A stretch of DNA of 30,595 bases from a virus. The notes under the pieces were generated by a model, which worked only from the letters and a program-made list of their open reading frames with translations, was not told the DNA's origin and did not search any database. This document shows, piece after piece, positions 1 to 30,595 of the stretch (position 1 is the stretch's first letter; every line of letters starts with the position of its first letter). The translations under genes and the position numbers were made by a program. The stretch is from IMG/VR virus record IMGVR_UViG_3300025671_000326, positions 1-30,595 of that record, one strand, 5' to 3'.

Positions 1-248
1 TTACGATCGGAAATCTTGGTGTATTCTTGGAGTTGTGCAAGGACATACTTTTCATTTGGTGTGCAATCAGGACACTTCCATGTTGGTTCCTTATATTCTA
101 CCACCTCAATAGGAACTGCCTTCTCCATGTTGACAGTTACATCAACTTCAGGTGGGTTTTTGATCTCACTGATACTTGGATAAGCACAAGCAGCAGGAAT
201 AATAGATGCCAAAGCAAGTGGTAGAAACTTAGTAAACACGTAATTCAT
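1..248 (-). CDS. Secreted protein, 3' part cut off by the window edge
   Basis: Reading begins at an ATG at 248 and stays open to the window edge, giving 82 visible codons. The N-terminus is a typical signal sequence: a Lys at residue 7, a hydrophobic stretch (LPLALASIIPAACA) and a possible signal peptidase I site after A-C-A at about residue 22. A Cys at residue 21 makes a lipoprotein possible, but the lipobox is weak. The mature part has a CPDC motif followed by TPNEKYVLAQLQEY. This layout reminds me of secreted lysozyme-like proteins in marine T4-like phages, but the diagnostic domain would lie outside the window, so function is left open. The gene starts 6 bases after the stop of the GIY-YIG-like gene. 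Confidence 0.7.
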   Translation of the reverse strand, partial: MNYVFTKFLPLALASIIPAACAYPSISEIKNPPEVDVTVNMEKAVPIEVVEYKEPTWKCPDCTPNEKYVLAQLQEYTKISDR

Positions 249-253
249 AGAAC

Positions 254-721
254 TCAACATTCGTCACAAGGATTTAATCCTTCACACGACTCAAAGTAAT
301 CCTTGCGGTAGTAACGACCGAGGATGTTGCTATTATAATACTTCGGTTCCCCATTGTCAAGAGATTCACTCAAGACATTATTTACAAATAATTGTCGAGT
401 CTCCTCAAAGTTTGTTCTCCCTTTAGTTTCATGCAAAGAAAGAATTTCTCTTTTAAAGTTCTCGTTTCCAAATTTTTTCACATCCTCCTTTAATTCTGGA
501 CAAGATCCATAATATTTTTTCCAATCCGATTCTTGTTTTACTTTTCTCTTTTTTCCTTTAGGAGTTCTAAACGACCAAAAGTATTTTCTCCCAATGTACT
601 GTCGTTGGTTTGTGAGATTGGTAATGAGGTAAACAAAACCAAAGTAATCCCCAACATCAATACTATCAAAAGTTCGTTCCATGTAAGTCCAAGGATTTGA
701 ATAATCTTTACTCTTTGCCAC
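254..721 (-). CDS. GIY-YIG-like (Seg-type) putative endonuclease
   Basis: This 155-aa protein has a GIY-YIG core: FVYLITN at about residues 29-35 and YIGRK at about 42-46, followed by the block ESDWKKYYGS and a later Glu-rich helix (NFEETRQLF). That combination is seen in a common T4-like phage family annotated as putative endonuclease. The expected activity is metal-dependent DNA cleavage, possibly homing, but many members are small conserved genes with no proven mobility. The start is GTG at 721; an ATG two bases upstream is in another frame, and an internal ATG lies at 682. A late-promoter octamer (AATAAATA, 743-750) lies 21 bases upstream, so late expression is likely. Confidence 0.72.
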   Translation of the reverse strand: MAKSKDYSNPWTYMERTFDSIDVGDYFGFVYLITNLTNQRQYIGRKYFWSFRTPKGKKRKVKQESDWKKYYGSCPELKEDVKKFGNENFKREILSLHETKGRTNFEETRQLFVNNVLSESLDNGEPKYYNSNILGRYYRKDYFESCEGLNPCDEC

Positions 722-741
722 ATAATTATAACATTATGTCC

Positions 742-1194
742 TTATTTATTTCTTTCCAGATGTATATATGCTCCATCATTCCAATCTCCATCCCATGGGT
801 CAGGAAACAAATTTTTAGGAATTATAGTTTCCACACTTGAAATAGGTTCTTCAGATCCTCGATCAACAACTTCATTTTTAATCCTAAGAGTTGGAAGGTG
901 AGGAACTTCAGAAGGTTCAATCTCTACTGTAGTATTTCTTTTGATGGAGTGCTCATTGTCCCACAATTCATGTAAATCTTCTATCTGATTATCAACATCA
1001 GACATAGTTTGTTTTAGTTTACCCTCCCAATACCACATTTCTACATAAGAAAATAAGTGCATAAAAATAATATTAAGAGGTGGTTTTCTCTTGGATATCC
1101 ACCTCTTAATTTTTTGTATGGTAGTTTCCTTCTCTTTGTCGAAAACTACCTCAAATTCATAACTGAAATCCTGAAAAGGTATCTTTTTTGACAT
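742..1194 (-). CDS. Conserved hypothetical protein downstream of nrdB
   Basis: I do not recognise this 150-aa protein. It has a basic N-terminal third (KIKRWISKRKPP), one short hydrophobic, aromatic stretch (LNIIFMHLFSYVEMWYW) that may touch a membrane, and an acidic tail with a Trp-Asp cluster (DPWDGDWNDGAY). The ATG at 1194 is preferred; longer reading would need TTG or GTG upstream. It overlaps the end of nrdB by 38 bases, which suggests translation from the same message. The codon pattern and long overlap support a real gene, but its function cannot be stated. Confidence 0.6.
   Translation of the reverse strand: MSKKIPFQDFSYEFEVVFDKEKETTIQKIKRWISKRKPPLNIIFMHLFSYVEMWYWEGKLKQTMSDVDNQIEDLHELWDNEHSIKRNTTVEIEPSEVPHLPTLRIKNEVVDRGSEEPISSVETIIPKNLFPDPWDGDWNDGAYIHLERNK
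743..750 (-). promoter_or_regulatory. T4-type late promoter, AATAAATA
   Basis: The minus-strand octamer matches TATAAATA at 7 of 8 positions and lies 21 bases before the GTG of the GIY-YIG-like gene. It overlaps the stop codon of the upstream hypothetical gene. Confidence 0.45.
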
Positions 1195-2350
1195 CTTGCT
1201 TAATACCACCAACTACATAACTTTCAACTTCAGTCTCTTGTGGTGCAACCTGTAATCCTTTGGAAGAGATCCAGTGTTGTGTCCAAGGAAGTGGATTGTT
1301 CTTAGCAGAAATATCATATACTGGTTTAAGACCAATGGCCTTCAACCTACGATTAGCTGTCCACTCAACATATTGTTGAAGAAGTTTGTCATTTAAGCCA
1401 ATCATACTTCCATCTTTGAAGAGATAGTCTGCCCATCTCTTCTCTTCATTTACAGCACGATCAAACATCTTATAAGTCCACTCTTCCTCTTCTTTCATGA
1501 TCTGTTTCATTTCAGGATCATCACCAGATTTCCACTTATTCAAAATATTTTGAGTGATTGCTAAGTGTTGGTTTTCGTCTCTGGCGATAAGAGAGATGAT
1601 TTTAGCTGATCCTTCCATAAGCTTAAGTTCACCGAAGGCGAAACTACAAGCAAAACTAACGTAGAACCTAATACCTTCAAGAATGTTAACGTTGGCGACT
1701 GCCCTGTATAATTTTCGTTTGACATCTTTTAATGATTGTTGTGCGTGTGTAACATCTTCTAAACGATGAATCCAATCATTACCACTTGAATAATTTTGAG
1801 CTGTTTGAATAAAATTGTCATAGGATTCTGTAACACTACTAGCGCGTTCCAGAATTCTCTCATCAGTAATAATAGTATCAAACACTTGAGATGGGTCTGC
1901 ATAGACGTTCTTGATAATATATGTGTAAGAACGACTATGGATCATTTCCATGAATCCCCACACTTCCATACATGCTTCTAACTCGGGTAGACTGCAATAA
2001 GGTATAAAAGCCATCCCAGGACCACGCCCTTGTATGGAGTCAAGCATAATCTGATATTTGAGGTTACTTGTATAGATATGCTTTTGTTCAGGACGAAGTG
2101 TCTGATAATCTCCACGGTCTTTCTGTAGTGAAACTTCTTCAGGTCTCCAAAAGTATCCAAGTTGTTGACTAGTTAATTTATCAAAAACAGGATACTTGTA
2201 AGAGTCATATCTCTGAATTCCTAATGGTCTACCAAAAAACATTGGTTGTTTTTTGACATCATAAGAATCAGAGTTAAATACCGTCATTCCTTTTACACTG
2301 GTATTTTTACTATCATCAAATGACGGAACCTTAAATTGAACAGCTGTCAC
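1157..2350 (-). CDS. nrdB: Ribonucleotide reductase class Ia, small (beta) subunit
   Basis: NrdB carries the diiron-tyrosyl radical that starts reduction of ribonucleotides to deoxyribonucleotides in the NrdA partner. Visible ligands are D104 (LDSIQGR), E135 and H138 in EMIHSRSY, the radical Tyr at 142, a later Glu in FGELKLMEGSAK, and the E and H of RDENQH. Length is 397 aa, close to T4 NrdB. The start is a GTG at 2350 with a perfect AGGAGG six bases upstream, although similarity to T4 NrdB begins only at the internal Met22 (2287). The gene overlaps the end of nrdA by 20 bases, so the two subunits are translationally linked. Confidence 0.95.
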   Translation of the reverse strand: MTAVQFKVPSFDDSKNTSVKGMTVFNSDSYDVKKQPMFFGRPLGIQRYDSYKYPVFDKLTSQQLGYFWRPEEVSLQKDRGDYQTLRPEQKHIYTSNLKYQIMLDSIQGRGPGMAFIPYCSLPELEACMEVWGFMEMIHSRSYTYIIKNVYADPSQVFDTIITDERILERASSVTESYDNFIQTAQNYSSGNDWIHRLEDVTHAQQSLKDVKRKLYRAVANVNILEGIRFYVSFACSFAFGELKLMEGSAKIISLIARDENQHLAITQNILNKWKSGDDPEMKQIMKEEEEWTYKMFDRAVNEEKRWADYLFKDGSMIGLNDKLLQQYVEWTANRRLKAIGLKPVYDISAKNNPLPWTQHWISSKGLQVAPQETEVESYVVGGIKQDVKKDTFSGFQL

Positions 2351-3425
2351 AAGCTTCCTCCTCTGTGTTACTTAATTCCTCTAGTAGGTTTTGTAAATCT
2401 GACTTCTCTTCAACAATTTCATCAGTCTTGATATCGTAAGTATTCTGATAGTAAGAAGTCTTCCACCCGTACTTATATGTAGTCAAAAAATCATTTGCCA
2501 TCTGTGAAACTGGAACTTCATTATCTGGATAATTTTCTGGATTATAACTCCAGTTACCACTGATAGCCTGATCAAAGAACTTCTGCATCACGGCAACAAT
2601 ATTGATGTAACCTTTATTACTTTGCATTTCCCACAACAAAGTGTAATTATTCTTCAGTGTCGAATACTGTGGAACAATCTGCTTAAGAGGTCCTTTCTTC
2701 GACTTTTTAATGGACAGGTAGTCTCTAGGTGGTTCGATTCCGTTGGTTGCATTTGACACAACGGAACTGCTCTCCGATGGCATCTGTGCCGACAATGTTG
2801 AGTGCCTGAGACCGTAAGTGGTGATAGATGTTCTAAGACCTTCCCAATCATGTTTCAAATCCTGTGAACAGAGTTCGTCTACATCTTTTTTATATGTATC
2901 GATGGGAAGAATACCATCAGAATACTTGGTTCTACCAAAGTATTCACAATGACCTTTTTCCTTAGCAATTTGGTTAGAGGATTTCAAGAGGTAATATTGG
3001 AAAGACTCAGAAAGTCCGTGAACAGCATCCCACGCCTCTTGAGAATCATAATTATATCCCAGTTTGGCCAAGTAATGTGCTAAACCAATAAAACCTACTC
3101 CAAGAGACCTACGAGCCTTTGTGGCAAGTTCTGCAGACTTTACAGGATACTCCTGATAGTCGATGAGTTCTTCAAGACTACGAACGGAAAGATCACAGAG
3201 ATCTTCCAGTTCTTCATCAGACTTAACCTTACCAACATTAATAGCAGAAAGAATACAAAGTGCAATCTCTCCATACTCATCATCAATATGTTGAAGGGGT
3301 TTAGTTGGAAGTGTAATCTCTTGGCAATTATGAACTAGAATATCATTTGCGAAGAAATTATGAGTTCCTTCTACAGTAATATCATATACTGGGATTTCTT
3401 CTTCGAGATATTCAATCTTTAGCAT
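2331..3425 (-). CDS. nrdA: NrdA C-terminal half with C-terminal split-intein segment
   Basis: This 364-aa protein starts with a 33-residue C-intein and continues as the C-terminal 331 residues of class Ia ribonucleotide reductase alpha. The intein part shows block F (VYDITVEGTHNFFAND) and block G, ending in His32-Asn33 before Cys34 as the +1 residue. The extein part begins CQEITLP and includes LCILSA (second active-site Cys), SESSSVVSNATNGIEPPR, the radical-transfer Tyr pair in YYQNT and a C-terminal redox pair CDSC. Cys34 aligns with the thiyl-radical Cys439 of E. coli NrdA. The ATG at 3425 overlaps the endonuclease stop and has AGGAG six bases upstream. It should be joined by trans-splicing to the product of 4154-5830. 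Confidence 0.93.
   Translation of the reverse strand: MLKIEYLEEEIPVYDITVEGTHNFFANDILVHNCQEITLPTKPLQHIDDEYGEIALCILSAINVGKVKSDEELEDLCDLSVRSLEELIDYQEYPVKSAELATKARRSLGVGFIGLAHYLAKLGYNYDSQEAWDAVHGLSESFQYYLLKSSNQIAKEKGHCEYFGRTKYSDGILPIDTYKKDVDELCSQDLKHDWEGLRTSITTYGLRHSTLSAQMPSESSSVVSNATNGIEPPRDYLSIKKSKKGPLKQIVPQYSTLKNNYTLLWEMQSNKGYINIVAVMQKFFDQAISGNWSYNPENYPDNEVPVSQMANDFLTTYKYGWKTSYYQNTYDIKTDEIVEEKSDLQNLLEELSNTEEEACDSCSI
2357..2362 (-). promoter_or_regulatory. Shine-Dalgarno site fixing the nrdB GTG start
   Basis: AGGAGG on the minus strand lies 6 bases before GTG at 2350, inside the last codons of nrdA. The alternative ATG at 2287 has only a GGA directly against the start codon, so GTG is the better supported choice. 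Confidence 0.7.
3307..3320 (-). repeat. nrdA extein copy of a 14-nt repeat next to the intein insertion site
   Basis: GAGATTACACTTCC here encodes part of EITLP just downstream of the splice junction at codon 3324-3326. The identical 14 bases recur at 4098-4111 in front of the GIY-YIG gene, and most of them recur inverted at 4135-4148. Confidence 0.85.
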
Positions 3426-4093
3426 TTTTTTCTCCTGTTTTGTTCTAAAAGTTGCTTAGCAAGTTTTCTCTGTGTTTCATCTCTATAATAAGGATTATAC
3501 ACTAATCCAGTTTGTTCTTCAATACATTTATAAAAGTTTTGATGCTTTCCCCCAAATCTATTTTTGGAAAAATGTTTTGGAAATTTTATATTTAATTCGT
3601 TAAGAGCAAAATCAACTATTCTTTTTCTGCCACCAATAAATCCATACTTTTTAGCAAATTTTATTCCTATTTTTATAAGTTGTTCATCAGTGAGTCCAGA
3701 ATAATTTGGATTATTATAACCAGTAGTTCTTATAGAAATACCAGTTTTCCATTCTTCCTGAACCTCCTGTGAGCATCTGGGAAGCATCCAACCACCAGTT
3801 CCACCTGAAGTAGCATTATATCCCCTTTTAGTATCACTTTCAAAAAGTTTGATAAAGTGCGATTCTTTTTCATTGATAAAATTTTCATCTTCAGTCTGAT
3901 AGTTTTCAATCACTGATAAGTCCCAACAATCTTCACCATATTTTCTAATCGCAGAATGAAATCTAAATTTAGAACCATTTCTTGCTGATGATAAATGACG
4001 ATTCCAACGATGCTCTAAAGAGTATTCAGTTTTTCCTATGTAAGATTTTCCGTTTTTCTTATTGGTAATTTTATACACAATATATGATCTCAT
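3419..4093 (-). CDS. GIY-YIG homing endonuclease lodged between the nrdA split-intein halves
   Basis: This 224-aa free-standing protein has a GIY-YIG catalytic domain at the N-terminus: YIVYKI at residues 4-9, SYIGKTE at 17-23, a catalytic-type Arg in SLEHRWNRH and a Glu in NEKESHFIKLF. It continues with a Gly-rich block (RGYNATSGGTGGW) and a basic C-terminal region (GLTDEQLIKIGIKFAKKYG, GGRKR) fitting a DNA-binding arm. It probably cuts nrdA alleles that lack the insertion and so spreads the intein and itself. It lies exactly between the two halves of nrdA and overlaps the C-intein start by 7 bases. A hairpin with an embedded late promoter controls its start. It is a paralogue of the plus-strand gene at 29327. 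Confidence 0.9.
   Translation of the reverse strand: MRSYIVYKITNKKNGKSYIGKTEYSLEHRWNRHLSSARNGSKFRFHSAIRKYGEDCWDLSVIENYQTEDENFINEKESHFIKLFESDTKRGYNATSGGTGGWMLPRCSQEVQEEWKTGISIRTTGYNNPNYSGLTDEQLIKIGIKFAKKYGFIGGRKRIVDFALNELNIKFPKHFSKNRFGGKHQNFYKCIEEQTGLVYNPYYRDETQRKLAKQLLEQNRRKKC
3432..3436 (-). promoter_or_regulatory. Shine-Dalgarno site for the C-intein half of nrdA
   Basis: AGGAG lies six bases before the ATG at 3425 and inside the endonuclease gene. It shows that the second half of NrdA is translated independently and is not made by readthrough. Confidence 0.65.
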
Positions 4094-4097
4094 AATA

Positions 4098-4111
4098 GGA
4101 AGTGTAATCTC
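4098..4111 (-). repeat. Promoter-side copy of the nrdA junction sequence, possible operator
   Basis: GAGATTACACTTCC is identical to nrdA codons beside the intein insertion site (3307-3320). It covers the predicted late start point of the endonuclease gene, where a homing endonuclease recognising that sequence could bind and repress itself. Confidence 0.6.
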
Positions 4112-4116
4112 ATAAC

Positions 4117-4124
4117 TATTTATA
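4117..4124 (-). promoter_or_regulatory. T4-type late promoter, exact TATAAATA, inside the hairpin loop
   Basis: Exact match to the T4 late promoter octamer on the minus strand. Transcription would start about 4110, leaving only the downstream arm of the hairpin on the endonuclease message. Confidence 0.7.
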
Positions 4125-4153
4125 AAATATAGACATTACACTTCCTATAATAA

Positions 4154-5830
4154 TCAAATAATATTTAGAATGTCAGTTTCTTTAAGATGTTTTGCTATCA
4201 CATATCCACGATTTTTTGTATAAACTTTATGATCTGGAGTAACAACAACACTCTTACCACTTTCTTCATCAGTAATTTTCATTACTTTTGCTTTTGGTGA
4301 TGTTTGAGCAAATGCAGTTATTTGATGATAATCAATTTCTTGATTACCAGTGTCAATATCACGAGAAAGAACTTCTATGCAATCCAAAGGCAAACCTTCT
4401 TCAATAAATTCTTGAAGTTGTTGAATTTCAATTTCAAGGGGAGGAAGACGATATGTGCTTGTTGTATTGCCAACAACTTCTTTAGTAGTAGTAATTCTTA
4501 CTTTAATCTTTGTATTACCAGCAACACATAAGTTGCTCATCTCAACCTTATCCTTAAAGGAGGAGTGAGAGTTACAATGATCGATATTCATGATATAAAT
4601 TCGACCTGTTTCTGCTCTTTCTTTCAGAAGGTCCAGAATGAGTTCTTGAGCTCCGATAGTCTTTCTCGGAATAGAGTCATCTCGTTCAAAACCCACATAC
4701 AACTCATCAAATCGATCAGTACCAAAAGCATCATACAAACCAGGAACGTCGTGTGGAGAGAAGAGTGAGACTTCTCCATTTTGGATGAAACGTTCATAGA
4801 AGAGTTTACTGATTTGAATACTATAATCTAGTTTACGAACTCGGTTGTCCTCTGTACCTTTGTTGTTCTTAAGAACAAGAATGTCCTCTATTTCTTTGTG
4901 CCAGATAGGAAAGTGAACTGTAGCAGAACCACCTCTGATGCCGTTCTGTGTACAGCATCGGACAGTTGCTTCAAACTTTTTAAGGAAGGGGACAACGCCT
5001 GTATGTTGTACCTCGCCACCTCGTATTTTGCTGTTGATACCACGGATTCTGCCAGCGTTAATGCCGATACCAGCCCTCTGTGCGACGTATCTGCCAATAG
5101 CCATATCACTGCTAAAGATACTATCGAGGGAGTCATCAACATCAACGAGAACACAAGATGCAAATTGACGAAGGGGTGTTCTGACCCCTGCCATGATTGG
5201 TGTTGGGATGTTGAGTTTGTGTTTGGAGATTGCGTCATAATACCTCTTAACGTAAGAAAGTCTTGTCTCCTTAGGATACTCTTGGAAAATAGTCAGAGCA
5301 ATCATGATGTACATGAACTGAGGAGTTTCGTAAACCTCCCCAGTGCTCCTATCCTGCACTAAGTATTTATCGGATACCTGCCGTAATCCCGCATATGTAA
5401 ACAAGTAGTCACGATCATGATCAATAAAAGTTTCTACCTTTTGAATTTCTTCCAAAGAATACTTGGAAAATATTTCCTTATCATAAATGTGATCATAACA
5501 AAGTTTTTGAATATGATCAACAAGTGAAGGATGATCTCTCATAACACCATAAAGTTGTTTTCTTAGAGAAAACAAGAGAAGTCGAGCAGCAACATATTGA
5601 TAATTTGGATGTTCCAGATCAATCAGATCACTCGCACTCTTAATCAGGATCTCCTGAATTTCTTTCGTGGTAATTCCATCATAAAACTGAATACCAGAAG
5701 TCATCTCCACTTGACTTGCAGAGACCCCTGCAAGACCCCTACAAGCCTCTGCAACCATCAGGTGCATCTTATCCAGGTCAAGAGACTCAATATTACCATT
5801 TCTCTTAACAACTTTTGTACCGTTAGTCAT
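4154..5830 (-). CDS. nrdA: NrdA N-terminal half with N-terminal split-intein segment
   Basis: This 558-aa protein is the first 434 residues of ribonucleotide reductase alpha followed by a 124-residue N-intein. The reductase part has an ATP-cone region (KVVKRNGNIE), TPIMAGVRTP, the active-site Cys of ASCVLVD (E. coli C225 position) and ends MSNL, whose Asn aligns with N437. The intein starts at Cys435 (codon 4526-4528; CVAGNTKIKV, block A) and has block B with Thr-Pro-Asp-His (VTPDHKVYT). It has no endonuclease domain and stops after block B, as in naturally split inteins. ATG at 5830 overlaps the primase stop (ATGA). The joined protein would be 765 residues, near the T4 length. Confidence 0.93.
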   Translation of the reverse strand: MTNGTKVVKRNGNIESLDLDKMHLMVAEACRGLAGVSASQVEMTSGIQFYDGITTKEIQEILIKSASDLIDLEHPNYQYVAARLLLFSLRKQLYGVMRDHPSLVDHIQKLCYDHIYDKEIFSKYSLEEIQKVETFIDHDRDYLFTYAGLRQVSDKYLVQDRSTGEVYETPQFMYIMIALTIFQEYPKETRLSYVKRYYDAISKHKLNIPTPIMAGVRTPLRQFASCVLVDVDDSLDSIFSSDMAIGRYVAQRAGIGINAGRIRGINSKIRGGEVQHTGVVPFLKKFEATVRCCTQNGIRGGSATVHFPIWHKEIEDILVLKNNKGTEDNRVRKLDYSIQISKLFYERFIQNGEVSLFSPHDVPGLYDAFGTDRFDELYVGFERDDSIPRKTIGAQELILDLLKERAETGRIYIMNIDHCNSHSSFKDKVEMSNLCVAGNTKIKVRITTTKEVVGNTTSTYRLPPLEIEIQQLQEFIEEGLPLDCIEVLSRDIDTGNQEIDYHQITAFAQTSPKAKVMKITDEESGKSVVVTPDHKVYTKNRGYVIAKHLKETDILNII

Positions 5831-6819
5831 ACCTTTTTCCAAATAGTAAATTTTAGTTTTGCTTCCAATCCTTTGTAAGTATTCAATTTTACCAAATTTT
5901 GAACATTATGTCCACCCAAGATCATATCATTAATGTCTTTTTGATTTATGTTTGATGGCCAGATGACGACACTTTCTCCCCGTTCAATACACTGTTCAAT
6001 TCGATTAACAATTTCTTTATTACGGGGTTCGTTATCATATACAAAAACTTTGTCGCTTCCTTCAAGATCACTAACTTGACCGTCACTACCACACAAAGCC
6101 ACACTATTAGGGAGGAAAGTGCTGTCAAAGGGGCCTTCAACGATATAGACGGGAAGTTCTTTATCAACTCGATCAATCCCATAGATTTTTGGTTCATCTT
6201 CATCCAACATGATGGTTAAGTATTTAACAGGGTTAGAAGATAGTGCTCTTCCCTGAACTCCGATAAGTTTCCTATTTCTAATAAGTGGAATTACAATTCT
6301 TTCTTCACCATACTTGGTAGAATCAAATGTTCCTGGTTTAATAGAATTAACAAACTCTTTAAAATTTTTTACATAATAAAATTCACCATCAAAAATTGCT
6401 CTTGATTCCAAATACCTTTTAGATACATCTACATCAAAAGCTTTTGGTAGTTCAATTTTCACTTTTGTTGTGAAAGTTGGTTTTGAGGTTTTAACTTGTT
6501 CAAAAATACTTTCTGGTGTTTCAGTCACAAAGTTTTTTCCGGTATGTCCTTCTTTAAACTTCTCAAAAATATATTGTTTATGAATTTCAGTATCTAGATC
6601 TTTAAGAAAGGAATTGAAAGAAATACTGATACCACAATTGTGGCACTTATAATTACTATTATTCTTTACCCTATAAAGAAAACCTCTTGATTTATTTTTA
6701 TTCTTTTTAGAATCTCCACAAATAGGGCATCGAAAATTATAAAGATATGGTTTAATCTTTTTGAATTTTGAAAGTCTTGAGGAAATCAAATTGATGTACT
6801 TTACATCAATATAATCCAT
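5827..6819 (-). CDS. 61: DNA primase (T4 gp61-like)
   Basis: This 330-aa protein would make RNA primers for lagging-strand synthesis together with helicase gp41. A four-Cys zinc ribbon is formed by C31, C34, C59 and C62 (CPICGDS, CHNCG). The TOPRIM catalytic region shows E228 in VYIVEGPFDS and D262 in VFVYDNEP. Length is close to T4 gp61. The gene overlaps nrdA by 4 bases, so primase and the nucleotide-supply gene share a message. It follows the late-type block with one base between genes, so how it is switched on early is not clear from the local sequence. Confidence 0.92.
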   Translation of the reverse strand: MDYIDVKYINLISSRLSKFKKIKPYLYNFRCPICGDSKKNKNKSRGFLYRVKNNSNYKCHNCGISISFNSFLKDLDTEIHKQYIFEKFKEGHTGKNFVTETPESIFEQVKTSKPTFTTKVKIELPKAFDVDVSKRYLESRAIFDGEFYYVKNFKEFVNSIKPGTFDSTKYGEERIVIPLIRNRKLIGVQGRALSSNPVKYLTIMLDEDEPKIYGIDRVDKELPVYIVEGPFDSTFLPNSVALCGSDGQVSDLEGSDKVFVYDNEPRNKEIVNRIEQCIERGESVVIWPSNINQKDINDMILGGHNVQNLVKLNTYKGLEAKLKFTIWKKV

Positions 6820-6820
6820 A

Positions 6821-7219
6821 TTAACTAAGACGACTACCAGTTAGTATAGGAGTTAGATTGTAAGATGTCAAGATTTTTTTTAAATTATTATTATTTTGAT
6901 AAAATGGACTGTTTAGTAAAAATGATAAAGCAGTGGCACAACCTATCATTATCCAAACCTTTTTCTCTAATCTCTGTATTCTTGCAAGCACACAGTTATG
7001 ATTGATGTCCATTTTATCACGGAGTTTGTCAACCTTTGAAAATAATACAACGTCAACTTCTTCCTGTTTTGATATTCTTTCTTCATGAATGGCAAGCATT
7101 CTACTCACACTAGTATTTACCTCACTCAACTTCTCAATAGCAGTATCAATCCTAATAATGATAGGTTTTAAATCTTCTATTTTTTGTTCTAATACGGCTA
7201 TCTTAACTTGATTTTCCAT
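6821..7219 (-). CDS. Small coiled-coil protein with one membrane segment
   Basis: I cannot name this 132-aa protein. Residues 1-90 form a long charged, heptad-like helix region (LEQKIEDLKPIIIRIDTAI, LARIQRLEKKV), followed by one hydrophobic segment (VWIMIGCATALSFLL) and a polar tail rich in Asn and Thr. The arrangement, coiled coil followed by a single membrane span, resembles XhlA-type lysis accessory proteins, but that is topology only. It overlaps the preceding 103-aa gene by 17 bases and ends one base before primase. Confidence 0.6.
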   Translation of the reverse strand: MENQVKIAVLEQKIEDLKPIIIRIDTAIEKLSEVNTSVSRMLAIHEERISKQEEVDVVLFSKVDKLRDKMDINHNCVLARIQRLEKKVWIMIGCATALSFLLNSPFYQNNNNLKKILTSYNLTPILTGSRLS

Positions 7220-7514
7220 TGTGAGGCTTGAAGTAAGGATTAAAATTTAATGCTGTCTTCATTGCCTTCTTCTGAGATCTCTTTTCTCTTCTTTTTAGAA
7301 GGTCATTTATGTATTTTTTAACATACTTATTTCTACCATCAATTTTCATAACTGGATCATAACCAGCAGTAGGACCAGCAGCATTAGAAGAACCACTAAA
7401 TCCACCAGATCCTCCAGGAGGATTTGCTACCATTCCTTCCTCAGAGACACTAAATTCACTATACATTGCGGAACGAAACGCATCTATAATTCTATCAATC
7501 TTAGTTTTCTCCAT
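7203..7514 (-). CDS. Conserved hypothetical protein with a Gly-rich centre
   Basis: This 103-aa protein begins with a helix (IDRIIDAFRSAM), has a Gly/Ser-rich centre (NPPGGSGGFSGSSNAAGPTA) and the block GYDPVMKIDGRNKYVKK, then a very basic tail. I recall the GFSGS and PVMKIDGR blocks from small proteins in marine T4-like phages with no assigned role. It overlaps its neighbours on both sides (14 and 17 bases), indicating a tight three-gene translational unit. Function unknown. Confidence 0.6.
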   Translation of the reverse strand: MEKTKIDRIIDAFRSAMYSEFSVSEEGMVANPPGGSGGFSGSSNAAGPTAGYDPVMKIDGRNKYVKKYINDLLKRREKRSQKKAMKTALNFNPYFKPHNGKSS

Positions 7515-7887
7515 CGGTAATCCTCTGCAATTCTCTTAAACAAACTTGATCATCTTCGATTTCGTGAATATAACATCTTGGAAATTCAGGTAGTCTATTG
7601 AGAAAAACAATGAATGTTTTTACCGTAGACCAAAGAGATCTATCAATCTTAAAAAATAACATAGGAGTGGCAGCGTCATCAAAAATATTATAAAGAATGA
7701 TAAAATGATTTATCAATAAGTGAATTTTTAATTCACCACCACTCTTATATCTCTTAAGAAGTCTTTTGATATATCTGAAATGATTTAGATCTTTTTCAAA
7801 ATCCTCTCTCGTCACCGATTGAGGATTTTCATAGTTTTTAATAGCGAATAATAGAAAATTATCCTCGTTCAACTCAGTAAAAATCAT
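7501..7887 (-). CDS. Conserved phage protein of unknown function (DUF7207-like)
   Basis: This 128-aa, mostly helical protein has the conserved order NFLLFAIKNYENPQ, a helix with FRYIKRLLKRY, then LLINHFIILYNIF, AATPMLFFKI and FIVFLNRLPE. I recall this pattern from many marine T4-like phages under a DUF label without known function. The name DUF7207 is from memory and should be treated as tentative. ATG at 7887 begins just after the stop of the virion-like protein at 7891, so it probably shares late transcripts with it. Confidence 0.65.
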   Translation of the reverse strand: MIFTELNEDNFLLFAIKNYENPQSVTREDFEKDLNHFRYIKRLLKRYKSGGELKIHLLINHFIILYNIFDDAATPMLFFKIDRSLWSTVKTFIVFLNRLPEFPRCYIHEIEDDQVCLRELQRITDGEN

Positions 7888-7890
7888 TTA

Positions 7891-8661
7891 TCAGGAAAGA
7901 TCTGGATCACCGTTATAAAGAGGAGTATTACCAGTAGTAATACCAGACATAGCCACTAGAATCTCTTTCTTAACTCTTAAAGAACCAGAATTGTCAATGT
8001 AAGTAGTAACTCCAACCCAACCTACACCAGTTTCATATGCCGTTCCAGATGCTGAATCAGCTCCACCTTCAGCTACACCAAAAACATATCTATCATATCC
8101 ATCAACATTTCTCTTGAATGTAAGAACATCATTAGTCGATATTCCAGCAGAAATAGTTGAAGCTAAAGAAATAGTCGTTGAACCAACAGTTGAAATTTCA
8201 ATGATGTTTCCATCATTAACTAAAAAGTCACCAGAGATTACAAAAGAATCTACAACTGTAGAAATAATATCTGATCCAATTCCAGAGTTTGTTGTCGCCG
8301 TTCCAGTTTGAGTAAGAGTAGTTGAACTTGCTGCGGAAGTTAATGTCTGACTAAATGAACTATCAAGAATGGTATACTTAGGAAGTTGAGATACTGTGAA
8401 GTCGGTAGATGCAATAGATGCTCCACTCAGACCAGCAGTAGATCCAATGGTTAACTGGGTGGTACTTGCAATACCAACAATAACAGCATCACCAAAATAA
8501 GTTCCACCAGAACCACGAATACCAAATCTCATTACGTCGCCGGTTGCTGCAGCACCAACTTGACCGAAAGTTGTTCCACTTCCTGTTACAACGCCTGTAG
8601 AATAGTTAAGAGATACTGTTCCTGTAGACCCTACAGCGTCATTATTACCCCAGAGTGCCAT
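7891..8661 (-). CDS. Putative virion structural protein, Ser/Thr/Gly-rich beta repeats
   Basis: This 256-aa protein is almost free of Cys and Lys in its first half and rich in Ser, Thr, Gly and Ala, with short repeated beta-like units (TGSGTTF, STTLTQTGT, GSTTISLAST). The opening MALWGNNDAVGS, with the later TYFGDAVIV and STTQLTIGSTAGLSG, is a pattern I recall from structural proteins of marine T4-like phages. Where it sits in the particle is not known. An exact late promoter (8695-8702) stands upstream, after a terminator, so it begins a new late unit. Confidence 0.7.
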   Translation of the reverse strand: MALWGNNDAVGSTGTVSLNYSTGVVTGSGTTFGQVGAAATGDVMRFGIRGSGGTYFGDAVIVGIASTTQLTIGSTAGLSGASIASTDFTVSQLPKYTILDSSFSQTLTSAASSTTLTQTGTATTNSGIGSDIISTVVDSFVISGDFLVNDGNIIEISTVGSTTISLASTISAGISTNDVLTFKRNVDGYDRYVFGVAEGGADSASGTAYETGVGWVGVTTYIDNSGSLRVKKEILVAMSGITTGNTPLYNGDPDLS

Positions 8662-8694
8662 GTCTTTGCCTTAGATAAATTTCTATGATACTAA

Positions 8695-8702
8695 TATTTA
8701 TA
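8695..8702 (-). promoter_or_regulatory. T4-type late promoter, exact TATAAATA
   Basis: The octamer lies 33 bases before the ATG at 8661 and directly after the U-run of the terminator at 8705-8734. This is a clean terminator-then-promoter boundary. Confidence 0.7.
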
Positions 8703-8704
8703 AA

Positions 8705-8734
8705 AATAGGAGGACTTAATAAAGACCTCCTATT
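8705..8734 (-). terminator. Rho-independent terminator
   Basis: AATAGGAGG pairs with CCTCCTATT (9 bp, extended by CTT/AAG inside) and is followed by TTTTTAT. It ends the unit of the 67-aa gene at 8741. Confidence 0.8.
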
Positions 8735-8740
8735 GAAAAA

Positions 8741-8944
8741 TCAACCCTCTTCTCTAGCCCTGATAGCCTTAGATACAGCTTCAAGTAGTTGATCATCCAT
8801 GTCAGTCTTGGTCAATTTAACAGCTTTACCAAGAATGACGAGACAGATTTCAATCAATTTTTCACCAAGTTCCTCGTTTTCAGGAATTTTAGAAACTGTA
8901 GAATCTACAATTTTGTAAGCAAATGGAAGTAAGAATGATAACAT
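8741..8944 (-). CDS. Small conserved hypothetical protein with hydrophobic N-terminus
   Basis: This 67-aa protein opens with a hydrophobic stretch (MLSFLLPFAYKIVD), continues with an acidic linker (PENEELGEKL) and a second apolar helix (IEICLVILGKAVKL), and ends in an amphipathic helix (DDQLLEAVSKAIRAREE). It could be membrane-associated. It lies between a virion-type gene and a terminator. I recall similar small genes in marine T4-like phages, but no function. Confidence 0.6.
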   Translation of the reverse strand: MLSFLLPFAYKIVDSTVSKIPENEELGEKLIEICLVILGKAVKLTKTDMDDQLLEAVSKAIRAREEG

Positions 8945-8978
8945 GATTAGTTCCCAATAAAGGTATCTAATCTATATA

Positions 8979-9098
8979 TCATTTTTTTCTATAATCAGGC
9001 CTTCCAAGCCAACCATAACCTTGAGTGAAATGACCAGGACAACAAACAAATAAAGGTGCTTCTAATTCGTAAAATTCCTTATTATTTTTTTGTATCAA
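8979..9098 (-). CDS. Candidate 39-aa small protein, TTG start
   Basis: An open frame from TTG at 9098 to TGA at 8979 encodes a 39-residue peptide with a protein-like, non-repetitive end: EAPLFVCCPGHFTQGYGW followed by LGRPDYRKK. It begins inside the last codons of the 240-aa gene, where an A7 run precedes that gene's stop. The reading frame is +1 relative to that gene, so a frameshifted extension is an alternative to TTG initiation. The TTG has no clear ribosome site. The remaining 8945-8978 bases show nothing. Confidence 0.35.
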   Translation of the reverse strand: MIQKNNKEFYELEAPLFVCCPGHFTQGYGWLGRPDYRKK

Positions 9099-9804
9099 TA
9101 ATTGATTTTGATCCATATTTTGATTTAATCTGTGATTTGACAAAATCCATTGCGGCCTGAGATGCCTTTCTAGATTTTTCTTTTTCAGTATCAGTCATAG
9201 GGCCAGTCTTTATGCCCTTAGGTGGTTTAGTGTAATCGGCACGAGCACTCATACCACCACGTTCTAGATGACGATCTTTTAAACGATCAGATTCTTCTTC
9301 CCCAAAAAACTCTTCACCCATTGCCTTTGCAGGTTGAGATTGACCACCACTCTTCGACTTTTTCAATTCTTGTTCCCTTCTCATAGCGATCATTTTATCA
9401 ATTCTTGCTTTCTTTTTCTGAAGCATGAGTTCTTGTTGAGACATTGATGCCTCTTCACCAAGTTTTCTACCACCACGTTCTGCAGTTAACTTGGCGGCGA
9501 TAGCCATTTTCTGACGTTCCTTCTTGGTCTTACCTTTGAACTGAGGAGCATCTGACTTATAAAAGTCTTTTACAACGTCACCCATATCAGCTTTTTTAAG
9601 ATCAATCTTTTCATCAAGTTCAAAAACCTCAAGGACAGTTGCACCAATACCTTCAAAAGCTTCCTTGAGTTCAGGGTTGATGACAACTTTGTTTTTTACT
9701 TTCTTATCCTTAACACTCCTTTCAGGTTCGTCAGTATCTGGATTAATGGTATCCATAACTTCACGAAGATCTTCTCTCCAGTTTGAATATGAATTTCTTT
9801 TCAT
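9082..9804 (-). CDS. Putative virion-associated basic protein
   Basis: This 240-aa protein is highly charged and helical with no membrane segment. Recognisable blocks are SYSNWREDLREVMD near the start, DAPQFKGKTKKERQKMAIAA at about residues 89-108, and Lys/Gln-rich coiled regions after that. I recall the DAPQFKGK..MAIAA block from uncharacterised structural or head-associated proteins of marine T4-like phages. It sits in the late block beside probable internal head proteins and has an exact late promoter at 9836-9843. Its exact role is unknown. Confidence 0.65.
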   Translation of the reverse strand: MKRNSYSNWREDLREVMDTINPDTDEPERSVKDKKVKNKVVINPELKEAFEGIGATVLEVFELDEKIDLKKADMGDVVKDFYKSDAPQFKGKTKKERQKMAIAAKLTAERGGRKLGEEASMSQQELMLQKKKARIDKMIAMRREQELKKSKSGGQSQPAKAMGEEFFGEEESDRLKDRHLERGGMSARADYTKPPKGIKTGPMTDTEKEKSRKASQAAMDFVKSQIKSKYGSKSIIDTKK

Positions 9805-9812
9805 TGTAGTAG

Positions 9813-11099
9813 TCAGATACTTCTATTCTTATACTTATTTATAAACTCCCTAAATGTCTTAGGACCTTTATATGGTTTTCCACCATCTTGAAGATTAGTC
9901 TTATCTCCCTTCTCAAATCCAGGTGTCATCTTAGATGCATACTTAAAGTATCCATTAGTTCCAGACAAAGTATTTGGTTTATTAGGAGTTCTCACGATCT
10001 TACTCATTTTCACCTCAGTGTACTCACGAAGATCACGAATCCAAGACTTAAACATCATACCCTCTTCGGTCACACAAATCAAGTAATTGGTTCCTCTACG
10101 AATAACTTTACCAACTAATCCAGTATTCAGATTTTCAACCAACTGATCCATCTTAAAGATTTTACCAGTTACATAGTTTTCTCTTAAGTTCTTCCAATCA
10201 AACTTAGGAGCAATTTCCCACAAACTCCAAGATTCTGTTGCAATCTGCATACCCTTACGAACAGTATTCATAATGGTTTTAGCAGTCTTATCATCAATAT
10301 TATCAGGAATGCCTTTTCTAAAACTTTCAAAGTCATTCTCAGCCGCAGCCTTTCTCAACTTAGATGCGGACATACCAGTAACATCAGATGCTTCATCATC
10401 TCTCTGACCTGCAGAAATTGTTTCAATCTCATCAAAGTTATAGAGTTCACCATTATATTTCTGTGCCAAACTATCAAATTCTGAGACACGATCAGATCCT
10501 ACTACAATCTTGATATTTGAATATCCATCGTTACTAGCAATCTTTAAAGCATCAAAAATAGTCCTAACACCAGAATCATTAACTATATTATCAGAATGAT
10601 CGGGGAACATTTTTCTCATTAACTTCGTCTTCTGATCAGGATCCAATGGATTCTTCTTTGGATCGAATGACCTTGAAGGATAAATTCTCAAATCACCATC
10701 AGATGCAACTTGTCTTGCGTTATCTAAAAGTTTTTTATGTCCTACTGTAGGTGGATTAAATCTGCCAAATACCAATGTCAAAGTATCACCAGTCTTTTCT
10801 TGTTGTTGTTCTTCCTCATCACCAACTTCTCTTTCTTTTTTTATATCTTCTGGATTAGATGGTTTTTTCTGAGTTTCTTGATCTGGTGTCTTATACTTAC
10901 TTTCCTTTGAAGATTCTCTTTCAGCCGTCTTTGATTTTCTTTGAGTAAATACTAATTCTCCACCTTCAGTTCTGGCTACAACATTTCCGAGTTTATTGAC
11001 CCAGTTGCCTTTTCCATCACCAGTTAAACCAAGTTGTCTTGCTTTTTCAGAAGCTTTGGTTTTACGTGCTTCACTTAAAAAGTTGAAGAAATTTTTCAT
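9813..11099 (-). CDS. Probable internal head protein with nucleotidyltransferase domain
   Basis: This 428-aa protein combines three parts. Residues 1-11 (MKNFFNFLSEA) look like a T4 capsid-targeting leader with a gp21-type cleavage site LSE/A. Residues 12-60 form a small module (ARQLGL..GKGNW) shared with the 676-aa neighbour. After an acidic Gln-rich linker, residues 107-255 carry a cytidylyltransferase/NMN adenylyltransferase-like fold: VFGRFNPPTVGH (TxGH motif, 110-121), IVVGSDRV and MSASKLRKAA near the end of the domain. The substrate cannot be inferred; NAD precursors or CTP are possibilities. A late promoter lies 21 bases upstream. Packaging inside the head is inference from the leader. 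Confidence 0.75.
   Translation of the reverse strand: MKNFFNFLSEARKTKASEKARQLGLTGDGKGNWVNKLGNVVARTEGGELVFTQRKSKTAERESSKESKYKTPDQETQKKPSNPEDIKKEREVGDEEEQQQEKTGDTLTLVFGRFNPPTVGHKKLLDNARQVASDGDLRIYPSRSFDPKKNPLDPDQKTKLMRKMFPDHSDNIVNDSGVRTIFDALKIASNDGYSNIKIVVGSDRVSEFDSLAQKYNGELYNFDEIETISAGQRDDEASDVTGMSASKLRKAAAENDFESFRKGIPDNIDDKTAKTIMNTVRKGMQIATESWSLWEIAPKFDWKNLRENYVTGKIFKMDQLVENLNTGLVGKVIRRGTNYLICVTEEGMMFKSWIRDLREYTEVKMSKIVRTPNKPNTLSGTNGYFKYASKMTPGFEKGDKTNLQDGGKPYKGPKTFREFINKYKNRSI
9836..9843 (-). promoter_or_regulatory. T4-type late promoter, exact TATAAATA
   Basis: The octamer lies 31 bases before the ATG at 9804 and is embedded in the last codons of the 428-aa gene (coding for FINKY). Confidence 0.55.
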
Positions 11100-11120
11100 T
11101 ACTCTATTATCTTATAATAA

Positions 11121-11128
11121 TATTTATT
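11121..11128 (-). promoter_or_regulatory. T4-type late promoter, AATAAATA
   Basis: A 7-of-8 match to TATAAATA in an AT-rich gap, 21 bases before the ATG at 11099. Confidence 0.5.
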
Positions 11129-13157
11129 ATACGAATCTATTGTTCTTATTATACTTGGAAAGAAAAGACTTTCCATAAGTAGTGGACACTCTTTTAACTG
11201 TCTCATACTCTTCCTTAAAGACCTTACCAGCCTTCCTATCGTCAAGAATATCCTGATCAATAAGACCAAGTTCAATCAATTTTTTATTGACAGCCTTTGG
11301 TGATCTTTCCTGATTACCAGAAGCAATTGCTTCTGCCCAACCATCCATATATCTTTTTCTATCTTTTGGTTTTGCATTAGCCATGGACTGTAAGAACCCA
11401 CGATATACATTTTCTTGAAGAGCAATCGTCCTTCTTCCAGACTTATCAGTAATACCTCTGCTCAATCCTGCAGCTTTAAGTAATTGTTTACCAAGTTTAG
11501 ATTTCATACCTGCCGCTTTCTTCTTATCCTTTGGATCCGTTGCAACTTTACGAAACTCTTCTCTTAGACTTGTATATCTTCCATCATCTTCACCAAAGTG
11601 TTCTTGTAAGATTTCTCTAGTTACTCCGTCACCGAGACCTTTACCACCTTCACCAAGAAGTGTCTTCACGAGTTGATCACCTACATCACCTATTTGATTT
11701 TGTTTTTCAAATAACTTCTCGATACCACCAAAATCTTCCTCCGATTTATCCTTATGAACATCAACTTCTTTTTCAAAGAAGTCTTTCATCGACATATCAA
11801 CTTTCTTCTGGTTGATATTTGAGTTGATTAGAGTAAAGTTATCATCATTTTCTCTCTGTTCCCACTCCTCTTTACCTGGTGCACCACCATCTTTATTGTT
11901 AAAACCACGAACATGTTCTAAGTCCATGGCTTGAAGATCAAGAGGAAGACCAGTGTATGCATCACGACCACCCTGTTCAAGGTAAATACGCCACATTAAC
12001 TTTGCTCTATCCTTATTATTAGCTGCACCTCGTCTTACTGTCCCATCTTCATTTCTGCCAAGATAGTGCATGTCTTTATGTGCCTTATCATCTGACACAT
12101 ACTTATCATTAGTCACCTGACCCTTACCACTCAAAGACTTCTTAAATGAATCAGGAAGAATATCAAAGGATGCACTAACAAACTCATCAGATACCTTATT
12201 GGATCTTACAGAATCAACAAACTTTTTGATCTGTTCTGGAGATCCATCACCATAACCCTCCAATAAACGATCACGATTTGCCATAAGGTTTTGAACATCA
12301 GCATACCCTAAATTATTCTTACCTGCACCAGAATTCACTCTTCCTTCAAATGTCTTTGCATGTGCCATTGACTTAAGAAATGATCTCTTATCAGTTGCAC
12401 TTGGAATGGTAGACAAAGATTCTTGGAACTTTGTAAACTTTTTCTCCATCATCTTTCTCTGACGATCGGCTAGAGCCTTCATCATAATCTCAGCTTCTTT
12501 AGTGAATTCTTCATATTCACTATCAAATGCCTCATCATCATTAGTATAATCAATATCATCCTGAGTTTCTGATACAACATCATCAAGAGTTTTAAACTCT
12601 GATTCATCTTTAGGTGTTTCTTCACCTCTAATATCAGAGAGTAAATCATCAAGACCTTCTGGTTCTTGAGTCTCATCCTCCGGTTCTATCTGAGGCTCAT
12701 CTTTTGTAATCATATCATCAGCCTGTTGAGAAATCTGTTTCTTTCTCGCAGGACTCATGACATTCCCACGACCACGAGAGAGTTGTTTTACTACTTCTTT
12801 TTTGTCTCCACTTGTCAAAGTAGTTTCAGAAGGACCACCAGGTACTACCCTATTCATCTGATCACCTACAGGAGGTTCAGGTTGTGCCTGTTGTTGAGTT
12901 ATCTGTTTGAATTGAGAAAATGTTTGTTGTTGAGGTTCTTGTTGAGTAGGTTGTTGTTTGGGTTCTTCTGATGCATCAAGTTTTTCAAGAGTAGTCTGAC
13001 CACCACTCTTAGTACTCTTATGAGTTACTTTTCCAGTTCTTGGATCTCTCCATTTTCCATAACCAGCATATTCCAAACCCATTTCACGAGCCTGGTCAGC
13101 TGCACTAGCCTCAAGTAATGTATTAACGTTTTTTAAATATTTAAAAACATCCATCAT
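11127..13157 (-). CDS. Probable internal head protein with HNH nuclease-like domain
   Basis: This 676-aa protein has an N-terminal leader with a gp21-type site (LLE/A, about residue 17), then a module AREMGL..GYGKWRD..TGKV shared with the 428-aa neighbour, a long Gln/Pro- and acid-rich linker, and an HNH-like core at roughly 385-450. The core reads DAYTGLPLDL, MDLEHVRGF (His about 415) and NDDNFTLINSNINQKK, in the order expected for HNH nucleases. No Cys pair supports a zinc site. It could be a head-packaged nuclease injected with the DNA, or a processing factor. ATG at 13157 is preferred, with a second ATG next to it. Confidence 0.7.
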   Translation of the reverse strand: MMDVFKYLKNVNTLLEASAADQAREMGLEYAGYGKWRDPRTGKVTHKSTKSGGQTTLEKLDASEEPKQQPTQQEPQQQTFSQFKQITQQQAQPEPPVGDQMNRVVPGGPSETTLTSGDKKEVVKQLSRGRGNVMSPARKKQISQQADDMITKDEPQIEPEDETQEPEGLDDLLSDIRGEETPKDESEFKTLDDVVSETQDDIDYTNDDEAFDSEYEEFTKEAEIMMKALADRQRKMMEKKFTKFQESLSTIPSATDKRSFLKSMAHAKTFEGRVNSGAGKNNLGYADVQNLMANRDRLLEGYGDGSPEQIKKFVDSVRSNKVSDEFVSASFDILPDSFKKSLSGKGQVTNDKYVSDDKAHKDMHYLGRNEDGTVRRGAANNKDRAKLMWRIYLEQGGRDAYTGLPLDLQAMDLEHVRGFNNKDGGAPGKEEWEQRENDDNFTLINSNINQKKVDMSMKDFFEKEVDVHKDKSEEDFGGIEKLFEKQNQIGDVGDQLVKTLLGEGGKGLGDGVTREILQEHFGEDDGRYTSLREEFRKVATDPKDKKKAAGMKSKLGKQLLKAAGLSRGITDKSGRRTIALQENVYRGFLQSMANAKPKDRKRYMDGWAEAIASGNQERSPKAVNKKLIELGLIDQDILDDRKAGKVFKEEYETVKRVSTTYGKSFLSKYNKNNRFV

Positions 13158-13161
13158 ATCT

Positions 13162-13230
13162 TTACAATTGGTTTACCTGTAATGAGTCACCTTCACCTGA
13201 TTCTTTTAGAAACTGTAGAAAACTTTTCAT
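13162..13230 (-). CDS. 22-aa mini-ORF resembling a bare capsid-targeting leader
   Basis: An ATG at 13230 opens a 22-codon frame starting MKSFLQFLKESG and ending at TAA, five bases before the next gene. The first eleven residues match the pattern of T4 internal-protein leaders (MKxxxxFLxE then a small residue). A late-promoter octamer and an AAGGA lie upstream. It may be a leader peptide gene, or the remains of an internal head protein whose body was lost. Confidence 0.4.
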   Translation of the reverse strand: MKSFLQFLKESGEGDSLQVNQL

Positions 13231-13246
13231 TTATATTATTAGTCCT

Positions 13247-13254
13247 TATTTATT
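13247..13254 (-). promoter_or_regulatory. T4-type late promoter, AATAAATA
   Basis: A 7-of-8 match, 16 bases before the mini-ORF ATG at 13230 and upstream of the 676-aa gene, which it would also serve. Confidence 0.5.
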
Positions 13255-13263
13255 ATTTAGTTA

Positions 13264-14664
13264 TTATTCTAACTTATAATAAGGTGCAGAAATGACTGAT
13301 TGTGAAGAAGCATATAAGAGAAGATCTTCACAAACTTGATTTCTTTTATCATTATTCGATATTCCAGTAATGATTTTATAAAGATAATAATTTGACCCCA
13401 TTGCGTAAAGAAAACCCTCTAGTTCTCCTTTTTTCACTTTATTTTGAATCACTTCCGTATATTTCTTTTCAGTAAATCCAGGTGATGTTTTTTCTATAAG
13501 TTCTTTAACATTTGATTCCAAAGTTTGTCTAGCAGCACCACCACGATTAATAATTGGTCTAACATCTGGCACTTGATCAAGATCATGTAATTTTAAAATT
13601 AAATTAAGAGAACCTAAACCAACCTTTCCCTGGTTTGCACTCGCACCTTTTACTTCACCTTGAAATCCAGTGGTAGCCTTTGGTCCATCAAAACTTCTAA
13701 ATTGAATCTCAACATTAGGTTTAAACTTCATATAAAGATCCGCACCAACTATACCTTTCCTATTAAAATTCTCAAAGGTATGATCTCTTGCAGTTTTTGG
13801 ATCTACATTTTTAGTTGATAGTTTTGCATTTTCAGTAATTTTTTTAAGAGATACTCCAAACATTATTGGACCTTGACCCTCACCAATTAATCTATGCATC
13901 ATACATTGATTCAATCCTTTCAAAGTATTCTCTTCATCCAAACACTTATGTTTATAATTTTTGGTAGTAACATAAATGTCTGCAGGAGACCACTTATTAA
14001 TATCAATTCTCACTTTCTCCGCACTCTTAACTCTTTTAAAAGCATCCTCAATATATTTTACTTCTGCTCCACCTCTATGAAACTTGACTCCTTTATTTTT
14101 TAGTTCACTAAATTTTTCCCACAGTTCATTTGCACCTTTCACACATGATTCATGCCATTCATCACTTAAAGTTTTGATGTTTGCAATTGTATCATCAATA
14201 TCATACATACTACTTGCAGATTTAATATTTTCTTCATTAAAATCTGAGGAGGTTATTTTACCTCCCTTCATAAAAGCAATAGCAGCATATACTGCTTGAC
14301 CACACTCAAACTTTTTAGTTTCCGTAGCACCTGCGCCAGAACCACCCTTTTTTCCTTTAAAAATATACCTTATAACCGATTTTGAAGTCTCTTTAATTTG
14401 AATACCATCAAAAGTGGATTCTGGTATCTTACTAATAACAAAATCATAACTGCCAAAATTAACCTTGGCATCTTTACTATTAGGACCCTGCTTTAATCCA
14501 GATGCCTTTAAAGCATCCACCATATCCGATCTAGCAGAAACTCTATCATCAACATTAATTACAATTTTAGTCAATCTAGCAGTAGCATCTACTTTAGGTT
14601 CAGTTATTCCCAAATCTTGAGTAACTTTATTAACAGCAAGTAATACTTCAGAAAGAGTTGCCAT
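13264..14664 (-). CDS. Conserved phage protein in the late block, function unknown
   Basis: This 466-aa soluble protein has no leader like its neighbours. Notable blocks are NKWSPADIYV at about 223-232 and IMFGVSLKKI at about 267-276. An acidic residue in PADI and a later Ser-Leu-Lys are the order seen in some PD-(D/E)XK nuclease-like proteins, but I could not find a complete catalytic set, so this is a weak hint. The N-terminus (LTKIVINVDDR) looks like a small alpha/beta domain. The gene follows the tRNA directly, with a TCTAAATA octamer 19 bases before the ATG, so it is probably late. Confidence 0.65.
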   Translation of the reverse strand: MATLSEVLLAVNKVTQDLGITEPKVDATARLTKIVINVDDRVSARSDMVDALKASGLKQGPNSKDAKVNFGSYDFVISKIPESTFDGIQIKETSKSVIRYIFKGKKGGSGAGATETKKFECGQAVYAAIAFMKGGKITSSDFNEENIKSASSMYDIDDTIANIKTLSDEWHESCVKGANELWEKFSELKNKGVKFHRGGAEVKYIEDAFKRVKSAEKVRIDINKWSPADIYVTTKNYKHKCLDEENTLKGLNQCMMHRLIGEGQGPIMFGVSLKKITENAKLSTKNVDPKTARDHTFENFNRKGIVGADLYMKFKPNVEIQFRSFDGPKATTGFQGEVKGASANQGKVGLGSLNLILKLHDLDQVPDVRPIINRGGAARQTLESNVKELIEKTSPGFTEKKYTEVIQNKVKKGELEGFLYAMGSNYYLYKIITGISNNDKRNQVCEDLLLYASSQSVISAPYYKLE

Positions 14665-14683
14665 TTTATTAATACTTTTTGAG

Positions 14684-14691
14684 TATTTAGA
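14684..14691 (-). promoter_or_regulatory. Possible T4-type late promoter, TCTAAATA
   Basis: A 7-of-8 match immediately after the tRNA 3' end, 19 bases before the ATG at 14664. Confidence 0.4.
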
Positions 14692-14692
14692 A

Positions 14693-14764
14693 TGGAGTGT
14701 AAGGAAATCGAATCCTTATTGCTGGAATGCAAATCCAGAGTAATAACCGTTATACGAACACCCC
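14693..14764 (-). tRNA. tRNA-Ala (anticodon TGC)
   Basis: A 72-nt cloverleaf reads on the minus strand. The acceptor GGGGTGT pairs with ACACTCC and includes G3:U70, the alanine identity pair, with discriminator A. The D arm is GTAT/TTAC (three good pairs) with GG in the loop. The anticodon stem CTGGA/TCCAG encloses TTTGCAT, giving UGC. The T arm AAGGA/TCCTT encloses TTCGATT. CCA is not encoded. It reads GCA and other GCN codons, common in AT-rich phage genes. It has its own sigma70-like promoter and sits inside the late block. Confidence 0.88.
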
Positions 14765-14775
14765 AAGTATCAAAC

Positions 14776-14804
14776 ATTATAAAACCCCTCAACTAAAAAG
14801 TCAA
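14776..14804 (-). promoter_or_regulatory. Sigma70-type promoter for the tRNA gene
   Basis: On the minus strand TTGACT (14799-14804) and TATAAT (14776-14781) are separated by exactly 17 bases. Predicted initiation is a few bases before the tRNA 5' end at 14764. It is the best consensus host-type promoter I found in the window. Confidence 0.75.
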
Positions 14805-14808
14805 GGGG
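14781..14808 (-). terminator. Terminator hairpin overlapping the tRNA promoter
   Basis: CCCCTTGAC pairs with GTTGAGGGG (two G-U pairs) around a TTTTTA loop and is followed by TTTTAT. It would end transcripts of the 493-aa gene; the same bases supply the -35 and spacer of the tRNA promoter. Confidence 0.65.
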
Positions 14809-14830
14809 CTAGAATGTCAACTTCCCGACT

Positions 14831-14838
14831 TATTTATC
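14831..14838 (-). promoter_or_regulatory. Late-promoter-like octamer GATAAATA after the 493-aa gene
   Basis: A 7-of-8 match overlapping the stop codon of the 493-aa gene. The terminator just downstream makes its use doubtful. Confidence 0.25.
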
Positions 14839-16318
14839 AGCGACCCATCTGTTTAGCATACCACTTCTCAAAGTCCTCTCTACGCTTATCACCTCTTGGT
14901 GGCATAGGAGTTCTTTCTCCACGAACAGGAGCAGATTTCTTTGCCTGCTCTCTCTCATACTTTTCAGGGTTGTTTCTTGCTGCTTGTGCTTCATTTACAT
15001 AATCTTCTTGACGAAGTGCTTTACGACGCTTCTTCTCCATCTGTTTACGAGTAACAACTTCTCCTTGACCACGATTAGCATCAGGATCATAATTACTAGG
15101 AGGAGTATAGTTACTTCCAAAAGACTTAATGTTAGCCTTTACACGAGCAGTTTGTTGTTTATTACTGGTACGACGTGAATCCTCATCAAGTGCTATCTGA
15201 GTCATGATCTGAAGAGCTTCAGACTTTGTATAACCCTCTTCAATCAGAGAATCAAACATCTGATCAAAGTCTTCAAACTCTTCATTCTTCATCTTTTTCT
15301 TGAAGGCAAGAGCAACACCACGCTTATACTGCTTGTCTGCCTGGTCGTATTCACCACGTGCAACGTGGATGTCTTCCTTCTTCTTAACTGCTTCACGCTT
15401 ACGGGCAACTTTCTCAGCAGGATAAGGCTTCATACCCTCTTCAACTTTCTCTTTCTTCTTACCCATTGCCTTACCAATGGCCTTACGACGCTTCATCAGA
15501 TACTCGTCTGAAGAATCCTCGTCACCATCATTGTCTACATCACCATCTTCCTTACCTACGGGGTCAAGCTTCTTCTCATAGATGGATCTGTAAGCATCAC
15601 CCCAACCCTTACGGATTTGTGATACTTCTTCAAAATGTGGGTTCTTCTGACCCTTCACCTTTGCCATTTCCTTACGAGCCTTCTCGTTATTCTCCTGCCT
15701 CTTCTTCATATCTGTCTCAAGATATGAAGAATCTTTACCTTCAGTCATTCTCTTAGCAACTTTAGAAGCTCCAGAAGCAACTCTCTCAGCTGCCTTACGA
15801 ATCATTCCTTTCAGTCCAGACTTAACTTGAGCCTTAGCCTCAGAAGCCTTTCTAGAAGTTTGTGCTGAAACATTCTTAGCGGTTTGAGATGTTCTTCTAG
15901 CTTTATCATCAGCTGCTTGTTTAGCCTTTCTGTAAGCTCCGTATGCCTTAACAGCTCCAGTAGATGCTTTCATCTTTGCCGTATCAAGGGCACCCTTGAT
16001 AGCACCCTTAACCCTATCAATCTTTTCTTGCCTCTTCTGTTGTTTTCTATACTTATTCTGACCTTTCATCATAGCGGTCATATAAGAACTAGCTTCAACA
16101 ATCACATCCTCAAGAATGATCTCCGATTCAAACAATGAATATCCTTCTTCAAAAAGTTCCTGAAGTGCTTCCTCTGCAATATCAGATAATTCTCTTTCAC
16201 TAATCAGTGAGAGATCCATGTCTGTAACTTCATCATGAAATGAATTCAGAGTTTCTTTTACATCGTTGTCATAGACAGCACTATAGGCTTCAAGAATACC
16301 ACGAAGATCTGCAGACAT
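14837..16318 (-). CDS. Probable internal head or scaffold-like protein with Ca-binding-type loop
   Basis: This 493-aa protein is extremely charged and low in hydrophobic residues. The start MSADLRGILEAYSAV carries ILE/A, matching the T4 prohead protease consensus, and more such sites (LLxE, IxE types) follow in the first 75 residues. Residues 100-190 are Lys/Ala-rich, like DNA-compacting internal proteins. At 258-274 lies DGDVDNDGDEDSSDEYL, an EF-hand or dockerin-type Asp loop, followed by KRRKAIGKAM. I recall this block from structural proteins of marine T4-like phages. An exact late promoter lies 26 bases upstream. The specific role, core protein or DNA-bound internal protein, is inferred. 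Confidence 0.7.
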   Translation of the reverse strand: MSADLRGILEAYSAVYDNDVKETLNSFHDEVTDMDLSLISERELSDIAEEALQELFEEGYSLFESEIILEDVIVEASSYMTAMMKGQNKYRKQQKRQEKIDRVKGAIKGALDTAKMKASTGAVKAYGAYRKAKQAADDKARRTSQTAKNVSAQTSRKASEAKAQVKSGLKGMIRKAAERVASGASKVAKRMTEGKDSSYLETDMKKRQENNEKARKEMAKVKGQKNPHFEEVSQIRKGWGDAYRSIYEKKLDPVGKEDGDVDNDGDEDSSDEYLMKRRKAIGKAMGKKKEKVEEGMKPYPAEKVARKREAVKKKEDIHVARGEYDQADKQYKRGVALAFKKKMKNEEFEDFDQMFDSLIEEGYTKSEALQIMTQIALDEDSRRTSNKQQTARVKANIKSFGSNYTPPSNYDPDANRGQGEVVTRKQMEKKRRKALRQEDYVNEAQAARNNPEKYEREQAKKSAPVRGERTPMPPRGDKRREDFEKWYAKQMGR

Positions 16319-16344
16319 TTTCTTACTACACGATTACCTTTTCT

Positions 16345-16352
16345 TATTTATA
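16345..16352 (-). promoter_or_regulatory. T4-type late promoter, exact TATAAATA
   Basis: The octamer lies 26 bases before the ATG at 16318 and opens the late block. Confidence 0.7.
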
Positions 16353-16386
16353 CAATCTCTTCTCTCCCAGTCATTCAAATCATATA

Positions 16387-16686
16387 TTACAACTTGCCAC
16401 CAACAACACCAGAATTTACAACTCTAGTGTATAGATGAAGTGTACCCTCTTCCAAACACTTGAGATGCCAACGAGAAACATTTAATACTGATTCATATGT
16501 TGGTCCAGTAATAAAATGTTGACCAAGAGGTTCCTTCAAAATAGATGTATAAAGACCAAATCTTGTCTTCTTGATATAGAAAATATCATCAATCCACTCA
16601 ACATCATCAGGAATATTTTTTTCTACTGTACCACCAAAAGAATCAGATAGTTTTGGTTTTCGTTTATTTTCAGGTTCAGCACTCAT
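16387..16686 (-). CDS. Conserved hypothetical protein, 99 aa
   Basis: This soluble 99-aa protein is not recognised. It has a charged start (ENKRKPKLSDSFGG), an acidic-aromatic centre (DDVEWIDDIFYIKKTRFGLY) and a His/Arg-rich end (SRWHLKCLEEGTLHLYTRVV). ATG at 16686 lies inside the end of the 74-aa gene (overlap 11 bases), so the two are translationally coupled. It is the last gene before the late block. Confidence 0.6.
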   Translation of the reverse strand: MSAEPENKRKPKLSDSFGGTVEKNIPDDVEWIDDIFYIKKTRFGLYTSILKEPLGQHFITGPTYESVLNVSRWHLKCLEEGTLHLYTRVVNSGVVGGKL

Positions 16687-16900
16687 CAGAATTTACCGTA
16701 TCATTTTTTTTATTAAATCCAAATGGACCAATCTTATCTTCAGATTTTTGTTTCATCGCAACACCGGCAAGAGATTCCATAACTTTCAAAATTTCTTCGG
16801 CTTTAGCATTTTCACCTAATTCTTTGGCAACATACCAATACTTAGGCCAAAACTCCTCTCCTGCTTTTTGATAATCTTCTACTGTAATCTCAAATTTCAT
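16676..16900 (-). CDS. Conserved hypothetical protein, 74 aa
   Basis: This small helical protein begins MKFEITVEDYQKAGEEFWPK, has an Ala/Glu-rich helix (KELGENAKAEEILKVMESLA) and ends in a short acidic tail. Its ATG at 16900 overlaps the stop of the 240-aa gene (ATGA). No function is suggested by the sequence; the position in an overlapping chain supports expression with its neighbours. Confidence 0.6.
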   Translation of the reverse strand: MKFEITVEDYQKAGEEFWPKYWYVAKELGENAKAEEILKVMESLAGVAMKQKSEDKIGPFGFNKKNDTVNSDEC

Positions 16901-17619
16901 TTTCCTACTCCATAATCAGGTGCATTTGATTCAAGATCTTTAATTGTTTCATTAAAATCACTGATAATTTCAGTTCTTTCTTTAGAAGTTTTCCAGAAAT
17001 AAGATTCCTGATCTCCAAGTCCCATTCTATCATACCCATTCTCAACCTGATAGTATTTGGTTGAAACTTTGAAGTCTGGGGTCTTAGGCTCTGGTGGTGT
17101 CAAACTATTATCATAAATCCTAGTTCTATTATTAGGATACAGACAATACTGACCGTTCACAAGTTCAATTAGATTATGAGACTTGTGTTCCGCAGGATTC
17201 TCTGATGTTGCATAATCTATAACATCAGGATCTTGATGATAATTATCTAGAGTACAGATATAAGTTCCACGCATAGTTCCATGATCTCTGGTATAAACTT
17301 CATAATCCATAGATCCAATGAATTGCTTTTGAACAGCAACTACACCATAATCCATACAGTTCCAGAACTGAAGATTATGTAAACTCATATCAGGATCAGG
17401 TGTTTCTGGGTCTGACAAAAATGCACTGATAGGTAATTTATCATACATTGCACCATACTCAGGAAGATATGTTTCAAAATAAAACGCTCTTCCAGGAATA
17501 GACTTTGCAGAAACCCAAACTCCTTTCACAAACTCACCGTGACCACTTTGATGGTCAGTTAGATATTCCTTCCTTACCCAGACTTCAACAGAAGGTAAGT
17601 TACAAACAAGTGCTGCCAT
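16897..17619 (-). CDS. Conserved hypothetical protein, 240 aa
   Basis: This globular, aromatic-rich protein is not assigned. It includes VWVRKEYLTDHQSGHGEFVK near the start, FWNCMDYGVVAVQKQF in the middle and many Tyr and Asp residues; there is no signal peptide or membrane segment. The abundance of Tyr-Asp turns suggests a beta-rich fold. It overlaps the 60-aa gene before it (TAATG) and the 74-aa gene after it (ATGA), so it belongs to the small-gene operon following MazG. I recall similar proteins in marine T4-like phages without function. Confidence 0.6.
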   Translation of the reverse strand: MAALVCNLPSVEVWVRKEYLTDHQSGHGEFVKGVWVSAKSIPGRAFYFETYLPEYGAMYDKLPISAFLSDPETPDPDMSLHNLQFWNCMDYGVVAVQKQFIGSMDYEVYTRDHGTMRGTYICTLDNYHQDPDVIDYATSENPAEHKSHNLIELVNGQYCLYPNNRTRIYDNSLTPPEPKTPDFKVSTKYYQVENGYDRMGLGDQESYFWKTSKERTEIISDFNETIKDLESNAPDYGVGK

Positions 17620-17801
17620 TAGTCCTCTTTGAGAATTTCTTCAAGTTGATTATCGATACTAACAATTCCTTCACGAATTTGAACAACTCTTTCCGGAACA
17701 CAAGTTACATCGTATGTATATCCCTTTGTGTCTTGAAATAATGATTCACGAATTGCAGCTGCCTGATATACAGACATTTCTAGTGTTACTTTTTTAGTCA
17801 T
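17619..17801 (-). CDS. Small hypothetical protein, 60 aa
   Basis: The chosen ATG at 17801 (MTKKVTLEMSVYQAAAIRES) follows CAGGCA and overlaps the stop of the membrane protein gene; a longer reading from ATG at 17837 lacks a ribosome site. The protein has a beta-like start, a helix (YQAAAIRESLFQ) and an acidic C-terminal helix (VSIDNQLEEILKED). Function unknown. Its stop overlaps the start of the 240-aa gene. Confidence 0.6.
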   Translation of the reverse strand: MTKKVTLEMSVYQAAAIRESLFQDTKGYTYDVTCVPERVVQIREGIVSIDNQLEEILKED

Positions 17802-18147
17802 AAGTTTGCCTGATTGTTTTAATAAAGTGTCTAACATAAATTGTTAGAGCAGCAAAGATGGAAGAAAGTATTCCAGTACAAAGTGCTTCCATCCATATTG
17901 GTCCATAATGTGTAGGAACTATGATAATATCTGCAATGAATGTGGTGAAGAAAGTAAATGTAATATTACTTTTCCAATTAGAATATGATTCGGGAAGAAA
18001 TGATGTCCCAAATACCCCGATGGCACCAATCAATCCAGTTTTTGATGCAACTGTGATGTGGTAGATACTAATGCCGCCGCCCATACAAAAAATACAAGCC
18101 CAAAAAGATTGAAGAAATTTAATACCAACGAGTTTAATTCTTATCAC
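17794..18147 (-). CDS. Multi-pass membrane protein
   Basis: This 117-aa protein has about three to four hydrophobic segments: FLQSFWACIFCMGGGISIYH, GLIGAIGVFGTSFL, TFTFFTTFIADIIIVP and CTGILSSIFAALTIYV, ending in a basic tail. Holin-like or other inner-membrane roles are possible, but no lysis gene is adjacent. Translation starts at GTG 18147, overlapping the stop of the mazG 3' fragment (GTGA), after GAGGG. The same GTGA junction is found between full mazG and the 107-aa gene, indicating that this gene once followed mazG directly. Confidence 0.65.
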   Translation of the reverse strand: MIRIKLVGIKFLQSFWACIFCMGGGISIYHITVASKTGLIGAIGVFGTSFLPESYSNWKSNITFTFFTTFIADIIIVPTHYGPIWMEALCTGILSSIFAALTIYVRHFIKTIRQTYD

Positions 18148-18236
18148 ACATCACCCTCTTTACGGTTTTCAGAATAGTGGACATCAAAGTTACCACCAGG
18201 ATAACGTGATACTAGTTTCTCAACATTCATCTCCAT
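18144..18236 (-). pseudogene. Duplicate of the mazG 3' end (30 codons)
   Basis: The open frame from ATG 18236 to TGA 18144 encodes 30 residues, MEMNVEKLVSRYPGGNF and on to RKEGDV, matching the last 30 of MazG (18540-18632) at 23 of 30 residues and 73 of 93 bases in my hand alignment. It lacks the catalytic part, so it is a fragment, although a GGAG before the second ATG could allow translation. It lies between the 107-aa gene and the membrane protein gene and keeps the GTGA coupling junction. Confidence 0.8.
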
Positions 18237-18543
18237 CCTTAGTAATTAGAATGTTTTCAAGATATTTGTCGATGCGTGGTGATACCCATGGTGTTTTGAC
18301 CAAACAAAACCAGTAATGATTAGATGATTCATTAGAAAAATTTTTGTTATCAGCAGATAAAATCCACATTGTAAAATATTCTCCCTTGTCATTAGCAGAT
18401 GGTTCTACACGGTTATCTAAATAACCCACCATTTCAACTGGAGCACCATTGCCGGTGCCGTCTTTGTATCTTTCAATATTCTCTCTCACAAGAAGTGGAA
18501 GTTGTGAAACATCCAGGTCTTTGAGATAATACTTTTTAATCAC
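18220..18543 (-). CDS. Hypothetical protein inserted between two copies of the mazG 3' end
   Basis: This 107-aa protein is not recognised. It starts MIKKYYLKDLDVSQLPLL, has a Gly/Asn-rich turn (DGTGNGAPVEMVGYLDNR) and an aromatic block (NHYWFCLVKTPW), suggesting a small beta-rich fold. GTG at 18543 overlaps the mazG stop (GTGA), and its 3' end runs into the duplicated mazG fragment. It was probably gained as a cassette together with that duplication. Confidence 0.6.
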   Translation of the reverse strand: MIKKYYLKDLDVSQLPLLVRENIERYKDGTGNGAPVEMVGYLDNRVEPSANDKGEYFTMWILSADNKNFSNESSNHYWFCLVKTPWVSPRIDKYLENILITKDGDEC

Positions 18544-18632
18544 AGGTCTCCCTCTTTACGGACTTCGGAGTTCTTTACAGAAAACTCACCACCAGGATAA
18601 CGAGACCTCAGTTTCTCAACATTCATCTCCAT
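18540..18632 (-). repeat. Direct repeat A: 3' end of mazG (partner at 18144-18236)
   Basis: The two 93-base copies are 73/93 identical with no gap. The 23 bases at the upstream end are perfect, as are the blocks ccctctttacgg and accaccaggataacg (plus-strand letters). They flank the 107-aa gene. Confidence 0.85.
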
Positions 18633-18947
18633 AATCTCATCAATAGATGTATTAAGACCAATACATGCTTGTGCAACATACCACATGATGTCACCCAGTT
18701 CACGTTTCAGATGAAATAGGTTCTCTTCATTAACAGGTTTGCCTTGAAAGATAATCTTCTTGACAACTTCAGTAAACTCACCTGCTTCGGCAGACATACC
18801 TACAGATGCAGTAAGAAGTCGCTCGGCAGGAAACTCTTCACCTTCGAGTTCTTCAAGACGATAGATAAACGCTTCGTGGTCTTTTGACGGTTGCGACGTG
18901 ACCGCATCGACAAATTCAACATACTTTTGGGTGTCAACGTTGCTCAT
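18540..18947 (-). CDS. mazG: MazG-like nucleotide pyrophosphohydrolase
   Basis: This 135-aa protein has the all-alpha NTP-PPase metal-binding pattern: E54 and E57 with nearby E60 in SAEAGEFTEVVKK, then E83 and D86 in RELGDIMWYVAQ. The family hydrolyses NTPs or dNTPs to monophosphates; phage forms are proposed to adjust host nucleotide or alarmone pools, or to recycle host nucleotides for phage DNA. It is a single-domain form. Its ATG overlaps the stop of the 82-aa gene. The last 30 residues are duplicated at 18144-18236. Confidence 0.87.
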   Translation of the reverse strand: MSNVDTQKYVEFVDAVTSQPSKDHEAFIYRLEELEGEEFPAERLLTASVGMSAEAGEFTEVVKKIIFQGKPVNEENLFHLKRELGDIMWYVAQACIGLNTSIDEIMEMNVEKLRSRYPGGEFSVKNSEVRKEGDL

Positions 18948-19192
18948 AGGTCTAGTGGTTCTTGTTGTGTGTTTGGTAGTTTTTGTTGAATGGGGATTTC
19001 TTGTCCCCCAATTGTAATAGTTGGAAGTTGATTTTGTGGAAATGGTTCCAAATCAATTGTTTGATAGTCTGGTTTGAACTGATAGTAATGTCCATCCCAT
19101 CTAGCATTTCTCATGCCGACAAGATTAGTAGCATCTCTGAGAGAACCACAGTCAGCAATTTTTTCACCAAGTGGGTTGAATACAGAATACAT
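18944..19192 (-). CDS. Conserved hypothetical protein, 82 aa
   Basis: The sequence begins MYSVFNPLGEKIADCGSLRD and continues with ARWDGHYYQFKPDYQTIDLEP, ending in a Pro/Gln-rich tail. The start looks like a small beta-strand and helix module that might bind peptides or nucleic acid, but no family is certain. It is coupled on both sides, to gp41 (TAATG) and to mazG (ATGA), so it is made with the replication proteins. Confidence 0.6.
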   Translation of the reverse strand: MYSVFNPLGEKIADCGSLRDATNLVGMRNARWDGHYYQFKPDYQTIDLEPFPQNQLPTITIGGQEIPIQQKLPNTQQEPLDL

Positions 19193-20568
19193 TAGAACTT
19201 GAATCCTTCAAATGATTTCTTGGGTTTTTGGTCTTCATAAGTATACTCTTCCTCCTTCTTATTGTCAAGAAGATCTTCTTGAGCGGACTGTTCACAATCA
19301 TACAATCTCATTTTTGCTCGATCAATACCGATCACAAATCTTTTATATGTTGTGGGATCATTGTAACGATTCTTCAATTGTTTTACAAGTATCTGTCCCA
19401 AGGACTCGAGCTCATCAGTCGAAATAAGGGCAAACATAAGATCAGCAGTAGCAGGGAGACCAAAGGACTCACTAGTGTCAGTAAGGTCAACATCAGAGTT
19501 ACCAAAACCAGAACGAGTGGTCTGGGTGGCAGATACGATAGGGACTTGAAACTCGACAGCCAGGCCTCTAAGTTCTTCAGCAATAGCTTTAATATAGCTA
19601 TATGAATTGACAGTGCTGTTTCCCCTATACCTGCTGGAAGCACAAATATTAAGGTAATCAATGAAAATAATATCAGGTCTAAATGACTTCTTAAGTGCAA
19701 GTTCATTGAGAAGTGACTTAAAGTGTCCACTGTGTGCAGATGCTGTTGGGTATTCTTTGATAATTAGAGTTCCTTGAGTTTTCTTAGCTAAGTTATTAAC
19801 CTTAGTCTCAAAAACTTGTTTGGGAAGTTCTGATATCTCTTGAATATTCACATTCAAGAGATTAGCGTCAATACGTTCAGCAATCTTTTCCTCTGCCATC
19901 TCCATAGTAATATAGAGAACATTTTTCCCTTGCATCAATACAGATGATGCAACATGACACATGAAAAGAGATTTACCTACACCAGTTCCAGCAAGAGCGA
20001 TATTCAATGTCTTATTTGGAAGTCCACCTTTTGTGATCTTATTAAAGTAGTCTAGATCAAATTCAACTCTCTCTTCTTTGGTAGTATATACTCGGAATCG
20101 ATTTTCATAGTCTTCAAGATAATCATGACCAACATGATTATCAAAACCAACAGCAAGAGCATCTGAAAGAATAGATGGAATAGAGTCGGGAGTTTTTTCT
20201 TTTACATTACCATCAGCGATTGAAATTGATTCGAGAAGAGCAATATAGATTGCTCTATCTCTACACCACTTTTCAGTTGTATCAACCAACCACTCAAATT
20301 CTACTGGTTGATCATCAAGATTATCAATAAGATGACAAAGTTCTTTGAATGAAGTCTCATTAATATCCTTTCTCTTTTCAATCTCAATAGATAAAATTTC
20401 TTTTGTGGGAACTTCATTGTATTGAGATACAAAATCAAAAATTTCTTCGTAGACAATCTTTTGATTGTAATCCTGAAAATATTCACTCTTCAAAAAGGGA
20501 ATAACTTTACGAAGATATTCCTCATTGTGTAAAAGATTCTTAAGAACAAGAAACTCGATTTTATCCAT
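19192..20568 (-). CDS. 41: Replicative DNA helicase (T4 gp41-like)
   Basis: This 458-aa DnaB-family protein unwinds DNA 5'-3' as a hexamer and works with primase gp61. The RecA-like core shows Walker A ALAGTGVGKSLF (residues 191-202), Walker B IIFIDYLNIC near residue 300, a later VSATQTTRSGFG sensor region and KNRYNDPTTYKRFVIGID near the end. Length is close to T4 gp41. It follows UvsX and an oxygenase gene in one overlapping run. Although gp41 is a known split-intein site in marine phages, this copy is uninterrupted. Confidence 0.94.
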   Translation of the reverse strand: MDKIEFLVLKNLLHNEEYLRKVIPFLKSEYFQDYNQKIVYEEIFDFVSQYNEVPTKEILSIEIEKRKDINETSFKELCHLIDNLDDQPVEFEWLVDTTEKWCRDRAIYIALLESISIADGNVKEKTPDSIPSILSDALAVGFDNHVGHDYLEDYENRFRVYTTKEERVEFDLDYFNKITKGGLPNKTLNIALAGTGVGKSLFMCHVASSVLMQGKNVLYITMEMAEEKIAERIDANLLNVNIQEISELPKQVFETKVNNLAKKTQGTLIIKEYPTASAHSGHFKSLLNELALKKSFRPDIIFIDYLNICASSRYRGNSTVNSYSYIKAIAEELRGLAVEFQVPIVSATQTTRSGFGNSDVDLTDTSESFGLPATADLMFALISTDELESLGQILVKQLKNRYNDPTTYKRFVIGIDRAKMRLYDCEQSAQEDLLDNKKEEEYTYEDQKPKKSFEGFKF

Positions 20569-21076
20569 AGTGAATATAAGTGCTCATGATGTACTTGGTT
20601 TTATTTTTTGGTGGTAGTCCAGAATGTGGATATTCCCAAGTGGGTGGAAATACAACAACTCTACCTTCTTTAGGAGTGACCTCAAACCTATCGGTAAACT
20701 TTGTTAATCCATCATTATCGTTGAGATAGAAAAGGAAAGCAACGACTCTTCTAGCTGATGCGTGATCTACAACATCAACATGTTCATCAAACCTCTCCTC
20801 TCCACCAACATTATACCTTTTGATACGAAATTCTTCCAAAAACTTTAATTTTGGAAGATATTTACTCTTGGTATCATCAATATATTTCTGATATACATTT
20901 CTAACATAAGGTATTAATGATTTAACTACCTCTGGGTGATGATTATTAATATTGAGTTGTGTGAAACAGGGCTTATAATCTTCATTTACAAACTCTTGAT
21001 TCTCACTCTTATCAATCAATTCAATCAAATAATGACATACTTCTTTAGAAAGTAAACTATCATACACCTGAACCAT
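20561..21076 (-). CDS. 2-oxoglutarate/Fe(II)-dependent oxygenase
   Basis: This 171-aa protein belongs to the prolyl-4-hydroxylase-like fold. Iron ligands are H99 and D101 (DEHVDVVDH) and H151 (YPHSG), and the 2-oxoglutarate-binding basic residue is K161 in KTKYIMSTY. Such genes are frequent in marine T4-like phages; substrates are unknown. The ATG at 21076 is chosen because AGGAG lies 7 bases upstream, whereas the longer reading would start at a poor codon. It overlaps uvsX at the start and gp41 at the end, so it is embedded in the replication operon. Confidence 0.88.
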   Translation of the reverse strand: MVQVYDSLLSKEVCHYLIELIDKSENQEFVNEDYKPCFTQLNINNHHPEVVKSLIPYVRNVYQKYIDDTKSKYLPKLKFLEEFRIKRYNVGGEERFDEHVDVVDHASARRVVAFLFYLNDNDGLTKFTDRFEVTPKEGRVVVFPPTWEYPHSGLPPKNKTKYIMSTYIHYG

Positions 21077-22076
21077 AACTAAACTCCTCTCTCGCAATTT
21101 GATCCAGTTTCTCCATCACTTCTGGTGTGAAATATTGTTCTGGATCTTTCATAATAGCCTTGGCGTAAATTTTCTTTCCGTCTCCAAGATCATATCGTCC
21201 GGCAACATTTTTCCACATCCCACCGAGTTCACCAAGTTCCAAGAGACCATAATATTTGTCAAGTCCTCGTTCATCATAGAAAAGACGAATAGTAACCTCT
21301 TTATTCTCCTTACTTAAACGTGACTTAGCAGTCTTTGCCTTGATAAGATTTCCAATAACTTCCGTTCCATCTTTCTCCTTTTTCTTAGACAAATAGATAA
21401 TTGTAGACGCAGCATATTTGAGACCACTACCTCCACCCATTTCTTTCGTAGGAACATAAGAACCGATAACATCATAGGTATGATTGGTTACAATCATTGG
21501 AATGTTTGCCTGACCCAACTTCAGAGTTAACATCCTAAAAGCACCTTTGACTAGTTGAGATTTAGTCATGTCACGAACTTGTTTGTCATTCAGTGCGTCA
21601 GTAATTTCTTTCTCTGTAGAGAGCATCCCTAAAGAGTCTAACACAAACATACAAGGTTTACGTTCATCTTCAGGTTTTTTTAAGTATATATCTACAGCCT
21701 TGAGTGCTTTACTACGAAACTCTTCAATCGTCACAACGTTGACAACAACAACTCGATTCAAATCAACACCACGATTTTCTAGGAGTGACTTATTGACAGC
21801 TGCCTCAGTATCAAAATACAAGCAATATCCATCAGGATTAGAGTCCAGAAAATTCTTAACCACTGCGAGGCTAAAAAAAGTTTTTCCAGTACTAGACTCA
21901 CCAGCAATGGCAGTAATCTTATTCCCAGATACACCGCCAAATATACTACCTGAAACAAGTCCGTTAAAAATGTACGAACCTGTGTCCACATAAGTTTCGG
22001 TTTCGTCAATATCTGATGCAAGTTTTGTGTAGTCATCGCCTATTTCTTTTACGATATCTTGTAAAAAGTCCATCAT
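21060..22076 (-). CDS. uvsX: RecA-like recombinase UvsX
   Basis: UvsX forms filaments on single-stranded DNA and drives strand exchange in recombination-dependent replication; it would also serve homing repair of endonuclease cuts. Visible are Walker A AGESSTGKTF (residues 58-67), Walker B PCMFVLDSLGM, and GGGSGLKYAASTIIYLSKK, typical of the core. Length is 338 aa, somewhat shorter than T4 UvsX. ATG at 22076 overlaps the stop of the polymerase C-half gene (ATGA). Confidence 0.94.
   Translation of the reverse strand: MMDFLQDIVKEIGDDYTKLASDIDETETYVDTGSYIFNGLVSGSIFGGVSGNKITAIAGESSTGKTFFSLAVVKNFLDSNPDGYCLYFDTEAAVNKSLLENRGVDLNRVVVVNVVTIEEFRSKALKAVDIYLKKPEDERKPCMFVLDSLGMLSTEKEITDALNDKQVRDMTKSQLVKGAFRMLTLKLGQANIPMIVTNHTYDVIGSYVPTKEMGGGSGLKYAASTIIYLSKKKEKDGTEVIGNLIKAKTAKSRLSKENKEVTIRLFYDERGLDKYYGLLELGELGGMWKNVAGRYDLGDGKKIYAKAIMKDPEQYFTPEVMEKLDQIAREEFSYGSGV
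21084..21088 (-). promoter_or_regulatory. Shine-Dalgarno site fixing the oxygenase start
   Basis: AGGAG lies 7 bases before the ATG at 21076, inside the end of uvsX. Confidence 0.6.
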
Positions 22077-23251
22077 CCAAAAAATAATTCTAAGTTTACA
22101 GTTTTTTCAACGTTCCACCCAATAGAATCAAGAATAGTCTTGACTGGTTCTAAGAATGCCTTTTCAAATTGTAGTTCGTAATCAATGTATTTGTCAAGAC
22201 CAGTTTCAACAGGAAAGTCTGAGATGAAAGAAATCACATTCTCTCTGATAGGGTTAGCTTTTTTCAGGTAAACAAACTTAATCTTTTCACCATTGTTGAT
22301 GAAAGAATATTTGTTTTGAAGATTCTTTTCTCTAATATAATGATTGAAAAGAAGAGCACCTCTAGCATGAATCGGTGTTCCTTTTATATAAATTGAAGAG
22401 TGAGACTTATACTTATTTACATCAGAAACCATTCGAGGAAATGCAATTTCTTCCGGAGAAAGGTTTTTGAATTTTGTTCTACAATTTTCAATAAAATCAA
22501 TCAAATCATCTTCAGTCGCTTTCATCATAAGTTTGAGAGCGTCTTTAATCATTGACCTACATGGAGCTGGAGTAGAAGACTTTACAGCTTCTATACCCAT
22601 AATCTTAAGTTTAGGATCTTCATATCTAACTCCCTCACTATCCCAAACATTAAGAATGTATCGTTTCTTTGCTGTCCAGATTCCACGGTCTGCAATGTTC
22701 TCCCGTTTCATCTGCATCTTCTGATCATATGCATTTACATACGACGCAAGATTTTGATAAGAGGAATCGATGAACGGTTCCAACTTGTCCTTACAGATCT
22801 GGTCAATGATCGTAACAATCTTATTCTTATCGTCAAGCTTATTACGAAAAAATTTATTAACAAGAGGTCCAAAATTAAGATAGATTGAATCAGTGTCAGA
22901 TGCAATGACATAATCAATCCCCTCCGTTTGTAATAGATTATTTAGATAACCATTCATACGGTTTTCAATCCACCGAATAGATACCTGACCACTCAGTGTG
23001 ATAGCTTCTGCATTTGCAAGTTTGTAATATCTGAAGTACTGATTACCAACGGCACCATAAGCTGAGTTCAGTGTAATCTTTCTAACCATTTGAAAGTTAT
23101 TGAACTTTGCAATATCTTTCACAGTCTGATCACGAAGTTTCAGAAGTTGTGTATCAGTCAATTTAGAATAGTCCTTATCTGATACCACTATCTCCTTTTG
23201 TGCACCTTCTCCTGCACCTCCGATTAAATACCCAATAACAACCTCCGGCAC
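22073..23251 (-). CDS. 43: DNA polymerase gp43, C-terminal half
   Basis: This 392-aa protein is the fingers, remaining palm and thumb of a family B polymerase: motif B KITLNSAYGAVGN (58-70), motif C SDTDSIYL (118-125), KKRYILN and a C-terminal LELFFG that fits the sliding-clamp peptide. The catalytic Asp of motif A lies in the other half (23792-25255), so both must associate, as in the split gp43A/B of some Aeromonas T4-like phages. The only plausible upstream start is GTG at 23251, with GAGAG upstream; the frame is closed by the HNH stop at 23270. Confidence 0.9.
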   Translation of the reverse strand: MPEVVIGYLIGGAGEGAQKEIVVSDKDYSKLTDTQLLKLRDQTVKDIAKFNNFQMVRKITLNSAYGAVGNQYFRYYKLANAEAITLSGQVSIRWIENRMNGYLNNLLQTEGIDYVIASDTDSIYLNFGPLVNKFFRNKLDDKNKIVTIIDQICKDKLEPFIDSSYQNLASYVNAYDQKMQMKRENIADRGIWTAKKRYILNVWDSEGVRYEDPKLKIMGIEAVKSSTPAPCRSMIKDALKLMMKATEDDLIDFIENCRTKFKNLSPEEIAFPRMVSDVNKYKSHSSIYIKGTPIHARGALLFNHYIREKNLQNKYSFINNGEKIKFVYLKKANPIRENVISFISDFPVETGLDKYIDYELQFEKAFLEPVKTILDSIGWNVEKTVNLELFFG

Positions 23252-23268
23252 ACAGCATCTCTCATTAA

Positions 23269-23291
23269 ATTATACCACATTTTTCTTATTA
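23269..23291 (-). promoter_or_regulatory. Possible sigma70 extended -10 promoter for the gp43 C-half
   Basis: TGTGGTATAAT (TATAAT at 23269-23274 with an upstream TGG) overlaps the HNH stop. A weak -35 (TTCATT) lies 17 bases further up. Initiation near 23262 would leave only about ten bases before GTG 23251. Confidence 0.35.
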
Positions 23292-23737
23292 AATGAAGGA
23301 CGATTATTGTTCTGTGTTACATAATCCGCCCACACAACATTCTCCGGACAATAATCACCACTACTATCCAATCTTTCAAGTGTCATACCTTCTGGTGGTT
23401 CACCCATATCCTCATAAAAGTTTATAAAGGTTCTCCACCTATCACAAACTTTTATACCTTTTGCCCCATACTTATGATAACCAACACTATTGGGGTTATG
23501 GCATCTCATTACCATAGAGTTCCACCTACCATAAAGTTTTGTTTTAGTATGTTGATGGTTTCTTTCTTTTCTAGCACAACCACAGGATATAGTTGTTCCA
23601 TTTTTTAACTTCTCCCTCCTTACAGATTTCTCATTTCCACAGGAACATTCACACAACCAATATGTGCGTCTCCCTCTCCTTTCAACAGAAAGAGCAGTAA
23701 GCCTACCAAATGTTTGTCCGGTCAAATCTTCTAACAT
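23270..23737 (-). CDS. HNH homing endonuclease splitting gene 43
   Basis: This 155-aa protein has an N-terminal beta region (LTGQTFGRLTAL), a Cys-rich zinc-binding part (CECSCGN, SCGCARK), then LYGRWNSMVMRCHNPN, KYGAKGIKVCDRW and GMTLERLDSSGDYCPENVVWAD. That is the usual order of phage HNH/AP2-type homing endonucleases, in which the last block supplies the HNH metal site (this copy has LERLD where others have LDRID). It lies exactly between two halves of DNA polymerase gp43, in frame with the downstream half but closed by a TAA. It should cut uninterrupted gene 43. A hairpin and an exact late promoter lie upstream. Confidence 0.87.
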   Translation of the reverse strand: MLEDLTGQTFGRLTALSVERRGRRTYWLCECSCGNEKSVRREKLKNGTTISCGCARKERNHQHTKTKLYGRWNSMVMRCHNPNSVGYHKYGAKGIKVCDRWRTFINFYEDMGEPPEGMTLERLDSSGDYCPENVVWADYVTQNNNRPSFNKKNVV

Positions 23738-23742
23738 AATAC

Positions 23743-23785
23743 CCCCAATAAAGTATTATTTATATTATATGATATTTTATAGGGG
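23743..23785 (-). promoter_or_regulatory. Inverted repeat that would cover the HNH ribosome site
   Basis: CCCCTATAAA (23776-23785) pairs with TTTATTGGGG (23743-23752) with one mismatch. The downstream arm contains the G-rich ribosome-site-like run four bases before ATG 23737, and the late promoter lies in the loop. Confidence 0.55.
23757..23764 (-). promoter_or_regulatory. T4-type late promoter, exact TATAAATA, for the HNH gene
   Basis: The octamer lies 19 bases before ATG 23737, in the loop of the inverted repeat at 23743-23785. Confidence 0.7.
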
Positions 23786-23791
23786 AGGTGT

Positions 23792-25255
23792 TTACTTAAG
23801 ACCCCTTCTCTTCATCTCCGATTCAATATCAACTAGTTTCTGTTTACTCTTCAACATCTCCTTCTTAAAGGCCTTACGTTCAGCATACATCTTCTCCATC
23901 AATTCAGGTAGAAATCCCCTTTCATCCTTTCTATACATTGCACCATTAGCACAAACCGCATAGTCCTTATACATCTCAAATGTAACTTCTTCATTAAGAA
24001 GTTTATCCACACTCACACTTGGATGTTTCTCATCCAAAAGTGTTTCTGGTGAGATATTGTATTGCATGATTAAGTGAGGATATAGGGAGTTAAGGTCAAA
24101 AGAAACCACATAATCATAAAGACCTGGTTTAGGTTCTTTGACATAAGCTCCAGCAAACTTAGAATCTTTCTCACTTCTATCCTTTGGGGGAACTACAATT
24201 TTCTTCTTTTTCAAATAATTGTAGATAATGGTATCCCACAATCTAACCTGAAACATCACATCAGTGTAGTTGACTTTACCATCATATGCCATTGTGATAG
24301 CAAGTTCAATCAATCTCAACTTGTCTTCCAGTCGATCAACAAGTTCCACGTCAATAATGTTGTAATCTACAAACTTCTTCCAGTTCCCGTTATAGAAGTC
24401 TTTGAAAGTATCAAACTCGGAGTGATCCAACTTCTTCTGACCGAGTTCAATATTAGCAATATAGTCTAGTCGATAACTCTCTTGATTTGTATAAGTAAAC
24501 TTCTTATACAACTCCAGGTAATCTAGAGTAGTTGTGCCAGCAATATCATAAACATTAAACTTTCTACCCGAGATATAGATCTCTTCATGACTTACCAGTC
24601 CCCATGGTGAAAGAAGTTTAAGTTTCTTCTGTCCCATAATTCTGTCAATACGGCCACAAAGATATGGAATATCATAAAGACGACAATTCCAACCAGTCAC
24701 AACCTCAGGGGGATTTTTATTCCAATGATAGATGAAAGAATTAAGCATATCAACTTCATCATCATAATGATAATAAGTTACATTATCCTGAGTAGGAGTA
24801 TAAGGTTTTCTTCCCCAGGTCTTAATTTTTTTAGTGGCATAATCCTGCATGGAGATAGTGAGCATCTCCTCTGAACAAGAATCCGGATCAGGAAATCCTT
24901 GTTCAGATTTGACCTCAATATCAATGGTCACAAGATTGATTTTTTTAATATCAAACTTGATCTCATTTTCAGGATACTTATCAGAAATGTATTGGTAGAT
25001 GTACCTTTCATTACCATAGATTTTGAATCCATCTACATCTTCATACTTCTTATAAAACTCCCTACAATCCTTCACTGTACCTGGTTGAATAGGTTCTACA
25101 TTCTCACCATCAAGAGTTTTCCATCCAGTTTCTTTATTTGATTTCACATAAAGAGTTGGTTGAAATTCCTCTTTGAAGATGACGCTTTTCCCATTTTCAT
25201 ATCCACGGACCAAAAAGTTGTTACCAACCATCTGGACATTCGTATAATAACGCAT
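23792..25255 (-). CDS. 43: DNA polymerase gp43, N-terminal half
   Basis: This 487-aa protein carries the N-terminal domain, the 3'-5' exonuclease and the first part of the palm. Exo I is TIDIEV with D112 and E114 (the same numbers as T4 gp43), Exo II is TGWNCRLYDIPYL (D195) and Exo III is YNIIDVELV. Motif A reads SFDLNSLYPHLI (D387). The protein ends just after the helix KSKQKLVDIESEMKRRG, before motif B, so it cannot polymerise alone. Together with 22073-23251 it makes 879 residues, close to T4 gp43 (898). There are no intein motifs at the break. Confidence 0.92.
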   Translation of the reverse strand: MRYYTNVQMVGNNFLVRGYENGKSVIFKEEFQPTLYVKSNKETGWKTLDGENVEPIQPGTVKDCREFYKKYEDVDGFKIYGNERYIYQYISDKYPENEIKFDIKKINLVTIDIEVKSEQGFPDPDSCSEEMLTISMQDYATKKIKTWGRKPYTPTQDNVTYYHYDDEVDMLNSFIYHWNKNPPEVVTGWNCRLYDIPYLCGRIDRIMGQKKLKLLSPWGLVSHEEIYISGRKFNVYDIAGTTTLDYLELYKKFTYTNQESYRLDYIANIELGQKKLDHSEFDTFKDFYNGNWKKFVDYNIIDVELVDRLEDKLRLIELAITMAYDGKVNYTDVMFQVRLWDTIIYNYLKKKKIVVPPKDRSEKDSKFAGAYVKEPKPGLYDYVVSFDLNSLYPHLIMQYNISPETLLDEKHPSVSVDKLLNEEVTFEMYKDYAVCANGAMYRKDERGFLPELMEKMYAERKAFKKEMLKSKQKLVDIESEMKRRGLK

Positions 25256-25512
25256 TATTCAACTAGGCTTTCATACTTGTCTTTAAGTTTACCGTTTGGA
25301 TCTGCAATCGTCAAGATCTTATCCGAATGAATCATGAATGTGTTTTGAGTTGAATAATCAACCATCCAAGGAGAAAGAGAAAGATCGGATTGATTTAAAA
25401 TGAAGGGTTCTATCAATTTACAATCAGGTTCTCCGAGATCAGTTGATACTTCTTCAATCTGTGTTATCAGAATCTGATTGTTCGTCAACACTAGAAGTTT
25501 TAGATTTTTCAT
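25255..25512 (-). CDS. Sm-like protein, copy 1
   Basis: This 85-aa protein has the order seen in Sm-like phage proteins: strand LLVLTNNQILITQIEEV, a short loop, KLIEPFIL, then SLSPWMVDYSTQNTFMIHSDKILTIADP and a C-terminal LKDKYESLV. The SPW followed by a final I-x-D-P block is shared with the proteins at 25454 and 28041. Sm-like proteins usually form rings that bind U-rich RNA. A structure of an Sm-like protein of putative cyanophage origin is known, so the family exists in phages. It overlaps the second copy by 59 bases. Confidence 0.65.
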   Translation of the reverse strand: MKNLKLLVLTNNQILITQIEEVSTDLGEPDCKLIEPFILNQSDLSLSPWMVDYSTQNTFMIHSDKILTIADPNGKLKDKYESLVE

Positions 25513-25819
25513 ATTTTTCCAATCCTTTTACATATGTTTCTTTAAGTTTTTCAATTGGTTCGACCATACCAATAACCCAATCAGATACTACAGGGATATA
25601 TTGATCTTGGCTGAGAGGAGCCCATGGAATCAATTGCATCTTAAGTGAATTTTTACTTACACTTTCAGATGGGATATCTCCAAAGAGCTTTACTCTACAT
25701 GGAAATCCAAAGAAATAACCAACTACTTTATCTTCCCCGTCAGTTCCAGGAACTGTCATTTCTTTAACATCAGCAATAACGTCTTCACCAGACTTAAGCA
25801 TTACAAGTCTAATAGTCAT
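25454..25819 (-). CDS. Sm-like protein, copy 2, with acidic tail
   Basis: This 121-aa protein begins MTIRLVMLKSGEDVIADVKE, the classic first two strands of an Sm-like fold, and continues with VVGYFFGFPCRVKL, MQLIPWAPLSQDQYIPV and DWVIGMVEP. It ends in a charged, Ser/Asp-rich tail (SSVDEQSDSDNTD) that may be disordered. It is the longest of three related proteins here. Its ATG overlaps the stop of the 46-aa gene (ATGA). RNA binding is inferred from fold resemblance only. Confidence 0.7.
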   Translation of the reverse strand: MTIRLVMLKSGEDVIADVKEMTVPGTDGEDKVVGYFFGFPCRVKLFGDIPSESVSKNSLKMQLIPWAPLSQDQYIPVVSDWVIGMVEPIEKLKETYVKGLEKYEKSKTSSVDEQSDSDNTD

Positions 25820-25956
25820 TCTCCCAATTTCTCCTTATTAAGTCTTACAACTTCATGATAGATTTCCAGAGCTTTCAAAGTCTCAGGTGTTTCTACCCAA
25901 GACCACTCTTCAGTTCTTCCTTTTTTATCAATTTTCTCAAATTTTTTATTAGTCAT
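25816..25956 (-). CDS. Small conserved protein, 46 aa
   Basis: An ATG at 25956 opens 46 codons: MTNKKFEKIDKKGRTEEWSW, then VETPETLKALEIYHEVVRL and a short Lys/Glu tail. The stop overlaps the ATG of Sm-like copy 2 (ATGA), which supports translation. It is basic at the start and helical at the end; function unknown. A sigma70-like promoter lies just upstream, making it the first gene of the polymerase unit. Confidence 0.65.
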   Translation of the reverse strand: MTNKKFEKIDKKGRTEEWSWVETPETLKALEIYHEVVRLNKEKLGE

Positions 25957-25980
25957 TTTTTATAGAAATTCGTCAACTAC

Positions 25981-26010
25981 ATTATACCACAAATACACCA
26001 TTCTTTTCAA
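25981..26010 (-). promoter_or_regulatory. Sigma70-type extended -10 promoter for the gp43 unit
   Basis: TTGAAA (26005-26010) and TATAAT (25981-25986) are 18 bases apart, with TGG forming an extended -10. It overlaps the stop codon of the glutaredoxin-like gene and would start transcription about 25975. Confidence 0.5.
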
Positions 26011-26221
26011 GAAACTTAAGAGTATCTTTTAAACTACCAATGTGAGCATATCCTATTGAAATTTGTGGATATTCAGCGTTCTCACCAAATTCAGACTCAA
26101 ATGATTTTTGGCTGAAATGGTTATTCAACTTGTATTCTAGAATCTTTGAATTTAAAGATTCAAAAAGACTTTTAGCCCTTTCTGATTCTTGATTCCCATT
26201 TGTGTATATCACTACTTTCAT
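25982..26221 (-). CDS. Glutaredoxin-fold protein lacking the active-site cysteines
   Basis: The 79-aa sequence MKVVIYTNGNQESERAKSLF follows the glutaredoxin plan: beta strand, active-site loop, helix, strand (ILEYKL), then the cis-Pro block YPQISIGYAHIGSLKDTLKF and LEKNG. Where glutaredoxins have CxxC the loop reads NGNQES, and there is no Cys anywhere in the protein. It cannot do dithiol or monothiol chemistry, so a binding or structural role is more likely. ATG at 26221 fits the fold; a longer reading from 26248 adds nine polar residues and overlaps the previous gene. Confidence 0.72.
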   Translation of the reverse strand: MKVVIYTNGNQESERAKSLFESLNSKILEYKLNNHFSQKSFESEFGENAEYPQISIGYAHIGSLKDTLKFLEKNGVFVV

Positions 26222-26225
26222 AGTC

Positions 26226-26537
26226 TCAGTCTCTTTGTCTCCAGTCATCAGGTTTATCTTGTTTAAACCACTCTACAATTTCGTCAGCACCATGAAATCC
26301 GTTTGTATGATTTGAAGGATCAGGATCACCTAATCCCATTTTATTCAAAAAATCATCCATACTACCTTCCTCAATTCCAGATGCTTGGCGTCTTGCTTTA
26401 TTTAACATCTCACGAGCAGAAGTATTAGCTTTTGATAACTTTTCCGCCCATATCATATCATCTAATTTTACCTCTTCCCTATTTACAATACACTTACAAA
26501 TGAACTCCAACCGTAGTCTGTATTGGGTTGATAACAT
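26226..26537 (-). CDS. Conserved hypothetical protein of marine T4-like phages
   Basis: From ATG 26537 this 103-aa protein reads MLSTQYRLRLEFICKCIVNR, then a helix with DDMIWAEKLSKANTSAREML, a Met/Gly segment (DDFLNKMGLGDPDPSNH) and ends DKPDDWRQRD. I recall this pattern from marine T4-like phages but no function. A GTG at 26552 would add five residues. It follows the terminator after hsp20. Confidence 0.65.
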   Translation of the reverse strand: MLSTQYRLRLEFICKCIVNREEVKLDDMIWAEKLSKANTSAREMLNKARRQASGIEEGSMDDFLNKMGLGDPDPSNHTNGFHGADEIVEWFKQDKPDDWRQRD

Positions 26538-26569
26538 AGAATGTCTAATCACATCTGTGATATTTAGGG

Positions 26570-26608
26570 AAAAAAATAAGGAGATTCCTGGATTTTGCCA
26601 GGATCTCC
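26570..26608 (-). terminator. Strong rho-independent terminator after hsp20
   Basis: GGAGATCCTGG pairs with CCAGGAATCTCC (11 bp, one bulged A) around a six-base loop, followed by TTATTTTTTT. Confidence 0.9.
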
Positions 26609-26631
26609 TATGCGGCGACGATACCTAATAT

Positions 26632-27066
26632 TTATAGGTAATCTTTTCTTTGATGATGTTCTGGAACGACTTTACCGAGTGTAATACTCAGTAACCCATC
26701 CTCAAAAGTAACTGATCTAACTTCCGTTTCATCTGAGAGTGTCCAAGATCTGGTGAAAGGTCTCTGAGCCACTCCTCGGTGGACGTATTCTGTTCCTGTT
26801 TCTTTATCCTCTTTTTGTCCTTCGACAAAGAGTTTACCATCTTGTGTGTAGACATTGACTTCTGCTTTTCTGAATCCTGCTAATGCAAGTTCTAATCTCG
26901 ATTCTGTGTTGCTGATCGTAACTAGATTGTATGGTGGATAATTACTTGTTGTTTCATGCAAAGTTGTAATACGATCAAAGTAATCTTCCATACCAATGCT
27001 GTTTCTATTTATGAGGTCTAGAAACTGATTCAAATTTGCGGCATTATACTTCATAAGGTTGGTCAT
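26632..27066 (-). CDS. hsp20: Small heat-shock protein (Hsp20, alpha-crystallin domain)
   Basis: This 144-aa chaperone has a short N-terminal arm (NAANLNQFLDLINRNSIGM), an alpha-crystallin domain from about residue 45 (PPYNLVTISNTESRLELALA, VYTQDGKLFVEGQKE, FTRSWTLSDETEV) and the closing FEDGLLSITLGKVVPE. Hsp20 genes are typical of marine T4-like cyanophages and are thought to hold unfolded proteins during infection. ATG 27066 is chosen because AAGGAG lies 7 bases upstream; the longer frame from 27120 is not needed. Terminators on both sides make it a single-gene unit. Confidence 0.92.
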   Translation of the reverse strand: MTNLMKYNAANLNQFLDLINRNSIGMEDYFDRITTLHETTSNYPPYNLVTISNTESRLELALAGFRKAEVNVYTQDGKLFVEGQKEDKETGTEYVHRGVAQRPFTRSWTLSDETEVRSVTFEDGLLSITLGKVVPEHHQRKDYL

Positions 27067-27073
27067 TTTACTT

Positions 27074-27079
27074 CTCCTT
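27074..27079 (-). promoter_or_regulatory. Shine-Dalgarno site fixing the hsp20 start
   Basis: AAGGAG lies 7 bases before ATG 27066. Confidence 0.7.
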
Positions 27080-27125
27080 CTTGAGCGAGATTTGATTGTG
27101 TGGACCCCGAAGGCATCCAATACTA

Positions 27126-27131
27126 ATTATA
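27126..27131 (-). promoter_or_regulatory. Possible -10 element (TATAAT) for hsp20
   Basis: A perfect TATAAT lies about 60 bases before the hsp20 ATG, in the short gap after the regA terminator. No good -35 is seen, so an activator or an extended element would be needed. Confidence 0.4.
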
Positions 27132-27137
27132 CACGAT

Positions 27138-27174
27138 ACAAAAAAAGATGATGTAGTAATAACCACACCATCTT
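27138..27174 (-). terminator. Rho-independent terminator after regA
   Basis: AAGATGGTGTGG pairs with CTACATCATCTT (12 bp including two G-U pairs) around TTATTA, followed by a run of T. Confidence 0.85.
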
Positions 27175-27224
27175 ATATGGGTTTCCGACTTTTGAAGCGA
27201 CCGCACGAAAGATCGCAAATTTAT

Positions 27225-27662
27225 TTATTCATCTTCCTGAGCCTTACCTTTCTTACCAATATTATACTTCTGTTGCAGATTCCACTCATTCTTATCTCTG
27301 TAAGGAAGAACTTTAATCTGATTTAATGGTGCAATATCAAGAATTAAATCTTCCTTTACAACTTGAATCAAACCCCAGTCAACAAGAAGTCTGGTAATAC
27401 GGTTTCTTCTCTGAACATCATTCACTGTAAGATTTGCATACTTACCATCAAGTGCAAACAGTTCTTTGAAGTGAACAATATAATACTTACCTTGTTTATG
27501 AAGGATATGACAAGATTGATAGAGTTTCTTTTCCTTACGAGAAGCTACACCAATTCTTGTAAGTGTTTCACGGACCTTAAGAAAATCATCAGGTTCATTT
27601 AACCTAACCTCAACCATTTTCTCTTGAGACCAATTAACCTGAGGTTCAACAGTTTGATTCAT
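27225..27662 (-). CDS. regA: Translational repressor RegA
   Basis: RegA binds start regions of many early phage mRNAs and lowers their translation. This protein matches T4 RegA in order and wording: EPDDFLKVRETLTRIGVA, LYQSCHILHKQGKYYIVHFKE (split by me at Lys), LVDWGLIQVV and EWNLQQKYNIG near the end. The T4-like similarity starts at the internal Met16 (27617); ATG 27662 is kept because it overlaps the gp62 stop (ATGA), but the shorter start, preceded by AAGAG, is a fair alternative. It ends the clamp-loader operon before a terminator. Confidence 0.93.
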   Translation of the reverse strand: MNQTVEPQVNWSQEKMVEVRLNEPDDFLKVRETLTRIGVASRKEKKLYQSCHILHKQGKYYIVHFKELFALDGKYANLTVNDVQRRNRITRLLVDWGLIQVVKEDLILDIAPLNQIKVLPYRDKNEWNLQQKYNIGKKGKAQEDE

Positions 27663-28039
27663 TTTTTTCCACCAGTGTCAAGTCGTTTCTTTATAAATTC
27701 AATTTGTTCATGAGATAAAATTTTCATTACCTGAGATGCTTTTTCATTACTATAACCATAGTAACTCTTTACATATTCAAGATCTGTGATCTTATCCTTT
27801 CGAATCCAAGGAGAGAACCTTTTCTTCTTTCTCAGAATATTTATATAAAAATTATATTGTATATCTTTATCTAAGAAATGATACTTATTCATTTCATTAG
27901 CGAAGAGAATACAGTCAAGATGACCTGACAGGCATTTATTTACAATAAAAGGAGGATAATCCTTCTTGAGAGATGGATCCTCCTCCAAAAGATTTTTCTT
28001 TGTAAAATTAATTGAGTTTAACCAATCCTTAAGTTCCAT
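27659..28039 (-). CDS. 62: Clamp loader small subunit (gp62-like)
   Basis: This 126-aa protein begins MELKDWLNSINFTKKNLLEE and includes FIVNKCLSGHLDCILFANEM, RKKKRFSPWIRK and YGYSNEKASQVMKIL, the pattern I associate with gp62 of marine T4-like phages. It partners with gp44 to load the gp45 sliding clamp. It is shorter than T4 gp62 and diverges strongly from it, so position between gp44 and RegA is important evidence. It overlaps regA by 4 bases. Confidence 0.85.
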   Translation of the reverse strand: MELKDWLNSINFTKKNLLEEDPSLKKDYPPFIVNKCLSGHLDCILFANEMNKYHFLDKDIQYNFYINILRKKKRFSPWIRKDKITDLEYVKSYYGYSNEKASQVMKILSHEQIEFIKKRLDTGGKK

Positions 28040-28040
28040 A

Positions 28041-28325
28041 TCAAAGAATCAACTTTTTATTAGGTGTTGCAATTGGAGAAAAAATCTTTTCATAATTCTC
28101 CACTACATCATCTCTGGCATCACATTGATAAACAATAAATTGTTTGTCAATTGTCAATGTTGTCTTATCTTTTTGAAGAATAGACCAGGGCCCAAAACCA
28201 ACTTGTCCAGATGCATTAGGAATTGCTACAAGTGGGTTCTCAATCTCAATAGTGTTTTCATCTTCATTGATGAGGGTAAAGATAACTTCTTCACCCGTGT
28301 TCATACGAAATACTTTAACGTTCAT
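28041..28325 (-). CDS. Sm-like protein, copy 3
   Basis: This 94-aa protein is the clearest Sm-like member: VKVFRMNTGEEVIFTLINED (strands 1-2), TIEIENPLVAIPN, GFGPWSIL, then LTIDKQFIVYQCDARDDVVE and YEKIFSP. It sits between gp44 and gp62, whose products act as one complex, so it is co-expressed with the clamp loader. RNA binding or a regulatory role in this operon is inference. Confidence 0.72.
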   Translation of the reverse strand: MNVKVFRMNTGEEVIFTLINEDENTIEIENPLVAIPNASGQVGFGPWSILQKDKTTLTIDKQFIVYQCDARDDVVENYEKIFSPIATPNKKLIL

Positions 28326-28334
28326 TTTAATAAA

Positions 28335-29291
28335 TCATTTAAAATTACATTCAACCATAATTTCCGTCAACGCCGCCAGAAGATTAATTTCTTGATCTGC
28401 GACGAACGCAATTTGATACTGATACTTAGCAATAATAAGGACAGCAGCAGCAATACCAGGGCCGTCCAGGGCATTATAACAACCATCGTAAATGCGGCGA
28501 AGAAGTAAAGAAGGATCATTATCCAAGTTATTAACGACCCACTTCCGTACTTCAGAAAAGTTTTTTTCTTTGAGGTTTTTAAAGAGATCATCTGTTTTTA
28601 CATCACTAAAGGTTGCTAGAATTCCAGTGTCAATTTTACCACTAACAGAATATCTTTGACACTCGTTAAGAACACGTCTCCAATCTGGGAAGTGTTTATT
28701 GATAAGTTCTACAAGAACTTTTGGATCATATTCCACACTCTCCGTCTCAAGTATAGACCGGAGACGGTTGAAAAACTTCGCTGCAAGTTCTTGTCGTTCC
28801 TTTCCTTTGAGGGAGAAGTCAATGACGGCACAACGAGAGTGGAGAGGTTCAATGATTTTGTTTTTGTAGTTACATGTAAAGACGAATCTACAATTACCAA
28901 CAAATTCCTCTGTAAACGCCCTAAGGGCGAGTTGTACATCCGGGGTTGTGTTATCTGCCTCATCAATGATGATGACTTTGTGTTTAGCATCTGATGAAAG
29001 TGATACGGTCGAAGCGAAGTTCTTCGCATTGTTTCTGACAGTATCGATGAATCTACCCTCGTCGGATCCATTAATGACATAAACATCTACTCCAAGTTCA
29101 TTACAAAGTGCTTTAGCTACGGTAGTTTTACCACATCCAGGAGGACCGGATAAGAGGAGATTTGGGACCTCTCCTTGTGTTAGGAAGTCCTTGAAGGTCT
29201 TTTTAATACCCTCTGGAAGGATACATTCTTCAATTGTTTGTGGGCGATAAGATTCACACCAGACGAAATGTTTTCTATCAATAGGAGACAT
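28335..29291 (-). CDS. 44: Clamp loader ATPase subunit (gp44-like)
   Basis: gp44 is the AAA+ ATPase that, with gp62, opens and loads the sliding clamp. From ATG 29291 the protein is 318 aa, near T4 gp44 (319). It has ESYRPQTIEECILP, Walker A LLSGPPGCGKTTVAKALC (S48-T57 core), Walker B KVIIIDEADN, sensor FTCNYKNKIIEPLHSRC with the SRC arginine finger, and FPDWRRVLNECQRYS. The longer frame would need TTG at 29324. No ribosome site is visible upstream, perhaps because the plus-strand endonuclease gene begins 36 bases away. Confidence 0.93.
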   Translation of the reverse strand: MSPIDRKHFVWCESYRPQTIEECILPEGIKKTFKDFLTQGEVPNLLLSGPPGCGKTTVAKALCNELGVDVYVINGSDEGRFIDTVRNNAKNFASTVSLSSDAKHKVIIIDEADNTTPDVQLALRAFTEEFVGNCRFVFTCNYKNKIIEPLHSRCAVIDFSLKGKERQELAAKFFNRLRSILETESVEYDPKVLVELINKHFPDWRRVLNECQRYSVSGKIDTGILATFSDVKTDDLFKNLKEKNFSEVRKWVVNNLDNDPSLLLRRIYDGCYNALDGPGIAAAVLIIAKYQYQIAFVADQEINLLAALTEIMVECNFK

Positions 29292-29296
29292 GTTAT

Positions 29297-29304
29297 AATA
29301 AATA
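29297..29304 (+). promoter_or_regulatory. T4-type late promoter, AATAAATA, plus strand
   Basis: A 7-of-8 match lying 22 bases before the ATG of the plus-strand GIY-YIG gene. Confidence 0.5.
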
Positions 29305-29326
29305 AAAGGGTCTGTAAGTTTCAATA

Positions 29327-29905
29327 ATGATTATATACAAAATAACCAATGAAATCAATGGTAATTTTTATATTGGAAAAACTACAAAAACTATTGAAGA
29401 GAGGTTTAGAAATCATCTCTACGAGTCATCATACAAAAGAAGTAACACTCCCTTATACAAGGCAATTAGGAAATATGGGAAAAATAATTTTACCATAAAA
29501 ATTGTAGAATGTGAAGTTCCCGTATTAGAACTTGATGATAGAGAAAAGTATTGGATTGAAAAACTACAACCTCATTACAATCTAACTAAAGGTGGAGAGG
29601 GAGGAGATACATCAAACTCCCCAAACTTTATTCAATCAATGAAAGAATATCATAAAAGAAAACCAAGAGAAGAATATGCAACATATGGAATGTTGGGGAA
29701 AACTCAACCTAAATCATCAAGAGAAAAAGTTTCAAAGGCCAACTCGTATCCAGTAGTATGTGAAGGAAAAGAGTTTCAATCAATAAAAAAAGCAGAAGAA
29801 TACTACAGAGCCTTAGGAACACCAAAATCTGTAAGGAAAAGAATTGATAGTCCCAAACATAAAGATTGGTATAGAATTAGACCTAAAAGAGTTATACACA
29901 GATAA
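29327..29905 (+). CDS. GIY-YIG homing endonuclease, plus strand
   Basis: This 192-aa protein has MIIYKITNEINGNFYIGKTT (GIY-YIG core), Arg in TIEERFRNHL, RKYGKNNFTIKIVE, the Glu in DREKYWIEKLQPHYN and a C-terminal DNA-binding region with a helix-type repeat (GKEFQSIKKAEEYYRALG, like intron-encoded nuclease repeats). It is a paralogue of the nrdA-associated enzyme. It is the only plus-strand gene, lies between the AbrB-like gene (convergent, 4 bases apart) and gp44 (divergent), and probably targets one of these in related phages. Confidence 0.88.
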   Translation: MIIYKITNEINGNFYIGKTTKTIEERFRNHLYESSYKRSNTPLYKAIRKYGKNNFTIKIVECEVPVLELDDREKYWIEKLQPHYNLTKGGEGGDTSNSPNFIQSMKEYHKRKPREEYATYGMLGKTQPKSSREKVSKANSYPVVCEGKEFQSIKKAEEYYRALGTPKSVRKRIDSPKHKDWYRIRPKRVIHR

Positions 29906-29909
29906 TTCA

Positions 29910-30059
29910 TTACGACTCATCAATTTTCCTCAATTCAAAAGAACCGTCTTTACAGTCAATCCATTCTAACACATCTCCTTCTTTCCATCCAGTTTCTTGG
30001 AGAATTTCTTCTGTGAATGTCAATACTCCATCATCATCAATAGTCAATGTTGTTTTCAT
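29910..30059 (-). CDS. AbrB/MazE-like small DNA-binding protein
   Basis: This 49-aa protein reads LTIDDDGVLTFTEEILQETG, then WKEGDVLEWIDCKDGSFELR and KIDES. The swapped-hairpin pattern (strand, helix, GW-x-EGD, strand, DGS-F-LRK) is that of SpoVT-AbrB domains, which bind DNA as dimers and are often antitoxins or regulators; no toxin is adjacent. ATG 30059 overlaps the upstream stop (ATGA). Confidence 0.7.
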   Translation of the reverse strand: MKTTLTIDDDGVLTFTEEILQETGWKEGDVLEWIDCKDGSFELRKIDES

Positions 30060-30595
30060 ACCCATTCAGGTTTACGGTTAGGTAATCGAAGGTAATTATC
30101 CTTTACCCAAGGTTTAGATGCAATATACATCTTATACTTTGTATAGATATCAACAGTTTCATTATACTTGAACTCATCAGGTCCTGCAAACACAAAGGGT
30201 TTAGGACCCTTACCACTACGTCCTGTGGGATCTCCAGTTGGGAGAATGGTCTTAGCATGAAGTAGAGTACCTTCACAGGTATGAACCTTACCATACCTCA
30301 ACGTATACTCCTTACAAAGGGCCAATCCATGAGACAAGAGCCACTGCCAGTTCATCACAAAATCATTTGCCCATATGGTACAGGGATGATTCCTAAAAGA
30401 CCCTTTATCCGTCTTGTAGGGGGTTCCATCGACCTTAGGGAGGGTTCCAAACCCATGACCCCATTTCTCAGAACACACAATGGCAAGCATCTGACAGGTC
30501 TCTAAAGGCATCTTAACGATGTGTTTGTCAGGAAGAACCCTTGCAGATTCCCAAGGGTCCGGAGAAGTAATAAAAATATTGATGGGAAGACCCTC
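30056..30595 (-). CDS. Pyrimidine-dimer-glycosylase-like conserved phage protein, 5' end missing
   Basis: The frame is open to the window edge (179 codons visible). The first residues (GLPINIFITSPDPWESARVL, PDKHIVKMPLETCQML) and the later NHPCTIWANDFVMNWQWLL and LRYGKVH are the hallmark blocks of a widespread phage protein that is often annotated as pyrimidine dimer DNA glycosylase-like. The true start is only a few residues outside. Repair activity is not proven for this type, so the name is tentative. It overlaps the AbrB-like gene by 4 bases. Confidence 0.72.
   Translation of the reverse strand, partial: EGLPINIFITSPDPWESARVLPDKHIVKMPLETCQMLAIVCSEKWGHGFGTLPKVDGTPYKTDKGSFRNHPCTIWANDFVMNWQWLLSHGLALCKEYTLRYGKVHTCEGTLLHAKTILPTGDPTGRSGKGPKPFVFAGPDEFKYNETVDIYTKYKMYIASKPWVKDNYLRLPNRKPEWV

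Follow-up and report, generated by a model that had tools for sequence, protein, structure and literature searches.

We analysed a 30,595-nucleotide stretch of DNA from a T4-like cyanophage, called the window below in its entirety, and found on its minus strand a ribonucleotide reductase (RNR) gene, nrdA, lying as two ORFs that each carry half an intein at the break. The N-half ORF (4154-5830, 558 aa) consists of a 434-aa N-extein (4529..5830) ending in MSNL, followed by a 124-aa N-intein and its stop (4154..4528), whose Cys1 is the TGT codon at 4526-4528 and whose block B reads TPDH. The C-half ORF (2331-3425, 364 aa) opens with a 33-aa C-intein (3327..3425) ending in His-Asn and continues into a 331-aa C-extein and stop (2331..3326), the first residue of which is the +1 Cys (TGC, 3324-3326). 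Between the halves, on the same strand, lies an intact 224-aa GIY-YIG homing endonuclease ORF (3419-4093). Its final codons overlap the start codon of the C-half, and its 3' end contains AGGAG (3432..3436), the likely ribosome-binding site of the C-half; an SD-like core precedes the C-half in all 61 de-duplicated split loci described below. The minus-strand ORF directly downstream of nrdA (1157..2350) we take to be nrdB, from its position. The first-pass annotation had placed both nrdA ORFs, the MSNL end, the Cys1 codon, the His-Asn terminus and the +1 Cys codon exactly where we find them.

A ribonucleotide reductase broken at its catalytic cysteine

Joined, the exteins would give a 765-aa product (434 + 331) with the junction NLCQEI. 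Residues 5-736 of the 765 aligned with E. coli NrdA (phmmer, E = 6e-279), and the ATP cone, the all-alpha and barrel domains and the radical cysteine are those of a class Ia RNR alpha subunit. Product residue 435 aligned with residue 458 of the E. coli NrdA chain in 8vhp; as the 8vhp numbering runs 19 ahead of that of untagged 2r1r, residue 435 corresponds to E. coli Cys439. The E. coli alignment thus upholds the first-pass proposal that the +1 Cys is Cys439 and that Asn437 and Glu441 (E. coli numbering) are encoded on opposite halves. The Pfam profile of the RNR barrel domain is likewise divided: the N-half matches its positions 1-213 and the C-half its positions 210-522. These results support the view that neither half would hold a whole active site.

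The intein halves have the residues of a class 1 intein, namely Cys1, TxxH, a penultimate His, a terminal Asn and a +1 Cys. Hits to the Pfam intein-splicing model were obtained on each half, at E = 1.2e-4 and 3e-7, with scores under the gathering threshold. Among de-duplicated split relatives, SNLC was kept in all 48 loci that held the junction, TPxH in 48/48 and HN-Cys in 61/61, so the motifs are not chance resemblances. Alignment with contiguous homologues showed that block B precedes the break and block F follows it, which is the usual location of a homing endonuclease domain within an intein. One contiguous homologue (L090) was predicted to fold as a HINT domain (pLDDT 90.8), with the NrdJ-1 split intein as its nearest solved structure, and the break mapped to a loop at about residues 125-132 of that model. 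Of the solved structures, NrdJ-1 (8ubs) and gp41-1 (6qaz) are among those closest in sequence and fold; they share the HINT fold and motifs, although they come from other host genes and are only 32% and 26% identical, respectively, in structural alignment.

Judged from its sequence, then, nrdA is fractured by a class 1 split intein inside the RNR active site. The pN/pS of the C-intein (0.05) and the invariance of the catalytic residues strongly suggest that the reductase depends on trans-splicing. An intact nrdA elsewhere in the genome, which the first-pass annotation had named as an observation that would speak against this, did not appear in the DNA at hand: the window, a 30.6-kb genome fragment, held no second nrdA N-half, and 14 longer records with the split gene, which reach 132.8 kb but are not known to be whole genomes, gave a single match per half in every case.

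The endonuclease gene and its upstream hairpin

The product of the intervening ORF matched the GIY-YIG domain (PF01541, E = 7e-12). Its best solved relatives by sequence were structures of the I-TevI catalytic domain (4e-5), which was also the best fold match (1.7e-3) of a predicted model of modest confidence (pLDDT 71), so the C-terminal part was left uninterpreted. The gene has a pN/pS of 0.26. It is free-standing between the halves, and a C-intein followed it in 278/278 testable loci, that is, those of the 295 fetched GIY loci with at least 250 nt downstream (the window and repeated contigs counted). In one divergent lineage (L218, L311, L314), the GIY-YIG frame stops early while nrdA remains split. 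The protein had no match at 60% identity or above among 50,697 cultured phage records, and no cellular relatives were found among 47 pattern matches in one scan of genome contigs. A structured RNA or intron in the gap was considered and rejected, as Rfam at gathering thresholds returned only a tRNA in the window.

A hairpin (4092..4151, minus strand; arms 4132-4151 and 4092-4111; z = -5.2) lies between the N-intein stop and the GIY-YIG gene, whose start codon it abuts. In its loop lies the octamer TATAAATA (4117..4124, minus strand), which we take to be a T4-type late promoter. Seven copies of the octamer occur in the window, where 2.5 would be expected, and every one of them is on the minus strand. 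Hairpin statistics were computed on all 42 distinct fetched sequences, 39 of which kept TATAAATA; the other three carry GATAAATA, CATAAATA and TATAACTA. Standard pairs occupied 96.2% of pair cells, compared with 39-48% when the arms were slid. Both sides had changed at three pairs (0.5 expected; reached by 1/500 shuffles), and the covariation score was equalled by 0/500 shuffles. Slid controls reached up to three doubly changed pairs (three observed) and up to five such cells (four observed). Since the controls match or exceed the double changes, support for pairing comes from the shuffles and from three measures on which the slid controls fell short of the true pairing: the percentage paired, the pair types and the covariation score. 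A smaller set, 26 of 39 distinct hairpins, had given no covariation beyond shuffles. Bases of the outer stem were altered with pairing retained in L243, L200 and L314, while the arm core was nearly invariant. The 3' arm contains no Shine-Dalgarno sequence, and a leader mini-ORF within the hairpin was discarded, being visible by eye in some loci only. The hairpin would silence the GIY-YIG gene, and the octamer would provide for its late expression.

The 3' arm, GAGATTACACTTCCTAT (4095..4111, minus strand), is also a candidate operator, as it resembles the presumptive target site: it matches 15/17 bases of extein DNA at +6 to +22 from the insertion point (3304..3320, minus strand), exactly over 14 nt in the window. 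Position +6 was unbeaten by any other of about 4,558 nrdA positions in 59/65 intein-less alleles and ranked first in 28/37 split hosts but in only 1/9 contiguous-intein hosts, where the match is poor; the alleles counted are related and not independent. When all 1186 17-mers of the cassette were ranked by best matches within 40 nt of the insertion point, the top 12 all overlapped the hairpin arms. Ranked by mean score, arm 17-mers came 3rd, 4th and 6th overall, and two unrelated cassette stretches did at least as well by this measure at other places in nrdA, far from the site. The arm 17-mer with up to three mismatches occurred four times in the window (0.15 expected): in the two arms, at +6 and, more weakly, at 3253-3269. 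The arm adjoins the octamer and does not cover it. Support for reading the arm as a putative operator resembling the homing site is moderate, since stretches unrelated to it score no worse, or higher, at other places.

CNNNG, the motif that I-TevI prefers to cleave, spanned the insertion point in 54/65 intein-less alleles and in 0/61 split and 0/15 contiguous right junctions. It was noticed post hoc and is largely due to the Leu-Cys codons, so we offer it as a prediction and not as evidence.

Three states of one insertion site

Relatives were collected from IMG/VR with the GIY-YIG protein (best 80 of 117 relatives), two divergent GIY members (best 80 each, which returned the same kind of locus), nrdA (best 80 of the matches listed) and a contiguous intein (best 80 of 207). 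In the part of this collection used for the tally, the classifiable loci comprised 134 split, 66 intein-less, 19 contiguous and one unclear (61, 65, 15 and one after de-duplication); these counts depend on the queries and are not natural frequencies, and loci cut short were left unclassified. The closest nrdA genes from phage records, among the matches listed, were those of Synechococcus phages (up to 87%). Ten of the contiguous-intein loci fetched have a second break some 13 codons further along, where tails stand instead of intein blocks; Rfam at gathering thresholds gave no match in four loci with this second break. One further locus, L174, looks as though the endonuclease was lost.

Contiguous and split forms were intermixed in an intein tree of 64 rows (48 split, 15 contiguous and Yersinia phage TG1), and the split label changed at least seven times on well-supported branches, although such a tree is also distorted by recombination within the intein. 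Two phages have N-inteins about 97% identical, one belonging to a contiguous and the other to a split intein, and the likeness drops near the split point: contiguous L088 and split L209 agreed at 357/360 bases in the first six 60-base blocks and at 24/33 in the last 33 aligned bases, at the break.

Spread of the 1.2-kb unit

We compared the unit formed by the split intein and the GIY-YIG gene across 48 de-duplicated split loci, drawn from 111 with both junctions. Twenty-one pairs had units of equal length at 97% identity or above, some of them, such as L040/L046, simply closely related loci whose exteins are also alike. In other pairs the unit was far more alike than its surroundings. The window and L003 shared 1202/1202 bases of the unit with exteins 86% (N) and 73% (C) identical; the corresponding values were 99.1%, 73% and 70% for L020/L028, 99.0%, 84% and 82% for L034/L039, and 100%, 80% and 95% for L053/L056. 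In these four pairs, unbroken identity continued past the unit for 24-36 nt on the N-extein side and for 5-41 nt on the C-extein side. The unit of the window is present in L003 and L004, in contigs of two differently numbered metagenomes; this argues against an assembly chimera.

Divergence at four-fold sites was 0.27 for the GIY gene, 0.32 for the C-intein and 0.32 for the aligned part of the N-intein, compared with 0.51 and 0.49 for the exteins. Synonymous divergence of the GIY gene lay below that of both exteins in 606/618 pairs, these being the pairs with diverged N-exteins among the 630 from 36 full loci, and not independent of one another. The modules within the unit also vary separately. 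Pairwise identities of the N-intein and GIY gene were uncorrelated (Spearman -0.02, 630 pairs), as were those of the N-intein and N-extein (-0.02); the GIY gene and N-extein gave 0.21, and the two exteins 0.57. In 160 pairs the N-inteins were below 60% identical, yet the GIY genes were above 90%. Mean amino-acid identity over the compared pairs was 0.98 for the C-intein and 0.62 for the N-intein. At the level of sequence comparison, these data demonstrate horizontal spread of the block of about 1.2 kb, split intein and GIY-YIG gene together, as a unit. Because the break point and the hairpin are common to the loci, a single insertion followed by recombination between modules would explain the pattern better than many insertions.

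Comparison with known systems

A 2009 survey by Dassa et al. (NAR 37:2560) reportedly described fractured genes with split inteins, mainly from phages, in which a stand-alone endonuclease gene separates the halves. A Vsr-like endonuclease is said to occur in about half of them, and the abstract is said to mention control elements brought in with the endonuclease. The layout of the broken enzyme gene is the same in our locus, which differs in having a GIY-YIG gene and a late-promoter hairpin.

That fractured genes with split inteins are known, as the first-pass annotation had remarked, is correct, and RNR genes of this kind are in print. PMC3653736 credits the 2009 survey with seven nrdA and two nrdJ fractured cases in ocean metagenomes, and in PMC7090010 the NrdA-2 split intein, a metagenomic member of that set found in NrdA, is used in a splicing library. 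The nearest parallel is AceL NrdHF, a fractured RNR gene with a putative GIY-YIG homing endonuclease between its pieces and a break at the usual endonuclease position (PMC7891396); it is a beta-subunit gene with a class 3 intein, whereas here a class 1 intein interrupts the alpha subunit at the catalytic cysteine.

For control of the endonuclease, the closest likeness is to I-TevI of the T4 td intron, whose operator, according to PMC2988022, resembles the homing site at 15/20 bases and overlaps the late promoter. Shared features are the GIY-YIG catalytic domain and a late promoter (putative here) with a hairpin, and the candidate operator would be a further likeness. I-TevI, by contrast, resides in a group I intron, and its hairpin hides a ribosome-binding site. 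That site is absent from the arm here, unlike in I-TevI and TG1, so silencing cannot be identical in detail. I-TevI-like control of the GIY-YIG gene is plausible, and we do not claim an identical mechanism.

A search of the N-intein against the 50,697 cultured phage records (E = 1e-5) gave matches in a single phage, Yersinia phage TG1, which is represented by two records. In the T4-like TG1 (KP202158.1) a homologous intein occupies the same cysteine position and has the same split point; between its halves lies an unrelated gene annotated as HNH, which had no Pfam match at 0.01 and is a homing endonuclease by PHROG. A hairpin around TATAAATA (z = -3.6) precedes that gene too; its sequence is unrelated, and GGAG lies within its stem, in contrast to the window's 3' arm. 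The TG1 record annotates both halves merely as reductase, and our literature search found no publication on the TG1 nrdA split.

Discussion

Taken together, the evidence makes it very probable that this nrdA is a fractured gene whose trans-splicing class 1 split intein forms a mobile unit with a GIY-YIG gene under its own control region. The first-pass annotation had recognised the split intein at the catalytic cysteine and that no half has the whole active site, and sequence and conservation bear this out; it was incomplete in missing the GIY-YIG gene, its control region and the mobility of the 1.2-kb unit. The two polypeptides would associate through the split intein and trans-splice into the 765-aa class Ia RNR, the +1 residue becoming its thiyl-radical cysteine. 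The intein and the GIY-YIG gene between its halves would spread as one mobile unit of about 1.2 kb: the endonuclease would cut a co-infecting phage's intein-less nrdA where the unit inserts, and repair would copy the unit across. The hairpin would silence the endonuclease gene on long early and middle transcripts, and the late promoter in its loop would yield transcripts without the 5' arm. A possible operator resembling the homing site would act as in I-TevI. Trans-splicing, DNA cutting, late expression, silencing and self-repression are activities that we infer for this unit.

The halves might instead assemble non-covalently, with the intein pieces as remnants. PMC3653736 describes a working two-piece enzyme, NrdA-a/NrdA-b of Aeromonas phage Aeh1, that functions without a self-splicing intron, while a figure legend there mentions an intein for the Aeh1 case; the ten contiguous-intein loci with a second break, where tails replace intein blocks, point the same way. 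Pieces of the Aeh1 type, however, have no splicing element at the break, whereas complete intein halves are present here, the checked splicing residues are invariant in split loci, the C-intein is under strong purifying selection, unlike a remnant, and the break falls inside the SNLC active-site motif. We consider this account highly improbable. Slightly less probable still is an immobile, degenerate locus in which the endonuclease gene would be a dead passenger and common phage descent would account for the likeness between units. The early stops in L218, L311 and L314, where the gene is still split, fit such decay, but the GIY pN/pS, unit identity far above extein identity in several pairs, and the weak correlation of GIY with N-extein identity relative to that between the exteins all oppose it.

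Much closer to even, though falling a little short of it, are the chances that the hairpin is an RNA element only, a silencer or processing site, with a coincidental likeness to the extein and no operator. Unrelated cassette 17-mers match nrdA equally well or better by chance, and L243, L200 and L314 keep their pairing despite changes in the outer stem. An RNA element alone would leave unexplained why the arm likeness is located just at the insertion point and why the arm core is nearly invariant while the outer bases vary.

It is conceivable, if rather unlikely, that the endonuclease gene, hairpin and C-intein form a module that can be exchanged and that converts resident contiguous inteins to the split form. 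The fracture would then persist because the endonuclease is thereby released from the early nrdA message: it would gain a late promoter to itself and repress itself through a copy of the homing site. The GIY-YIG gene and the unrelated HNH gene of TG1 would each have reached the same design in the same intein.

Fractured RNR genes with split inteins are already known, including one with a GIY-YIG gene in another RNR gene (PMC7891396). To these our analysis seems to add an allelic series, transfers of the whole unit, exchange of modules and a hairpin whose arm is target-like. Split inteins are widely used tools, and their origin is debated. As one site is found across many related phages in three states, intein-less, contiguous, and split with an endonuclease, the step between contiguous and split forms becomes directly testable. 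The loci also add natural N- and C-intein halves, which may be interchangeable.

Variation among nrdA loci

In the split intein of nrdA, the pN/pS ratio was 0.60 for the N-intein as against 0.05 for the C-intein, and within the N-intein (4154-4528 in the window) the first half, judged by eye, was far more variable across loci than the second. Three of the fetched loci (L218, L311 and L314) form a divergent lineage in which the GIY-YIG frame carries an early stop while nrdA is still split; the promoter sequence in this lineage is TATAACTA. The nrdA of Yersinia phage TG1 (KP202158.1; L162) also contains a split intein, on which its annotation is silent, and the locus holds a gene annotated as HNH together with a hairpin surrounding TATAAATA, the octamer that we read as a T4-type late promoter. 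At a further locus, L023, the C-extein is additionally interrupted close to residue 186 (5322-6891), and the end of this interruption matches the C-intein at 39%. It is perhaps a second intein within that same gene.

Other features of the window

Gene 43, encoding DNA polymerase, is in two pieces too (22073-25255). The pieces occupy 23792-25255 and 22073-23251, and between them lies an HNH-type ORF of 155 aa (23270-23737), ahead of which TATAAATA occurs at 23757-23764. Pfam gave no intein match in either gene 43 half, and the spacer contained no stable hairpin. A GIY-YIG gene of the SegE family (254-721; Pfam SegE, 1.4e-54) lies 3' of the nrdB-like ORF and on the same strand as that ORF. Another GIY-YIG ORF (29327-29905) is on the plus strand, opposite to the long minus-strand ORFs surrounding it, and a tRNA gene is present on the minus strand at 14693-14764.

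A second break in nrdA

In ten loci with a contiguous intein (L164, L165, L088, L167-L170, L172, L175 and L178), nrdA is broken a second time, approximately 13 codons further on (at 3681-4499 in L164). The insert measures about 1.0 kb in seven of these loci and 2.0 kb in the other three; that of L164 holds a different, homing-endonuclease-like ORF of 254 aa. All ten close the first part of the gene with a similar tail, KVKV/RVKV..KDK..YKKY..TGG(V/I)LYDH. These loci resemble the genes in pieces of Aeromonas phage Aeh1, NrdA-a and NrdA-b, which are reported to function without splicing, and the tails at the second break may possibly serve as docking tails.
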